Source: Chitinophagales bacterium
Lineage (GTDB): Bacteria > Bacteroidota > Bacteroidia > Chitinophagales > S012-47
Length of the DNA: 58,931 nt
NCBI GenBank assembly: GCA_015487695.1
Contig: WFPF01000135.1
Location: forward strand, 1-58,931
Reading direction: 5' to 3'
The notes below the pieces were generated by a model. It was given only the letters and a program-made list of their open reading frames with translations. It made no database searches and was not told the DNA's origin. The stretch's first letter is position 1. Each line of letters starts with the position of its first letter. Shown here piece by piece: positions 1 to 58,931 of the stretch. A program made the translations under genes and the position numbers.

Positions 1-1022
1 GAATCTTTATTGTCAATTGTAACAACAGAATTTATAGCGTTATTAATTACTTTGTCGTTATCTGACGGATTGCTAGGTCTTTTTATTTTAATTATTGAGA
101 AAGATAAAGATTCATCAATTGTGTTATCCACTTGTTTAACAATCTCGTAAATTTCCTCATTGTATAAAAACGCATAAAATGAATTTTCAAATGCATCATA
201 GAATGCGGCTGTTCCCCCTTTATCATATATCGTAGATATCCCTGTTGTGGTTGCTTCAAATTTAACATCATCGTTACGATTTACCAATTGCCATTTTATT
301 TTCATTTCGCACTCGGTTAAAAATTTGGCTAATTCTTTATACCTACTGGTAGCCTTTATATCATATCTGGTGTTTAGTACTTCTGCCTTTATAAAATATC
401 TGGCTTGAGCTGTAGGAGAAAAAAGCTGTCCATTCATGTCCGCTACCTCAAAACCTAAATCCTTTAAAATGTTATTAGCATCCTTTTTTAAGTTTACAGC
501 ATCCACATCAAGAGATTCTCCGAAATATAGTATCTCTTCCCTTTTCTTTTTAATATAAAAATTGCCAAGTTTGTCTCCGGCCTTGAATCTAAGATTTACT
601 TCATTACAAAAAATTACTTCTGAACTATCAATTTTATTCGGTATTTTGATCAATTTTACATTCAATTCTTTTTCATTAAGGTTGTAGCCTGCCCCCGTTG
701 CAAGATCTACGTAATACGGATATAGAAAGAAGATAAGGCTTATAAACGAAACTGGATTAAGTTTAGCAGGATATAAAAGTTGTATATAAGTCTTATATCC
801 CTCTTTTTCAATTTTAATCTCACCTCCTGTTTTTCGCTTAATCCTTACCTTTGTTGGGGTTTTACCAATCTTTTGGTCGTCCAAAGAAACGTTGGCCCTT
901 GAGGGTACTGAATTAATTTTTACACTTTGTTTCGGTGTTGATATAATGGTGGCCACGCAACTTTGAAGTAAAATTGAAGCGATTAAGAATAGAGTAGTAA
1001 TAAGTGCAGAATTTCTTTTCAT
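1..1022 (-). CDS. PEGA-domain lipoprotein, partial (C-terminal part beyond left edge)
   Basis: An open frame runs from the ATG at 1022 to the window edge without a stop (340 codons visible). It begins with a lipoprotein signal peptide, MKRNSALITTLFLIASILLQ followed by SC, with the acylated cysteine at residue 22. Residues ~33-80 look like a PEGA domain (VPSRANVSLDDQKIGKTPTK then a basic strand and EGYKTY), usually a surface or envelope beta-domain. The last visible residues, AINSVVTIDNKD, resemble the start of a trypsin-like S1C protease domain, but that part is outside the window, so a protease is only an inference. Base composition is far more AT-rich than everything to its right, suggesting a different origin or strong compositional drift. 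The lipoprotein and PEGA calls are firm; the overall function is unknown. Confidence 0.8.
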   Translation of the reverse strand, partial: MKRNSALITTLFLIASILLQSCVATIISTPKQSVKINSVPSRANVSLDDQKIGKTPTKVRIKRKTGGEIKIEKEGYKTYIQLLYPAKLNPVSFISLIFFLYPYYVDLATGAGYNLNEKELNVKLIKIPNKIDSSEVIFCNEVNLRFKAGDKLGNFYIKKKREEILYFGESLDVDAVNLKKDANNILKDLGFEVADMNGQLFSPTAQARYFIKAEVLNTRYDIKATSRYKELAKFLTECEMKIKWQLVNRNDDVKFEATTTGISTIYDKGGTAAFYDAFENSFYAFLYNEEIYEIVKQVDNTIDESLSFSIIKIKRPSNPSDNDKVINNAINSVVTIDNKD

Positions 1023-1408
1023 AACTTGATGTTTAATTATAATCTATGTGCGGCTTTTGTTTTAAGTATAGGTAAAAGAATTGTATTTATTAACTGATGC
1101 ATATAAAATATACCCTATATAGATACGGTACACAGTGCCCCTTATTTTTTCTTTTTAGAAAGGAGGGTAAAATGAACCCTATATCTATATATCGTAGTCT
1201 AAGTTATTAATTGGTTTCGAGACAAACAAATTATTCTTGAAAGTCTTATTCTTAAAAACGGGCTCATTTTATTCTATGGTGAACATAACTCATATAGTTT
1301 TCAAATTATCCGATTTATTGAGGAATAAACCAGGTGAGCAAACCACCAGAATGCGTGTCTATGATGGTAAGAATTAATCACGAGCAAAAGCTTGCTTATT
1401 TTTGAGGC
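1023..1408. other. AT-rich intergenic stretch with short repeats
   Basis: No convincing gene is seen in these 386 bases. They hold a 10-bp perfect inverted repeat (TATATAGATA at 1116-1125, TATCTATATA at 1182-1191), the 9-mer ACCCTATAT twice (1112-1120 and 1176-1184), and a purine-rich AAAGGAGGGTAAAATG at 1159-1174 that opens only a 12-codon frame. Composition shifts toward that of the rest of the window near 1300-1400. The last bases contain the promoter box of the pseudouridine synthase gene. Confidence 0.6.
1397..1404 (+). promoter_or_regulatory. TAnnTTTG -7 box abutting the pseudouridine synthase start
   Basis: TATTTTTG matches the Bacteroidota -7 consensus TAnnTTTG. Only four bases (AGGC) separate it from the ATG at 1409, so the transcript would begin at or very near the start codon. 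No clear -33 TTTG is visible. Confidence 0.6.
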
Positions 1409-2476
1409 ATGAAGCATGACGAGCCCGAAAGGACAACAAATGATGCGCAAGAGGAGAAAGGCGTACAGGATCAAGACCTTATTATTCAGTACTCCATAGT
1501 TGCAGATAAAGGACAGGAGCCTTTGCGCATTGACAAGTTCCTGGTAAACCGGATAGAGAAAGCAAGCAGGAGCCGCATACAAAATGCAGCCCGTGCTGGT
1601 AATATTCTGGTGAATGACCAAGCCGTAAAGCCCAATTACAAGGTAAAACCTGGCGATAGGATATCGGTGGTTGTGCCGGAAGCCGTGCCTGAGTTTAAAT
1701 TAATTCCGGAAAATATTCCGCTGGATATTGTTTATGAGGATGCGCATCTGGTGGTTGTTAATAAGCGTGCAGGGATGGTGGTTCATCCCGGGGTGGGCAA
1801 TTACAGCGGTACGTTGGTAAATGCCCTTCTTTATCACTTCCAGTCGCTGCCCGATACTTCCAAAGAGAATGACCGTCCGGGCCTTGTGCATCGCCTCGAT
1901 AAGAATACAAGCGGCATCATGGTGGTGGCACGGGACGAGTATGCCATGATGCACCTGGCACGGCAGTTTTTTGAGCGCAGCACCGACAGAAAATACTATG
2001 CCCTGGTTTGGGGCGATTTTGAAGAATCGGAGGGTACGGTGACGGGCAATATTATCCGAGATCCGCGAAATCGCAAAAGAATGTCGATAAGCCTGGAGGA
2101 GGAGATAGGAAAGCATGCCGTCACGCACTACAAGGTGCTGCAGCGTTTTGGCTATGTGACACTGATTGAGTGCAAGCTGGAAACGGGGCGTACACACCAG
2201 ATCAGGGTACACTTGAAACACATTGGTCACCCGGTCTTTAATGATGATTTGTATGATGGCAATCGCATTGTGAAAGGCACGGTTTATACCAAATACAAAC
2301 AATTTGTCGACAATTGTTTTAAAGTAATGCCGCGCCATGCTTTGCATGCAAAGTCACTTGGTTTCGAGCACCCCGACAGTGGCGAACGCATGCATTTCGA
2401 CTCAGCGCTTCCGGATGACTTTCAGGCGGTCCTCGACAAGTGGATGCGCTATGCCGGTCAGATAGGCGAAGACTGA
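1409..2476 (+). CDS. RluA/RluD-family 23S rRNA pseudouridine synthase
   Basis: Converts uridines to pseudouridine in large-subunit rRNA. An N-terminal S4 RNA-binding domain lies at about residues 38-85 (RIDKFLVNRI to KPGDRISVVVP). The catalytic domain carries the RluA signature HRLDKNTSGIM with the catalytic aspartate at residue 164, plus the later ETGRTHQIRVHLKHIGHPV block. The length of 355 aa fits S4-containing RluD proteins, and the first ~25 residues are a charged, non-conserved tail. The gene starts right where base composition becomes typical of the window. A TAnnTTTG box sits four bases before the ATG, supporting this start. The next gene, a transporter, follows after 31 bases. The exact target uridines (RluD versus RluC-like) cannot be told from sequence alone. 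Confidence 0.93.
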   Translation: MKHDEPERTTNDAQEEKGVQDQDLIIQYSIVADKGQEPLRIDKFLVNRIEKASRSRIQNAARAGNILVNDQAVKPNYKVKPGDRISVVVPEAVPEFKLIPENIPLDIVYEDAHLVVVNKRAGMVVHPGVGNYSGTLVNALLYHFQSLPDTSKENDRPGLVHRLDKNTSGIMVVARDEYAMMHLARQFFERSTDRKYYALVWGDFEESEGTVTGNIIRDPRNRKRMSISLEEEIGKHAVTHYKVLQRFGYVTLIECKLETGRTHQIRVHLKHIGHPVFNDDLYDGNRIVKGTVYTKYKQFVDNCFKVMPRHALHAKSLGFEHPDSGERMHFDSALPDDFQAVLDKWMRYAGQIGED

Positions 2477-2507
2477 TCCGCAATGATCTTTTTTATAATT
2501 TGCAGCC

Positions 2508-4187
2508 ATGGATTCACTGCTGAAACTACCCGATTATCTCACCCTGATCGCCTATTTTCTGCTGGTATTTCTGGTAGCATTTGCCAGCATTTTCCGAAAT
2601 AAGGAACGACTGACGGATAGCCCGGGCGGCTATTTCCTGGGGGGCAGAAATATCGGCTGGTTCGTCATTGGAGCTTCTCTCTTTGCCTCCAATATTGGCA
2701 GCGAGCATCTTGTAGGACTTGCGGGCTCCGGTGCACGGGGCGACTTTGTAAGCGGCCAGTTTGAAGTGTTGGCTTCCCTTATTTTGCTGGTGCTTGCATG
2801 GATATTTGTACCCTTCTATTTGCGCAGCGGAGTCTTCACCATGCCCGAATTTCTCGAAAAGCGCTATTCGCGCAGTGCCCGCACCTATCTCTCGGCAGTT
2901 TCGATCTTGTCTTATGTGCTGACCAAAATTTCCGTGACCATCTTTGCCGGGGCCCTTGTGTTTGAGCTGCTCCTTGGCATTGACTTCTGGACGGGTGCAG
3001 TGATCGTGGTGCTGGCTACAGGCCTTTACACCGTATTGGGAGGCCTGCGGGCGGTGGTCTATACCGATCTGCTGCAGATGTTTGTGCTCATAGCCGGGTC
3101 GATTGCCGTGACCTATTATGGTTTGCGGGCACTCGGAGGGGTCTCGGGCATGCAGGAGGTCTTTGCCAGCCGTTTGGTTGACAGCAGCCGGTTTTTCAAC
3201 TTGTGGCGACCGGCCAGCGACCCCGATTTTCCATGGACGGGCATTGTTTTCGGTGCGCCCATTCTCGGGATTTGGTACTGGTGTACGGACCAGTTCATTG
3301 TTCAGCGCGTACTGAGTGCCCGCAACCTGGCCCATGCACAGCGGGGAGCGATTTTCGCAGGTTATCTCAAATTACTCCCTTTGTTTCTCTTTGTTGTACC
3401 GGGTGCGGTAGCCTACGCCATTCATCTACAGGGTAGCGGCATTCTTGAAGTCAACGGAACAATGGAATATGACCGCGCCCTTCCGGCATTGATTCTCTAT
3501 ACCCTTCCCACCGGTGTGAAAGGTCTGGTCGTGGCAGGCTTGCTGGCAGCCCTTATGAGCTCACTTTCTTCTGTCTTCAACAGCTGCTCGACTCTCTTTA
3601 CGATCGATTTTTATAAAAAATGGAAACCTGCCTCTTCCGAAAGAGAGCTGGTGTTTGTAGGGCAACTGTCCACGGCTGTATTGGTGGTGATCGCCCTTAT
3701 GTGGATACCCATGATGCGTATTTTGATGGAAGGAGGCGGCATTTACCAGTATCTTCAAAATGTCCAGGCCTATATTTCTCCACCGATAGCTGCGGTGTTC
3801 CTTTTCGGACTTTTCTTCAGGCGCATTCATGCCCGTGCAGCGATGGCTGCCTTGTGGACAGGTTTTGCCCTTGGCCTCGGCCGCCTGCTGCTCGAGGTAC
3901 TCGCAGGCAAGGGCATATGGACATTGCCCGAATCTTCGCTGCTTGCAGCACTGGTTCAAATGAATTTCCTGCATTATGCCATCTTCATCTTTCTCATCTG
4001 CACGATTGTTTTATTTCTTGTGGGCTATCGAAGTCGCGCAAGAGAAAGCGTGGATGAAAGCTTAATCTTCAGTAAAAGCAATATTGCGCTATGGAGTGAG
4101 CAAAAAGTCAATTTCATTCTGACCATTTCCTTGATCCTTTTGGTTATTTTTATATGGCTAACATTCAGCAAATGGGGTGTGGCCTGA
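2508..4187 (+). CDS. Sodium:solute symporter family (SSS/SLC5) transporter
   Basis: A 559-aa polytopic inner-membrane protein with about 14 hydrophobic segments. The N-terminal region GGRNIGWFVIGASLFASNIG with SEHLVGLAGSGA is the typical SSS family signature around TM2, as in sodium/sugar cotransporters of the SGLT type. It would couple sodium entry to uptake of an organic solute. The substrate cannot be decided: the GSEHLVG motif is seen in sugar- and myo-inositol-type members, so a sugar is the best guess. The reading frame is complete and ends three bases before the next gene, so the two are probably cotranscribed. The sequence ATAATTTG, a near match to the -7 box, precedes the ATG by five bases. 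Confidence 0.92.
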   Translation: MDSLLKLPDYLTLIAYFLLVFLVAFASIFRNKERLTDSPGGYFLGGRNIGWFVIGASLFASNIGSEHLVGLAGSGARGDFVSGQFEVLASLILLVLAWIFVPFYLRSGVFTMPEFLEKRYSRSARTYLSAVSILSYVLTKISVTIFAGALVFELLLGIDFWTGAVIVVLATGLYTVLGGLRAVVYTDLLQMFVLIAGSIAVTYYGLRALGGVSGMQEVFASRLVDSSRFFNLWRPASDPDFPWTGIVFGAPILGIWYWCTDQFIVQRVLSARNLAHAQRGAIFAGYLKLLPLFLFVVPGAVAYAIHLQGSGILEVNGTMEYDRALPALILYTLPTGVKGLVVAGLLAALMSSLSSVFNSCSTLFTIDFYKKWKPASSERELVFVGQLSTAVLVVIALMWIPMMRILMEGGGIYQYLQNVQAYISPPIAAVFLFGLFFRRIHARAAMAALWTGFALGLGRLLLEVLAGKGIWTLPESSLLAALVQMNFLHYAIFIFLICTIVLFLVGYRSRARESVDESLIFSKSNIALWSEQKVNFILTISLILLVIFIWLTFSKWGVA

Positions 4188-4190
4188 GAT

Positions 4191-4817
4191 ATGGAGAAAC
4201 ATATATTCATTATTCGGCATGGTGAAACGGATTATAACCGCGCTGGAATTATTCAGGGCCGGGGTGTAAATATCAGCCTCAATGAAGCGGGCCGAAAACA
4301 GGCCAAAGCTTTCTTTATGAAATACGGCCGCTATCCTTTTGACAGAATTTATACGTCAAGTCTTGTGCGCAGCATCGAAACGGTTCAGGATTTCATTGAC
4401 AGCGGTATCCCCTGGAGTATCCGTCCCGAGCTTGACGAGATTGACTGGGGCGAGCAGGAGGGGCAGGAAACCAATAAAGACCTGAGAGCACTCTATCGTC
4501 ATGTGACAAGTGCCTGGAAAAGCGGTGACTTTTATGTTCGCATACCGGGTGGCGAAAGCATTCTTGATCTTGCCTGGCGTCAAAAACCCTTTATTGAGCG
4601 TTTGCGCAATGACCGGGCCAGTGAGATACTGATTTGCAGCCACGGCCGGGCCATGCGCGCTTTGCTTTGCCAGCTTCTGGGATGGGACCTCAGCCGCATG
4701 GACGAGTTTCCACATTCTAATTTATCGCTCTACCGCTTGCTGCAGAACCAGGCCGGCTTTCACCTTGTTCTTCGCCACGATACCTCTCACTTAAAATTAA
4801 AATGGGCTTCTTTCTGA
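4191..4817 (+). CDS. Histidine phosphatase superfamily protein (phosphoglycerate-mutase-like)
   Basis: A 208-aa soluble enzyme of the histidine phosphatase branch-1 fold. The phospho-acceptor motif RHGET is at residues 9-13 (His10), Arg60 lies in the SSLVRSIETV block, and the second catalytic histidine is His151 in CSHGRAMRALL. These residues predict phosphohydrolase or mutase chemistry through a phosphohistidine intermediate. The substrate is not evident; cobalamin/alpha-ribazole phosphatase, sugar phosphatase and general phosphatase roles are all possible. The start codon lies three bases after the transporter stop, which suggests a two-gene operon and perhaps a role in handling the imported solute, but that link is only contextual. 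Confidence 0.88.
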   Translation: MEKHIFIIRHGETDYNRAGIIQGRGVNISLNEAGRKQAKAFFMKYGRYPFDRIYTSSLVRSIETVQDFIDSGIPWSIRPELDEIDWGEQEGQETNKDLRALYRHVTSAWKSGDFYVRIPGGESILDLAWRQKPFIERLRNDRASEILICSHGRAMRALLCQLLGWDLSRMDEFPHSNLSLYRLLQNQAGFHLVLRHDTSHLKLKWASF

Positions 4818-4830
4818 AGACCTGTGAGTG

Positions 4831-4838
4831 TAGCTTTG
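4831..4838 (+). promoter_or_regulatory. TAnnTTTG -7 box upstream of queA
   Basis: TAGCTTTG is a perfect match to the Bacteroidota -7 consensus, 20 bases before the TTG start chosen for queA. It implies an own promoter for queA rather than readthrough only. Confidence 0.5.
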
Positions 4839-4858
4839 CAGACTAAATTTTTGTTGAA

Positions 4859-6085
4859 TTGAATCCCCGCGAATTAAAGATCTCCGATTTTACTTATGAA
4901 TTGCCGGTGCAGCGCATTGCCAGATATCCTCTGCCTGACCGGGATCGGTCCAAATTGCTCGTGAGCAGGAAGGGCAGGATAAGTGATCACTTTTTTTATG
5001 AATTGCCTTCCCTGCTTCCTGAAAATTCTTTGCTGGTTTTTAACAACAGCAAGGTGTTGCCTGCGCGAATCCGCTTTCAGAGCGAAAACGGAAAAGCCAT
5101 TGAAGTGTTTTGCCTCGAACCGGCCAACGGTATTGACCAGGGGCGGGCCATGGGCCTGCAGGGGAAGGCTTGGTGGATTTGCCTCATCGGGGGCAACCGC
5201 AAATGGAAAAGCGGAAGGGCCGTTTTGCGTTTTCAGCTGGAGGCTTCAGAAGAACTGGAACTTCAAATCAGGAGAAAGGAAATGACGGACGAAGGCTTTT
5301 TGGTGGAATTTGAGTGGGCGCCTTCGCATCTAAGCTTTGCCGATGTGCTGGAGATGGCCGGAATCGTTCCGCTTCCGCCTTACCTGGGCCGCGATGCGGA
5401 GGAATCGGATAAAATACGCTATCAGACCATCTATGCCCGCGAGGAGGGCTCGGTAGCGGCACCGACAGCAGGTCTGCACTTTTCCGATGCTGTGATGAAG
5501 GGGCTGAAAGAGCAGGCGATAGATTTCGCCAGTGTCACCCTGCATGTGGGCGCGGGTACTTTCAGGCCCGTGATGAGTGAAGAACTTGCCGGCCACACCA
5601 TGCATCATGAGTGGATGGAAATTTCCCTTGAAGTCTTGAAAAAACTCCTGAATCATGGGGAGAAGCCGGTAATTGCTGTCGGGACTACTTCGATGCGGAG
5701 CCTGGAAAGCATTTATTGGATGGGTGTGAAAATTATTAAGGGGAAGGGAGAGTTGCATATGGAAGCGCTCTGCCCCGGACAGTGGGACCCCTATGAAATG
5801 GATGCCGGAGGCATTGGAAGGAGGGAGGCCCTGAAAGCCGTGATTGAATTTCTGGAAAGCAAAGAGCAAAAATTTCTTCGCTGCAAGACACAAATTTTGA
5901 TTGCGCCTCCCTACCGGGTCAAAATGATCAATGGTCTGATAAGCAACTTTCACCAGCCCGGCAGCACACTGCTTCTGTTGGTGGCCGCTTTGCCCGATTC
6001 ATCGTGGCAGGCGGTCTACGATCATGCCCTGAACAATAATTACCGTTTTCTGAGTTATGGTGATAGTTCTCTTTTCCTCTTCTGA
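4859..6085 (+). CDS. queA: S-adenosylmethionine:tRNA ribosyltransferase-isomerase
   Basis: QueA transfers and isomerises the ribosyl moiety of S-adenosylmethionine onto preQ1-modified tRNA to give epoxyqueuosine. The start NPRELKISDFTYELP and RDRSKLLV are family N-terminal motifs; APTAGLHFSDAVM, LHVGAGTFRPV, HHEWMEIS, IAVGTTSMRSLES and NFHQPGSTLLLLVAAL are the conserved core blocks. At 408 aa it is longer than the ~350-aa proteobacterial enzyme because of extra sequence around residues 85-160, as in the Bacteroidota form. The start is a TTG at 4859; no in-frame ATG exists upstream before the promoter box. It follows the phosphatase gene by 41 bases. No other queuosine gene is visible nearby. 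Confidence 0.95.
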   Translation: MNPRELKISDFTYELPVQRIARYPLPDRDRSKLLVSRKGRISDHFFYELPSLLPENSLLVFNNSKVLPARIRFQSENGKAIEVFCLEPANGIDQGRAMGLQGKAWWICLIGGNRKWKSGRAVLRFQLEASEELELQIRRKEMTDEGFLVEFEWAPSHLSFADVLEMAGIVPLPPYLGRDAEESDKIRYQTIYAREEGSVAAPTAGLHFSDAVMKGLKEQAIDFASVTLHVGAGTFRPVMSEELAGHTMHHEWMEISLEVLKKLLNHGEKPVIAVGTTSMRSLESIYWMGVKIIKGKGELHMEALCPGQWDPYEMDAGGIGRREALKAVIEFLESKEQKFLRCKTQILIAPPYRVKMINGLISNFHQPGSTLLLLVAALPDSSWQAVYDHALNNNYRFLSYGDSSLFLF

Positions 6086-6131
6086 CCGGAAATTTGGCTG
6101 TGTTTTTGCGAACAGTGAATAAAATGTAAAA

Positions 6132-6428
6132 ATGAAAAAGGTTTTTCTTCTTCTGATTCTGACGGCAAGTCTGGCATCGTGTGAAAAAGCAACACCCTGT
6201 GAAGCCCTGAATACGGGTACACTGTGTATTGAGAATACACTGAATGAGCCGCTGAAAATTTACATTAACGGGGATTATTATCGCACCCTCCAGTCAGGTG
6301 AGGAGCAATGTGTGGACGGAGTTCCTTCAGGTACGGTCAGCATCACGGCAGTGGGTGCAATCAGCAATAAAAACTACCTGCGCAGCGAGCGCCTTGCCAA
6401 TTGCAGTACCCGCAAGGTAAAATATTGA
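6132..6428 (+). CDS. Small hypothetical lipoprotein
   Basis: A 98-aa protein with a classic lipoprotein signal, MKKVFLLLILTASLASC, where Cys17 would be acylated. The mature part (~80 residues) contains further cysteines (CEAL, LCIENT, QCVDG, NCSTRK) that could form disulfides in the periplasm or at the surface. The pattern IYINGDYYRTLQSGEEQCVD and VPSGTVSITAV suggests a compact beta-sandwich presenting a short ligand-like stalk, but no family is recognised. It stands between queA and the convergent subtilase gene, whose stop codons are 16 bases apart. No promoter box matches closely; a TGTTTTTG lies about 33 bases upstream. Confidence 0.75.
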   Translation: MKKVFLLLILTASLASCEKATPCEALNTGTLCIENTLNEPLKIYINGDYYRTLQSGEEQCVDGVPSGTVSITAVGAISNKNYLRSERLANCSTRKVKY

Positions 6429-6444
6429 GTCCGATTCTGTTGTT

Positions 6445-8148
6445 TTAGCGAATGATGAGTTTATGGAGATGGCTTTGACGAACTCCGTTGCTCAGCCGCA
6501 GGAAGTACATGCCCGAAGGAATATTCTTAACCGACAGTGTCTCCTCATGAATGCCCGGCCCTTTTATACCATCATCCCAAACCCGTATTGAGCGACCCGT
6601 GACATCTGTCAGCAGGAAACGGTTGTTGCCGGTCTTCAGGTTGGAGTATCGAATCTGGATATAGTCGCTGGCAGGGTTGGGGAATATGCGTATGATTCCG
6701 AACTGCGATGAAATGCCCTTCGGATTATCGACATAGGCCAACTGACAATCGCTGTAGTTTTCAGCGTTCAGCAGGCTCTTGTACAAGTTAAGCCGACCGT
6801 TGCTGACGGTACGCCCGTTGAGATCAGAAAGCGTATCGGTACCGTCAAGGATAAATTTCTTGACCAGCAGGGCCATGCTGTCGGGATAAAGCATGGCATC
6901 CTCAATTATTTTTTGGCAGGAAGAAGCATAAATAAGTGCAATTGCTCCGGTGACCTGCGGAGCAGCAAAAGAAGTTCCGGAGTATCCTCCTCCGTATTGA
7001 TTGCCGGGGGCGGTCGATTCGATTTCTTCGCCCGGTGCACCAAGGTCGATGTTTATTTGCCCGTAGGCTGCATCGGGTGAAAGGCGATCGTTCTCATCGG
7101 TACTTGTCACACTGATCAGGTAGGGCGATGGGCAGGTGGTCGGCATGTCTCCGACAATATCCACATCTTCAAAACTGTTGGCCGTAGCGGCTACGCTGAG
7201 AATACCGGCTTTCCCAAGGCTGTCATACATGTCACACCAAACAGGAAAACTGTCCGGACTTCCATAGTCGATGCCAAAAGAGGCATTGCTGGCAACAATG
7301 AAAGCTCCTTCTTTGCCTCCGCTCTTGTTGTATCGCTTTCTGAATTCCAGCAGATAGGAATAGGCTTCCACGACCGATGCTTCGTTGACTTCTACCGCAA
7401 TTGGCAGAATTTTGACATCCCAGTTGATGCCCGCCACCCCGATGCCGTTGTTGCCTTTGGCTCCGATAATTCCTGCAATGGGGGTTCCGTGTTGCCCTTC
7501 GTAGATGGAGTCATTGCCAAAGTAATAGTCCCATCCGTTGAAATCGTCCACATAGCCGTTTTGGTCGTCATCTATTCCGTTTCCCGGCACTTCGTCCCGG
7601 TTTTTCCACATATTGGGCAGCAGGTCTTCATGGTAAATATCTACTCCGTCATCCAAAATGGCAATCACAATGGTGTCACCGTTGGCCGTGACACCACCGG
7701 TTGTTATATCCCAGGCTTCGGTTGCGTCAATGTCGGCATCAAAGCGTCCGCCCTGCTGCCCGGTGTTGCTCCGGTCCCACTGATTTGCAAAAAGCGGGTC
7801 GTTTGGCTTCTTGCGAAATGTGATCCTGTGGTTGTATTGCAGTGTTTGAATATGTGGATTATTTCTCAGCCTTTTCATCAGGGCTTTTTGCAGGCTTTCT
7901 TCTTCCGGCAGGTCGATAAGCCAGATATTCAGCGCTGCCGAGAGGCAACGGTTGACTTTCAACGGAGGCAGTAGGTCCTGCTCATCGGCCGGACTCAGGT
8001 CCTCAATTCCCGAGCCGTCTTCAAGCCGGATAATAAGCTGGTTCAGGTGTTCGGGCCTGTCATTGCCGCCATGACTTTGAGCCATAAGCCGTGCAGATGG
8101 CAAAAAGAGTAGGATGAAAATGTTTATGCAAAAAAGAAGACGCATCAT
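6445..8148 (-). CDS. Secreted subtilisin-like serine protease (S8) with T9SS sorting domain
   Basis: A secreted peptidase. From the ATG at 8148 it has a signal peptide (MMRLLFCINIFILLFLPSA), an N-terminal propeptide-like region to about residue 115, and an S8 catalytic domain with Asp166 in ILDDGVD, His220 in GQHGTPIAG and Ser393 in GYSGTSFAAPQ, so the triad is complete. The last ~80 residues (IFPNPASDYIQIRYSNL to LHKLIIR) are a type A T9SS C-terminal domain, implying export across the outer membrane. A longer frame starts at a GTG at 8169, but a promoter-like TATCTTTA at 8173-8180 (minus) would place transcription start near 8166, favouring 8148. The substrate is unknown. Confidence 0.92.
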   Translation of the reverse strand: MMRLLFCINIFILLFLPSARLMAQSHGGNDRPEHLNQLIIRLEDGSGIEDLSPADEQDLLPPLKVNRCLSAALNIWLIDLPEEESLQKALMKRLRNNPHIQTLQYNHRITFRKKPNDPLFANQWDRSNTGQQGGRFDADIDATEAWDITTGGVTANGDTIVIAILDDGVDIYHEDLLPNMWKNRDEVPGNGIDDDQNGYVDDFNGWDYYFGNDSIYEGQHGTPIAGIIGAKGNNGIGVAGINWDVKILPIAVEVNEASVVEAYSYLLEFRKRYNKSGGKEGAFIVASNASFGIDYGSPDSFPVWCDMYDSLGKAGILSVAATANSFEDVDIVGDMPTTCPSPYLISVTSTDENDRLSPDAAYGQINIDLGAPGEEIESTAPGNQYGGGYSGTSFAAPQVTGAIALIYASSCQKIIEDAMLYPDSMALLVKKFILDGTDTLSDLNGRTVSNGRLNLYKSLLNAENYSDCQLAYVDNPKGISSQFGIIRIFPNPASDYIQIRYSNLKTGNNRFLLTDVTGRSIRVWDDGIKGPGIHEETLSVKNIPSGMYFLRLSNGVRQSHLHKLIIR

Positions 8149-8254
8149 GGAGGCTCTGATTGTATGCACTTATAAAGATAAGAAATATTAAAAAGTGCAT
8201 TTAGAGGAAAGAAAATGTGCGGGCGACTGCCGTCTGAAATTGAAAAAAACCCGG

Positions 8255-11200
8255 TCAGTTCAGGCTTCGAAAATCGACCGGTACCACACGCGAGATACCT
8301 TCTTCCACCATGGTGACTCCGTAAATAACGTCCACTTCATTCATGGTCTGCTTGTTGTGTGTCACCAGGATAAACTGCGACTCCTTGCTGAATTCCCGAA
8401 TGATATTGGTAAACTTCGCAATATTCACGTCATCCAGTGGTGCATCTACTTCGTCAAAAACACAGAAAGGCGCGGGCTTGATAAGATAAAGTGAGAAGAG
8501 CAGGGCAATGGCCGTCAATGTCTTCTCACCTCCCGAAAGCTGATTGATGCTCAACGGGCGTTTCCCCTTGGGTTTGGCAATAATTTCAATTTTCGACTCC
8601 AGCGGGTTTTGAGGATCGAGCAATTGCAGGCTGCAATCGTCATCCTCTGTGAAAAGTGTGCGAAAAACCTTTTGGAAATTGTCCTGCACGCGGGCAAAGG
8701 ACTCCATAAACCGGGACTTGGCATTTTCATCAATCTCCCGTATCGTCTGCAGGAGGTTGTTTCGGGCGTCCAGCAAATCCTGCCGTTGCGCGCTAATGAA
8801 ATCAAAGCGCTCTTTCATTTCTTCAAACGCTTCCACAGCCATCGGATTGATGTCCCCGTAGTTTTCCAGTTTGTTTTTCACTTTGTTGACCCGCTCATTG
8901 AGACTATCAAAATCGAGGTCTTCAGCAAGCTCACGGTTCAGCAGGTCGTTGAGTTCTACATTAAATTCGACACTCAGCCTTTCTTTCAGAGAAGCAAGAT
9001 CGAGTTTCAGCTCGTTCATGCGCTCCTTCAGATCATTCAGCGTCTTTTCTTCTGCTTCTTTTTCCTTTCTAAGTTTCAGGTATTCTTCGTCCAGTGCATT
9101 GATGGCTTCTCTCGAGCCGTAGTAATTCTCTTCCGCATCGCGCACGGCTTTTTCTTTCACCTGCCGCTCTTCGTAGAGTAGTTTTAGCTTTTCCCCTGTT
9201 TCTTCCAGTTCTTTTTCAAGATTTGATTTCCTCTCTCTGAGCTCGCTGAGTTCCCTGGCACTTTCGTCCAGGTTGCGCTTTGTTTTTTCCAGTTGCTCGC
9301 GCTTAAACTGATATTCCTGGCGGATGCTGTTCAGCAGGTTTTCTTCCTGGTGGAATGCAATGTTTTGATTGTTAAAGGCTTCTCTTTTCTCCGCAACGAT
9401 GGCATTGAGGCGCTTAAAGTCCTCTTCGTGGCGATTTCGTTCGCGGAGAATCTCCTCCAGACGGGCTTTTTCCTTCTTTACTTTCGATTCAATCTCTTCG
9501 TTTTCTTTCAGAATCGCTTTGATCTTGCTTTCCGAGTCGAAGGACTTTCCCCGTGCTTTTTCTACCGATTCAAGATAATGCTGTATGCTGGAGTCAAGGG
9601 ATGCTTTCTTCTGGCGCACTGCGGCTAGGCGGTCGCGTATTTCATTGACCGAGATTCCGTTGATCTCTTCTTTCAGCTTTTCGCGACTTTCTTCGAGTTG
9701 ACGCACCTTCTTGCCCAGGCTTTCCACAGCCTTTTCCATGCGTGCGATTTCTTTTCCCAGCTTCTCCAGGTTTTTCTTCCGCCCCAGTTTCTTTCCTTCA
9801 AACAGTCCGAGGGCCCCGCCCGAGAGTGAGAAACGGCTCCGGGTCAACCTGCCGTTGCGTGTGATGAAGACCGGACTTTTGGCACCTTCCGCTGATTGGT
9901 TTTTGAAGTATTCCGCCTTGTATTCTTCCGTAAAATAAACATGATCCAGAAGGAAGGCGGCCAGCGTGTGATATTTTTCCTCTACTTCGAGGACATCCAG
10001 TGCGCTTTGTACTTCCGGCAAAACAATGCCGCTTTGCGGCCGGTAGTGGTCCAGTTCATCCAGAATGAAAAAGTTTGCCCGCCCCTTGGAGGCATCGTGC
10101 AATATATTTACGCACTGTATGGCCTCATCAGCCGTGTTCACCACATAATAATTCAAATAGGGCTCGAGGTAATTTTCGATGGCCGCCCGGTAATCTTTCC
10201 TGGCCGATATGATGTCGCTTAGCAGGGGCGCCTTTTTCGTGGCCTCCACTTCTTTGCGTAGAAATTTGATAGACTCTGGGAAGCCCTCCAGATTGTCAAC
10301 CAGATTCTTCGTCAGCTTGTATTCGTTCCGCCTGGCATCCAGTATCCGGCTTTCATCGGCCAGTTTCTGCTGCAACTGGCGAAGCAGCTTGTCACTTTCC
10401 TCCAGTTTGTCTTTAAGTCGCTGCAGTTGTTTTTCTTCTCTATTGAGGTTTTTCTCCAGCGTTTCTTCTTCCTTTTTAAGCTGACGCTGTTCTTCTTGTA
10501 GCTCATGCAGCAGCGATGTGCCTTCGGCTTCCTGGGCTTCGCCTTTTTTGATTTCCTGTCGAAGGTTCTCAAGCATGGCTTTGTTCACCGCCAGCTGCTT
10601 TTCCTTTTCGTAGAGTCCTTTTTCGAGTTCCTGATTTTCCAGCCGTGCCTTTTCCAGCAGCGAACGTTTGTTTTCCAGTGCTTCCTTTTCCCGGTCGAGG
10701 CCGGCCTTCAGCGAATCCAGTATCCTTTTTTGATCCTGCACCTTTCCGGCCTGCGCATCTCTTTTCAGCTTCAGCTTTTCAATTTCTTCCTCAATGCGTT
10801 TAATTTCTTTTTCATCGCGTGCGCTTTCGTGCTGCAGGCGCTCTATCCGTTCGCGTGCGTTTTTGAGTTTTTCTACCAGAAGATTTCGCTTGTTTTCGTT
10901 TTGCTGGATCTCAAGGTTATGGGCATTCAGTGCTTTTTGTGCCGTACTGAGGGCTTCTTCTTTTTTTACATTGCCGGCTTTCGCTTGGGCCAGTTCGGCT
11001 TCCACCTTTTTCAGCCGGGCTTCCACGCCATTGCGGGCATCTTTGGCCGTGGCAATGCGTTTATTTATGGTCTCAAAGGCCGACTTGCGGTCGCTGAGCA
11101 TTAGGACGGCCAGGTCAATGCTTGCCGTTTTGTATTCCTCTTTCAGTTTGTAGTATCGCTTCGTCCTCCGGGCTTGCCGTTCAAGGGATTTGAGGTTCCC

Positions 11201-11797
11201 TTCAATTTCAAAAAGGAGGTCTTCGACCCGGTCCAGATCGCCCTGTGTGGCATTGAGTTTATTGAAGGTTTCCTTTTTTCGTTTCTTGTATTTCTCAATG
11301 CCGGCCGCCTGTTCGAATAGCCGCCTCCTTGAGTTGTCTTTGTCTTTCAGCAGGTCATCGACCATGCCCAGTTCGATGATGGCATAGCTGTCGCTGCCAA
11401 TGCCCGTATCCATAAAAAGACTTGTAATATCCTTGAGGCGGCAGGGCACCCCGTTGATACGGTATTCGCTCTCTCCGCTGCGGTAGTAGTGTCTTGAGAC
11501 GGTAACCGTACTGTATTCAGTGGGCAGTATGTTTTTCGTATTCTCAAATGTGAGGGAGACCTGCGCCAGACCACTCGATCTTCTTTTCTTCGTCCCGTTA
11601 AAGATGAGGTTTTCCATCTTTTCCGAGCGCAGTTGAGAGCTTCGCTGCTCACCCAGCACCCAGCGGATGGCATCTACGATATTTGATTTTCCGCAGCCGT
11701 TCGGACCCACCACACCCGTGATATTTTCATTGAAATGAATTACGGTTTTGTCCGCAAAACTTTTAAAGCCTTTTATTTCGAGTGACTGGAGTCGCAA
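8255..11797 (-). CDS. smc: Chromosome segregation protein SMC
   Basis: A 1180-aa structural maintenance of chromosomes ATPase that compacts and helps segregate the nucleoid as a homodimer. The N-terminal head has Walker A GPNGCGKS at residues 31-38. Long heptad-rich coiled coils flank a hinge at roughly residues 500-670. The C-terminal head has the ABC signature LSGGEK near 1087 and Walker B FCVFDEVDAPLDD near 1110-1123. Length and order are standard for SMC. The start is a TTG giving MRLQSLEIKGFKSFAD, the family N-terminus; no in-frame ATG lies upstream. No scpA or scpB is in this window. Many opposite-strand frames within it are artefacts of its composition. Confidence 0.97.
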   Translation of the reverse strand: MRLQSLEIKGFKSFADKTVIHFNENITGVVGPNGCGKSNIVDAIRWVLGEQRSSQLRSEKMENLIFNGTKKRRSSGLAQVSLTFENTKNILPTEYSTVTVSRHYYRSGESEYRINGVPCRLKDITSLFMDTGIGSDSYAIIELGMVDDLLKDKDNSRRRLFEQAAGIEKYKKRKKETFNKLNATQGDLDRVEDLLFEIEGNLKSLERQARRTKRYYKLKEEYKTASIDLAVLMLSDRKSAFETINKRIATAKDARNGVEARLKKVEAELAQAKAGNVKKEEALSTAQKALNAHNLEIQQNENKRNLLVEKLKNARERIERLQHESARDEKEIKRIEEEIEKLKLKRDAQAGKVQDQKRILDSLKAGLDREKEALENKRSLLEKARLENQELEKGLYEKEKQLAVNKAMLENLRQEIKKGEAQEAEGTSLLHELQEEQRQLKKEEETLEKNLNREEKQLQRLKDKLEESDKLLRQLQQKLADESRILDARRNEYKLTKNLVDNLEGFPESIKFLRKEVEATKKAPLLSDIISARKDYRAAIENYLEPYLNYYVVNTADEAIQCVNILHDASKGRANFFILDELDHYRPQSGIVLPEVQSALDVLEVEEKYHTLAAFLLDHVYFTEEYKAEYFKNQSAEGAKSPVFITRNGRLTRSRFSLSGGALGLFEGKKLGRKKNLEKLGKEIARMEKAVESLGKKVRQLEESREKLKEEINGISVNEIRDRLAAVRQKKASLDSSIQHYLESVEKARGKSFDSESKIKAILKENEEIESKVKKEKARLEEILRERNRHEEDFKRLNAIVAEKREAFNNQNIAFHQEENLLNSIRQEYQFKREQLEKTKRNLDESARELSELRERKSNLEKELEETGEKLKLLYEERQVKEKAVRDAEENYYGSREAINALDEEYLKLRKEKEAEEKTLNDLKERMNELKLDLASLKERLSVEFNVELNDLLNRELAEDLDFDSLNERVNKVKNKLENYGDINPMAVEAFEEMKERFDFISAQRQDLLDARNNLLQTIREIDENAKSRFMESFARVQDNFQKVFRTLFTEDDDCSLQLLDPQNPLESKIEIIAKPKGKRPLSINQLSGGEKTLTAIALLFSLYLIKPAPFCVFDEVDAPLDDVNIAKFTNIIREFSKESQFILVTHNKQTMNEVDVIYGVTMVEEGISRVVPVDFRSLN

Positions 11798-11947
11798 TGC
11801 GCTGATTTTTTAAGGAAACCGAAATTAAATCAATTTTAAGAATTGCCCGTTTTTCTGTCTTTCGGGCTTGTTGATAACCAATTGTGGCTTTCGTGACAAT
11901 CCACACAGTAATCTACAAAAAGTTGATAAATAGTCTATTGTGGTGGA

Positions 11948-12403
11948 TTAAGAAGTGGATAATGAGTGGAAATCAGGAATCTTGCTGACAAAGCTTGCAC
12001 GGCCCTGCAAATGATCGATATGGGCGCAGTAGCTCACATGGCCATTGCTTACCAGCAACCACGGCACTTTCAGAGCCAGGTTGTAACGTCCGGCCTGATC
12101 CAGAACCTTCTGGCTGATTTTGATATCAGGGGCTTTGCATTCCACCAGCAGGAGGGCTTTTCCGCTGCGATCGTGTACGAGGATGTCGTAGCGTTTCAGC
12201 AGCGGGCCCACTTTGATCTGTTTTTCTACACTGATGAGGCCGCGGGGCACCCCGAGTTGCTCAATAAAGTAGTGGATGAGCATTTGGCGAACCCGCTCTT
12301 CGGGATCGGCTTTCACCTTTTTCTTACGCACAGGATCCCAAAGGGCGGGGCCGGGCCCCAGACGGGCAGCTATCTCGTGAAAGTCGAGGTGAATGGGCTT
12401 CAT
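11948..12403 (-). CDS. Stand-alone HsdR N-terminal-like nuclease domain protein
   Basis: A 151-aa protein matching the type I restriction enzyme R N-terminal domain family (HSDR_N_2-like). It contains the PD-(D/E)xK nuclease core: RYDILVHD with Asp73, then LLLVECKAP with Glu88 and Lys90, followed by the QxxxY-like DQAGRYN. There is no helicase domain and no hsdM or hsdS nearby, so it is not a restriction system by itself. Such short proteins are, to my knowledge, conserved in Bacteroidota near holA without an assigned role. It is transcribed divergently from the AMP nucleosidase-holA genes. A TAnnTTTG box ends four bases before its ATG. The fold is well supported; cleavage activity and function are unknown. 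Confidence 0.85.
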   Translation of the reverse strand: MKPIHLDFHEIAARLGPGPALWDPVRKKKVKADPEERVRQMLIHYFIEQLGVPRGLISVEKQIKVGPLLKRYDILVHDRSGKALLLVECKAPDIKISQKVLDQAGRYNLALKVPWLLVSNGHVSYCAHIDHLQGRASFVSKIPDFHSLSTS

Positions 12404-12407
12404 ATTG

Positions 12408-12415
12408 CAAATCTA
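12408..12415 (-). promoter_or_regulatory. TAnnTTTG -7 box abutting the HsdR-N-like gene
   Basis: On the minus strand this reads TAGATTTG, then CAAT, then the ATG at 12403. The four-base gap predicts a leaderless or nearly leaderless message. It is one of two outward-facing boxes in the 104-bp divergent intergenic region. Confidence 0.6.
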
Positions 12416-12495
12416 CAAGCTGAGCAGATAGAGCGCAGGGAGGCGGGCGTGGAAAGATTCGCCCTTCTTTGCAATCGCTTTCGGCCGCTCTTGGT

Positions 12496-12503
12496 TAACT
12501 TTG
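12496..12503 (+). promoter_or_regulatory. TAnnTTTG -7 box abutting the AMP nucleosidase gene
   Basis: TAACTTTG is followed by AGGC and the ATG at 12508, the same box-AGGC-ATG arrangement as at 1397-1411. A TTTG lies 24 bases further upstream (12468-12471), slightly far for a -33 element. Confidence 0.6.
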
Positions 12504-12507
12504 AGGC

Positions 12508-13278
12508 ATGGATACGAAGGAAGAAATTGTAAAGAACTGGTTGCCACGTTATACCGGTACCGAACTGGGTGCTTTTGGCAAATATATTTTATTGGTCAAT
12601 TTCAATGATTACGTAAAGAAATTTGCCGAAATGCACAATGTGGAGCTTCGCGGACAGAGTCGTCCGATGCTCAATGCCACGGCCGAAGGAATTACCATTA
12701 TCAATTTTGGCATGGGTAGTGCCAATGCCGCCACCGTTTGCGACCTGCTTTCGGCTATCAACCCCAAGGGCATTCTCTTCCTGGGGAAATGCGGTGGCCT
12801 TAAAAAGAAGAACGAAATTGGCGATTTGATTTTGCCCATTGCGGGTATCCGCGGGGAAGGTACCTCCAATGACTATTTCCCGCCCGAAGTGCCGGCTCTC
12901 CCGGCTTTTGCTCTGCAGAAAGCCATTTCCACCACCATCAGAGACCACCGGAAGGATTATTGGACGGGTACCGTTTATACGACCAACCGAAGGGTCTGGG
13001 AGCACGATGTAAAATTCAAAAAATACCTTCGCAGCATCCGGGCCATGGCCATTGACATGGAAACGGCCACTATTTTTTCGGTATCATTTGCCAATAAAAT
13101 CCCGGCAGGAGCGCTCCTGCTTGTCTCCGATCAGCCGATGATACCCGAAGGAGTAAAGACCGAAGCATCGGATGTGAAAGTGACGGCCCGGTTTACGCAC
13201 GACCATCTTCAGATCGGAATTGATTCATTGCGCCAGCTCATCAACAACGGAGAAACGGTTCGCCACCTGCGATTCTGA
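12508..13278 (+). CDS. amn: AMP nucleosidase
   Basis: Hydrolyses AMP to adenine and ribose 5-phosphate, part of purine salvage and adenylate control. The 256-aa protein has the purine nucleoside phosphorylase fold: NFGMGSANAATVCDLL, then FLGKCGGLKKKNEIGDLILP around the phosphate/ribose site, the ribose-contacting AIDMETAT with Glu185, and the late LLVSDQPMIPEGVK segment. It is the short Bacteroidota form, without the ~200-residue N-terminal extension of enterobacterial Amn. The start codon directly follows a promoter box, and holA begins two bases after its stop, so the two are cotranscribed. An alternative reading as a general nucleoside phosphorylase is less likely given the conserved SDQPMIPEG segment. 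Confidence 0.88.
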   Translation: MDTKEEIVKNWLPRYTGTELGAFGKYILLVNFNDYVKKFAEMHNVELRGQSRPMLNATAEGITIINFGMGSANAATVCDLLSAINPKGILFLGKCGGLKKKNEIGDLILPIAGIRGEGTSNDYFPPEVPALPAFALQKAISTTIRDHRKDYWTGTVYTTNRRVWEHDVKFKKYLRSIRAMAIDMETATIFSVSFANKIPAGALLLVSDQPMIPEGVKTEASDVKVTARFTHDHLQIGIDSLRQLINNGETVRHLRF

Positions 13279-13280
13279 AC

Positions 13281-14285
13281 ATGAAAGAAGCTCAAAAAAT
13301 ACTTGATTCACTCAGAAAAGGAGAGATACGGCCCTTGTATCTCCTTCAGGGTGACGAGCCCTATTATATTGATCTGATAACGGACTACTTTGAGGCGCAT
13401 CTGCTCGATGAATCGGAAAAGAGCTTCAACTTTCATCTCTTTTACGGTCAGGACCTCGATGCGACTTCCCTCATAGAGCGCCTGCGCAGTTTCCCGATGA
13501 TGGGCCAGCGGCAAGTGATCATTCTGAAAGAAGCGCAGCAAATGCGCACGTTCAAGGGCCTGGAGCCTTATTTCGAAAATCCTGTGGCAAGTACCGTTTT
13601 TGTTATTAATTACAAAGGGAAGAAGATTGCAAAGAATACAAAGATCTACAAGAACATTGCGAAGCATGGAGTTGTCTTTAGCAGTCAGCGGCTCTATGAA
13701 AACCGGGTTCCGGGCTGGATAGAGCAATATGTGGCAGAGAAAGGACTGAAAATAAGACCGAAAGCCACGGCCTTGCTGGTGGAGTATCTCGGAAGCGATC
13801 TTTCAAAGATCATGAACAGCCTGGAAAAGCTGACCATCAATAAAGCGGGCACATCCATGATCAGCGAAGAGGATATTGAAGAACAGGTCGGGATCAGCAA
13901 GGACTACAATGTGTTCGAACTGGGCAATGCCGTTCTGAACCGCGATGTGGCAAGGGCCTTCAGAATCATTCGCTACTTTATGGCCAACCCCAAGGCCGGT
14001 CCCATGCCCGTGATAACGGCATCACTTTACATGCTTTACAGCAAATTGCTGCTCTGGCACCGCTATCGTCCGGGCAGTTCGGGCGAGATTGTGAAATTGC
14101 TGAAAATAAGCCCCTATTACAGCAATGATTATAAAAGAGGTGCTTCGAACTATAATGAAGGGCAGGTTCGCAAAGCAATTGATATCATCGCCACTTATGA
14201 TCTGAAATCGAAGGGTGTGGGCGTGGCCGAAAACAATGACGGAGCTTTGCTCCAGGAGTTAACCTATAAAATTTTGAATGTATGA
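13281..14285 (+). CDS. holA: DNA polymerase III subunit delta
   Basis: The delta subunit of the clamp loader, which opens the beta sliding clamp on DNA. The 334-aa protein shows the family layout: an N-terminal P-loop-less AAA-like domain (GEIRPLYLLQGDEPYYIDLI, then GQRQVIILKEAQQMR), a helical lid (GSDLSKIMNSLEKLTI) and a C-terminal collar domain. The phrase PYYIDLITDYF is the usual start of the nucleotide-like fold lacking a functional Walker A. It starts two bases after the AMP nucleosidase stop and overlaps the next gene by four bases (ATGA), so translation is probably coupled through all three genes. Confidence 0.93.
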   Translation: MKEAQKILDSLRKGEIRPLYLLQGDEPYYIDLITDYFEAHLLDESEKSFNFHLFYGQDLDATSLIERLRSFPMMGQRQVIILKEAQQMRTFKGLEPYFENPVASTVFVINYKGKKIAKNTKIYKNIAKHGVVFSSQRLYENRVPGWIEQYVAEKGLKIRPKATALLVEYLGSDLSKIMNSLEKLTINKAGTSMISEEDIEEQVGISKDYNVFELGNAVLNRDVARAFRIIRYFMANPKAGPMPVITASLYMLYSKLLLWHRYRPGSSGEIVKLLKISPYYSNDYKRGASNYNEGQVRKAIDIIATYDLKSKGVGVAENNDGALLQELTYKILNV

Positions 14286-14746
14286 GATATGTAATGTACC
14301 TGGCTTTTGCCCTCTCTTTTTCTTCCTGTGCCCTTTTCATGGGTTCGCACAGGGCACCTTTTAAAATTGAAGATGCCAGCAGCCGGAAATGGTATGCCGG
14401 AGTAGCCGGGGGTGGAATGGGTATCAACTATCATTTTGTCCTGAAAGTGAAAGGCGAGCCTGATTTTCAGGTAGATACGGTCTGGATAGGCAAGCGTCCC
14501 TTTCGTCCGCAGCTGATACCGATGGAAGAAGAGGGATATTATAAGCTGGCCATGAGCTACAACAAACGACCGGAAAACATAGAAGACCCTCAGAGTGAGT
14601 GGCGATGGCACGAAACTCCGACCGAAGCAGCCAATGCTCCGGAGTTTGAAGGCAGTGCCATGCTGATTTACAGGGTTGGCGGAGAGCGGAAAACGGCCAT
14701 TTACAAGAAAGAAATAAGGGAGGCGGAACCTCTCAATTATCCCTGA
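14282..14746 (+). CDS. Hypothetical lipoprotein downstream of holA
   Basis: A 154-aa predicted lipoprotein: MRYVMYLAFALSFSSC gives an acylation site at Cys16. The rest is a beta-rich soluble domain with KWYAGVAGGGMGINYHF and a DTVWIGKRPF segment, ending without cysteines. No family is recognised. Its ATG overlaps the holA stop in an ATGA junction, so it belongs to the same operon. Its 3' end overlaps the end of the convergent ribF gene by 10 bp. Envelope location is the only prediction that can be made. Confidence 0.8.
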   Translation: MRYVMYLAFALSFSSCALFMGSHRAPFKIEDASSRKWYAGVAGGGMGINYHFVLKVKGEPDFQVDTVWIGKRPFRPQLIPMEEEGYYKLAMSYNKRPENIEDPQSEWRWHETPTEAANAPEFEGSAMLIYRVGGERKTAIYKKEIREAEPLNYP

Positions 14747-15672
14747 TCTTTTAGTATCCTGAGTGTTTCTTCCTTATCGGAATCCATCTGCCGGGCAAGC
14801 TCGTTTTTGTCCTTGAAATACATATCGCCCCGTATCTTGTCAAGAATTTCAATGCGGATAAACTGCCCATAAATGTTCTCATCAAAATCGAAGATATTTA
14901 CCTCTATCGAACGTTCCTGCCCGTCAAATGTGGGCCTTTTTCCGATGTAAAGCATTCCTCCTTTCTCCTTGTTTCCGGGCAGCACCTTCACCGCATAAAC
15001 CCCGTAGGGAGGGATCAGTTTGTGCGAATCGGATATGAAAATATTGGCGGTGGGATAGCCCAGTTTTTTCCCTATCTGCTGTCCTTTTATCACGGTGCCC
15101 GAGAGCGGATAGGGATGCCCGAGGAGCTTGTTGGCCAGGCGGATATCGCCTTCGTGAACGGCCTTTCTGATTTTGCTTGAACTTACCGCAATCTCTTCCA
15201 CTTCCTGCTTTGAGATTTCCACCACTTCATAGTGATATTGATCTGCATATTTTCGCAGGGTTTCAATGTTTCCTTTGCGGTCTTTCCCGAAATGATGATT
15301 GTATCCGATCACAATGACCCTTGGCCGGATAGGGCCCACCAGCACATCGCGTATGTATACATCCGGCTCGGTCTGGCTGAATCCCTTTGAAAAAGGCAAA
15401 ATAATCAGATGATCGATTCCGAACTGATCGAGCAGGGCAATTTTTTCATCCAGTGTGGTCAGCAGTTTCAAAGTCTTGTCCGAGGGGTTAATCACCAGCC
15501 TGGGGTGGGGGTGAAAGGTGAGGAGCACACTCTCTCCGTTGATGGCTTCGGCCCGCTTTCGCAGGTCATCGATGATGCGCTGATGGCCGCAATGCACACC
15601 GTCAAAGGTACCGATGGTCAAAACGGCATTTTTTATTTCAGGCAACTTATCCAGTGAGCGGTGTACTTGCAT
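14737..15672 (-). CDS. ribF: Bifunctional riboflavin kinase / FAD synthetase
   Basis: Phosphorylates riboflavin to FMN and adenylates FMN to FAD. The N-terminal FAD synthetase domain has GTFDGVHCGH at residues 21-30 and the later SSSKIRKA motif; the C-terminal riboflavin kinase domain has GHPYPLSGTVIKG and GYPTANIF. The frame extends 67 codons upstream, but those residues lie inside truB and are unlike the family; the ATG at 15672 gives MQVHRSLDKLPEIKNAVLTI and 311 aa, the normal size. A TAATTTTG promoter box ends six bases before this ATG and begins at the truB stop codon. The gene is last in the ftsX-to-ribF run, an order common in Bacteroidota. Confidence 0.95.
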   Translation of the reverse strand: MQVHRSLDKLPEIKNAVLTIGTFDGVHCGHQRIIDDLRKRAEAINGESVLLTFHPHPRLVINPSDKTLKLLTTLDEKIALLDQFGIDHLIILPFSKGFSQTEPDVYIRDVLVGPIRPRVIVIGYNHHFGKDRKGNIETLRKYADQYHYEVVEISKQEVEEIAVSSSKIRKAVHEGDIRLANKLLGHPYPLSGTVIKGQQIGKKLGYPTANIFISDSHKLIPPYGVYAVKVLPGNKEKGGMLYIGKRPTFDGQERSIEVNIFDFDENIYGQFIRIEILDKIRGDMYFKDKNELARQMDSDKEETLRILKDQG

Positions 15673-15678
15673 TGGAGG

Positions 15679-15686
15679 CAAAATTA
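15679..15686 (-). promoter_or_regulatory. TAnnTTTG -7 box between truB and ribF
   Basis: On the minus strand TAATTTTG, whose TAA is the truB stop codon, is followed by CCTCCA and the ribF ATG. It could give ribF an internal, nearly leaderless promoter within the operon. Confidence 0.5.
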
Positions 15687-16424
15687 GGACATGGATTGAT
15701 GATGATCCGGCTTTTGCTTCTCCAAAAGCGATGTCATTTCGTCTATGCTGTATGCATCTTCCACGTGAAAGGAGCCCACAGCTGTTCTTCGCAATGATGC
15801 CAGATGTGCACCGACACCCAGAATAACGCCCAGGTCGTGGGCCAGCGAGCGTATGTAAGTACCCTTGCCGCAATGCACCCTGAAAAGGATGTCGGGCATT
15901 TCTATTGAAAGAATTTCGAAACGGTACACATGCACCGTGCGTGGTGCCACCTCTACCTTTTTGCCTTTGCGGGCAGATTTGTATAGGGCTTTCCCGTCTT
16001 TCTTAATGGCGGAATAGGCGGGAGGTACCTGCTGAATTTCCCCGGTCAGGGCCGATACGGCATCCCCGATCACCTCGTTTGTAATGCCCGTGAGATCGCT
16101 TTCCGGTCCGGGAGCTGTTTCCAGATCGTAGGAGGGAGTGGAAGCACCCAGCCTGATTCGGCCTTCGTATTCTTTGTCCAATCCCGTAAGGCTTTCCAGT
16201 GTCTTTGTTTTTTTGCCTGATGCCAAGACAAGAAGTCCGCTGGCCAGCGGATCAAGGGTCCCGCTGTGGCCCACTTTGATCTTTTTTCCGACAAATCGTT
16301 TGATCAGGTTGCGCACCTTGTTCACGACATCAAAGGAGGTCCACCCGAGGGGTTTGTCGATGAGGAGTATTTCCCCCGATTCGAAATCAAAATCACGGGG
16401 ATCTTCTTTTTTTACCCAATCCAT
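15684..16424 (-). CDS. truB: tRNA pseudouridine(55) synthase
   Basis: Makes pseudouridine 55 in the T-loop of tRNAs. From the ATG at 16424 the protein is 246 aa: ILLIDKPLGWTSFDVVNKVR, then the catalytic motif VGHSGTLDPLASGLLVLASG with Asp58, and later GTYIRSLAHDLG. The size matches the short TruB form lacking a long C-terminal PUA extension. A longer frame reaches 16517, but its extra residues read the tail of uppP in another frame and are rejected. The start overlaps the 3' end of uppP by 13 bp, indicating coupled translation. Confidence 0.95.
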   Translation of the reverse strand: MDWVKKEDPRDFDFESGEILLIDKPLGWTSFDVVNKVRNLIKRFVGKKIKVGHSGTLDPLASGLLVLASGKKTKTLESLTGLDKEYEGRIRLGASTPSYDLETAPGPESDLTGITNEVIGDAVSALTGEIQQVPPAYSAIKKDGKALYKSARKGKKVEVAPRTVHVYRFEILSIEMPDILFRVHCGKGTYIRSLAHDLGVILGVGAHLASLRRTAVGSFHVEDAYSIDEMTSLLEKQKPDHHQSMS

Positions 16425-17209
16425 GTAACCGCTATTGCAATGATGCCGATGGCAAAACAGTAGTAGGCAAAATAGCTTATCCTGCCCTTTTTTACAATGG
16501 AGATCATCCATGAGCAAGCGATCAGACCGGTGAGGAATGCGGCCAGAAACCCGGCAATAATGGCTGAGGTGCTGATTCCCAGGGTGCCGGCCGCGGAAAG
16601 TTCCATGATATCCTTCAGGTCGAGCAGCATGATTCCGAGGATGGGCGGGATGACCATCAGAAAGGAAAACTCTGCGGCTTTTTCACGGTTTACCCCGAGG
16701 AGCAGGGCGGTGGAGATAGTGGCACCCGATCGGGATATGCCCGGGATGACCGCCAGCGCCTGGGAAAGGCCGATTAGCAGCGCTCCGGGGCCTGTGATGT
16801 TTCTATTTCCCTTTCCTGCTCTGCTTGTCAGCAAAAGCAGGCTGCCGGTAATCAGGAGCATGAATCCCACCAGCAGGGTCCTGCCCTGAAAAAGAGCTTC
16901 CACTTCGTCTTTAAAAAAGAGGCCGGCAATAGCAACCGGTATCATGGAGACCAGAATATGAGTGACGAAACGGCTCGAATGATTCCACTCCGGGCGCAGA
17001 CCACTGAGTATCTTCCAGATGGATTTCCGAAATACGATCAGTGTGCTTAATACCGTGGCAAAATGCACGATCACAGTAAAAGCCAGATTATCGGCCGATC
17101 CTGTACGGAGAAGTGCTTCGCCCAAGACGATGTGTCCGCTGCTGCTGACCGGTAAAAACTCGGTGAGCCCCTGCACAATGCCAAGAATGACGGCCTCAAT
17201 CCAGGTCAT
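16412..17209 (-). CDS. uppP: Undecaprenyl-diphosphate phosphatase
   Basis: Dephosphorylates undecaprenyl diphosphate so the lipid carrier can be reused for peptidoglycan and polysaccharide assembly; it also confers bacitracin tolerance in other species. The 265-aa polytopic membrane protein has both BacA/UppP signatures: GLTEFLPVSSSGH at residues 14-26 and IPGISRSGATI near 155-165. About seven or eight hydrophobic helices are evident. Its ATG overlaps the DUF3098 stop by four bases. The truB start lies within its last codons. Confidence 0.96.
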   Translation of the reverse strand: MTWIEAVILGIVQGLTEFLPVSSSGHIVLGEALLRTGSADNLAFTVIVHFATVLSTLIVFRKSIWKILSGLRPEWNHSSRFVTHILVSMIPVAIAGLFFKDEVEALFQGRTLLVGFMLLITGSLLLLTSRAGKGNRNITGPGALLIGLSQALAVIPGISRSGATISTALLLGVNREKAAEFSFLMVIPPILGIMLLDLKDIMELSAAGTLGISTSAIIAGFLAAFLTGLIACSWMISIVKKGRISYFAYYCFAIGIIAIAVTWIG

Positions 17210-17532
17210 GCCTGTTCCTGCGAATCTTTAAACCGGGCCTTGTAGAAGATGGCTACGACCTCTACCATAAATCCCAGAAGTATGAGAATGGGAGCGATGG
17301 TAATGCGCATCGGGTGATAGATCTCGGACGGATCGAAATGATCGCCCCGTTGCTCACCGCCTCCGATAAAAATATATCCGAGGATGAGCAGCGCGGCACC
17401 GATGCCCATGAGTATGTAATTTAAGCGGGTAAATCGCGGCCCTTCATGCCGAACCCTCAGGCTTTTCTCCTGTGTCAGGGCGCCCGTTCCTCCGCTCTTC
17501 CGGGATGCTTTTGCATCGGGTTTCTTAGCCAT
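17206..17532 (-). CDS. DUF3098 small membrane protein
   Basis: A 108-aa protein with a lysine/arginine-rich N-terminus and two hydrophobic segments (LNYILMGIGAALLILGYIFI at ~39-58 and ITIAPILILLGFMVEVVAIF at ~78-97) separated by GGGEQRGDHFDPSEIYHPMR. This matches the DUF3098 family of Bacteroidota, a two-TM inner-membrane protein of unknown function that sits between ftsX and uppP. The conserved position suggests a part in cell division or envelope growth, but no activity is known. It has its own TAnnTTTG box upstream and is coupled to uppP by an ATGA overlap. Confidence 0.87.
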   Translation of the reverse strand: MAKKPDAKASRKSGGTGALTQEKSLRVRHEGPRFTRLNYILMGIGAALLILGYIFIGGGEQRGDHFDPSEIYHPMRITIAPILILLGFMVEVVAIFYKARFKDSQEQA

Positions 17533-17556
17533 AAATCAAATGCTTTGTTGCAGATG

Positions 17557-17564
17557 CAAATATA
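17557..17564 (-). promoter_or_regulatory. TAnnTTTG -7 box upstream of DUF3098
   Basis: TATATTTG on the minus strand, 24 bases before the DUF3098 ATG and inside the 81-bp gap after ftsX. It suggests that DUF3098-uppP-truB-ribF can be transcribed independently of ftsX. Confidence 0.5.
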
Positions 17565-17613
17565 CGTATAGTCTGAAGATTTGCCTTTATACCGCCTTTA
17601 TCAATTGAAAGTC

Positions 17614-18498
17614 TCAATAGAGGTCCTCAAGTTTCATTTTCAGGTATTTGCTGACGGCCCGCCTTGTGCTGAAGACGTTGATAACTATGCCGATCACTAC
17701 AAGCGAAGCAAAGAGAACACCCCAGTCGCGGAGATTTTGCAAGCGTTTGAGTTCGGGAACCTGGCGATAGGCCAGACTCATAAAGGCTATGAGGCCCAGG
17801 ATGGCAAGCATGGCGCTGATCATGCCGTTGATCACGGCACGTGCCAGATAGGGCTTCACGATGAAAGCCCGGGTCGCACCGATCATCTGCATGTTCTTGA
17901 TTAAAAAGCGATTGGAATACATGGCAAGGCGTACGGTGCTGTCGATCATGAGTACCGAAATTATCAGAAGCAATACACACACGCCCAGGAGCACAAAGCC
18001 GAGCAGGCGGATATTTTTGTCGAGGCTGCCCACAAGGGCTTCATTTACGCCCAGGTCGCGATAGTAGCTTCCAAAGTTTTCGCGCACCGTTTCCCTGATA
18101 TGGGCGATGCTGTCGGCATTGGCATATTCGGCATGCAGAAAGAAATCGATATGTGCCGGCAGCGGATTGTAGCCGATAAGATCTTCAAAATCATCTTCGG
18201 CATCGCTGTTCATAAGAAAGCGTTTCTTCGCTTCCTCCTTGCTTACATATTCGCTTGACTTTACAAAAGGCTCGGCTTCGAGGCGTTTCTGAATAAGCAG
18301 CACATCGGCCTGCTTCACATTGTCATGGAGATAGAGCGAAATTTTGATCTGTTCTTTTACCGTTTTGCTCAAGGCCCTGAACTGCAGCACGATCATGCCG
18401 GCCAGTCCGAGCAGAAACAACATGAGCGCAACCATCAAAATCGATGTGATGTAGGTGGGTTTTCCCTTTTTTGCTCTTTTTTTTCCGGCCTGCTCCAT
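17614..18498 (-). CDS. ftsX: Cell-division protein FtsX
   Basis: The membrane subunit of the FtsEX complex, which in other bacteria transmits ATP hydrolysis by FtsE to peptidoglycan hydrolases at the septum. From the ATG at 18498 it has 294 aa: a basic N-terminus (MEQAGKKRAKKGKPTY), TM1 (ILMVALMLFLLGLAGMIVLQ), a large periplasmic loop (residues ~48-165) and three further TMs (LLGFVLLGVCVLLLIISVLM; ALAARV-like helix; ASLVVIGIVINVF). The longer frame to 18636 has an unrelated N-terminal extension and is rejected. No ftsE is in the window. A palindrome lies just upstream of its putative -7 box. Confidence 0.92.
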   Translation of the reverse strand: MEQAGKKRAKKGKPTYITSILMVALMLFLLGLAGMIVLQFRALSKTVKEQIKISLYLHDNVKQADVLLIQKRLEAEPFVKSSEYVSKEEAKKRFLMNSDAEDDFEDLIGYNPLPAHIDFFLHAEYANADSIAHIRETVRENFGSYYRDLGVNEALVGSLDKNIRLLGFVLLGVCVLLLIISVLMIDSTVRLAMYSNRFLIKNMQMIGATRAFIVKPYLARAVINGMISAMLAILGLIAFMSLAYRQVPELKRLQNLRDWGVLFASLVVIGIVINVFSTRRAVSKYLKMKLEDLY

Positions 18499-18529
18499 AT
18501 CACTTCTTGAATTACCGGTTAAAAATAGA

Positions 18530-18554
18530 GCCTGCAGGGTCGACCTGTGCAGGC
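18530..18554. promoter_or_regulatory. Inverted repeat upstream of ftsX
   Basis: GCCTGCA and TGCAGGC form perfect 7-bp arms around an 11-base spacer that itself contains the 8-bp palindrome GGTCGACC. It lies two bases beyond a near-consensus -7 box (TATTTTTA, minus strand, 18520-18527), so it would cover the -33 region of the ftsX promoter. The position suggests an operator, but no regulator is known. Confidence 0.4.
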
Positions 18555-18675
18555 CGGCATCCCCGCACGACTGTGGAAAAGGCTGATATTGTGTCCTCTG
18601 TGCATCAATAGGGGCTGAGCAGCAAATTTGAAGCATTGACAGGGATCAGGCTGCTGTAATCTTGAATTTTCAGGT

Positions 18676-18683
18676 TAATTTTG
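18676..18683 (+). promoter_or_regulatory. TAnnTTTG -7 box upstream of leuS
   Basis: TAATTTTG, 26 bases before the ATG at 18710. It overlaps codons of the longer frame that begins at 18662 and therefore argues that the leuS start is 18710. Confidence 0.6.
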
Positions 18684-18709
18684 CGCCTTACTACAAAGCG
18701 TGGTGTACT

Positions 18710-21472
18710 ATGGATTATAATTTTGCGGAGATTGAAGCCCGTTGGCAGGCATACTGGAAGGAGAAAGACATTTACCGGGTTCGGGAAGATGAAACCAAGC
18801 CGAAATACTATGTGCTGGACATGTTTCCCTATCCCTCGGGGGCGGGCTTGCATGTGGGGCATCCCCTGGGCTATATCGCTACCGATATTTTCAGCCGTTA
18901 CCGCAGTATGAAAGGTGACAATGTGCTGCATCCCATGGGCTTTGATGCTTTTGGGCTTCCGGCCGAACAATACGCCATTGAAACCGGGCAGCATCCCGCA
19001 AAGACTACCGAAGAAAATATTGCAACTTACAAAAGGCAACTGGGCAAAATCGGATTCAACTACGACTGGAGCCGCGAAATTCGTACCTGTGATCCGAAAT
19101 ATTACAAATGGACCCAGTGGATATTTCTGCAGCTTTTCAAAAGCTGGTATGACAAGAGAGCCCAGCGTGCACGGCCCATTGACGAGCTCGTTGCCATCTT
19201 TGAGAAAGAAGGAAACCGCAATGTAGACGCTGCCAGCCACTCCGATCTGGATTTCAGCGCCAGCGAGTGGAACGCCCTGAGCGAGAAGGAGAAAGCACTT
19301 CGACTGCTTGACTACCGCCTGGCCTACCTGGCCTACAGTGAAGTAAACTGGTGCCCGGCATTGGGTACGGTGCTGGCCAATGACGAAGTACGGGACGGGC
19401 GCAGCGAAAGAGGCGGGCACCCTGTCATCCGGAAGAAAATGCGACAATGGTTTTTGCGCATTACCGCCTATGCCGATCGCCTGCTCTACGCGCTCGATTC
19501 GCTCGACTGGCCCGAATCGCTGAAAGAAATGCAGCGCAACTGGATAGGCCGCTCAGAAGGGGCAAGCGTCTTCTTCGATATCGAAGGACAGGAAGAAAAA
19601 CTGGAAATTTATACCACCCGACCGGATACGATTTTCGGAGCCACTTTTATGGTGCTGGCTCCGGAGCATCCTCTGCTGGAGAAACTGACCACGGCATCGC
19701 AGCACGAAAAAGTGGAAGCCTATGTCGATTACGTTAAAAAACGCAGCGACATTGAACGGCAACAGGAAAAGAAAGTAAGCGGTGTCTTCACGGGTTCTTA
19801 TGCGCTTCATCCCTTTACGGGTAAGCGGCTGCCTGTTTATATTTCCGAATACGTGCTCATTGCCTATGGCACGGGTGCCATCATGGCCGTGCCATCCGAT
19901 GATGAGCGGGATCAGCGCTTTGCGCAGAAATACCAGCTTCCGATCATTGAGGTAGTCGACCGGAGTGATTACCCGGGTGCGAAGATAGAAGACAAGGTGG
20001 GGCGCATGATCAACAGCGATTTTCTAAACGGGCTCGAAGTTAAAGAAGCCATTCGTGTGGTGATCGACCGGCTGGAAGCGGCAGGCCGGGGAAAAAGGAG
20101 TGTGAACTACAGGATGCGGGATGCAGGATTTAGCCGGCAGCGATACTGGGGCGAGCCATTCCCGATTGTCTATTACGATGATGTGCCATACCCGCTTGAT
20201 GAGAGCGAATTGCCTCTTGTGCTTCCCGAAATTGACAGTTACCTGCCCACAGAAGACGGACGGGCCCCGCTGGCACGAAACCGCGAGTGGGTTGAACTGC
20301 CGGATGGTGGTATTCGCGAGACCGATACCATGCCGGGCTATGCCGGCAGCAGTTGGTATTTTATCCGCTACATGGATCCGCACAATGACGAGCGTCTCGC
20401 ATCCGAAGAAGCCATTGCCTACTGGCGCGATGTCGATTTCTATATGGGCGGTGCCGAACATGCCGTGGGCCATCTGATGTATGCCCGCTTTTGGCATAAG
20501 TTTCTTTATGACATGGGCATTGTTCCCACGGAAGAGCCCTTCCGGAAACTGATTAACCAAGGAATGATTCAGGGGCAGAGCAAGATAATTTACCGCGTAA
20601 ATGACGAAAATAAATTCGTTTCGAGGGGCCTGAAAGATCGCTACGGCACGACACCCATCCGGGTAAATGTGCATTTTGTCGATCACGATGAACTGGACCT
20701 GGAGCAGCTTAGAAACTGGCGCTCCGAGTTTAAGGATGCGGAGTTTGAGTGTGAAGACGGGAAATTTCTGGTAGATACGGAAGTAGAAAAAATGTCGAAA
20801 CGCTGGCACAATGTGGTCAATCCCGATGATGTCATCGACCGCTACGGAGCCGATGCGTTTCGTATGTATGAAATGTTTTTGGGACCCATTGAGGATCACA
20901 AGCCGTGGGATACCCAGGGCATTGACGGTGTATCCAAGTTTCTCAGAAAATTCTGGCGACTTTACGTGGGTGATAATGACGAGTGGCTGGTGAAGGACGA
21001 AAAAGCCGCCACCGGGGATTTGAAGATTTTACATAAAACCATCCGCAAAGTGGGATCGGACATTGAGCGGCTCTCGCTCAATACCTGTGTAAGTGCTTTT
21101 ATGGTCTGTGTAAATGAATTGCAGGCCGCTCATTGCCACAGCCGCGAAGTGCTGGATCCTCTCGTGCGCATCATTGCACCTTTTGCACCGCATATTGCAG
21201 AAGAACTTTGGCAGCGCATGGGCGGGAAAGGATCGGTGCACCGGGCCGAGTGGCCGCAGTATGACGAGCAATACCTGATTGAAAGTGAATTTGAGTATCC
21301 GCTTTCGGTGAACGGAAAGGTACGTACCAAAATGCTGCTTCCGCTTGATATGCCGAAAGATGAGATCAGTGAAAAAGTGCTGGAAAATCCGGTGATTCGC
21401 AAATGGCTTGACGGCAAGGCTCCGCGAAAGGTCATTGTGGTGCCGGGCCGCATCATCAATATTGTAGTCTAG
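18710..21472 (+). CDS. leuS: Leucyl-tRNA synthetase
   Basis: Charges tRNA-Leu. From 18710 the protein has 920 aa and begins MDYNFAEIEARWQAYW, the family start. The HIGH-type motif is HVGH at residues 48-51 within YPSGAGLHVGHPLGY. The CP1 editing domain shows TTRPDTIFGATFMVLAPEH and YGTGAIMAVPSDDERD. The KMSKS-type loop near residue 694 reads KMSKRWHNVVNPDD, so the fifth residue is Arg rather than Ser. An extra segment of ~70 residues before this loop (GLKDRYGTTPIRVNVHFVDH onward) fits the Bacteroidota form. The anticodon-binding domain and C-terminal domain are intact. The longer frame from 18662 includes the promoter box and is rejected. Confidence 0.97.
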   Translation: MDYNFAEIEARWQAYWKEKDIYRVREDETKPKYYVLDMFPYPSGAGLHVGHPLGYIATDIFSRYRSMKGDNVLHPMGFDAFGLPAEQYAIETGQHPAKTTEENIATYKRQLGKIGFNYDWSREIRTCDPKYYKWTQWIFLQLFKSWYDKRAQRARPIDELVAIFEKEGNRNVDAASHSDLDFSASEWNALSEKEKALRLLDYRLAYLAYSEVNWCPALGTVLANDEVRDGRSERGGHPVIRKKMRQWFLRITAYADRLLYALDSLDWPESLKEMQRNWIGRSEGASVFFDIEGQEEKLEIYTTRPDTIFGATFMVLAPEHPLLEKLTTASQHEKVEAYVDYVKKRSDIERQQEKKVSGVFTGSYALHPFTGKRLPVYISEYVLIAYGTGAIMAVPSDDERDQRFAQKYQLPIIEVVDRSDYPGAKIEDKVGRMINSDFLNGLEVKEAIRVVIDRLEAAGRGKRSVNYRMRDAGFSRQRYWGEPFPIVYYDDVPYPLDESELPLVLPEIDSYLPTEDGRAPLARNREWVELPDGGIRETDTMPGYAGSSWYFIRYMDPHNDERLASEEAIAYWRDVDFYMGGAEHAVGHLMYARFWHKFLYDMGIVPTEEPFRKLINQGMIQGQSKIIYRVNDENKFVSRGLKDRYGTTPIRVNVHFVDHDELDLEQLRNWRSEFKDAEFECEDGKFLVDTEVEKMSKRWHNVVNPDDVIDRYGADAFRMYEMFLGPIEDHKPWDTQGIDGVSKFLRKFWRLYVGDNDEWLVKDEKAATGDLKILHKTIRKVGSDIERLSLNTCVSAFMVCVNELQAAHCHSREVLDPLVRIIAPFAPHIAEELWQRMGGKGSVHRAEWPQYDEQYLIESEFEYPLSVNGKVRTKMLLPLDMPKDEISEKVLENPVIRKWLDGKAPRKVIVVPGRIINIVV

Positions 21473-21615
21473 AGACTTTACATTCCCCGGCAATTGTCGG
21501 ATCATTGTCTATGCAATGAAATGGGATTTTTCAACAATATCATGACCTGTTTTATCCCATAAATCAGCGCTTAATCTGTATTTTCAGAGCAATCTAACAA
21601 AATACACTCCCGAGG

Positions 21616-24600
21616 ATGAGCCGACTAAATATACTCCTGCTGGCAGCTATTTCCACACTCTGCCTTTATCCCCTGCATGGACAGCAGTATCTGGAGATGA
21701 TACAAAATGCCAATGATCAAACCCGCTTTGAGGATATCCGGGAAGCGGCAGAACTGTATTTCAGTACCCACGACAAAGGAAAGGGCAGCGGATACAAGCA
21801 ATACAAGCGCTGGGAGGAGCATATACGTTTTCGCCTGGACGATGACGGAACGCTCACAAATTACAGTGCGCGGATATTTGAGGAAGGCGTGAAAGCCGGA
21901 CGGGTCCGCCTCGGAAGCGGAAACACGGCCCTGCCGGGAAATCAAAATCCATCGGCCGGAAACAACTGTGCGGGAGATACATGGACGGAACTGGGGCCCA
22001 GCGCCTATGTCAATGGCAACTACGGTTACAATCCGGGCCTCGGCAGGGTCAATGTGATCGCCTTCGACCCGGAAGACAGCAATGTGATTTATCTGGGTGC
22101 TCCGGCCGGAAGTCTCTGGAAAACCATCAACGGAGGCAACACCTGGACTCCGCTGACCGATCAACTTTCGAGCATCGGAGTGTCGGGTATAGCTATTGAT
22201 CCCGATGATGGAAACCATATTTTTATTTTGACCGGTGACGGTGACGGAGGCGATACCTATTCCATCGGAGTGATGGAGTCAATGGATGGCGGACTTAGCT
22301 GGAATACAAGCAATTTTTCCTATTCACAAAGTCAGGTGAAGAGGGGATATAAACTGATCATGTACCCCGGGCATCCCGATACCATGTTTGCCGTGATGCG
22401 TGACGGGATATACAGAACCTTCGATGCCTGGCAGAGTTGGACCCGTGTTCAGGGAGGCAACTTCAGAGACCTGGAATTCAATCCGGATAATCCGCAAATT
22501 GTATATGCCAGCACCACAAGAGATTTTTATCGCTCGGTAAACGGTGGCAGCACATGGGCCATCATCCCCGATGCCCTCGTATCTGCTACAAACCGAATTG
22601 AGATCGGTGTTTCGGAAGATGAACCTTCTTTCGTCTATCTCATCTCGGGGCCCTCCACCGGCAACGGACAGTTCACGGGTATTTCGCGCTCGGTAGACAA
22701 TGGACTTACTTTCACTTCGGCCATGAATACCCCGAATATTCTGGGTTATTCACCCAGCGGGTCGGACGGCAGTTCCCAGTCATGGTACGACCTGGCCATA
22801 GCCGTATCTCCATTGGATGCTTCCACGGTCATCACCGGTGGGGTTAATGTCTGGAAATCAACGGATAGCTGCAACAGCGCTACCGTACGCTCTTACTGGG
22901 TGGACCCTTCGGGCTATGAATACACTCATGCCGACATCCACGAACTGGTTTTCAACCCGCTCGACAATAAACTCTATTGCGGAAGCGATGGGGGAATATT
23001 TGTCAGCTCCGATTATGGGGACACCTGGACCAATATCAGTGACGGGATTGTCATTACACAGTTTTACCGCATTGCCAGTTCCGAGAAGCGCCCGAATGTA
23101 ATCATCGGAGGTGCTCAGGACAACGGGTCAAATAAATGGGTGGGCAATGACACCATCGTGCATATTTACGGAGCAGACGGAATGGACTGTATGGTCGATC
23201 ATACTTTTCCCGATACGATATATTTTTCGTCCCAGGGCGGGGGACTGCGCAAGTCGCTGAACGGGGGATTTACCAGTGTCAGTATTCGACCAACCAATGG
23301 TCCCTGGGTGACGCCCTATGCCATGCATCCCGACAGCTCAAATATTTTGTACGGGGGCTGGAACGATCTGTACCGCTCGGATGACGGAGGGCTGTCATGG
23401 GTCAATACCGGAATGCCTTGCAACCGGGCCATTGCCATTGCCGAGAGCAATCCGGACATCATCTATACAGCCAGTGGCAGTTCGGTCTACCGCTCCACTG
23501 ACGGGGGAACGACTTTTGTCAATGTTTCCCAGGGATTGCCCGGGCGAACCATTGCAGGATTGACCGTAAATCCGAAAGACCCCGATGAAATATGGACCTG
23601 CTACGGTGGATTCTCCGCTTCACAAAAAGTTTTCAGATCACTGAACGGAGGCAATACCTGGGCCAACCTCTCGAGCGGTGTGCCCAATGTGCCCGTTAAT
23701 GCCATCCGTATGGTCGATCACTTCAAAAACGGGGGATTGACGGGAGCCGTGTACATCGGAACCGACCTTGGCATGTATTACCGGGATGACTATACTGCCT
23801 GGACCTGTGCCAGCAACGACCTGCCCAATGTGCCGGTATTCGACATTGAATTCAATTACGGCAACAATAAAATCCGTGTGGGCACCTTTGGCAGAGGCAT
23901 CTGGGAGAGCAGCATCATCACTTCCGTGGAAGCCATATGCAAGGATGCCATAAAATACCTGGATGAAAACGGCAGGGTGATAGTGACTGCTTCGGATGTG
24001 GACAGTGCATCCCATTCTCCGCTCGGCATCGACACGATGTATGTGACCCCGGATACCTTTTATTGCTCAGATAAGGGAGAAAATACAGTCATACTCACAG
24101 TCATTGATCTGGCCGGACACATGGACCAATGTGAATCGGAAGTCACGATTCTGGATACGAGCGCTCCCAAAGCCCGATGTCAGCCACTGCAGCTTTATCT
24201 CGATAGCAGCGGCAATGCTTCCCTATCGGCATCTCAGATCAACATGGGCTCGTCAGACAATTGCGGAATCAGTGAGATGTGGGTTGAACCCAATCATTTT
24301 AGCTGCGAAGACCCTGATACGGTCTGGGTGCAACTGCTGGTGCAGGACGAAAGCGAAAACCGTGATACTTGCGAAACCTATGTGCTGCTGACAGACAGCA
24401 TCAGGCCCTGGCTGACCTGTGCCGATACGACTTTGTATCTGGATGAAGCGGGGCAGGCGGAAATCAGCCCCCCGGGGCTGATCGAAAGACCTGTCGGACA
24501 TGATACCTTCTTTTTTATTGGACAAACGGCCACCTGGACCGTGCCTGCAGGAGTTGACAGCATTACGATCGAACTCTTTGGAGCAGGAGGAGGCGATGGA

Positions 24601-27333
24601 GCCCAGGGGGCGCTTGGCGGAAAAGGCGGCTGGGTGAAAGCCCGTATTCCGGTAGCTCCTGACGATACATTCTATATTCGGGCCGGTGGTGCCGGAAGCA
24701 GTTGTCATAACTGTCCTTCCGGAGGCTTCAATGGTGGAGGAGGTACAGAAGTGCTTAATACCTCATACACAGCCGGCACCGGTGGCGGTGCCAGCGACAT
24801 CAGGCTGAATGATACAGTGCTGAGTGCACGCATTGCCGTGGCCGGTGGTGGAGGCGGGGGCGGTTTTGTCACCGCTGAAGCTTCAGGTGGAGATGGTGGC
24901 GGACTGCTGGGCGCAGATGGAGGTTCATGGAGTGGTTATCCGCCCGGCAAAGGCGGAAGCCAGAATGCAGGAGGATCTGGCGGAAGTGGCGCTGCCTACG
25001 GACAAAGCAATGCCGGAGATGGCTCGCTCGGCTTCGGAGGCCGGGGCAAAGGACTGACAGGTGGCGGTGGTGGTGGCGGTGCCGGATATTACGGAGGCGG
25101 GGGTGGTTTCGTTGCCGGAGCTGGCGGTGGCAGCAGCTATACCGCTTCAATGGCCTCGAATGTGGAGCATCTGCAGGGAGTGAAGGAAGGCAACGGCCTC
25201 GTGATTATCCACTGGAGATCCCACGGAAGTTTTGGCGACAATTGCGAGGTGGATTCGCTTTCAGCTTCCCGCACCATATTTACAACGGAAGACCTGGGTG
25301 TCAATGAAGTCATCGTAGGCATTGTGGATGTCAATGGCCTGCAGAACACGTGTGTGTCGCTGGTGACCATACTTGATACGGTCTCGCCCGATATCAGCTG
25401 TCATAATACCGTGCTTTATCTGGATGAACAGGGTTGGGCACTATTGCAGGCTGACAGTGTTCTGGAATCAGTATCTGATGCCGGAGGAGTTGATTCCCTC
25501 TGGGTGCTTCCTGATACCTTTAACTGTGAAAATATCGGAAGCAACGAAGTACAGCTTTATGCACGTGACAGCAGCGGCAATATTTCTCATTGTACTGCGC
25601 TTGTCGAAGTCCTCGACACGGTAGCCCCGGTGGCGGTCTTACGCTCCGACACATTTTATCTCGATGCAAATGGACATGTATCTCTCGAAGCCGACTCCTT
25701 TTACAGCTTCCTGACCGAAGCCTGCGGAATGGATACCGTTACCATTGACCCTTCTGAATTTGGCTGCGAGGACACGGGATGGCATGGGCTGAATTTGCGT
25801 TTTGTCGACAGGTCAGGGAATGTCAGTGAATACACAAGCAGCGTTTATGTCATCGACAGTACGGCTCCCATAGCCCGTTGCAGGCATGCCGTTTTGTATC
25901 TCAACGAATCGGGAATAGCCATTCTTGAGGCGGAAATGATTGATGACGGATCGGAGGATGCCTGTGGCATTCAGTCGCTTAGCGTAAGCAGGGATACTTT
26001 TGGCTGTGACGAGATACGTACACCTCTGGTCGAATTAACGGTGACCGATCGAAATGGAAATACGGCAAGCTGCCTTGCCGAAGTGCAGGTGAAGGATACC
26101 CTTCCGCCCGTTCTGCATTGTCGCAATGCCGAGCTATATCTCAATGAGGAAGGAATCGCCATCCTGAGTACAGAGGATGTGATTGAAAGCATGGAAGACA
26201 ACTGTGGAATTGCTTCCGTAATTATTTCAAGAGATACTTTTAATTGTGCCGATATCGGTGAAAACGAGGTGCACATTTTGGTAACGGATATAAATGGGAA
26301 ACAGAGCGATTGCGCAGCTGTGGTCATTGTTCGCGACAGCAGCGCTCCATTGCTTGTTTGCCATGATACTACGGTCTACCTGAATGCTGACGGAGTAGTG
26401 GAAGTCAATGCAGAGGCACTCATGACAGCCTCGGACAATTGCGAAGTATTTACAATCCATACGGGCCGTACCCGTTTTACCTGCGATGATACGGGCGTAC
26501 AGGAATTGTTGATCGAAGCGGAAGATCCCTCAGGAAACAGCAGCACTTGCGTTTCGCACATAACCGTAACGGACAGCACCTCTCCCATGGCCCGTTGTGA
26601 AGATGTTGATTTATACCTGAACGAGGACGGTGTTGCAGAGCTGGAAGCCTCGCAGGTGGATGCCGGATCGGAAGATGCTTGTGGAATTCAGTCACTGGAG
26701 ATGGATCACAGGCGCTTCAGCTGCAGCGATCTGGGTGAAAGTTTAATCACCCTCTATGTAGTCGACAGCAATGGTAATAAAAGCAGTTGCCAATCCCGGC
26801 TGCGTGTCATTGACACAGTACCTCCCGTAGCCCGTTGTCACGACACATTCGTAACACTTGATGAAGCGGGTCACGCGGTCGTAACTGCAGAAATGATTGA
26901 CAACGGCTCGGAGGATGCGTGCGGCATCGACAGCATGTGGGTGATTCCTTCCGCATTCGGACCCGGGGACATTGGCGAGCAGACCGTGGTCTTGCATGTA
27001 CGCGACAGCAGCGGAAATATTGCAGAGTGCGAGGCAATTGTAGTAGTCCGGCCCTTCCCGGTGGGCATTGCATCCCATGGCGGTGCAGCTTCCCTGCATC
27101 TCTATCCCAATCCTTTTGAACAGGTGTTTGTTCTTGAACTTAGCAACCCCGGAAGGGGAGAAGTGTCATGGGAAATATTTGACCTTCTTGGCAGGAGGGT
27201 GGCCGGTGAAAATGAAGGAAGTCCGGCCGCTTTGAAACGCCAAATCGATCTGAAGGACCGGGCAGCCGGGTCTTACTTTATTCGTATCCGCATAGGAGAA
27301 GAGTTGCTGGTAAGGAAGCTGATCCGGATGTAA
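21616..27333 (+). CDS. Giant modular T9SS-secreted protein: Asp-box propeller, HYR-like repeats, inserted glycine-rich domain
   Basis: A 1905-aa secreted protein. Residues 1-23 are a signal peptide. Residues ~110-765 form a sortilin/BNR-type beta-propeller with about nine Asp-box motifs (for example KTINGGNTW, RSVNGGSTW, RSTDGGTTF, RSLNGGNTW). Residues ~771-1811 hold ten ~80-residue HYR-like repeats, each with LYLxxxGxAxL, DxCGI, FxCxDxG and DxxGNxxxC. A ~250-residue glycine-rich domain (~958-1205) is inserted inside the third repeat. The last ~75 residues (LYPNPFEQVFVLELSN to RKLIRM) are a type A T9SS sorting domain. It probably acts at the cell surface as an adhesin or scaffold; no catalytic motif is seen. 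It stands alone between leuS and the convergent SET gene (three-base gap). Confidence 0.9.
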   Translation: MSRLNILLLAAISTLCLYPLHGQQYLEMIQNANDQTRFEDIREAAELYFSTHDKGKGSGYKQYKRWEEHIRFRLDDDGTLTNYSARIFEEGVKAGRVRLGSGNTALPGNQNPSAGNNCAGDTWTELGPSAYVNGNYGYNPGLGRVNVIAFDPEDSNVIYLGAPAGSLWKTINGGNTWTPLTDQLSSIGVSGIAIDPDDGNHIFILTGDGDGGDTYSIGVMESMDGGLSWNTSNFSYSQSQVKRGYKLIMYPGHPDTMFAVMRDGIYRTFDAWQSWTRVQGGNFRDLEFNPDNPQIVYASTTRDFYRSVNGGSTWAIIPDALVSATNRIEIGVSEDEPSFVYLISGPSTGNGQFTGISRSVDNGLTFTSAMNTPNILGYSPSGSDGSSQSWYDLAIAVSPLDASTVITGGVNVWKSTDSCNSATVRSYWVDPSGYEYTHADIHELVFNPLDNKLYCGSDGGIFVSSDYGDTWTNISDGIVITQFYRIASSEKRPNVIIGGAQDNGSNKWVGNDTIVHIYGADGMDCMVDHTFPDTIYFSSQGGGLRKSLNGGFTSVSIRPTNGPWVTPYAMHPDSSNILYGGWNDLYRSDDGGLSWVNTGMPCNRAIAIAESNPDIIYTASGSSVYRSTDGGTTFVNVSQGLPGRTIAGLTVNPKDPDEIWTCYGGFSASQKVFRSLNGGNTWANLSSGVPNVPVNAIRMVDHFKNGGLTGAVYIGTDLGMYYRDDYTAWTCASNDLPNVPVFDIEFNYGNNKIRVGTFGRGIWESSIITSVEAICKDAIKYLDENGRVIVTASDVDSASHSPLGIDTMYVTPDTFYCSDKGENTVILTVIDLAGHMDQCESEVTILDTSAPKARCQPLQLYLDSSGNASLSASQINMGSSDNCGISEMWVEPNHFSCEDPDTVWVQLLVQDESENRDTCETYVLLTDSIRPWLTCADTTLYLDEAGQAEISPPGLIERPVGHDTFFFIGQTATWTVPAGVDSITIELFGAGGGDGAQGALGGKGGWVKARIPVAPDDTFYIRAGGAGSSCHNCPSGGFNGGGGTEVLNTSYTAGTGGGASDIRLNDTVLSARIAVAGGGGGGGFVTAEASGGDGGGLLGADGGSWSGYPPGKGGSQNAGGSGGSGAAYGQSNAGDGSLGFGGRGKGLTGGGGGGGAGYYGGGGGFVAGAGGGSSYTASMASNVEHLQGVKEGNGLVIIHWRSHGSFGDNCEVDSLSASRTIFTTEDLGVNEVIVGIVDVNGLQNTCVSLVTILDTVSPDISCHNTVLYLDEQGWALLQADSVLESVSDAGGVDSLWVLPDTFNCENIGSNEVQLYARDSSGNISHCTALVEVLDTVAPVAVLRSDTFYLDANGHVSLEADSFYSFLTEACGMDTVTIDPSEFGCEDTGWHGLNLRFVDRSGNVSEYTSSVYVIDSTAPIARCRHAVLYLNESGIAILEAEMIDDGSEDACGIQSLSVSRDTFGCDEIRTPLVELTVTDRNGNTASCLAEVQVKDTLPPVLHCRNAELYLNEEGIAILSTEDVIESMEDNCGIASVIISRDTFNCADIGENEVHILVTDINGKQSDCAAVVIVRDSSAPLLVCHDTTVYLNADGVVEVNAEALMTASDNCEVFTIHTGRTRFTCDDTGVQELLIEAEDPSGNSSTCVSHITVTDSTSPMARCEDVDLYLNEDGVAELEASQVDAGSEDACGIQSLEMDHRRFSCSDLGESLITLYVVDSNGNKSSCQSRLRVIDTVPPVARCHDTFVTLDEAGHAVVTAEMIDNGSEDACGIDSMWVIPSAFGPGDIGEQTVVLHVRDSSGNIAECEAIVVVRPFPVGIASHGGAASLHLYPNPFEQVFVLELSNPGRGEVSWEIFDLLGRRVAGENEGSPAALKRQIDLKDRAAGSYFIRIRIGEELLVRKLIRM
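23926..27054 (+). repeat. Ten tandem HYR-like protein repeats (coding)
   Basis: Ten degenerate units of about 240 bases each (the third much longer because of the insert) encode Ig-like beta-sandwiches. Linkers read D-T/S-x-x-P-x-A-R-C. Paired cysteines (DxCGI, FxCxD, NxxxC) recur in most units; unit 5 lacks the final cysteine of the pattern (VSEYTSS) and unit 10 has FGPGDIG in place of FxCxDIG. The divergence between units argues for old duplications rather than recent slippage. Confidence 0.85.
24487..25230 (+). other. Glycine-rich domain inserted within HYR-like repeat 3
   Basis: Encodes roughly residues 958-1205 of the giant protein. It starts with FFFIGQTATWTVPAGVDSIT and IELFGAGGGDG and contains many GGG runs (AVAGGGGGGGFV, GGGGGGGAGYYGGGGGF), resembling the glycine-rich domain of Pfam Gly_rich, also found in ALK-type receptors. 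The HYR-like unit begins before it (LYLDEAGQAEISPPGLIE) and resumes after it (SFGDNCEVDSL, then GVNEVIVGIVDVNG), so the domain sits in a loop of that unit. Confidence 0.75.
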
Positions 27334-27336
27334 CAG

Positions 27337-27723
27337 TCACTCTGCCTTGAACCAGAGCTTGCTTTGCGACTCAGGCCGGAAACTGTAGTTGATAAAGATC
27401 TCCCCTCCGGCAGCAATGGGCTTCAGGCAATGAATACGAATGAGATCGGCTGCAAGGTCGCGTTCCGCTTCGGCATTGGCTTGGTTACTGTGATTGTAGA
27501 GCATGCCATAGCCCAGCGCCAGTGCAATGCTTTCCCGCTCCTCATCCCACAGGAAGTAATAATCGTGGAGGATGCTTTGATCTATCAGGACTTTTTCTTT
27601 TCCCGGAATTATAATGACGGGGCATATTTCAATAAGGTCACCGGGCCGGAGCTCAGCTGCCGTGAATACTCCTCTGCCTCTTTGCCCGGAGGCAGCTACA
27701 TACAGTCCGGGTACTTGCATCAT
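27337..27723 (-). CDS. Small stand-alone SET-domain protein
   Basis: A 128-aa protein that is essentially one SET domain, the fold of eukaryotic-type protein lysine methyltransferases. Visible motifs are RGRGVFTAAELRPGDLIE (residues 15-32), DYYFLWDE, LGYGMLYNHSNQANAE with NHS at 77-79, and the C-terminal GEIFINYSF (107-115) with the conserved Tyr113. There is no post-SET cysteine cluster. The substrate is unknown; bacterial SET proteins of this size may modify ribosomal or DNA-associated proteins. It lies 40 bases after the acyl-CoA synthetase-like gene on the same strand and is probably cotranscribed. It converges on the giant T9SS gene with a three-base gap. Confidence 0.87.
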   Translation of the reverse strand: MMQVPGLYVAASGQRGRGVFTAAELRPGDLIEICPVIIIPGKEKVLIDQSILHDYYFLWDEERESIALALGYGMLYNHSNQANAEAERDLAADLIRIHCLKPIAAGGEIFINYSFRPESQSKLWFKAE

Positions 27724-27763
27724 GAAAAATTGTATTTAGTCAACCGGAACGGGCCCGGCATGA

Positions 27764-29875
27764 TTATTCGGAAGATTGATTCTCATATTCATCCCGCAAA
27801 AGCCTGCGCATCACTTTGTTGCTGGCTGTGCGGGGCAGAGACGCGCGAAGAACCACATCACTGATTCTGAACAGGGGATTCAGCTTTTCTTTGATCAATT
27901 GCTGAAAAGTCTTCATCAAAGTTTCCCTGCTTTGTTTCTCTCCCTCTTTCAGCACCACATATATCACCAGCTGTGACGGGCCACCGTCTTTGGGATTGCT
28001 TGCAATGGCGGCCGTCTCTTTGACTCCGCTGACATTGTCAAGCAGGCGCTCTATCTCCACCGAGCTGGTTTTGATACCGCCCAGATTCATGGTGTCGTCA
28101 GCCCGGCCATGGGCTCTGAAGTACCCGTTCTCCAGCTTCTCCACTTCATCGCCATGGCGCCTGATGATGGGCGGCAGCCCCAGGTTGTATACTTCTTCTT
28201 CCAACGTAAGCCCCATGGCCGTCAGCATATCGGGTCGAACGGGCGGCAGATCTTCATAATAGGTTTTGTGGTGGTCTTTATTGAGAAGGGAAGTAGAAAG
28301 GCCAATAGATGGTGGCACGATAAACAGTTCTCCTTTATCGGTATTTTCCCCGTTTTCGTCCAAAATGAGCACATCGAGGCCCAGTGTGACGGTCGAGAAG
28401 GCAGAGGGGGAAGCCGGCTGAACAACTGTCCCGCTGAAATAACCCCCGCCAATTTCCGTCCCACCGCAATATTCAATAACCGGCTTGAAGTCACCGCGGG
28501 CCATGAGCCAGAGGTAATCGATGGGATTCGAACTTTCACCGGTAGAGCTGAACACTTTCACCGAACTCCAGTCGAGGCCTTTCATGCAATCGCTTTCTAT
28601 CCAGCGTTTCACCATGCTGGGAACGAGGCCGAGCATGGTGACACCGGCCTTTTCAACGAAGCTTCCAAAGTCTCTGCCGGTGGGGGCTCCGTAATACAAG
28701 GCCATCGTTGCCCGGTTGATGAGAGAAGAAAAGATAAGCCAGGGCCCCATCATCCAACCGATATTGGTAGGCCACGCCAGCACATCCCCTTCGTGAATGT
28801 CATGATGATAAAAAGCATCTGCCGCACTTTTTACCGGGGTAGTGTGTGTCCAGGGGATGGCCTTCGGATCGCCCGTGGTACCCGATGAGAACAAAATGTT
28901 GCATACATCTCCGGGCCGGCATGAAACGGCATTGAATTCCTCATTGTCGCTCAGGAAGTCGCTCCAGCTGAGGTCACCTTTCCGCAAGGGGCAGGCAAGC
29001 TCGCCCCGGGCCGGCAGCACAATGCTCCGGGGTATCTCCGTAGTGAGCAGTTTTTCATAGAGGGGCAGTTTTTTGCTTCCGCGCAGAATGAAATCCTGAG
29101 TAAATAGAAACCGGGCACCGGCAATTCTCAGCCGCTTGATTACTTCGGGCGGAGCCAGGCTGTCGGCTATGGAGACTACGGCACCTCCGGCTTTGACGAT
29201 TCCCAGGTAGATGGCTACCGCCTCGGCTGTCATGAGCATGTCGATGGCGGCCGTGTCGCCTTTTTTAAAGCCCAGTGCATAAAGAGAATGGGCCACACGG
29301 TTGCTGAGTTTATCCAGTTCGGCATAGCTCATCTTTCCCGAGCTACCGTCTTCGCGGCCGTAAATGATGGCCGTCTGCCCGGGATTGGCCCTGAAGCAGG
29401 CCTCGGCAATGTTCAGTTCGGCTTCCGGATACCATTCGGGGTTTTCCAGCGAATCGTTGAAATGCACTACCTTTTTGTATTCTTTTCGAAAAGGAATGCC
29501 CAATTTCCGGGTGCTCAGATCCCAAAAGCCCGCCCGGTTGCAGGCCGACCAGCGGTAGAACTCGTCATAGGTTTCCAGCCCCAGTTCGCTGGCGGTTTGG
29601 TATATATTCGAGCCGCTGATCCGTTCACTGTCGGGTATCCAGACGGGGGGGCAGGAGTCGGGATGCTGATCAATGCGAAAGAGATTGCGGTAAACATACT
29701 CAAGTACCGCACGGGTGCTATCGGGATGGAGGGGGCCTTGTATCAGTTTCTGCCAGCAATAATTAGCCCCGAAAGCGATATTCTTTTTTATCGTGTCTAC
29801 AATTTGCAAAGCTTCGTCCTCACCGGCTCCCCGCTTTTGAAGCTCTTCTGCCGAAAATTCAATAATATCACTCAT
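27764..29875 (-). CDS. AMP-forming acyl-CoA synthetase-like enzyme (ACS/ANL superfamily)
   Basis: A 703-aa adenylate-forming ligase expected to activate a carboxylic acid with ATP and transfer it to CoA. Residues ~103-160 resemble the acetyl-CoA synthetase N-terminal domain (YDEFYRWSACNRAGFWDL, then NPEWYPEAELNIAEACF). The P-loop-like A3 motif FSSGTTGDPK is at 329-338, A5 is EYCGGTEIGGGY, A7/A8 is GRADDTMNLGGIKTSSVEIE, and A10 is PRTASNKVMRR with the catalytic Lys687. An additional ~100 residues precede the usual ACS start. It resembles ACS-type enzymes of uncertain substrate (plant AAE17/18-like) more than AcsA. It lies 18 bases after the DUF4296 gene and before the SET gene on the same strand. 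Confidence 0.9.
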   Translation of the reverse strand: MSDIIEFSAEELQKRGAGEDEALQIVDTIKKNIAFGANYCWQKLIQGPLHPDSTRAVLEYVYRNLFRIDQHPDSCPPVWIPDSERISGSNIYQTASELGLETYDEFYRWSACNRAGFWDLSTRKLGIPFRKEYKKVVHFNDSLENPEWYPEAELNIAEACFRANPGQTAIIYGREDGSSGKMSYAELDKLSNRVAHSLYALGFKKGDTAAIDMLMTAEAVAIYLGIVKAGGAVVSIADSLAPPEVIKRLRIAGARFLFTQDFILRGSKKLPLYEKLLTTEIPRSIVLPARGELACPLRKGDLSWSDFLSDNEEFNAVSCRPGDVCNILFSSGTTGDPKAIPWTHTTPVKSAADAFYHHDIHEGDVLAWPTNIGWMMGPWLIFSSLINRATMALYYGAPTGRDFGSFVEKAGVTMLGLVPSMVKRWIESDCMKGLDWSSVKVFSSTGESSNPIDYLWLMARGDFKPVIEYCGGTEIGGGYFSGTVVQPASPSAFSTVTLGLDVLILDENGENTDKGELFIVPPSIGLSTSLLNKDHHKTYYEDLPPVRPDMLTAMGLTLEEEVYNLGLPPIIRRHGDEVEKLENGYFRAHGRADDTMNLGGIKTSSVEIERLLDNVSGVKETAAIASNPKDGGPSQLVIYVVLKEGEKQSRETLMKTFQQLIKEKLNPLFRISDVVLRASLPRTASNKVMRRLLRDEYENQSSE

Positions 29876-29893
29876 TCTTCCTGACTTTTGGTG

Positions 29894-30268
29894 TTAATGT
29901 CCCCCTTCCACATCTATTAACATCTGATCTTCCATGATCTGCAATCGCTCGTTAACCAGTTCATAGACCTCGTTCATCAACTCGGGGTTGTCTTTGTAAT
30001 AGGCGAAGTTTTTAAAAAATACCGAAGGCTCAATGTGATGAATCTGAAATACCAGATTATAGTCTTGCAAATAGGCTTCGCGACTGGAATCGAGCACTCC
30101 CCTGCCTGTCATATAGGTGGACTCCAGCAGGTGCAGATCGCTCAGTATGGCTGCAAAATCCTGCTTTTCTAAAAGTGCCTCCGGCCGCTTAACTTTGTTT
30201 TGGCAAGAAAGCAAAAAGAGAAGCATCATGATAATAAACCCCGGTAATCTGAATGAATCTTTTGACAT
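29894..30268 (-). CDS. DUF4296 lipoprotein
   Basis: A Bacteroidota-specific lipoprotein family of unknown function. From the ATG at 30268 it is 124 aa: MSKDSFRLPGFIIMMLLFLL with the lipobox LLSC, then the hallmark RPEALLEKQDFAAILSDLHLLES, and an alpha-helical remainder ending in a helix rich in Glu. A longer frame to 30349 lacks a signal-like start; a shorter start at 30229 would lose the positively charged n-region. The chosen ATG shares the palindrome CATG (30266-30269) with the yggS start on the other strand. A perfect TAnnTTTG box for this gene lies within yggS codons at 30287-30294. Confidence 0.85.
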   Translation of the reverse strand: MSKDSFRLPGFIIMMLLFLLSCQNKVKRPEALLEKQDFAAILSDLHLLESTYMTGRGVLDSSREAYLQDYNLVFQIHHIEPSVFFKNFAYYKDNPELMNEVYELVNERLQIMEDQMLIDVEGGH

Positions 30269-30947
30269 GCCCAATGTTGAGAGATACAAAAATATAAAAG
30301 AATATTGCGACCGGCACGGAGTGACACTGGTGGCCGTTTCAAAAACCAAAAGTGCCCGGGCTGTCGAAGCGCTCTACAAAGAAGGGCAGCTCGATTTCGG
30401 TGAGAACAAGGTACAGGAATTAAGCGGCAAAGCATCGGAACTCCCGGCCGAAATCCGATGGCACATGATCGGCCATCTTCAGCGCAACAAGGTGAAATAT
30501 ATAGCACCTTTCGTTCACCTCATCCATTCGGTCGACAGCTTGCGTCTGTTGAAAGAGATCGACAAGCGGGCGAAAGCGGCAGGTCGCGCGATCGACTGCC
30601 TTTTTGAGATACACATTGCCAAAGAGCCGAGCAAATTCGGCCTGAGTGCCAGTGGCCTTCGCGAGATATTGGAAAGTGATGAATTTGCAGGCCTGGAACA
30701 TGTCCGTATCTGCGGTTTGATGGGTATGGCATCGCTTACACCTGAGAGCGAAGAGATCCGGAAAGAGTTCCGGGGGCTCCGAAAGCTCTTTGAAGAAATC
30801 AGGGAAGAATACTTCCGGGACAATGAATACTTCAAGGAACTGTCGATGGGAATGACAAGCGATTACCGTCTGGCGATAGAAGAAGGCAGCACCATGGTAA
30901 GGATCGGATCTGCTATATTTGGCCCGAGAGCATCAGCAAACGTATGA
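30267..30947 (+). CDS. YggS-family pyridoxal-phosphate homeostasis protein
   Basis: A PLP-binding TIM-barrel protein (PLPBP/YggS) that buffers pyridoxal phosphate and affects amino-acid balance. From the ATG at 30267 it is 226 aa: MPNVERYKNIKEYC, then GVTLVAVSKTKSARAVEALY with the PLP-binding Lys of AVSKT, FGENKVQEL, WHMIGHLQRNKVKYI, VRICGLMGMA and LSMGMTSDYRLAIEEGSTMVRIGSAIFG. All are family blocks. The longer frame from 30117 reads through the divergent DUF4296 gene and is rejected. The stop overlaps the carbonic anhydrase start by four bases. TTTG lies two bases before the ATG, in a weak match to the -7 box. Confidence 0.94.
   Translation: MPNVERYKNIKEYCDRHGVTLVAVSKTKSARAVEALYKEGQLDFGENKVQELSGKASELPAEIRWHMIGHLQRNKVKYIAPFVHLIHSVDSLRLLKEIDKRAKAAGRAIDCLFEIHIAKEPSKFGLSASGLREILESDEFAGLEHVRICGLMGMASLTPESEEIRKEFRGLRKLFEEIREEYFRDNEYFKELSMGMTSDYRLAIEEGSTMVRIGSAIFGPRASANV
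30287..30294 (-). promoter_or_regulatory. TAnnTTTG -7 box for the DUF4296 gene, inside yggS
   Basis: TATTTTTG on the minus strand, 18 bases before the DUF4296 ATG. It falls within codons 7-10 of yggS, so the two divergent genes would have overlapping 5' regions. Confidence 0.5.
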
Positions 30948-31582
30948 AAAAACAAAGCAGAGCGGAACGCGAAGCAGTCAACCCGCAGCAGGCGTATAAA
31001 ATTCTCAAAAACGGGAATGAACGCTATTTGAAGAAATTATCTTCCGACCGGGATTTAAGCGCCCGTATTTTGCAGACAAGCAGAGATCAAAACCCCTTTG
31101 CTGCCGTTTTGAGCTGCATCGATTCGCGGGTGCCCGTGGAATTTATCTTCGATCAGAGCATTGGCGATGTATTCAGCATCAGGGTAGCGGGCAATGTGGT
31201 AAATCCCGATGTGCTGGCCTCGCTGGAATTTGCCTGCCAGGTGAAAGATGCCAAAATAATAGTGGTAATGGGCCATACGCACTGTGGTGCGATAGCCGCT
31301 GCGTGCGAAGGCGGAGCAGAAGGCAATATGACACAATTGCTCGGGAAAATACAAAATGCCGTGAAGGCCCTCAAAGAGGAACGGCCCGATGCCGGAGATG
31401 GGGAGCATTTCAGAGATGAAGTGTCGATTCGCAATGTATTTCATTCCATAGACGAAATCAGGAAAGGAAGCAGGGTGCTGAGAACCCTTGAAAAAAGCGG
31501 AAAGATGCAAATACTTGCGGCTCTTTATGATGTACGAAGTGGCGGGGTTCGTTTTCTGGATGAAAGGGCTCAGAAATCATAG
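30944..31582 (+). CDS. Beta-class carbonic anhydrase
   Basis: A zinc enzyme that interconverts CO2 and bicarbonate. The 212-aa protein has the beta-class set: Cys58 and Asp60 in SCIDSRVP, and His111 plus Cys114 in VVMGHTHCGAI; Arg62 completes the Asp-Arg dyad. The IRVAGNVV strand and SLEFACQV helix are also typical. No signal peptide is present, so it is cytoplasmic. It overlaps yggS by four bases and is likely translated by coupling. Its last 13 bases overlap the end of the convergent PagL-like gene. Confidence 0.95.
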   Translation: MKKQSRAEREAVNPQQAYKILKNGNERYLKKLSSDRDLSARILQTSRDQNPFAAVLSCIDSRVPVEFIFDQSIGDVFSIRVAGNVVNPDVLASLEFACQVKDAKIIVVMGHTHCGAIAAACEGGAEGNMTQLLGKIQNAVKALKEERPDAGDGEHFRDEVSIRNVFHSIDEIRKGSRVLRTLEKSGKMQILAALYDVRSGGVRFLDERAQKS

Positions 31583-32178
31583 TAAATGCCCAATCCCCAT
31601 TGCAGGCTGTTGATGCCTCCATTGGGGAGGTCCAGCCCGGCATTGCTTAAGTGACGGAAAGCCGGCCGGATGTCAAGGTAAATATCCTCTTTTACACGCA
31701 GCAACAGACCCAGTGCAAAGTTATCGGAAAAGATAAATCCTTCTTTCTGTCTTTTTATTCGCCCGCTGATGTAATGGGGGCCGGCATGAATGGCCATATA
31801 AGGTATTAAACGCCTGTAGCGGTCTTGCCACGAGAGAATAAAGCCCCCGTTTATACCGGCTTCTATGCCCTTTTGGGTCGGGCTTTGCGGGTCATAGCGG
31901 TAAAGACTGTATCCGGTCTGCAACTGCAGCAACCATTGAAGCTGAAAAGCTTTTTTACTTGGGGAGCCGCTGCTCCGCAAAGGGCCATTGAACTGGATCT
32001 GCAGCAGGCGACTTTGGTATTGATAGTTCAGATTCAAAAGCTGCTGGCTTCCGATCGAAGGGACGATAGATGCACTGAAACGGTGCCCCGCATCGACAGT
32101 TCCTGCTTGTCCGGCCATAAGATGAGAGGCAAAAAGAAAGACCATTATGAGAGCAGAACTTTTCGGGATACCTGTCAT
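31570..32178 (-). CDS. Acyloxyacyl hydrolase / PagL-like lipid A deacylase
   Basis: A predicted outer-membrane beta-barrel of 202 aa with a signal peptide (SSALIMVFLFASHLMAG). The C-terminal motif FRHLSNAGLDLPNGGIN (residues 175-190) carries the PagL-type His176-x-Ser178-Asn179 arrangement and the Pro-Asn-x-Gly that follows, so it may remove an ester-linked acyl chain from lipid A. Alternating strands and a final aromatic residue (IYYDF) fit barrel insertion. It lies 80 bases downstream of the DPM1-like gene on the same strand. Family membership is well supported by the motif; activity on this organism's lipid A is inferred. Confidence 0.82.
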   Translation of the reverse strand: MTGIPKSSALIMVFLFASHLMAGQAGTVDAGHRFSASIVPSIGSQQLLNLNYQYQSRLLQIQFNGPLRSSGSPSKKAFQLQWLLQLQTGYSLYRYDPQSPTQKGIEAGINGGFILSWQDRYRRLIPYMAIHAGPHYISGRIKRQKEGFIFSDNFALGLLLRVKEDIYLDIRPAFRHLSNAGLDLPNGGINSLQWGLGIYYDF

Positions 32179-32258
32179 TACGAAAATTCGATTGCAGCAC
32201 TTCGGCCAAACGTTAGAGAATCAAAGAGCGCGCTCCGGGAGTGGCCGGCAGGGTCTGA

Positions 32259-32996
32259 TCAGCTTCTGTCTTTCCTTTTTCCGTAATCATTCCCCCTCAT
32301 CTTAATAACTCCGAGCGCGGCTTCTTTTATGATGTTTTTACTCATTTTCGATTTTCCCAGTTCGCGATCGATAAATGTGATCGGTACTTCAATGAGCCGA
32401 AACCCGAGTTTCCATGCCGCATATTTCATCTGAATCTGGAAGGCATAACCGACAAATGTGATTTTATTGAAATCAATGCTTTCCAGCACATCGCGGGTCC
32501 AGCAGATAAATCCGGCCGTGGTGTCGTGAACCGGAATGCCCGTAATGGCCCGTGCATATACCGAGGCGAAGTAGGAAATCAGGATGCGCGAAAGCGGCCA
32601 GTTTTTCACCTTGCCGCCTTTCACATATCGCGAACCCACGGAAACATCTCCTCCCTGCACGGCATTGGCCGCCCGCAGACGCACCAGGTCCTCGGGGTTG
32701 TGAGAAAAATCCGCATCCATTTCAAAAATGTACTGATAGTCGCTACTCAGACTCCATTCAAATCCTTTGATATAGGCAGTTCCCAGGCCAAGTTTGCCCG
32801 AGCGCTCCACCAGGTGCAGCCGATCCGGAAATTCTTTTTGCAGATCTTTTACGATCTGTGCCGTTCCATCGGGTGAACCGTCATCCACAATCAGAATCTC
32901 GAAAGGGTGTTCGAGTGAAAAAACCTTCCTGATGATTCTTTCAATGTTCTCCTTTTCGTTGTAGGTAGGAATGATTACAATGGAATCTCTTTTCAA
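32259..32996 (-). CDS. Polyprenol monophosphomannose synthase-like glycosyltransferase (GT2)
   Basis: A 245-aa soluble GT-A enzyme resembling dolichol-phosphate mannose synthase: IVIIPTYNEKENIERII at the N-terminus, VDDGSPDGTAQIV, the metal-binding FEMDADFSHNPEDL, VGSRYVKGG, and the C-terminal amphipathic FVGYAFQIQMKYA and PITFIDRELGKSKMS blocks. It would transfer a sugar from a nucleotide donor to polyprenyl phosphate on the cytoplasmic face. There is no C-terminal TM domain. The start is a TTG at 32996 (no in-frame ATG upstream before a stop). It follows the exonuclease gene by 34 bases. Confidence 0.92.
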   Translation of the reverse strand: MKRDSIVIIPTYNEKENIERIIRKVFSLEHPFEILIVDDGSPDGTAQIVKDLQKEFPDRLHLVERSGKLGLGTAYIKGFEWSLSSDYQYIFEMDADFSHNPEDLVRLRAANAVQGGDVSVGSRYVKGGKVKNWPLSRILISYFASVYARAITGIPVHDTTAGFICWTRDVLESIDFNKITFVGYAFQIQMKYAAWKLGFRLIEVPITFIDRELGKSKMSKNIIKEAALGVIKMRGNDYGKRKDRS

Positions 32997-33030
32997 GTCG
33001 CTCGCTTTATTAAATATTAATTAATAGGGA

Positions 33031-33789
33031 TCAGGACATTTTCTTTTTTATTTCTTTGAGCTTTTGCTTCGTGTCGCTCATAAAATCCGCATTCATAATC
33101 CAGTCGTAATATTGGGGTTCGCGTCTGAGTACGTCCACTACCTTACGGCCCTTGTGCTTGCCAAAGTTAAAGATAACTTCTCCCTCTTTGAGTATCATCC
33201 TGCGTCCCAGATCGACAAAATCGTCTTGTTTGCAAAAGCGGTCCAGTGCTTCGGGCGTTCTTTCCAGATCGTTATAACGTGCCAGCTGCGATTCAAGTAC
33301 TTCGAAGGTAGCCGTGATGTCGGCTTCCGCACTGTGTGCGTCAATTAATTCCTTGTCGCAATAAAAGCGATAAGCCGCACTGAGGTCGCGCCTTTCTTTT
33401 TGTATAAAGATTTGATATGCATCAATGAGCTTTCGGTCATCGATATCGAATTTCAGACCTGATCGGGCAAACTCTTCGATGAGCATGGGTACATCGAAAC
33501 GGTTGCTGTTGTATCCGGCCAGGTCACACTGATCAAGATATTCCAGAATTTCCGCTGCCTTGTCGGCAAAAACGGGGGCATCTTTTACATCCTCATTGCT
33601 GATCCCGTGAATTTTCACAGCTTCCTCGGCTATGGGCATTTCGGGATTGAAGCGATAAACGCGGGTTTCACGGAGTCCATCGGGAAAGAGCTTGAGAATG
33701 GCCAGTTCTACAATGCGATCTTTCGATACACTCGTTCCGGTGCTTTCAATGTCAAAAAATGCCAACGGCCTCGTTAGTTTCAGATTCAT
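33031..33789 (-). CDS. DnaQ-like 3'-5' exonuclease
   Basis: A 252-aa DEDD-family exonuclease. ExoI motif FFDIESTGTS has Asp13 and Glu15; ExoII is AGYNSNRFDVPML; ExoIII lies in the HSAEADITATF block, giving the DEDDh pattern. The C-terminal ~70 residues (GEVIFNFGKHKGRKVVDVLR, YYDWIMNADF) form the small extra domain common to this Bacteroidota family. It may proofread, or trim RNA or DNA ends; it is not the polymerase epsilon subunit for certain. It overlaps the mpl stop by four bases (ATGA), so the two are translationally coupled. Confidence 0.9.
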   Translation of the reverse strand: MNLKLTRPLAFFDIESTGTSVSKDRIVELAILKLFPDGLRETRVYRFNPEMPIAEEAVKIHGISNEDVKDAPVFADKAAEILEYLDQCDLAGYNSNRFDVPMLIEEFARSGLKFDIDDRKLIDAYQIFIQKERRDLSAAYRFYCDKELIDAHSAEADITATFEVLESQLARYNDLERTPEALDRFCKQDDFVDLGRRMILKEGEVIFNFGKHKGRKVVDVLRREPQYYDWIMNADFMSDTKQKLKEIKKKMS

Positions 33790-35165
33790 AATGTTCCCTT
33801 TTTTCGGGCAGCAGCAAAAGTAGCCAAATCACTCCAATCTTTGCCACCCCAATGGCCGGAGCTCATCAGCAGGATGACGTTGTTTTTATTGCTTTTATTT
33901 TTTACCGCCTTCTGAATTTCGCTGATATTTTGTGAAACCGTAAGTCCGGGGAATCCGAAGCTCCTGTAAATCATCTCTTCATCTACCCCGGCTCCCTTTT
34001 TTTTCAGTGCATCGGGGTTCAAATAGACATAGGCTTCATCGGCCTCACGGAGGCTGTCTTTATACTCTTTGAGGAATTCGGGGCGAAGAGAACTGAAGGT
34101 ATGCAACTCCAAAACTGCGGTAAAATGATGACGGGGATAATGAAGACGAACCGCAGCGACACTGGCCCGTACCTTGGAGGGAGCATGGGCGAAATCATTT
34201 ATCAGGGTCAGATCTTCACTTTGTGCTATGATTTCAAGCCTGCGCGAGGGGCCGGGAAAGCCGGAAGCAGCCCGCGCTATCAAAGCGGAATCAAGGCCAT
34301 ACTCCTTTGCCGCAAGAGCAGCAGCCATATAATTGCTGGCATTGTGAACTCCCAGCATGGGAAGCACACATGTTTCCTGATCCAGCTCAAAGTGAATGCC
34401 ATCGCTCTGTGCTTTGCACGGAGGGCTGATATATGGGATGCGCTTACAGGGGGCATCGGTCTGCTCCACGAGTTCAGCAAGGATGCTGTCCGATTGGTTG
34501 TAGATCAGTGTGCCATGTGGCGGGATGCTGCGAATCAGTTTTCTAAATTGTTCGAGATAAAGATCAAAACGCGGGAAGACATTGATATGGTCCCAGGCTA
34601 TGCCCGTAATGATGGCAATGTCGGCTTTGTAAAAAAGAAACTTGGGAACAGGCTTCAGAGCCGAAGCGAGATATTCGTCTCCTTCGAAGATGGCCAGCTC
34701 GGCTCCGGGGTCAATGTTGACCATGGTTTCGTATCCTTTCAGACGGGCACCCACAAGAAAGTTGCAGCTGCGTCCGGCTTCTTTGAATATATGCAGCAGC
34801 ATGGAGCTTACCGTAGTTTTGCCATGGCTGCCGGCCACCACAATGCGGGGCTTATCTTTTGCAATTTCATACATAAACTCGGGAAAAGAGTAAATCGGCA
34901 GATCCAGCTCGAGTGCTTTGCTCAGCTCCGGATTGTCTTTCCCGGCATGCATTCCCAGGATCACGGCATCCAGGCCGCTGTGAATGCGGGAAGGAAACCA
35001 GCCGTTTTTTTCGGGTAGCAGTCCGTGCTTCTTCAGGGCCGAATATGCCGGCTCATAAATTTCATCATCGGAGCCTGTGACATGGTGCCCCGCCTTCGAC
35101 AGAGCAATGGCCAGGTTGTGCATCACACTGCCCCCGATAGATATAAAGTGATATTTTTTAAACAT
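33786..35165 (-). CDS. mpl: UDP-N-acetylmuramate-peptide ligase Mpl (Mur ligase family)
   Basis: Attaches recycled murein tripeptide (L-Ala-gamma-D-Glu-meso-Dap) to UDP-MurNAc in cell-wall recycling. The 459-aa protein has the N-terminal nucleotide-sugar domain (YHFISIGGSVMHNLAIALSK), the ATP-binding loop AGSHGKTT at residues 111-118, the central domain (FEGDEYLASALKP, GIAWDHINVFPRFD) and the C-terminal ligase domain (LINDFAHAPSKVRASVAAVR). The GGSVMHNLA and HAGKDNPELSKA segments point to Mpl rather than MurC. It is first in a minus-strand run with the exonuclease and the DPM1-like transferase. Confidence 0.9.
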   Translation of the reverse strand: MFKKYHFISIGGSVMHNLAIALSKAGHHVTGSDDEIYEPAYSALKKHGLLPEKNGWFPSRIHSGLDAVILGMHAGKDNPELSKALELDLPIYSFPEFMYEIAKDKPRIVVAGSHGKTTVSSMLLHIFKEAGRSCNFLVGARLKGYETMVNIDPGAELAIFEGDEYLASALKPVPKFLFYKADIAIITGIAWDHINVFPRFDLYLEQFRKLIRSIPPHGTLIYNQSDSILAELVEQTDAPCKRIPYISPPCKAQSDGIHFELDQETCVLPMLGVHNASNYMAAALAAKEYGLDSALIARAASGFPGPSRRLEIIAQSEDLTLINDFAHAPSKVRASVAAVRLHYPRHHFTAVLELHTFSSLRPEFLKEYKDSLREADEAYVYLNPDALKKKGAGVDEEMIYRSFGFPGLTVSQNISEIQKAVKNKSNKNNVILLMSSGHWGGKDWSDLATFAAARKKGTL

Positions 35166-35223
35166 GGATGTAACAATATAGGAGATGATGCGTAGTTATA
35201 GAAAGTAACAAAATACCTTAAAT

Positions 35224-35373
35224 ATGAAAAGCAAAAAAATCCAAAGCAGAGGTGCAATTTTAGCACTTATTTTATTTGCAACAATGTTAATTGCACAATC
35301 ATGCTCTGTAAGCCATTACGGTTGCCCAAATCAAATTACAAAAGCCGAAACCCATCAGGACGTAAACGGTTAA
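35224..35373 (+). CDS. Very small lipoprotein (49 aa)
   Basis: A complete 49-codon frame just above the size where spurious frames dominate. It encodes a basic n-region (MKSKKIQSRG), a hydrophobic core (AILALILFATMLIA) and a lipobox QSC, then the short mature peptide CSVSHYGCPNQITKAETHQD. The design is that of small Bacteroidota lipoproteins with a CxVxxYGCP start. It sits alone between the divergent mpl gene and the next outer-membrane protein gene and is followed 31 bases later by a strong hairpin terminator, which supports a monocistronic message. Function unknown; an antimicrobial or signalling role cannot be excluded. Confidence 0.75.
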   Translation: MKSKKIQSRGAILALILFATMLIAQSCSVSHYGCPNQITKAETHQDVNG

Positions 35374-35404
35374 AAATAAACGAAAAGTCCATTTACCCTA
35401 AGCT

Positions 35405-35461
35405 CCGGGTAGGATTTGCCAGGCACTTCAAAGGCCAACGCAAACCTTACCCGGTTTTTTT
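35405..35461 (+). terminator. Rho-independent terminator after the 49-aa lipoprotein gene
   Basis: CCGGGTAGGATTTGC pairs with GCAAACCTTACCCGG over 15 positions with one mismatch and one G-U, around a 20-base loop, followed by TTTTTTT. Confidence 0.8.
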
Positions 35462-35592
35462 ATGCCTTTCGGGCAGCAATCGGGCGCATAATTTTACCAT
35501 GCAATGACCCGAGACACGAGAAATCGGCTCCTATGCGTTAAATGCTTTGCGGCAGCATGCGGGAATTTTATATTTTTATACGAGCTTAATAA

Positions 35593-36399
35593 ATGAAAGA
35601 TCGAAATTTGAAAAAACTATTCATTCTCTGTGCATTGCTGATATTAGCACCCGTGCTCCGGAGCCAGTCAACAGAATTGGGATCGGAGGAGAGCTTTAGT
35701 ACGTTAAAGCAAAAAGAGTTGAGTTTCGGTGGCAGGCTGAATACCAACGGCTGGTCGGCTTTTGTCACTTATAATAAGAGCACAGGCTTTTATAAATCGA
35801 AGTTTTATCAGTTTGAGCTGATCAACTACCGGGATCCCAAGGAGAAGAAAGTGAATAATGAGAGTGCGATTACTATTACCAATCGCTTTGGCAATCACCC
35901 CAAGTCATACATATTTGCGAAGCAAAACACATTCTTAAGCCTGCATTTTTCAACAGGCAAGCGGCTCCTGATTGGTGACAAAGCTGAGAAAAGCGGGGTG
36001 TCTGCAGAGTTTACCTATCAATACGGCTTTTCCCTCGGACTCATCAAGCCTTATTATCTGGACTTGATTTACACGGTTCGAACCGATGGAATCACTCAGA
36101 ATATTCCGAGACCGGAGCGTTACAGTCCGGAGAACCAGGATAAATTTCTAGACCAACGCTACATCTTCGGATCTTCAGGTTTTACAAAGGGACTGGATGA
36201 AATCACACCGGTACCCGGATTGCATGCCAAGAGCGGTCTTCGATTTGATTGGGCACCTTTCAACGAATTGGTCAGGGCCCTTGAGATAGGATTGGCCGCT
36301 GATGTGTATTTTCGCAGGATTCCGATTATGTTGAATGATCAGAACAAGTTCTATTTCGTCAACATTTACCTCGGAGTGGAGTTTGGTAAAAGATGGTAA
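35593..36399 (+). CDS. Outer-membrane beta-barrel protein upstream of lipA
   Basis: A 268-aa protein with signal peptide NLKKLFILCALLILAPVLRS and a body of amphipathic strands (LSFGGRLNTNGWSAFVTY, FYKSKFYQFELINYRD, FTYQYGFSLGLIKPYYLDLI, FYFVNIYLGVEFGKRW). The final residues are aromatic-rich and end in Trp, typical of outer-membrane barrels. No named family is recognised; to my knowledge similar proteins occur beside lipA in Bacteroidota. The stop is 12 bases before the lipA start, suggesting cotranscription. An imperfect -7 box (TATTTTTA) lies upstream. A role in lipoic acid metabolism is not implied by the sequence. Confidence 0.82.
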   Translation: MKDRNLKKLFILCALLILAPVLRSQSTELGSEESFSTLKQKELSFGGRLNTNGWSAFVTYNKSTGFYKSKFYQFELINYRDPKEKKVNNESAITITNRFGNHPKSYIFAKQNTFLSLHFSTGKRLLIGDKAEKSGVSAEFTYQYGFSLGLIKPYYLDLIYTVRTDGITQNIPRPERYSPENQDKFLDQRYIFGSSGFTKGLDEITPVPGLHAKSGLRFDWAPFNELVRALEIGLAADVYFRRIPIMLNDQNKFYFVNIYLGVEFGKRW

Positions 36400-36411
36400 A
36401 GCGAAAAAACA

Positions 36412-37287
36412 ATGATAGATCTTCCGATTGCCGATAAGGTAGAAACCCGCAACGGGAAACCGAAATGGCTGCGTGTAAAGCTGCCCATCGGGGAAAATTA
36501 CCGAAAAGTAAGAAAGCTGGTTGATGACAATCAGGTGCATACCATTTGTCAAAGTGGCAATTGCCCCAATATGGGCGAATGCTGGGGAGCGGGCACAGCC
36601 ACCTTTATGATTCTGGGCAATATTTGTACCCGATCCTGTGGCTTTTGTGCGGTAGCTACCGGACGTCCGCTGGCTGTGGACTGGAGTGAGCCGGAACGTG
36701 TAGCCCGGGCGGTTCAAACCATGGGCGTCAGGCATTGCGTTATCACGTCCGTTGACCGTGACGACCTCGAGGATTGTGGAGCCGCTTTTTGGGCAGAAAC
36801 GGTCAGGCAAATAAGAGCTCTCAACCCGGAAACGACCCTCGAAACACTCATCCCTGACTTTAAAGGGAGGCCGGAACTCATTCAGAAAGTAATAGATGTG
36901 AAACCGGAAGTGGTTTCTCACAATCTGGAAACCGTGAAACGGCTCACAAGACTCATTCGCCCGCAGGCAAAATATGAACGCAGTCTGGATGTGCTGCGAA
37001 TGCTCAAAGCAGGGGGCGTGAGAACCAAGTCAGGCATCATGCTTGGTCTGGGTGAGAGCGAGCCCGAGGTGCTCGAAAGCATCGATGACCTGGCCAATGC
37101 CGGAGTGGATGTGCTGACCATCGGCCAATATCTTCAACCGAGTAAAATGCACGCCAGGGTACTGGAATTTGTGCACCCCGATCAATTTGAGAAGTATCGC
37201 CTGTATGCCCTTGATAAGGGCTTTATGTTTGTCGAAAGCTCCGCCTTGGTACGCTCTTCCTACCATGCCGAAAAACATGTATTGTAA
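36412..37287 (+). CDS. lipA: Lipoyl synthase
   Basis: A radical-SAM enzyme that inserts two sulfur atoms into octanoyl-lysine of lipoyl domains. The 291-aa protein has the auxiliary cluster cysteines 46, 51 and 57 ([12 protein letters not shown]), the radical SAM CxxxCxxC at 72, 76 and 79 ([10 protein letters not shown]), [17 protein letters not shown], and the conserved tail [12 protein letters not shown] that supplies the serine ligand. Complete and standard in size. No lipB or lplA is visible in the window. It is downstream of the outer-membrane protein gene with a 12-base gap. Confidence 0.98.
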
Positions 37288-37359
37288 GTGCAAAGTAAAA
37301 ATGGATTTCGCTCTGCCTCTTACATGAATAAATAGTTTTAATTAAAGCGGCTTAACGAT

Positions 37360-37367
37360 TATATTTG
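37360..37367 (+). promoter_or_regulatory. TAnnTTTG -7 box upstream of the 950-aa T9SS protein
   Basis: TATATTTG, 26 bases before the ATG at 37394, in an AT-rich stretch following lipA. A TTTT run ~20 bases upstream is the only -33 candidate. Confidence 0.55.
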
Positions 37368-37393
37368 ATTCTGGTAAAATCCAAAAAAATCCT

Positions 37394-40246
37394 ATGAAAA
37401 AAAGATTACTCGTTTCTTCCCTCACTCTGATACTGGCAGTGTCAGGGTTTTATTATTTCAATACGGGGCTGCAGCAGCCTGCAGATAACGAACGTTTTGT
37501 GCTGATGGATGCTCCGGAAGGAGTCGCTGTTTTGCAAAAAGCGGAAAAGAAAAACAAAGAAGGCATTGATTATTGGGCGGACTTTTCATTGAAAGCACGA
37601 GCCAATCAGTTTACACATGATATTGACCCGAAGGATGTGTATGAAGCCAGAAAAGCACATTACGAACTGATCAGGAGAGTTGCTCAGCAACGATCATCAA
37701 GCCTCAATATCGATTTTGATTTCATGGGCCCCAGCAACAAGGGTGGCCGTACGCGGGATTTGCTTTATGACCGCAACAACACCAAGAGAGTATATACCGG
37801 AGGGGTTTCGGGAGGACTCTACATCTCCAATGACGGGGGTTCTACATGGGAGCCATACTGGGGGAATGATACCCTGGCCGGAGTAAGTATCGTTTCGCTG
37901 ACACAGGCAGCCAATGGTGACATATATGTCGGCACAGGTGAATTCGTGAGTACGGGCTTTTCTCAGGGTACCGGGCGTTCAAGAAGCTTTATCGGTCAGG
38001 GAATCTGGAAATCAAGCGATGGAGGAAACACTTTCCATCAGCTGAAAGCCACTGCTCCGGTACCAAGTACCTCATCGGCTACCTTTGCATTCGTAGCCGA
38101 ACTCGAAGCGCACCCGAGCGATCCCAATGTCATCCTTGCCGGGACGGCCAAAGGGCTGAAAATAACATATGACGGAGGAGCCAGCTGGGAAGAAGCCAGC
38201 ACAGCACTCGGATTGAGAAACAAAGACATCCAGGACCTGGAAGTAACGGCTTCGGGCAAGGTTCATTTAACAGCCGGTGGCAAGTATTGGCATGGAAATA
38301 TCGATGACAAGACTTCTTATCAGGAGGTGAATGTAGGCAGCAGCTTTAAGGATGCAAAAATTGCCACGGCTCCTTCCGATGAAAATTACGTATACCTTAT
38401 CGGATGCAATGGTGGTGGAGAAACAGCCGGTCTGTACCGCTCTATTGACGGAGGAAACACATGGCGAAACATCGGGCCGAGTACCATGCCGGCTGCTTCA
38501 TTTAACCCGACCGGTACACAGGGCGACTATGATATGGAGATAGCGGTACATCCGGCCAATAAAGACATTGCATATGTTGCCGGTCAGTTTTCGGTTTACG
38601 AGTACAATTACTCCGAAGAGAACGGACAAGCCAAAGATTTCTGGTGGCCCATCAGCAACTGGTGGAGCGGTTCATCTGCTTTTGATCCGCACTATGTTCA
38701 TGCCGACCATCACCGCTTCGTTTTCCATCCGAATAATCCGGATGTAATGATTGTTTGTACGGATGGTGGTTTGTTTCGAACCAATGAGGCTTCCAAAAAA
38801 TATCCGAATCCGCCTGACTTTGAACAAATCAATAACGGCTACGGGGTGGCTCAGTTTAACAACATTGCCGTCAACCTGAAAGGCCACATCATCGGTGGAA
38901 CCCAGGACAACGGGGTCATGATTATCAACTTTAACGGAAATTCGACTACCCAGGCATTTCGTGCAAGTGGATTCGGTGATGGCGGATATGTCGAAGCATC
39001 CAAATTGAATGACCAGGCCTTCTTCGGCTCGTCCTATTTTGGAATTTTGGCACGTTCATCCAATGGCGGAGATGGGTTCTCCAGTTTCTATGACAATCAT
39101 ATTGATGGCAATGGAGACCGCCTTCCGGATGCCGGAGCACCCTTTGTTCCCGTAAGTCATTTGTATGAATTTACGGATATGAACAACCCCAACTACGGGA
39201 AAGGCCTTTTCCTGTGGACCCCGTTTGATGGGGTGTGGGCGGCATTTGATGCTTTGAACTTCGGCTCTATACCGACCTGGTTTCATATCGCAGGATCAGC
39301 CAATGGACTGCCATCAGCTGCAGAGTATACGGCTATGAACATCTCCGAAGATGGCAACCATCTCTTTGTGGGTACGTCAAGCGGTCGCGTTTATCGCATA
39401 TCCGGACTGAAAGATGTGGAATGGAAATACAATGACAACGGTACTCCAACCAATCCGGATGACGACTTCTTCGATCCGACTGCAGAGGGCATCACAACCC
39501 AATTGATTGGCAACTTCAGCAGTCGCTTTGTGAGTGATATTGCAGTGGATAAAAACAATCCTGAGCACGTTGTCGTGGCATTGGGTAATTATGGCAATAG
39601 CCATTACGTGTATCGATCTACAAATGCCGTATCTACTAATAATGCAAATTCATTCTCCAGCATTCAGAATAATTTGCCGAAGATGCCTGTATATAGTGTG
39701 GTGATTGACAGATATGACAGCAAGAATATCATCGTGGGTACTGAATTGGGTGTCTACGCATCCAACCTGAATGGCAGTAATTGGCAGCCTGAGTTCAACG
39801 GATTGCCTACCACACCGGTATTGACATTGAATCAGGAGTTGGTCTATGATCTTAATGGTGATTGCTATATCCTTTATGCCGGAACCTATGGCAAGGGAAG
39901 CTATGCATCGGCATCACTTTCGCCCTCGGGATGCCAGATTCCGAAAGGGAACTTCAGCACCGGGACAGGCAATCCGATTGCAAAACTTAACGGAGAGCTT
40001 AGCTTATTCCCGAATCCTGCATCGGATCAGTTGAACATCCGATTTACTCTGACAAAACAAAGTGATGCGCAGCTCCTGATTTATGACATGTCAGGCAAAG
40101 TTGTTGAAGATCGCTACCTGGGCTTGCTCACGGCTGGTGAGCAGCAGCAGGGCCTCACGGTAACATCGTTGAAAAACGGACAATACATTGTGGTGCTGCG
40201 AACAGACGACAGCCAACTGGTTAAAAAACTGTCCGTATTGCATTAA
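37394..40246 (+). CDS. T9SS-secreted Asp-box (sortilin/BNR-like) propeller protein
   Basis: A 950-aa secreted protein. Residues 1-24 form a signal anchor or signal peptide (KKRLLVSSLTLILAVSGFYY). A propeller follows, with Asp-box motifs such as ISNDGGSTW, KSSDGGNTF, ITYDGGASW and RSIDGGNTW and blade phrases PSNKGGRTRDLLYD and AHPSDPNVILAGTAKG. The final ~75 residues (LFPNPASDQLNIRFTL to KKLSVLH) are a type A T9SS sorting domain. Its propeller is related in style to that of the 1905-aa protein at 21616, but it has no HYR-like repeats. It probably binds or processes a surface glycan or protein; no catalytic residue can be named. It has its own promoter box and a strong terminator, so is monocistronic. 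Confidence 0.9.
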   Translation: MKKRLLVSSLTLILAVSGFYYFNTGLQQPADNERFVLMDAPEGVAVLQKAEKKNKEGIDYWADFSLKARANQFTHDIDPKDVYEARKAHYELIRRVAQQRSSSLNIDFDFMGPSNKGGRTRDLLYDRNNTKRVYTGGVSGGLYISNDGGSTWEPYWGNDTLAGVSIVSLTQAANGDIYVGTGEFVSTGFSQGTGRSRSFIGQGIWKSSDGGNTFHQLKATAPVPSTSSATFAFVAELEAHPSDPNVILAGTAKGLKITYDGGASWEEASTALGLRNKDIQDLEVTASGKVHLTAGGKYWHGNIDDKTSYQEVNVGSSFKDAKIATAPSDENYVYLIGCNGGGETAGLYRSIDGGNTWRNIGPSTMPAASFNPTGTQGDYDMEIAVHPANKDIAYVAGQFSVYEYNYSEENGQAKDFWWPISNWWSGSSAFDPHYVHADHHRFVFHPNNPDVMIVCTDGGLFRTNEASKKYPNPPDFEQINNGYGVAQFNNIAVNLKGHIIGGTQDNGVMIINFNGNSTTQAFRASGFGDGGYVEASKLNDQAFFGSSYFGILARSSNGGDGFSSFYDNHIDGNGDRLPDAGAPFVPVSHLYEFTDMNNPNYGKGLFLWTPFDGVWAAFDALNFGSIPTWFHIAGSANGLPSAAEYTAMNISEDGNHLFVGTSSGRVYRISGLKDVEWKYNDNGTPTNPDDDFFDPTAEGITTQLIGNFSSRFVSDIAVDKNNPEHVVVALGNYGNSHYVYRSTNAVSTNNANSFSSIQNNLPKMPVYSVVIDRYDSKNIIVGTELGVYASNLNGSNWQPEFNGLPTTPVLTLNQELVYDLNGDCYILYAGTYGKGSYASASLSPSGCQIPKGNFSTGTGNPIAKLNGELSLFPNPASDQLNIRFTLTKQSDAQLLIYDMSGKVVEDRYLGLLTAGEQQQGLTVTSLKNGQYIVVLRTDDSQLVKKLSVLH

Positions 40247-40274
40247 TCAGTTTGGCATACGAAAGACATAAGTA

Positions 40275-40311
40275 CCCCCGGAGCATGAATCAAAATGTTG
40301 CGGGGGTTTTT
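40275..40311 (+). terminator. Rho-independent terminator after the 950-aa T9SS gene
   Basis: CCCCCG with GAGCA pairs to TGTT-GCGGGGG over ~11 positions with one mismatch, around a loop of about 10 bases, followed by TTTTTCTTTT. Confidence 0.8.
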
Positions 40312-40508
40312 CTTTTATGTGCTCCGGCAAGACCAGAACGAGACTGCTCCCAGACCTGGGTAGCTTTCGGGCCGGGGCAATTGGACAGAAGACGCTGAGC
40401 TGATTATTAGGAAATACATCAATGGAAGGTAAATGAACCCAATGCCCGGGTAACTTTGTTTCAGACGGTGACAGAGCCTGCAAGACAAGTGCAGCTTCCC
40501 GGACTTAT

Positions 40509-40802
40509 TCAGAGGTTTGTGACTTCCTCCAGCTCTTCCCGGTTGAGCGCAATGATTTCCTTTCCTGTTTTCTTGTCAATGAAAGTCAATTGGTCCTTGT
40601 ACTCGTCAAAATCACTGAGAGCTTTGAACTTGAAATATAGGAAAGCTTCACGGTACCAGTAGTTTTTCTTTTGATCATCCCGGGGAATTCTGTCTTCGTC
40701 AATCTCCATTACTTTTTCCTCTATTCTTAGTTCCAGGGCCCCTGCATTCCGCAACGCTTCAAACTTACCAAGTACTTGTAATGCTTTTGTGATATCTCCC
40801 AT
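40509..40802 (-). CDS. Orphan 97-aa charged protein
   Basis: A complete frame of 97 residues with no signal peptide or TM segment. It is rich in Glu, Lys and Asp and has an aromatic core (NYWYREAFLYFKFKALSDFD) followed by EYKDQLTFIDKKTGKEIIAL, reading like a small alpha/beta domain. No family is recognised. In favour of its being real are its amino-acid make-up, a near-consensus -7 box (TATCTTAG, minus, 40833-40840), and an unusually structured upstream region with a hairpin, a palindrome and a repeated 9-mer. It is isolated between two terminators. Function unknown. Confidence 0.65.
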   Translation of the reverse strand: MGDITKALQVLGKFEALRNAGALELRIEEKVMEIDEDRIPRDDQKKNYWYREAFLYFKFKALSDFDEYKDQLTFIDKKTGKEIIALNREELEEVTNL

Positions 40803-40814
40803 TTCAGAACATTT

Positions 40815-40828
40815 CCGGCCCTGGCCGG
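40815..40828 (-). promoter_or_regulatory. GC hairpin in the leader of the 97-aa gene
   Basis: CCGGCC-CT-GGCCGG is a perfect inverted repeat that ends 12 bases before the ATG at 40802, inside the predicted leader. As RNA it would form a short stable stem near the ribosome entry site. No T-run follows, so it is not a terminator. Confidence 0.4.
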
Positions 40829-40844
40829 GTAACTAAGATAAATG

Positions 40845-40859
40845 ATTTGTTAAACAAAT
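40845..40859. promoter_or_regulatory. 15-bp palindrome, candidate operator of the 97-aa gene
   Basis: ATTTGTTAAACAAAT has perfect 7-bp arms around one base. It lies four bases upstream of the -7-like TATCTTAG and so would cover the -33 region. The arms contain TTTG in the minus direction. Confidence 0.4.
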
Positions 40860-40880
40860 GGGGCGACCCACAGGACTAAA

Positions 40881-40920
40881 AAATCGTGAATCCTGTTAAT
40901 AAACTATTTCCAAATCGTGA
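40881..40920. repeat. Direct 9-mer repeat upstream of the 97-aa gene
   Basis: AAATCGTGA occurs at 40881-40889 and 40912-40920, 31 bp apart (about three helical turns), 79-118 bp upstream of the ATG at 40802. The spacing would put both copies on the same DNA face. Confidence 0.35.
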
Positions 40921-41022
40921 TCATAAGAAAAGAACAATACTGTGACCCGGGAAAACAGAGGGAATGTACCTTAATGTAACCTTGCTAAGTTATAAGTTCT
41001 GGCCTGGAAGACCGGAGGGCAT

Positions 41023-41055
41023 AAAAAAGCCCCCGGAAAAACCGGAGGCTTTTTT
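41023..41055 (-). terminator. Terminator after the 666-aa T9SS gene (bidirectional form)
   Basis: A6-GCCCCCGG pairs with CCGGAGGC-T6 (one mismatch) around a five-base loop. It follows the minus-strand gene by 18 bases and has T-runs in both orientations. Confidence 0.8.
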
Positions 41056-41073
41056 AAAATAAATGAGAATAAA

Positions 41074-43074
41074 TTAGCGTGCAATAACCAGTTTGCTTGT
41101 GGAAACTCCCAGCTTATTTTTAATCTGTATCGTGTACATTCCGGGTGCAAAATCACTTACATCAATATTTTCCAGAATATTATTGGTGTTGCGGTAATTT
41201 ATCGTTCGAATAACCTGTCCTGAAATATTTGTAATCACTACCTGATAGTTTGAAGTTACTTTACTTTCAACTTTCAACTGGAATTGATCACTTGCTGGAT
41301 TTGGATGAATCGATACATTGCCTACTTCCAATTTATCTATTCCAGTAGGTTTACCAAAGATGACGCGAATCCATACGGCCTCACCATCGGTATACCACTG
41401 TCCGTCAGGATAGTAGTAGTAGATACTGGCAAATGCGCCCTGATCTGAAACGCGGTCGTCCAGCATGGTGATCACATTGGCTCCGTCATTACTAAACATA
41501 CTGACAGATACATAGTACATGTTAGGCATTAATACACGATCCTGAACGGCCCCGCCAGTGAGTACTTCCGGAATTGGAATTTCGGCATAACCGCGGGCTG
41601 TATCGGCATCCGTAATTCGGTAAGGCTCGGATTTCAATACTACGTTGGTCCAGTCGCCACCCAGATTGGCATCGAATGCGGTTCCGAAAGTAGGTGTGGT
41701 ATCTTTAATTTCAATAAAGACATCGCCACCGGGAATGGTTGAAGGACCGAGATAAATGCGAACAGCCGTTACCGTATCGGCATTTTTGATGTGCATTACG
41801 TTGGCAAAGCGGGCTCCGTCTCGTGCCGCACCGAATCCGTCAGCGTAATCAGATCCGATCTCGCGGCTGGCGTAACCGTTGTCCACGGCATAAACAGTAT
41901 TCGTAATCATCAGTGTATTATCCGGGCTGACAGAGTCAACAGAAGGACGCACACCGGCCGGGTCGAAGTCGCTGGCACTGTCTGAAATAGCGGCCAGAGC
42001 ATACATGTATTCGGTAAACATATCGGCTGAAGAAAGGTCGATCATATTGTTGGTAATACGGAATGAGTCAGCTGCCAGCGTAATAGTTTGAGAAAGATTG
42101 CTGAAACTTGAGCTGCTGCTGTAAACATAGAATTTCGAACCGGCATTGCTTTGATCGTAAACGCCCTGGTTCAGAAGGCCGGCCAAAGCGTAAGCAGCCG
42201 GGTCCTGCTCAATAGGAATCTGACCGTAAGAAACCGTTACTGGTCCGTTGAAGTCAACCGAGCTGATGGCATAGTCGGCCAGTACGAGGTCATTCTTGGG
42301 TTTGGCAATCAGGCGGATGTCATCCACCATCCAGTAATAATATCCGTCAAATGCGGCAACACGGCCACTTGGCTGCCATGAAAATTTCAGAACAACTTGG
42401 TTTGAACCTCCGGCAATCGATGATATGTTAAGCGAAACAAAATCATCAAATGCTGATCCTTCATTAGGGTTGTAGAAGTCGCGGGCATCATATACCGTTG
42501 TATATGTGGCTCCACCGTCAGCGGATACTTCCAGTGAAGGGATGGCTGAGAAATGACGAACTGCCTGATACCATTCGAGCAGGATGTCATTGTAACCCGA
42601 GCAATCAATCGGATCGGTGATAAGATAAGACTCGTGCGGTACCGGTACGAGGCCCGATCCGGAGGCTCCGCCACAGGTAGCACCCGGGTCGTCATACCAG
42701 TTTGAATCGAATAGCACAAAGCCATTGGCCTGAGTGGCAGACTCAAGAGGCGCAAAGCTGGAGCAGGACCCTCTGGAACCTACGGTAATATCAGGAGTCG
42801 TATTCGGTCCGCGGTATTCCCAAACGGCCGTATCCGTTCCGTTGACAGTACCGGTATTGGACCATGTGGCAGGAATGCCGGCAGAAAAGTCTTCGCCCCA
42901 AATGACCGTGATGGCTTCACCATCTTCGGCAGGTGCTTTGGCTTTTGCATAAGCGGAATGTCTCACGACATTTTCTTTACTGGGTTTTTGATTGATCTGT
43001 CCTATTTGATCCGCCTGCCCGAAAAAAGGCATAGAGACCAAAACAGCAACAGCGAGTAGTAAGATTCTTCTCAT
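41074..43074 (-). CDS. T9SS-secreted modular protein with MAM/jelly-roll-like domain
   Basis: A 666-aa secreted protein. Residues 1-20 are a signal peptide (MRRILLLAVAVLVSMPFFGQ). Residues ~60-265 look like a concanavalin/MAM-type jelly roll (WGEDFSAGIPATWSNTG, FDSNWYDDPGA, SADGGATYTTVYDARDF, YYYWMVDDIRLI). A middle region (~270-560) holds further beta-domains of no recognised family. The last ~75 residues (SIHPNPASDQFQLKVES to SKLVIAR) are a type A T9SS sorting domain. It is probably surface attached or released. Upstream is a TAAATTTG box with a 42-base leader. It is a single-gene unit ending at a strong terminator. Confidence 0.88.
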   Translation of the reverse strand: MRRILLLAVAVLVSMPFFGQADQIGQINQKPSKENVVRHSAYAKAKAPAEDGEAITVIWGEDFSAGIPATWSNTGTVNGTDTAVWEYRGPNTTPDITVGSRGSCSSFAPLESATQANGFVLFDSNWYDDPGATCGGASGSGLVPVPHESYLITDPIDCSGYNDILLEWYQAVRHFSAIPSLEVSADGGATYTTVYDARDFYNPNEGSAFDDFVSLNISSIAGGSNQVVLKFSWQPSGRVAAFDGYYYWMVDDIRLIAKPKNDLVLADYAISSVDFNGPVTVSYGQIPIEQDPAAYALAGLLNQGVYDQSNAGSKFYVYSSSSSFSNLSQTITLAADSFRITNNMIDLSSADMFTEYMYALAAISDSASDFDPAGVRPSVDSVSPDNTLMITNTVYAVDNGYASREIGSDYADGFGAARDGARFANVMHIKNADTVTAVRIYLGPSTIPGGDVFIEIKDTTPTFGTAFDANLGGDWTNVVLKSEPYRITDADTARGYAEIPIPEVLTGGAVQDRVLMPNMYYVSVSMFSNDGANVITMLDDRVSDQGAFASIYYYYPDGQWYTDGEAVWIRVIFGKPTGIDKLEVGNVSIHPNPASDQFQLKVESKVTSNYQVVITNISGQVIRTINYRNTNNILENIDVSDFAPGMYTIQIKNKLGVSTSKLVIAR

Positions 43075-43116
43075 AAGGCTAGTTTTTGTTTTAATGATTT
43101 AGATTTAAATGTGTAC

Positions 43117-43124
43117 CAAATTTA
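43117..43124 (-). promoter_or_regulatory. TAnnTTTG -7 box for the 666-aa T9SS gene
   Basis: TAAATTTG on the minus strand, 42 bases before the ATG at 43074; the leader is AT-rich and unstructured. Confidence 0.55.
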
Positions 43125-43242
43125 ATAAAAAATTCACGGGGTGCACGGGGATTGTGCTTATACGCCCCCCATTCCTGAAAGAAACCCGTATCGTGGTAAG
43201 ATGAAAATAGGAATAGCAGGTGGCAATATGTTCAGAAAATTG

Positions 43243-43809
43243 TCACTTTTTATTAAAACAATGGCGGCAACGGGGCTCATAGATGTCCTTTTCGCCCAAT
43301 TCAATCTGTTGCTCGCTGGCCGTAAGCCGAAAGGAGTAGGATGCCGGAGATCCGCATTGCATGCAAATAGCGTGCAGTTTCGTGACATATTCGGCCATAC
43401 TGAGCAGGGAGGGCATCGGGCCAAAGGGTTTTCCCGTAAAGTCCATATCGAGTCCTGCAATGATTACCCGGCTGCCGGCCGAAGCGAGTTTGTTGCACAC
43501 TTCCGGCAGTTGATCGTCAAAAAACTGAGCCTCGTCAATACCAATCACATCGACACCCGAGGCCAGCACGAGAATGCTTTGTGAATTGCTGACCGGGGTG
43601 GAGGGAATGCTTCTTTTGTCATGAGAAACAATGCTTTCTTCATCATAACGAATGTCAATATGAGGCTTAAATATTTCCACTTTCCTGCCGGCTATGACGG
43701 CCCGCTTGAGCCTTCGAATCAGCTCCTCGGTCTTCCCCGAGAACATGCTGCCGCAAACAACTTCAATCCATCCCCGCTTTTCGCTTCCCGTATGTGGTTC
43801 TACAAACAT
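43243..43809 (-). CDS. tdk: Thymidine kinase
   Basis: Phosphorylates thymidine (type II, zinc-containing class). From the ATG at 43809 it is 188 aa: P-loop GSMFSGKT at residues 20-27, catalytic Glu93 in [10 protein letters not shown], the [14 protein letters not shown] lid region, and zinc ligands Cys149, Cys152, Cys181 and Cys184. A longer frame to 43905 would overlap the divergent gene's start and is unlike the family. The start-to-start gap with that gene is 83 bases. The complete motif set indicates an active enzyme. Confidence 0.95.
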
Positions 43810-43821
43810 CCGGCTATTCCA

Positions 43822-43829
43822 TATTTTTG
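43822..43829 (+). promoter_or_regulatory. TAnnTTTG -7 box upstream of the acidic protein gene
   Basis: TATTTTTG, 63 bases before the ATG at 43893 and followed after CATC by a GTG that opens a 21-codon frame overlapping that ATG. A weaker TAACTTGA lies closer. Confidence 0.45.
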
Positions 43830-43892
43830 CATCGTGATAAAAGGAATGATGACTTTTGACGTTAACTTGAGGATCAAATTCAGATACGACCC

Positions 43893-44735
43893 ATGTTGAA
43901 AACAAAAATAGAGGTATTGCTTGATAAAATTCAGCTGGTGTTGGAAGAGGCCGGGGATAAATTGACAGACGTAGACAAACGCCTGCTCAGACGCTATGCT
44001 TCGCAAATTGTTTCAGCCGTTGACAACGAATTGCCTGCAAAGCAGCCATACTTTTCGTCTGCCGGTGAAAATGGACGTCAGGAGGAAATGACCCAAGTGC
44101 CAAAAGTGGAAAATGTGGATGCCGGTGTTAAGAATTCGCTTGCAAGGGAAAACGATGCTCCGCTGCAGTTGATAAACGCTCGCGATGAAGCCGGCTCGAA
44201 AGAGGAGCCGCAAAAAGTAGAAAGCGAAGAGAAGAAAGAAAGAGAGGAGAAAGAAGAAGTCTTTGGTTTTCTGCATCCGCAGGATAAAGACAAAGCCAAG
44301 CGAGAAAAAAGTGAAGAAGCTTTTAAAGATATAAGCCAGAGCCTGGAAGCTATCAAGCAGGCAAACATGAAGAAAATGGCACTGCTGGAAGAAGAAGATG
44401 AAGATGAAGAAGAGGAAAGAGTGGATGCCGGAGACGGTGCCCCATCGCTTAATGACCGGTTTAAGGATGAGCAGGCCGTATTGATTGATCAGCTGAAAGA
44501 ACAGCCCATCGCCAATTTGCAGCTTGAAATTGATCTGAATGACAAATTTTGGTTTGTAAGCGAACTGTTTGAAGGTGATGCCAATGCATTCGGGAATTTG
44601 TTAAAAGCCCTCGATCAGGCGGCCAGTCTGGATAGTGCCCTCAGACTGCTGGGCGAAAAGATTGACCTGAATGACCGGGGGCAGGCCGTTCAAAAACTGC
44701 TCCGCCTTGTGAAAAGGCGTTTTATGAATGCCTAA
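43893..44735 (+). CDS. Uncharacterised acidic protein conserved in Bacteroidota
   Basis: A 280-aa soluble protein with three parts: an N-terminal helical segment (residues ~1-50), a long low-complexity charged linker (~60-180) with a run of acidic residues ([10 protein letters not shown]), and a compact C-terminal helical domain (~185-280) with [33 protein letters not shown] and VKRRF. The C-terminal pattern of a LNDKFxFxxELFxGD motif is one I associate with conserved Bacteroidota proteins of no assigned function. Its stop overlaps the stop of convergent waaA. Possible roles as a nucleoid or cell-cycle adaptor are speculation. Confidence 0.8.
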
Positions 44736-45964
44736 AGAAAGGCCTCTGCTGCTTTCACTATTTTTTCACTTCCCCCAAGGTGCGAGCGCACGTAATCTCT
44801 TGATATTGCACCCATTTCCTTTAACTTTTTTTCATCTGTCAGCAATTCGTTTATTTCGCGGGCCAGCTTTTCCGGTGAATCGCTCAGAGCCGCTCCGGAC
44901 TGCAGCAATTCCCGGGCTTCAGTGAATTTTTGATGGCGGGGTCCGTAAGCCAGCGGAATGCCGTAGACGGCTGCCTCCAGAACGTTGTGAACTCCCCGTC
45001 CATAGCCGCCACCAATGATCGCCAGATCGGCATAACGATAATATTTTGCCAGTTGGCCCATACTGTCCAGAATGATGACCGCCTCCCCCGGCCATGCACC
45101 TTTCCATTTGCTGCTTCTCAGCACCTGCTGATCAAATGCTTCGCTTATCGTCCGGATATTTTTCTCATGAATTTCATGGGGTGCAATGATCAAGATGATT
45201 TGACCGGGATTCAGTTTTCGGAGCAAAGGCAAGTCGCTGGGCCAGATACTGCCGGCCACGATAACTTTCTTTCCGTTCGCAATGTGGGCAAAAGCTTCGT
45301 CTTCAAAGGGAATCTGCGCAATGCGCCAAACGCGGTCAAACCGGGTATCCGGGGCCGTCATTGTATTTTCGATTCCGATCTTTCCGAGCAGGGCTTCCGA
45401 GTCCGTATCCTGCACGATGAGCAAGTCGAAACTGCGAAGGATTTTGCGGAACAAAGAGGCGTAAGGCTTGAAAAAAATCTGATTCTTGCGAAAAACAGCA
45501 GAGAAGAGAATCCGGGGGACGGATGCTTCCTTCAGCGCTTCCAGATAATACATCCAGAATTCATATTTAACGAAAAGGGCCAGTTTCGGATTGGTCAATT
45601 CGATGAATTTCCTTGCGTTGTAGAGGCTGTCGGTCGGCAGGTATGATACGAGATCGGCCAGGGGTTCATCCTTGCGCACCTCATAGCCCGAAGGCGAGAA
45701 AAAGGTGAGCAAATAAAAATAGCCGGGATGCCTTTTCTTCAGCAATTCAAGTACGGGGCGGCCCTGCTCAAACTCTCCCAATGAGGCGCAATGCATCCAT
45801 ACCAGGGGGCGTGTGTTTTCATTCATTGCTTTGGCCAGCTGCTCAAAAACAGATTTCCGGCCCCTGACCCATTGCCGGGCTTTGCGGTGGCCCGACAGGG
45901 CTGCCAGGCGAATCGAAGCATGGTAAGCCCGGATGCCAAGCCGGTAGCAGATTCTTGAAATCAT
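44732..45964 (-). CDS. waaA: 3-deoxy-D-manno-octulosonate (Kdo) transferase
   Basis: Adds Kdo to lipid A precursor, an inner-core LPS step (GT30). From the ATG at 45964 it is 410 aa: N-terminal VWMHCASLGEFEQGRPVLELL with catalytic-region Glu64, FFSPSGYEVRKDEPLADLVSYLPTD (split across lines here as FFSPSGYEVR and VSYLPTD), the Rossmann half with VIVAGSIWPSDLPLL, LIIAPHEIHEKN, and DLAIIGGGYGRGVHNVLEAA for donor binding. A frame extending to 46024 is rejected because 45964 forms an ATGA overlap with the upstream outer-membrane protein gene. Complete and standard size. Confidence 0.94.
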   Translation of the reverse strand: MISRICYRLGIRAYHASIRLAALSGHRKARQWVRGRKSVFEQLAKAMNENTRPLVWMHCASLGEFEQGRPVLELLKKRHPGYFYLLTFFSPSGYEVRKDEPLADLVSYLPTDSLYNARKFIELTNPKLALFVKYEFWMYYLEALKEASVPRILFSAVFRKNQIFFKPYASLFRKILRSFDLLIVQDTDSEALLGKIGIENTMTAPDTRFDRVWRIAQIPFEDEAFAHIANGKKVIVAGSIWPSDLPLLRKLNPGQIILIIAPHEIHEKNIRTISEAFDQQVLRSSKWKGAWPGEAVIILDSMGQLAKYYRYADLAIIGGGYGRGVHNVLEAAVYGIPLAYGPRHQKFTEARELLQSGAALSDSPEKLAREINELLTDEKKLKEMGAISRDYVRSHLGGSEKIVKAAEAFL

Positions 45965-46725
45965 CGCAATGACGGTTCGTTTGGGAACTTGACTTCCGGT
46001 CTTTTGTAGAAGGGCAGTATCCATGACGCCTTGAGGGCAAAGAGCAAATCAATTCGCAGACCTTCGTCACGGTTGTTGCCTGCATAATCGTAACCCCTTC
46101 GGTTGCGGGTGAGTGCCTGACTCATATCAAGTCCGATATTGAAATTGACAAGATGATTGCTGCTCAGGTAGTGATAGCCGACATATTCCGAAAGGCTGAA
46201 TCCATTGCTGAGCCGATCGTAGCCTTTCAGGTATTCTCCGCTAATCTGAGGTACGGTGCCGCTTTCCGACAGATAGTAGTTGATGCGATGCTGCAAAAAG
46301 CCGGCTCCGAGCATCGTTAGTATTCCGCTCCCCGACTTTGAGCGCGATTCGAAAAGTTTCCCCACCCAGAAGGTCATTTGCCAGCCCCGCATCTGCAGTT
46401 CGGGCAGGTAGAGAAAACCATCGGCTCCTATGATGCGTCCGTCAGGTGTCATGATATCTTTTAGCAGACTGTTTTCTTTCACATTTGAATTAAAAAGGAA
46501 GTCTGCGGCCAGGCCCATGTATAAGTTATTGTGAAAACGATAGAGCAGGGAAGGCCCGACCTTGCCGAGCGTGCCAAAGCGATCAGCTAAATCACCGGCA
46601 GGCACTGCAGGGCCGCCTTCTACGGCAAACATCCACAAATTAGGATGTTCCTGGGTTTGCTGCGCCATGCCGCTTTGCATATAAAAAACCAGGCCGGTCA
46701 ATAATAATGTAAGGGTCTTTTTCAT
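45961..46725 (-). CDS. Outer-membrane beta-barrel protein coupled to waaA
   Basis: A 254-aa protein with signal peptide KKTLTLLLTGLVFYMQSGMA and a barrel-like body (LWMFAVEGGPAVPAGDL, LLYRFHNNLYMGLAADFLF, WQMTFWVGKLFE, HLVNFNIGLDMSQAL, ALKASWILPF). It belongs to the broad PorT/outer-membrane-beta-barrel type without a named family. Its stop overlaps the waaA start in ATGA, so expression is coupled to LPS core synthesis. It is divergent from the polysaccharide cluster, with a 100-bp gap. A structural or LPS-associated role is inferred from context only. Confidence 0.8.
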   Translation of the reverse strand: MKKTLTLLLTGLVFYMQSGMAQQTQEHPNLWMFAVEGGPAVPAGDLADRFGTLGKVGPSLLYRFHNNLYMGLAADFLFNSNVKENSLLKDIMTPDGRIIGADGFLYLPELQMRGWQMTFWVGKLFESRSKSGSGILTMLGAGFLQHRINYYLSESGTVPQISGEYLKGYDRLSNGFSLSEYVGYHYLSSNHLVNFNIGLDMSQALTRNRRGYDYAGNNRDEGLRIDLLFALKASWILPFYKRPEVKFPNEPSLR

Positions 46726-46795
46726 TAGTCTTGAAATAGCATTTTAAAGCAGTCTTTTTAACCGGTTCAATTATTTCCGCCCCTCCAATTATCCA

Positions 46796-46803
46796 TATAT
46801 TTG
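46796..46803 (+). promoter_or_regulatory. TAnnTTTG -7 box heading the nucleotide-sugar operon
   Basis: TATATTTG, 22 bases before the ATG at 46826. No further perfect box is seen at the starts of the eight following genes, consistent with one long transcript. Confidence 0.6.
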
Positions 46804-46825
46804 CAGCTCGAAAATAGATGATTCC

Positions 46826-47959
46826 ATGAGAAAAATTCAGATGGTCGATATCCTTTCACAATATGCAAAAATAGAAGAAGAAATTACTTCGGGCATGAAA
46901 GCGGTTTTTGATAAAAGTGCATTTATTGGAGGTCCGGCCGTCAGGGATTTTGTGACTGAGTTGGGAGCGTGGCTGAATGTACGCCACGTGATTCCATGTG
47001 CCAACGGGACGGATGCCCTGCAAATTGCACTCATGGCACTGAATCTGAAGGAGGGCGATGAAGTGATAACGACTCCTTTTACATTCGTGGCAACGGCCGA
47101 GGTGATTGCCCTCCTGAAACTGAAACCGGTATTTGTAGATGTGGAAGAGGAATCATTTAATATGGACATCAACGAGGTGGCCAAAGCCATCGGCCCACGT
47201 ACCCGTGCCATTATTCCGGTTCATCTTTTCGGCCAGGCTGTGAATATGGAAGCGCTGATGGAGCTGGTAGCCGGTCGCGAGATAGCCATCATCGAAGACA
47301 ATGCCCAGTCGATCGGGGCGGAGTATCGGTTTGAGGACGGACACAAGCAATTTACCGGCACGATAGGAGATATCGGAACGACTTCCTTTTATCCGACCAA
47401 GAACCTGGGCGCTTATGGTGACGGGGGTGCCCTGATGAGCAATGACGAGCATTTGGCGCAGCGCATGCGACTGATTGCCAATCATGGCTCAGACCGGAAA
47501 TATTACTATGACGAGATAGGCGTCAATTCGCGTCTCGATGCCCTGCAGGCCGTGGTGCTTCGCAGCAAACTGAAGCGACTCGAACAATACAACCGGGCCC
47601 GACAGGAAGCCGCAGCCCGCTATGATGAAATGTTGAAAGATCTAAGCGAGATACAGACACCTGTTCGGGTGCCTTATTCAACGCATGTCTTTCATCAGTA
47701 TACACTCAGGGTCAGCCGCGACCGCGATGCCCTGAAAGATTTTCTGGCATCTCACGACATTCCTTCCATGGTTTATTATCCGGTGCCCCTGCATATCAGC
47801 AGCGCCTATGCAAAATTCGGATATGGAGAAGGTGACTTCCCGGTGGCCGAACAACTTTCAAAGGAAGTCTTGTCGCTGCCTATGCACACGGAACTCGATG
47901 AAGAGCAACAATACTTTATAACGGAAAAGATTAAAGAATTCTTTAAAAGTCGAAAATGA
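46826..47959 (+). CDS. DegT/DnrJ/EryC1/StrS-family sugar aminotransferase (WbpE-like)
   Basis: A 377-aa PLP-dependent aminotransferase acting on a nucleotide-linked keto sugar. Family motifs: QMVDILSQYAKIEEEI at the start, CANGTDALQIALMAL, PFTFVATAEVI, EDNAQSIGAEY, and the PLP-binding lysine Lys192 in SFYPTKNLGAYGDGGA; late HVFHQYTLRV and MVYYPVPLHI. The set most resembles WbpE/WlbC, which aminates UDP-2-acetamido-3-keto-glucuronate. A WbpD-like acetyltransferase three genes downstream supports that reading; no WbpB dehydrogenase is present here. It overlaps the next gene by four bases. The specific substrate is inferred, not proven. Confidence 0.9.
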   Translation: MRKIQMVDILSQYAKIEEEITSGMKAVFDKSAFIGGPAVRDFVTELGAWLNVRHVIPCANGTDALQIALMALNLKEGDEVITTPFTFVATAEVIALLKLKPVFVDVEEESFNMDINEVAKAIGPRTRAIIPVHLFGQAVNMEALMELVAGREIAIIEDNAQSIGAEYRFEDGHKQFTGTIGDIGTTSFYPTKNLGAYGDGGALMSNDEHLAQRMRLIANHGSDRKYYYDEIGVNSRLDALQAVVLRSKLKRLEQYNRARQEAAARYDEMLKDLSEIQTPVRVPYSTHVFHQYTLRVSRDRDALKDFLASHDIPSMVYYPVPLHISSAYAKFGYGEGDFPVAEQLSKEVLSLPMHTELDEEQQYFITEKIKEFFKSRK

Positions 47960-49269
47960 AAATATCAGTCGTAGGAACAGGATATGTGGGATTGGTGACG
48001 GGTACCTGCCTGGCGGATACCGGCAATGAGGTCATCTGTGTGGATATTGATGAAGCGAAGGTTGCCATGATGAAGGATGGGAAAGTACCTATTTACGAAC
48101 CGCAGTTGGAGACCATATTTGATCGGAATGTCCGGCAGGCGCGGCTGACTTTTACTACCGAACTGGCCGAAGGACTGACCAATTCGGATGTGGTTTTCCT
48201 TGCACTGCCTACTCCGCCCGGTGCCGATGGCAGTGCCGATCTCTCGGCTGTTCTGAGTGTGGCGGAAGAAATCGGGAAATTGATTGACCGCTACAAAGTG
48301 ATAATTGACAAGAGTACCGTGCCGGTAGGTACGGCCGAGAAAGTCAGAGCCGCCATTGCAAAAAATGCCAGGGTTGATTTTGATGTGGTCTCAAATCCCG
48401 AGTTCCTGCGCGAGGGCTTTGCCGTGGAAGACTTTATGAAACCTGACCGTATAGTTATCGGTACCCGGTCCGAAAGGGCCAGGGCCATTCTACAGGATCT
48501 CTATAAGCCCTTTGTACGTCAGGGAAATCCAATACTCTTTATGGACGAGCGATCGGCCGAGTTGACAAAATATGCGGCCAATGCCTTTTTGGCTACCAAG
48601 ATTACCTTCATGAATGAAATCGCCAATTTTTGTGAAAAAGTCGGAGCCGATGTCGATATGGTACGCATGGGCATCGGAGCCGATTCGAGAATCGGAAAGC
48701 GCTTTTTGTTTGCAGGCATAGGTTTCGGTGGCAGCTGTTTTCCAAAGGATGTGCAGGCTCTGGCGAAGAGCGGCAATGAATTTGGTTATAATTTCAGTAT
48801 CATTGAAAAAGTGCTGGAAGTCAACGAGCGGCAGCGAATCCTGCTGGCCGAGCGTGTGAAAGCGCATTTCGGAAGCAATCTGAAAGGTAAGAAAATAGCG
48901 GTTTGGGGACTTGCCTTCAAACCCGAAACCGATGATATTCGTGAGGCTCCGGCTCTTTATTTGATCGATAAACTGCTGGAAGAAGGGGCAGAAGTGACCG
49001 CATTTGATCCGGAGGCCATTGAGAATGTGAAAAAATTACTGGGCGATAAGATTGGATTTACGGACAACATGTATGAAGCTTTGCGGGGAGCTGACGCCCT
49101 GCTCATTGCTACGGAATGGTCGGTATTCCGGAGCCCAGATTTTGAAAAAATGGCTGAATTGATGAACGAAAGACTCATTTTTGACGGTCGCAATCTTTAT
49201 GATGTGGCCGATATGCAGAAGAGAGGCTTTACGTATAAGAGCATTGGCCGCAAAACGGTTGGAAATTAA
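47956..49269 (+). CDS. ugd: UDP-glucose 6-dehydrogenase
   Basis: Oxidises UDP-glucose to UDP-glucuronate with two NAD. The 437-aa protein has [15 protein letters not shown] (NAD site), [24 protein letters not shown], and the catalytic cysteine Cys261 in [13 protein letters not shown]; the C-terminal half has [16 protein letters not shown]. The NPEFLREG and GGSCFPKD blocks identify the UDP-glucose branch rather than the UDP-HexNAc branch represented by the gene at 50841. It overlaps its neighbours on both sides (ATGA upstream; a TAATG junction downstream) and feeds the next enzyme, the UDP-xylose-forming decarboxylase. Confidence 0.95.
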
Positions 49270-50255
49270 TGAAACGGGTTCTCATCACGGGTGCTGCCGG
49301 ATTTCTGGGCTCTCACTTATGTGAGCGTTTTCTGAAAGAGGGCTATCATGTAATCGGAATGGACAATCTCATTACCGGTCGCATCGAAAACATTGAGCAC
49401 CTTTTTCATCTCAAGGAGTTCACCTTCTACCATCACGATGTGACGCGCTTTGTCTACGTACCCGAAGAGTTGGACTACATCCTTCATTTTGCTTCACCGG
49501 CCAGCCCTATTGATTATCTGAAAATACCGATACAGACCCTGAAGGTGGGTTCTCTGGGCACGCACCATCTCTTGGGCCTGGCCAAAGCTAAAAAAGCCTG
49601 CATCCTTGTGGCATCTACATCCGAAGTATATGGCGATCCACTGGTGCATCCCCAGTCGGAAGACTATTGGGGACACGTCAATCCCATCGGGCCGAGGGGC
49701 GTATATGATGAAGCGAAACGCTTCCAGGAGGCCATCACCATGGCCTACCACCGATATCATGGTCTGGATACGAAGATTGCCCGCATATTCAACACCTATG
49801 GCCCAAGGATGAGACTCAATGACGGACGGGTTCTGCCGGCCTTCATCGGGCAGGCACTCAGGGGAGAGGAGCTTACCGTCTTTGGAGATGGAAAACAGAC
49901 GAGGTCATTCTGTTTTGTGGATGATTTGGTCGAAGGTATTTACCGCCTTTTGCTGAGCGATCATCACGAACCCGTGAATCTTGGAAATCCGGATGAAGTG
50001 ACGATTCTGGAGTTTGCCCGCGAAATACAGGAACTGACCGGAGCCCGGAGCAAAGTGGTATTCAAACCCCTTCCTGTGGATGACCCGATGCAGCGGCAAC
50101 CCGACATCGGCAGGGCAAAGGAATGGCTCGGATGGGAACCGGTCGTCTCGCGGAGCGAGGGGTTGAAAATTACCTATGATTATTTTAAATCTCTCCCCGA
50201 AGAAGACCTCTATAAAACAGAACACAATAATTTCGAGGAATACATAAAGAAATGA
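49269..50255 (+). CDS. UDP-glucuronate decarboxylase (UDP-xylose synthase)
   Basis: Converts UDP-glucuronate to UDP-xylose. The 328-aa extended SDR has [10 protein letters not shown] at the NAD site, [30 protein letters not shown] (a hallmark of the UXS family), [14 protein letters not shown], and the catalytic Tyr146-x3-Lys150 in GVYDEAKR; late [19 protein letters not shown] and [15 protein letters not shown]. The HFASPASP and [11 protein letters not shown] blocks separate it from epimerases. It directly follows ugd with an overlapping stop and start, forming a two-step UDP-Glc to UDP-Xyl path. Confidence 0.94.
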
Positions 50256-50830
50256 AAGACTATTTCGCTCATGAGACGGCTGTGATTGATGAGGGCTGCC
50301 AAATCGGAGCCGGAACACGCATCTGGCACTTTTCCCATGTCATGCCGGGTGCCGTCATTGGCCGCAATTGCAATTTGGGTCAGAATGTAGTGGTATCTCC
50401 GGATGTCGTTCTGGGCGATAATGTGAAAGTTCAGAACAACGTATCGATCTATACCGGAGTCATCTGCGAAGAGGATGTCTTCCTCGGCCCCTCCATGGTC
50501 TTCACCAATGTGATCAACCCGCGCAGTGCCGTGGTGCGAAGGGGGCAATATGCCAAAACGACCGTGAAGAGAGGTGCATCCATTGGTGCCAATGCCACGA
50601 TTATCTGCGGTCATGACATCGGCTCTTTTGCTTTTATAGGTGCAGGAGCCGTTGTCACCCATGATGTGAAGCCTTATGCTTTGATTATTGGTAATCCGGG
50701 CAGACAGGCAGGCTGGATGAGTGAATACGGGCATCGCCTTCACTTTGATGCGGACGGGATAGCGATTTGCCCCGAAAGTGGCGAGAAGTATAAACTAGAG
50801 AAAGATTTTGTAACTAAAATGGAAGTATAA
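50252..50830 (+). CDS. Hexapeptide-repeat N-acetyltransferase (WbpD-like)
   Basis: A 192-aa left-handed beta-helix acyltransferase with N-terminal [20 protein letters not shown] and repeated V/I-G hexads ([33 protein letters not shown]), then [16 protein letters not shown] and [13 protein letters not shown] and the [17 protein letters not shown] ending. The pattern is that of WbpD/WlbB, which acetylates UDP-2-acetamido-3-amino-glucuronate, the product of WbpE. It overlaps the decarboxylase gene by four bases. If the aminotransferase at 46826 supplies its substrate, the two steps would yield a 2,3-diacetamido sugar nucleotide. Specificity is inferred. Confidence 0.9.
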
Positions 50831-50840
50831 ATCCCCTTTT

Positions 50841-52130
50841 ATGTACCACGAATTACTGAATAAAAAGAAGAAACTGGCAGTCATCGGACTGGGCTATGTC
50901 GGATTGCCCATAGCGCTGGAATTTGCAAAGAAGATACCGGTGCTTGGCTTTGATATCAGCGAAGAGCGAATTGCCCTCATGAAAAAAGGGATTGACCCGA
51001 GCCAGGAACTGGAATCCGAAGCTTTTGAAGGACGCGATATAACGTTTACGGCTGATCCGCAGGATTTGTCGGAAGCCGATTTTTATATTGTTGCTGTACC
51101 TACACCGGTTGATGAGCACAATGTGCCCAACCTCAAACCCCTGCTCAGCGCCACGGAATTTGTGGCCAATGTGCTGAAAGAGGGAGATTATGTGGTGTAT
51201 GAATCCACGGTCTACCCGGGCTGTACGGAAGAGGAATGTGTGCCTGTGCTGGAATCGATATCCGGACTCAGAATGGGTCCCGGGTTTAAAGTCGGGTTTT
51301 CACCCGAAAGGATCAATCCGGGAGACAAGGAGCACACGCTCTCGAAGATCATTAAAGTGGTTTCGGGTAATGATGACGAAGCCCTTGAGAACATCTCGAA
51401 GGTCTATCAGATCGTTGTGAAAGCCGGGGTACACAAGGCTTCTTCCATCAAGGTGGCCGAGGCGGCAAAAATCATTGAAAACACCCAGCGGGATCTCAAT
51501 ATCGCACTGATGAATGAGCTTTCCATCATTTTCGACCGCCTGGGTATCAATACCTACGAAGTATTGGAAGCAGCCGGCACGAAGTGGAACTTCCTCAACT
51601 TTTATCCGGGTTTGGTAGGCGGGCATTGCATTGGCGTAGATCCCTATTACCTGACTTACAAAGCCAACGAACTGGGCTATGAGCCCGAAGTGATACTGAG
51701 CGGAAGACGAATCAATGACGAGATGGCGGCTTACATAGCCAAGAAAACCGTGCAGAAGATGATCGCCAATGACAAGTCGCTGAAGGGCGGCAGGGTGCTG
51801 GTGATGGGAATCACATTCAAGGAAAATGTCTCGGATATTCGCAATTCAAAGGTGGCCGAGCTGGTCAAGGAACTCCAGAATTACTCCCTGACTGTCGATG
51901 TGGTGGATCCTTATGCCGAAAAGGACGAGGTGCGTGCCGAATATGGCTTGGAAATGGTCGATGCGCCCTCAGGCCCCTACGATGCCATTATCGTGGCAGT
52001 GAACCACAAAGAATATCTGAACCTGAACGAAAAAGACCTGCTGGCACTGGCCAATGGCAATACCGTGGTGGTGGACGTGAAGGGGATGTTGAAAGACAGA
52101 ATTAAAAACATGGACTACTGGTCTTTATAA
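50841..52130 (+). CDS. UDP-N-acetyl-hexosamine 6-dehydrogenase (TviB/WbpA/WbpO-like)
   Basis: A 429-aa nucleotide-sugar dehydrogenase of the UDP-HexNAc branch: KLAVIGLGYVGLPIALEFAK, VGFSPERINPGD (in place of NPEFLREG), KIIENTQRDLNIALMNELS, and the catalytic Cys263 in VGGHCIGVDPYYLTYKA; the C-terminal part has GITFKENVSDIRNSK. It should make UDP-N-acetylglucosaminuronate or the galacto form. The GGHCIGVDPYY motif is typical of TviB/WbpO/CapL. Together with the SDR at 53233 (TviC/WbpP-like) it could form UDP-GalNAcA. It starts 10 bases after the acetyltransferase gene. Confidence 0.93.
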   Translation: MYHELLNKKKKLAVIGLGYVGLPIALEFAKKIPVLGFDISEERIALMKKGIDPSQELESEAFEGRDITFTADPQDLSEADFYIVAVPTPVDEHNVPNLKPLLSATEFVANVLKEGDYVVYESTVYPGCTEEECVPVLESISGLRMGPGFKVGFSPERINPGDKEHTLSKIIKVVSGNDDEALENISKVYQIVVKAGVHKASSIKVAEAAKIIENTQRDLNIALMNELSIIFDRLGINTYEVLEAAGTKWNFLNFYPGLVGGHCIGVDPYYLTYKANELGYEPEVILSGRRINDEMAAYIAKKTVQKMIANDKSLKGGRVLVMGITFKENVSDIRNSKVAELVKELQNYSLTVDVVDPYAEKDEVRAEYGLEMVDAPSGPYDAIIVAVNHKEYLNLNEKDLLALANGNTVVVDVKGMLKDRIKNMDYWSL

Positions 52131-52168
52131 TAAAAAGAAACAACAGCAGCGTGAACAAGGAAAAGAAA

Positions 52169-53224
52169 ATGAATAAAAGCATTATTGTAACAGGAGGGGC
52201 CGGATTTATCGGTTCTCACGTGGTCAGATTGCTGGTCAACAAATATCCTGATTACAATATCATCAATCTGGACAAGCTGACCTATGCAGGAAACCTGGAG
52301 AATTTAAGGGATGTCGAATCGATGCCGAATTACGTGTTTGAGAAGGCCGACATCACCGATGAAGCCCGTATTCGCTCCATTTTTGAGAAGTACAGCCCTG
52401 ACGGAGTGATTCATCTGGCTGCCGAATCACATGTGGATCGCTCCATCAGCAATCCGCTTGAGTTTGTACGTACCAATGTGCTGGGCACCGTCATTCTTCT
52501 CAATGCAGCCAGAGATTACTGGAAGGATGACTATGATCGTCATCGTTTTTATCATGTCTCTACGGATGAGGTGTACGGCTCGCTGGGTGAGACCGGCCTC
52601 TTTACGGAAGATACGCCCTATGACCCGCGAAGTCCCTACTCGGCTTCGAAAGCCGCCTCCGATCACTTCGTAAGAGCCTACGGCAATACTTATGGAATGG
52701 ATGTGGTCATATCCAACTGCTCAAATAATTACGGCTCGCATCAATTCCCCGAAAAGCTTATCCCGCTCTTTATTCTCAACATCAAGGAAAAGAGGCCACT
52801 CCCCGTTTACGGAGATGGCCGGCAAACCCGCGACTGGCTTTGGGTTAACGATCATGCCCGTGCCATTGATCTGATCTATCACAGAGGGAAAAGTGGAGAA
52901 ACCTACAATGTGGGAGGGTTTAACGAATGGCAGAATATTGACCTTATCCGCTCCTTGTGCCGGATCATGGATGAGAAACTGGGCAGAGAAGAGGGAGAAT
53001 CGGAAAAACTGCTGACCTATGTAAAAGACCGGGCCGGGCACGACAGGCGATATGCCATCGATGCTTCCAAGATAAAAGAAGAACTTGGCTGGACCCCCTC
53101 AATCACTTTTGAGGAAGGGCTGGAGAAAACAGTAGATTGGTATCTGGAGAATGAAGCCTGGCTGAACAACGTAACTTCGGGGGAATATCAAAACTACTAT
53201 CAGCAACAATATGAAAACCGATAA
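52169..53224 (+). CDS. rfbB: dTDP-glucose 4,6-dehydratase
   Basis: Converts dTDP-glucose to dTDP-4-keto-6-deoxyglucose, the first dedicated step to dTDP-L-rhamnose. The 351-aa SDR has IIVTGGAGFIGSHVV, NLDKLTYAGNLENL, HLAAESHVDRSI, STDEVYGSLGETGLF, and Tyr157-x3-Lys161 in SPYSASKAASDHFVRAY, plus NNYGSHQFPEKLIPL and GDGRQTRDWLWVNDHA. The frame begins at a GTG at 52151, but the ATG at 52169 gives the usual MNKSIIVTGG start and follows an AAGGAAAAGAAA stretch. The partner nucleotidyltransferase rfbA is not in the window. Confidence 0.96.
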   Translation: MNKSIIVTGGAGFIGSHVVRLLVNKYPDYNIINLDKLTYAGNLENLRDVESMPNYVFEKADITDEARIRSIFEKYSPDGVIHLAAESHVDRSISNPLEFVRTNVLGTVILLNAARDYWKDDYDRHRFYHVSTDEVYGSLGETGLFTEDTPYDPRSPYSASKAASDHFVRAYGNTYGMDVVISNCSNNYGSHQFPEKLIPLFILNIKEKRPLPVYGDGRQTRDWLWVNDHARAIDLIYHRGKSGETYNVGGFNEWQNIDLIRSLCRIMDEKLGREEGESEKLLTYVKDRAGHDRRYAIDASKIKEELGWTPSITFEEGLEKTVDWYLENEAWLNNVTSGEYQNYYQQQYENR

Positions 53225-53232
53225 ACCATAAC

Positions 53233-54228
53233 GTGAATTATTCCAAGGCATTTCACCTCTGCGATCTCTCTGACTTTAAGGTATTGGTTACCGGTGGAGC
53301 CGGCTTTATCGGTTCCAATCTGGTGGAATACCTGCTGCAGCACGGGGTGAAGAAGTTGCGTGTGATCGATAACCTCTCTACAGGTTTTGAGCGCAACCTG
53401 AAGGAATTTATCAGCGATCCGCGCTTCGAATTTTTTCAGGGCGATATCCGGAATGCCGGGGACTGCAGAAAGGCCTGCGAGGGCATGACCCACATCAGCC
53501 ATCAGGCCGCATTGGGGTCGGTTCCGCGCTCTCTGAAGGAGCCGGCAGCTACCAACGATGTGAATGTGGGTGGTTTTGTGAACATTCTGACGGCTGCCCG
53601 CGATGAAGGGATCAAGAGAATCGTCTACGCTTCGTCCTCTTCTGTTTATGGCGATGAGCCTACGCTCCCCAAGATCGAAGAACGGGTTGGAAAGCCGTTG
53701 TCTCCTTATGCCGTAAGCAAGAAAGCGAATGAGCTCTACGGAGAGATATTTGCAAGCAGCTACGGAATGACCATTGCCGGCCTACGCTATTTCAATATTT
53801 TCGGCCCCCGCCAGGACCCTCAGGGTGCCTATGCAGCGGTAATCCCCCTTTTTATGTACAAAATGCTGTCGGGAGAGCGGCCCGTAATCGATGGTGACGG
53901 GGCGCAGTCGCGGGACTTTACTTATGTTGAGAATGCTGTGCAGGCCAATGTGAAAGCACTTACAGCGGCTCTTCCCGAAGCCCGGCACGAAGTCTTTAAT
54001 ATTGCTGTCGGTCAGCGCTTTACGGTAAATGATCTATACTCGAAACTGGCCGAACTGCTGGATATCGACACTCCGGCACGCTACGGTCCTGCCCGCCAGG
54101 GCGATGTACGCAACTCGCTGGCAGATATCAGCAAAGCCGAGAAACTGCTCTCCTATGCCCCGGATGTGGATTTCCATGAAGGACTGAAACGCACGCTTCA
54201 TTATTTTCGTGATTATTATTTCAAATAG
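53233..54228 (+). CDS. UDP-GlcNAc(A) 4-epimerase-like SDR (TviC/WbpP type)
   Basis: A 331-aa extended SDR: KVLVTGGAGFIGSNLVEYLL, NLSTGFERNLKEF, HQAALGSVPRSLKEP, SSSSVYGDEPTLPK, and Tyr159-x3-Lys163 in SPYAVSKKANELYGE; later LRYFNIFGPRQDPQGAYAAV and GDGAQSRDFTYVENAVQANV. The QAALGSVPRS and RQDPQGAYAAVIP blocks are the WbpP/TviC signature, enzymes that interconvert UDP-GlcNAc(A) and UDP-GalNAc(A). The start is a GTG at 53233, 8 bases after rfbB. It likely works with the dehydrogenase at 50841. The direction of the reaction and the sugar (acid or neutral) are not decidable here. Confidence 0.92.
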   Translation: MNYSKAFHLCDLSDFKVLVTGGAGFIGSNLVEYLLQHGVKKLRVIDNLSTGFERNLKEFISDPRFEFFQGDIRNAGDCRKACEGMTHISHQAALGSVPRSLKEPAATNDVNVGGFVNILTAARDEGIKRIVYASSSSVYGDEPTLPKIEERVGKPLSPYAVSKKANELYGEIFASSYGMTIAGLRYFNIFGPRQDPQGAYAAVIPLFMYKMLSGERPVIDGDGAQSRDFTYVENAVQANVKALTAALPEARHEVFNIAVGQRFTVNDLYSKLAELLDIDTPARYGPARQGDVRNSLADISKAEKLLSYAPDVDFHEGLKRTLHYFRDYYFK

Positions 54229-54234
54229 GCATCG

Positions 54235-54795
54235 ATGCACTTTCTTGATACAGGATTTCCGGGGTTGCTAGTAATCGAACCGAAAGTGTTTGAAGACGAG
54301 CGGGGATATTTTTATGAGAGCTACAATGCACGCCTTTACAGGGATGCCGGCATCGATTGTGATTTCCTGCAGGACAATCAGTCCAAATCCTCATACGGAG
54401 TAATTCGGGGCCTGCATTATCAGCTCGAGCCCCATGCACAGGCTAAACTGGTGCGGGTGATCAGCGGAGAAGTGCTGGATGTGGTGCTTGACCTTCGGAA
54501 AGGATCTCCTCGATTTGGAGAATCATTCGCAGTGAGGCTCTCGGCAGAGAATAAGAAGCAGCTTTTCATTCCGCGGGGCTTTGCCCATGGTTTCTCGGTA
54601 CTAAGTGAAGAAGCGGTTTTTTTCTATAAATGCGATGGCTATTACGAAAAGAACAGCGAGCGGGGCATTCGATTTGACGACCCGGACCTGAATATCGACT
54701 GGATGATACCGGAGGGACAGCGAATCGTATCGGAGAAAGACCAAAAGCTGCCGTTCTTTAAATTGGCAGAACACGAATTCAAATTTCAGCTATGA
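54235..54795 (+). CDS. rfbC: dTDP-4-dehydrorhamnose 3,5-epimerase
   Basis: The second rhamnose enzyme. The 186-aa cupin protein has PGLLVIEPKVFEDERGYFYE, LQDNQSKSSYGVIRGLHYQL with the catalytic-base His61, GEVLDVVLDLRKGSP, and FIPRGFAHGFSVLSEEA; the catalytic Tyr lies in the AVFFYKCDGYY segment. Complete and of standard size. It begins six bases after the epimerase gene and ends in an ATGA overlap with rfbD, so the two are translated together. Confidence 0.96.
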   Translation: MHFLDTGFPGLLVIEPKVFEDERGYFYESYNARLYRDAGIDCDFLQDNQSKSSYGVIRGLHYQLEPHAQAKLVRVISGEVLDVVLDLRKGSPRFGESFAVRLSAENKKQLFIPRGFAHGFSVLSEEAVFFYKCDGYYEKNSERGIRFDDPDLNIDWMIPEGQRIVSEKDQKLPFFKLAEHEFKFQL

Positions 54796-55664
54796 GCCGG
54801 ATACTTGTCACCGGTGCCACAGGTCAGCTGGGCAGGGCTTTTCAGAAGTTCTCGCCCGGGTATTCGGGGCACGATTTTATATTTGCCGGCCGTGAGCAAC
54901 TGGATATAAGCAAGCGCCAGTCTCTTGAAGAGATCCTCGATAAGAAAGCCATTGATATCTGCATCAACTGTGCAGCCTACACCGCGGTAGACCGGGCCGA
55001 GGAGGAGACGGAAAAAGCAGAAGCTATTAATTACAAAGCCGTCACGGTGCTGTCTGACCTGACGGAAAAAAGAGGAATCGTTCTGGTACATTTCAGCAGC
55101 GACTTTGTCTTTGACGGAAAGAAATGTTCGCCCTATCTGGAGAGCGACCGTACCCATCCGCTGGGCGTCTACGGGCAAAGCAAAGTTCTGGGGGAATCAT
55201 ATATCCTCAGGCATCATAGCCGTGCACTGGTATTTCGCACTTCCTGGCTCTATTCATCACTGGGGCATAATTTCCTGAACTCCATGCTGCGCCTGGGAGC
55301 CGAGCGTGAAAGCCTGGGTGTGGTCTTCGATCAAACAGGCACACCGACCCATTGCGATGATCTGGCTTCAGCGGTGCTGGAAATATTGCTTCGGAAAGGA
55401 GGGGAGAAGAACTTCGGCCTCTATCACTACAGCAATGAGGGAGTTTGCAGCTGGTACGATTTTGCTGTGGAAATTATGAAACTGGCGAAATTGCCTTGCG
55501 TTGTGGAGCCTATTCGCAGCGAAGCATATCCGACAGCTGCGAAACGACCGGCATACAGTGTGCTGGATAAAAGCAGGGTAAAAGACGTTTTTGGGATCGA
55601 AATTCCGCACTGGAGATCAAGCCTGGAGAAATGCTTCGATGACCTTAGTCGTACAAATGGCTGA
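54792..55664 (+). CDS. rfbD: dTDP-4-dehydrorhamnose reductase
   Basis: The final rhamnose enzyme, reducing the 4-keto group with NAD(P)H. The 290-aa SDR has ILVTGATGQLGRAFQ, NCAAYTAVDRAEEETEKAEA, HFSSDFVFDGKKCSPYLE and Tyr127-x3-Lys131 in GVYGQSKVLGE; then FRTSWLYSS and GTPTHCDDLASAV. RfbB, RfbC and RfbD are all here but interrupted by the epimerase gene, and rfbA is absent. Its last 20 bases overlap the tail of the convergent Crp/Fnr gene. It is the last gene of the nine-gene run. Confidence 0.95.
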   Translation: MSRILVTGATGQLGRAFQKFSPGYSGHDFIFAGREQLDISKRQSLEEILDKKAIDICINCAAYTAVDRAEEETEKAEAINYKAVTVLSDLTEKRGIVLVHFSSDFVFDGKKCSPYLESDRTHPLGVYGQSKVLGESYILRHHSRALVFRTSWLYSSLGHNFLNSMLRLGAERESLGVVFDQTGTPTHCDDLASAVLEILLRKGGEKNFGLYHYSNEGVCSWYDFAVEIMKLAKLPCVVEPIRSEAYPTAAKRPAYSVLDKSRVKDVFGIEIPHWRSSLEKCFDDLSRTNG

Positions 55665-56346
55665 TCCGGGCCAGACCCTTGGGGTCTTTGATGATGATTT
55701 TCGATTTGTTTGTCACCAGAAAGCCGTCTTCTTTAAATTCTTTCAGGACACGGATGGCTGTTTCCTTCACGGTACCGACCAGGCTCGCCAGGTCTTCACG
55801 TGTAATGTTTATGATACCATCCGGATTCTCGGTGGATGTGTAGGTTTCCCTGAGCAGCAAAAGAGCCTCGGCAAGGCGTCCTTTGACCGGTTTGTACGAG
55901 AGGTCGGCCATGCGTTCGTATGAGTTCGTGATGGTACTGCAAAGCAGCCCGATCAGGCCTTCGGAGAACTGCTCGTTGTGGCGAAACATTTCGGTAATAG
56001 TGGCTTTTGGGATCATGCACACCGAACTGTCTTCGAGAGCAGCTGCCGATACGGGATAGCGGATCGAGGAGATCAGTGAGCAATAGCCGATAAAATCACC
56101 CGGCTTGGCAATCCGAATGATTTGCTCTTTCCCATCCGAAGCATACTTGTAAATCTTGATCTTGCCCGAATTGATGCAATAGAGTCCGATGGGCTTGCTG
56201 CCTTCCTGAAACAGTATCTGACCCCGTTTATAATGTGCACAGGTCTTGCTGTAGTTGAGCTCATCCAGTTCATTGGTGTGGCAAAAGTGGAACAAGGAAC
56301 TGTTTCGACTTTTGCAATGATGGCAATCAGGCATTTCAAGCTTCAT
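55645..56346 (-). CDS. Crp/Fnr-family transcription regulator with cysteine-rich N-terminus
   Basis: A 233-aa regulator: a cyclic-nucleotide-binding-like beta-roll (residues ~35-140, ILFQEGSKPIGLYCINSGKI, GDFIGYCSLIS) and a C-terminal HTH (ITREDLASLVGTVKETAIRV with RVLKEFKEDGFL). Cysteines occur at 8, 11, 22 and 36 (CHHC, FC, TC) and at 57, 89 and 110. The N-terminal CxxC arrangement recalls the FNR iron-sulfur region without its exact spacing, and the typical cAMP-binding arginine cannot be placed with confidence. It stands between the rfb tail and three Usp genes on the same strand. An inverted repeat lies just upstream of its -7-like TAATTTTA. A redox or oxygen sensor is a fair inference. 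Confidence 0.88.
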   Translation of the reverse strand: MKLEMPDCHHCKSRNSSLFHFCHTNELDELNYSKTCAHYKRGQILFQEGSKPIGLYCINSGKIKIYKYASDGKEQIIRIAKPGDFIGYCSLISSIRYPVSAAALEDSSVCMIPKATITEMFRHNEQFSEGLIGLLCSTITNSYERMADLSYKPVKGRLAEALLLLRETYTSTENPDGIINITREDLASLVGTVKETAIRVLKEFKEDGFLVTNKSKIIIKDPKGLARISHLYD

Positions 56347-56389
56347 GGTGCATAAGTATTAGCAGACGAATATTCTGTAGTAAAATTAA

Positions 56390-56420
56390 GCATTAATGAT
56401 GACCTCTGCATGTTTAATGC
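56390..56420. promoter_or_regulatory. Inverted repeat upstream of the Crp/Fnr gene
   Basis: GCATTAA (56390-56396) and TTAATGC (56414-56420) are perfect 7-bp arms with a 17-base spacer. The repeat adjoins a near-consensus -7 box on the minus strand (TAATTTTA, 56381-56388), so it would cover the -33 region. Autoregulation is possible; the spacer is longer than in the classical FNR site TTGAT-N4-ATCAA. Confidence 0.4.
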
Positions 56421-56437
56421 ATGTGGAACTTCGGGCG

Positions 56438-57268
56438 TCAGCCATGGAAGGTCAGAATAGGGATTTTGGGATGAAAGGTCATGCGTTTTGTGAGACTGGG
56501 ATTGAAGATGCGTTCGATGATGTTTCTTCGGTGCCTCAGCATAGCCAGAATGTCTGCATCATGGGCTTCAAGGAAGCCTTCAATTCCCTCTTCCACGCGC
56601 TCGTTCGTCACAATTTCGAATTGAATATTCTCCATGGCAAGCTCTCGCCAGAAATAACTTTTAAGTTCTTCTACTCTTTCCTTATCGGGTTCTTCACCGG
56701 GCCTGGAAACATGAAGGAGCGTGATGCGTGCCGAGAAACGGCTTGAAATGTAAAGAAGCTGGTCGATGTACTGATAATCTTCGGATTTTAGGTCGGTAGC
56801 ATAGACGATGTGCGAGATATCCTTGTAACGGGCCTCTTCGGGAACTGCCAGCACCGGTGATTTGCATTTTTCACTTACGAGGGCTGTATTGCTGCCCAGT
56901 ATTCGCTTCAGGCCGCTGGCACCGCGCGTGCCCATGATGATCATAAACAAATCCATCTCCCCGGCACGCTGAATGATTTCCTCCACGACAAAGCCGATCT
57001 TCAGTTCGAAGCGAACCACTACGCCAAGGCGGGCAATGAGTTCCTGCAAGCGGTCTTTGAATTGCTCCAATTCATTGCGTGCACTTTTTTGAGCTTCTTC
57101 TATCATGTCATCCACCATTTCAGGGGGCATGTTGGGATCAATGACCGGAATATGAAAAACATGCAAAAAAAGCACTTCCTTTTTCAGGGCAGCAGCCATG
57201 TGCAGGGCATAGACAGATGCGTTATAGGAAATATCGGAGAAATCACAGGGTACCAGTATCTTTTTCAT
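56438..57268 (-). CDS. Two-domain universal stress protein (1)
   Basis: A 276-aa protein with two UspA-like alpha/beta domains. Domain 1 begins MKKILVPCDFSDISYNASVY, and MIIMGTRGASGLKRILGSNTA is the ATP-binding-loop region (GTRGASG, a G-x2-G-x9-G(S/T)-type signature). Domain 2 begins DISHIVYATDLKSEDYQYID and ends KRMTFHPKIPILTF with a more degenerate nucleotide motif (AMLRHRRNIIERIFNPSLTK). It lies six bases after the next Usp gene and is the last of three on this strand. Usp proteins respond to starvation, hypoxia or redox stress in other species; the specific trigger here is unknown. Confidence 0.9.
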   Translation of the reverse strand: MKKILVPCDFSDISYNASVYALHMAAALKKEVLFLHVFHIPVIDPNMPPEMVDDMIEEAQKSARNELEQFKDRLQELIARLGVVVRFELKIGFVVEEIIQRAGEMDLFMIIMGTRGASGLKRILGSNTALVSEKCKSPVLAVPEEARYKDISHIVYATDLKSEDYQYIDQLLYISSRFSARITLLHVSRPGEEPDKERVEELKSYFWRELAMENIQFEIVTNERVEEGIEGFLEAHDADILAMLRHRRNIIERIFNPSLTKRMTFHPKIPILTFHG

Positions 57269-57274
57269 ATTGCA

Positions 57275-58171
57275 TTACTTAAGATCATAGAGTTCTTTCA
57301 TCATTTCATCCTTCAAACCGGGATCGGTCAAAGGCTTTTTAATGACCAGAAGCAGCGCCCTGAGCGAACCCCTGACGAGACGTTCCGTCAGGCTGCCAAG
57401 TATCTGTCCTTCATGAGCGGAGAGTCCGCGCGATCCGGTAATGACCATATTGGCTTTGCGCTGATGCACAAAGCGGGTAATTACCGGGGCAATATTGGGA
57501 TTCTTCGTGGTCAGGAATTTCGGATTTACATGAATGTTTTCCAGATCAAAGCGCTCTATAAATTTATTGTATTTCTCTATTACCTCCTGTGTGGCATATT
57601 CGTCATCGTGGGTATGACTGACATGCAGGCTGGTTATTGAAATTTCTTCCGGATCTTTCCGGGCCAGTGCCAGAGCACTCTCCATGGCCATGGCCGAGTA
57701 TTCCGAAAAGTCATTGCAAACAATGATTTCCGACATCTCGCAGTGGCTTTTTTCCGGTACAAAAAGCAGATGGGTAGGCGAAAAACGAATTAATTCCTGC
57801 GGCAAAATCCCGCTTCCTCGCAGATCGTGCTTCTTCCCCATCAGCAGCAGATCCGTATCCTGATTGACGGCCTGGTCTATGATTTGCAGAAAAGGGTTGC
57901 CCGTTTTGATAGACAACTTGTAGTTTTCATCTTCCCCGAAGTAGCTTTCAATCTCTTCTTTCAGTTCCTCTTTGATCACTTCGAGCTGCTGGCGCGAAAT
58001 GGCCTTAATCTCCGGGATATCCATCTCGGGCAAAACGGAGTCGGGGATGATGTGTGTAAAGGAAATATTCATTTTTGGATAGTAGCGCTTCAGCAGAGCG
58101 CTGCATTTCAGAATGGTCTGATCCAGCATCGACAAGTCAAGTCCAACCAGTATGTTTTTTATGTCTTTCAT
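57275..58171 (-). CDS. Two-domain universal stress protein (2)
   Basis: A 298-aa tandem UspA protein. Domain 1 starts MKDIKNILVGLDLSMLDQTI and has DLLLMGKKHDLRGSGILPQE; domain 2 starts SEIIVCNDFSEYSAMAMESA and has NMVITGSRGLSAHEGQILGS with LTERLVRGSLRALLLVIKKP. The second domain carries a full ATP-type motif. It is separated by 12 bases from the third Usp gene upstream and by six from the first downstream, so the three are likely one transcript. No signal peptide, so cytoplasmic. The sequence is clearly different from its neighbours, so the triplet is old. Confidence 0.9.
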   Translation of the reverse strand: MKDIKNILVGLDLSMLDQTILKCSALLKRYYPKMNISFTHIIPDSVLPEMDIPEIKAISRQQLEVIKEELKEEIESYFGEDENYKLSIKTGNPFLQIIDQAVNQDTDLLLMGKKHDLRGSGILPQELIRFSPTHLLFVPEKSHCEMSEIIVCNDFSEYSAMAMESALALARKDPEEISITSLHVSHTHDDEYATQEVIEKYNKFIERFDLENIHVNPKFLTTKNPNIAPVITRFVHQRKANMVITGSRGLSAHEGQILGSLTERLVRGSLRALLLVIKKPLTDPGLKDEMMKELYDLK

Positions 58172-58183
58172 GGTATTTTATAA

Positions 58184-58931
58184 TTATCGCACAATTAGAA
58201 TGGGTATTTCGTGATCGTATTGAAGCATTTTTTCGGTTGTGCTTCCCAGAATGAGGGACTCAAGTGTGGAGTGCCCTTTTGCACCCATTATGATGAGGTT
58301 GATGGTCTTTTCCTGTGCATAGTCTATGATCTGGCGTGCGGGGTTGTTCCGTATGTTTTTGAGCAGCACTTTCACTATTGGCAGACGTTCGGCTCCCTGG
58401 TCCTCTAAGTATTTTTCCATGCCCTCTTCCGCATTCTTTTTGAATAGCTCTTCCATCTGCTCGGGCAGCATCTCGATCTTATAAGGAAGCAAGAGAGGAA
58501 CATCATATACGTAGAGGCAATGTATTTCAGGGTCGTTGAGCAAAGGATGCAGCTGAATGGCAAAACGGAGGGCCCGGCTGGCATTCTCTGAATAATCTGT
58601 GGGAATTAACACTTTTTTGGCCGGATAACGGGCCGATTCTGTGACAAAGAGAATCGCGCAACGGGTTCTGCGTGCCAGCTTCTGGGCGATGATGCCGCTG
58701 CCATTGCTCCTGACCTTTTTGCCGACCACCAGCAGGTCGGGTTTGAATTCCTGTGTGAAGCGCAGCAGCTCAGGCAGCGGGCTTCCATGCAAAATGATTG
58801 TATTTACCACGATGTCTCTGCGGTGTCCGAAGTATTTGGATTTAATATCTTCCAGACCCTCCAGGATGCTTTTTTCTCTTTCCTGCAGGTAAGCCTCGCG
58901 GTCGCTATCCGATTGAAAGAGCTTGTCAGGC
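58184..58931 (-). CDS. Universal stress protein (3), partial at right edge
   Basis: The frame stays open to the end of the window; a GTG at 58810 is inside the gene and is not the start, because the in-frame codons upstream read PDKLFQSDSDREAYLQERE and continue sensibly. The visible part includes the last two-thirds of a first Usp domain (HGSPLPELLRFTQEFKPDLL, VGKKVRSNGSGIIAQKL) and a complete second one (KKVLIPTDYSENASRALRFA, NLIIMGAKGHSTLESLILGS, TTEKMLQYDHEIPILIVR) with an intact ATP-type signature. It is the most upstream visible gene of the Usp run. Confidence 0.88.
   Translation of the reverse strand, partial: PDKLFQSDSDREAYLQEREKSILEGLEDIKSKYFGHRRDIVVNTIILHGSPLPELLRFTQEFKPDLLVVGKKVRSNGSGIIAQKLARRTRCAILFVTESARYPAKKVLIPTDYSENASRALRFAIQLHPLLNDPEIHCLYVYDVPLLLPYKIEMLPEQMEELFKKNAEEGMEKYLEDQGAERLPIVKVLLKNIRNNPARQIIDYAQEKTINLIIMGAKGHSTLESLILGSTTEKMLQYDHEIPILIVR

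What the first reader, a model, noticed from the sequence alone, without database searches (positions are those of the whole stretch)
21616..27333. Glycine-rich domain nested inside one HYR-like repeat of a 1905-aa T9SS protein
Of ten ~80-residue repeats, the third is split: it starts as LYLDEAGQAEISPPGLIE, is interrupted by ~250 residues of Gly_rich-like sequence, then continues as SFGDNCEVDSL and onward. The flanking propeller, repeats and sorting domain are intact. This looks like a domain inserted into a loop of a beta-sandwich, not an end-to-end fusion, and could create a flexible or self-assembling module on a surface stalk.
Basis: partly seen in the sequence, partly recalled or inferred. 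Interest (0 to 1): 0.6.

Follow-up and report, generated by a model that had tools for sequence, protein, structure and literature searches.

The report
ALK-type glycine domain inside bacterial sandwich
A bacterial cell-surface protein carries, spliced into a loop of one of its repeated stalk domains, a rigid glycine-rich domain related to the hormone-binding part of the animal cancer receptor ALK, and bacteria of this group have placed that domain in the same loop more than once, which points to a reusable binding module.

Summary
ORF 21616-27333 (1905 aa) has ten ~80-residue HYR-like repeats. The third (934-1260) is interrupted by 247 residues (958-1204, 32% Gly). Excising them restores an 80-residue repeat scoring 75.7 bits full length against the other nine, where the split halves score 10.6 and 46.8.

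The insert is not a loose Gly-rich region. It hits Pfam ALK_LTK_GRD (PF12810, E 8e-23), folds in AlphaFold2 at pLDDT 95 / pTM 0.91, and its best PDB matches are the TNF-like + polyglycine module of LTK/ALK, then phage tail fibres. So "flexible" is not supported, and "self-assembling" was not tested.

The nesting recurs. In a 173-domain survey 25 lie inside HYR domains, all in the loop at the conserved D-N-C; others lie near the end of Ig_7 domains. In proteins holding both, 23 copies are nested, 1 is end-to-end with a complete HYR, 6 lie elsewhere. One clade of the window's copy with canonical HYR-nested copies is rejected (AU p 1e-4), so the loop was entered, or its guest replaced, more than once.

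Best reading: a rigid ligand-binding head held sideways on a T9SS surface stalk. Ligand unknown.

The parts
21616..21681 (+). signal peptide (residues 1-22, by eye)
   Evidence: hydrophobic N-terminus MSRLNILLLAAISTLCLYPLHG in the translation; inferred, no predictor run
22042..23934 (+). Sortilin/BNR-type propeller region, residues about 143-773
   Evidence: Pfam PF15902 E 1.3e-17; paralogues in the genome match 143-773
23938..24414 (+). HYR-like repeats R1-R2, residues 775-933
   Evidence: repeat alignment
24415..24486 (+). first piece of repeat R3 (934-957), with C935
   Evidence: 10.6 bits, columns 2-18 of the repeat HMM
24487..25227 (+). insert: ALK/LTK-type glycine-rich (TNF-like + polyglycine) domain, residues 958-1204
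   Evidence: Pfam PF12810 E 7.9e-23; AF2 pLDDT 94.7, pTM 0.91; Foldseek to LTK/ALK
25228..25395 (+). second piece of repeat R3 (1205-1260), with the D-N-C motif and C1246
   Evidence: 46.8 bits, columns 26-78 of the repeat HMM; joined with the first piece 75.7 bits
25396..27060 (+). HYR-like repeats R4-R10, residues 1261-1815
   Evidence: repeat alignment; Pfam HYR on R10
27100..27324 (+). T9SS C-terminal sorting domain, residues 1829-1903
   Evidence: Pfam PF18962 E 2.5e-10; TIGR04183 above its cut-off

Best explanation
A rigid, independently folding ALK/LTK-type module (TNF-like jelly roll carrying a bundle of polyglycine-II helices) has been inserted into the D-N-C loop of one HYR-like sandwich of a T9SS-exported, cell-surface, propeller-plus-repeat protein. 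The two ends of the module are neighbouring jelly-roll strands (inferred from the fold), so it can sit in a host loop without breaking the host fold. The host repeat stays whole, probably stapled by a C935-C1246 disulphide, and the module projects sideways from the stalk as a ligand-binding head for a polymer or protein of a host, prey or the surroundings. Shown: the nesting in sequence, the fold class, the recurrence at one loop, and more than one history. Inferred: the disulphide, the sideways display and the binding function.
For: Excision restores an exact 80-aa repeat. PF12810 match. High-confidence fold and LTK/ALK and phage-fibre structural matches. 25 HYR-nested copies with the junction always at the DNC loop. 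Pfam HYR and Ig_7 hits across the junction after excision. 23 nested against 1 end-to-end in HYR proteins. Window copy groups with N-terminal and Ig_7-nested copies, and one clade with canonical HYR-nested copies is rejected. [quoted passage not shown]
Against: No ligand or binding data of any kind. Host sandwich modelled at low confidence. TM-scores to ALK/LTK only about 0.5 with rmsd near 9 A. Sequence searches of the PDB found nothing. No second genome carries the same whole protein, so conservation of this particular protein is not shown.
Confidence: 0.6

Rival explanations
1. The insert is a structural spacer or rigid kink with no ligand of its own: it thickens or bends the repeat array, or protects it from proteases.
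For: Rigid predicted fold in a repeat stalk; found in proteins of quite different kinds, such as an M36 peptidase and a protein with HYR repeats after a trypsin-like domain, which fits a general structural part.
Against: Closest solved relatives are ligand or receptor binders (PMC9608196); many copies sit at the very N- or C-terminus, where a spacer has nothing to space.
Confidence: 0.2
2. The glycine-rich segment is a flexible or self-assembling (silk- or condensate-like) element.
For: 32% glycine with long Gly runs; PMC13243192 raises the idea that glycine-rich PPII bundles may take up other Gly-rich segments.
Against: pLDDT 92-98 across the domain and pTM 0.91; conserved non-glycine positions such as D-R, Y-Y and the strand residues; match to solved globular domains.
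Confidence: 0.06
3. It is an ordinary separate domain between two repeats, and the split is an accident of how the repeats are drawn.
For: HYR flanks are modelled at low confidence; one homologue, L133, has the domain next to a complete HYR.
Against: The left piece is 24 residues and covers only columns 2-18 of the repeat; the same split at one loop in 25 cases; excised flanks score as full HYR in Pfam.
Confidence: 0.03

Closest known systems
ALK/LTK glycine-rich (TG) domain, Pfam PF12810; PDB 7nx1, 7n00, 7lrz, 7lir
   Same: Sequence family (82 bits, cut-off 24.5) and fold class (Foldseek E 1.7e-8, probability 1.00): TNF-like strands plus a glycine bundle
   Different: Bacterial, secreted by T9SS, no transmembrane helix, kinase or EGF-like domain found in the protein by Pfam; nested inside a HYR repeat; TM about 0.5, so the internal arrangement may differ
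[quoted passage not shown] Bxb1 tail tip, 9d93)
   Same: Same fold class by Foldseek; PMC9608196 already notes the likeness of gp24 to ALK
   Different: Trimeric fibre with a chaperone in Pam3; terminal, not nested in a sandwich repeat
HYR (PF02494) and Ig_7 (PF19081) repeats of Bacteroidota surface proteins
   Same: Host domains; excised flanks score as full HYR or Ig_7
   Different: Here interrupted by a 230-270 residue guest at one fixed loop of each
Domain insertion (A1-B-A2) architectures, surveyed in PMC13114784
   Same: One domain interrupts another; that survey reports insertions in 20% of multidomain proteins
   Different: HYR, glycine-rich, TNF and immunoglobulin do not occur in its main text; recurrent entry of one guest into one loop of stalk repeats is what is added here

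Membership tests
ALK/LTK glycine-rich domain (PF12810) | Sequence match above the curated cut-off over most of the model | tested here: met
   82.1 bits against 24.5, profile 12-241 of 243
ALK/LTK glycine-rich domain (PF12810) | Fold: TNF-like jelly roll with polyglycine bundle | tested here: met
   Foldseek of the pLDDT 94.7 model: LTK 7nx1 E 1.7e-8, ALK entries next; TM about 0.5. Individual polyglycine-II helices were not measured
ALK-family receptor | Transmembrane helix and tyrosine kinase domain | tested here: not met
   Pfam finds propeller, HYR and sorting domain only
ALK-family receptor | Binds an ALKAL-type cytokine | not testable with these tools
   No binding data; no reason to expect this ligand in bacteria
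Nested (A1-B-A2) insertion in one sandwich | Two pieces join to one complete host domain in sequence | tested here: met
   75.7 bits joined against 10.6 and 46.8 apart; exact 80-aa length
Nested (A1-B-A2) insertion in one sandwich | Both host pieces packed in one sandwich in three dimensions | tested here: inconclusive
   Host pLDDT about 45-80 in the model of 854-1340; coordinates not at hand
HYR repeat (PF02494) | Profile match of the host repeat | tested here: inconclusive
   Only R10 is reported as HYR by Pfam; excised R3 gives no Pfam hit at E 0.01 but matches its nine sister repeats
T9SS cargo | C-terminal type A sorting domain | tested here: met
   PF18962 E 2.5e-10; TIGR04183 36 bits, cut-off 23
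Receptor-binding adhesin head (Pam3 gp24-like) | Binds a surface receptor through the tip of the glycine bundle | not testable with these tools
   Fold class shared; no binding data

The most novel reading that the evidence does not exclude
Bacteroidota use the ALK-type TNF-like/polyglycine module as a plug-in recognition head with preferred sockets, the D-N-C loop of HYR and a loop near the end of Ig_7 sandwiches. The sockets have been filled repeatedly and independently, so that a stalk protein can gain or swap a binding head without disturbing the stalk.
Probability: 0.4. Interest if true: 0.7.

Novelty: new variant of a known kind. Interest (0 to 1): 0.5.

Why it matters
It gives a bacterial, stand-alone form of the ALK cytokine-binding fold in a defined and repeated structural setting. 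One guest domain has entered the same loop of a stalk repeat more than once, so that loop may be a natural insertion socket, useful for reading adhesin evolution and for displaying domains on stalks. It also shows a blind spot of annotation: Pfam reports the guest and intact repeats but not the split repeat.

Tried and rejected
phmmer of the insert against PDB sequences gave nothing, probably through composition bias; the fold search did find ALK/LTK. Viral contigs: 600 pattern hits, none confirmed by tblastn, although the structure search finds phage relatives. Adding the window's insert-free repeats to the AF2 alignment failed because MAFFT laid them into the insert or stacked them on one repeat, so they were dropped; this is one reason for the low host confidence. 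An Ig_7 HMM of my own could not be trained; Pfam on excised sequences was used instead. Recent DNA insertion: no shared word over 7 bases at the two borders, and third-codon GC of the insert is 0.48 against 0.53-0.59 in the rest, not decisive. Empty site in a congener: the G001 contigs end inside both neighbouring genes, so presence or absence cannot be judged. AU test of the window with L025 and L039 as one clade: not rejected (p 0.09), so independence is claimed only against the canonical group. The E. coli region was fetched needlessly and not used.

Full report
Observation. The ORF at 21616-27333 is intact and encodes 1905 aa. Pfam finds a Sortilin/BNR propeller, HYR, an ALK_LTK_GRD domain and a T9SS sorting domain. 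Ten repeats lie between 775 and 1815. R3 (934-1260) holds a 247-residue insert, 958-1204, 32% glycine. Cutting it out leaves exactly 80 residues, which score 75.7 bits over columns 2-78 of an HMM built from the other nine repeats; uncut, the two pieces score 10.6 and 46.8 bits. The finding is real and its coordinates are right. Cys 935 and 1246 lie on either side of the insert at positions that co-vary over 119 repeats (80 both, 8 neither, 31 one only; Fisher p 4e-4, not corrected for relatedness). A disulphide joining the two host pieces is inferred.

What the insert is. It matches PF12810, the ALK/LTK glycine-rich domain, at 82.1 bits (cut-off 24.5), and is the only one found in the genome. 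AlphaFold2 on residues 958-1206 with 55 relatives gives pLDDT 94.7 and pTM 0.91; in the longer model of 854-1340 the domain has pLDDT 92-98 while its HYR neighbours have about 45-80. Foldseek against the PDB gives the LTK TG domain 7nx1 (E 1.7e-8) and a run of ALK structures, then the Bxb1 tail tip and the Pam3 fibre. Global TM-scores are about 0.5 with rmsd 8-10 A, so the fold class is well supported but the internal arrangement need not be identical. Against viral models TM reaches 0.75. This speaks strongly against a flexible segment.

Recurrence. In the loci at hand, 173 complete domains of this family were found. Removing the domain and scoring the joined flanks against an HMM of uninterrupted canonical HYR repeats identified 21 nested cases, 20 of them with a hit over columns 1 or 4 to 71 (the last is cut short by the end of its locus), and the junction fell at columns 31-35, just after the conserved D-N-C, wherever both pieces aligned. 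L144 (Pontibacter burrus) adds another, 61.7 bits across the junction. The window, L025 and L039 have the junction just before that motif; L025 fell under my score rule and is counted on its weak hit (19 bits joined against 16 for the better piece) and by eye. Named hosts include Ulvibacter litoralis DSM 16195 (L114), Aequorivita soesokkakensis (L148) and Psychroserpens jangbogonensis (L113). Pfam confirms HYR across the junction in excised L114 and L148 at 60 and 58 bits. A second socket is Ig_7 (PF19081): 15 of 15 excised cases hit it, 12 with the best stretch reaching beyond the junction, the guest sitting near the end of the domain. Other copies are near the N-terminus (37) or the C-terminus (18). 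In proteins with at least one clear HYR domain, 23 copies are nested, 1 is next to a complete HYR and 6 lie elsewhere. The genome scan was seeded with an alignment that included nested cases, so these numbers are not an unbiased frequency. The class-wide PF12810 search chose loci by score alone, and 11 of its 29 newly fetched loci are HYR-nested.

Origins. In trees of 158 and 53 domains the window's copy sits in a clade of four (SH-aLRT 97-98) with two N-terminal copies (L071, L079) and an Ig_7-nested one (L017), not with other HYR-nested copies. A clade of the window with all canonical HYR-nested copies is rejected (AU p 1e-4), as is one with the core canonical group (p 4e-5). A clade of the window with L025 and L039 is not rejected (p 0.09). 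The trees are quick searches, the groups were not fixed before the first tree was seen, and replacement of the guest in an existing nest would look the same as a new insertion. What is shown is more than one history for the same loop.

Mechanism. [quoted passage not shown] In ALK and LTK the same region is seen in complex with the cytokine (entries named). A TNF-like fold has neighbouring end strands (general knowledge), which would explain how it fits a loop. The best reading is a rigid binding head held sideways on the stalk. Ligand and geometry are inferred. The protein as a whole reads as a T9SS surface protein of unknown substrate.

Novelty. PF12810 occurs by name in one held paper only, on a fungus; no held paper combines HYR domain, glycine-rich and Bacteroidetes; a 2026 survey of domain insertions does not name these families. 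Subscription journals are mostly not held, so priority is not established. I file it as a new variant of a known kind: known guest, known host, recurrent nesting not found described.

Taxonomy. This is inference.

Noticed in passing
window 37394-40246 and 41074-43074: Two further T9SS-sorted proteins in the same window; the first (950 aa) is a propeller paralogue of the protein studied.
   Followed up: partly
L116 (3751 onward) and L117: A Flavobacteriales MAG (M30B41) carries 4-5 copies of the glycine-rich domain in one protein, alternating with Cys-rich 'CNYDDTAEVDDGSC' repeats.
   Followed up: no
L088, L089, L097, L123: Rumen and gut Bacteroidales proteins hold up to six such domains each, mostly preceded by Ig_7-like sequence, and their copies end in an extra segment '..AGNxSMPxPxGGxETGHxGNGYARI' that the Flavobacteriales-type copies lack.
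   Followed up: no
L150, L153, L155, L094, L129, L134, L145: Relatives of the domain outside Bacteroidota: Nannocystis, Leucobacter luti, Bacilli MAGs and an Eremiobacterota MAG, often at the C-terminus.
   Followed up: no
L148 and L175: HYR-nested copies occur in secreted peptidases: an M36 fungalysin in Aequorivita soesokkakensis and, by eye, a trypsin-like protease in G129.
   Followed up: partly
G001 contigs C19 and C146: The congener's assembly breaks inside both neighbours of this gene (leucyl-tRNA synthetase and the acyl-CoA synthetase), so the site is unresolved there.
   Followed up: yes
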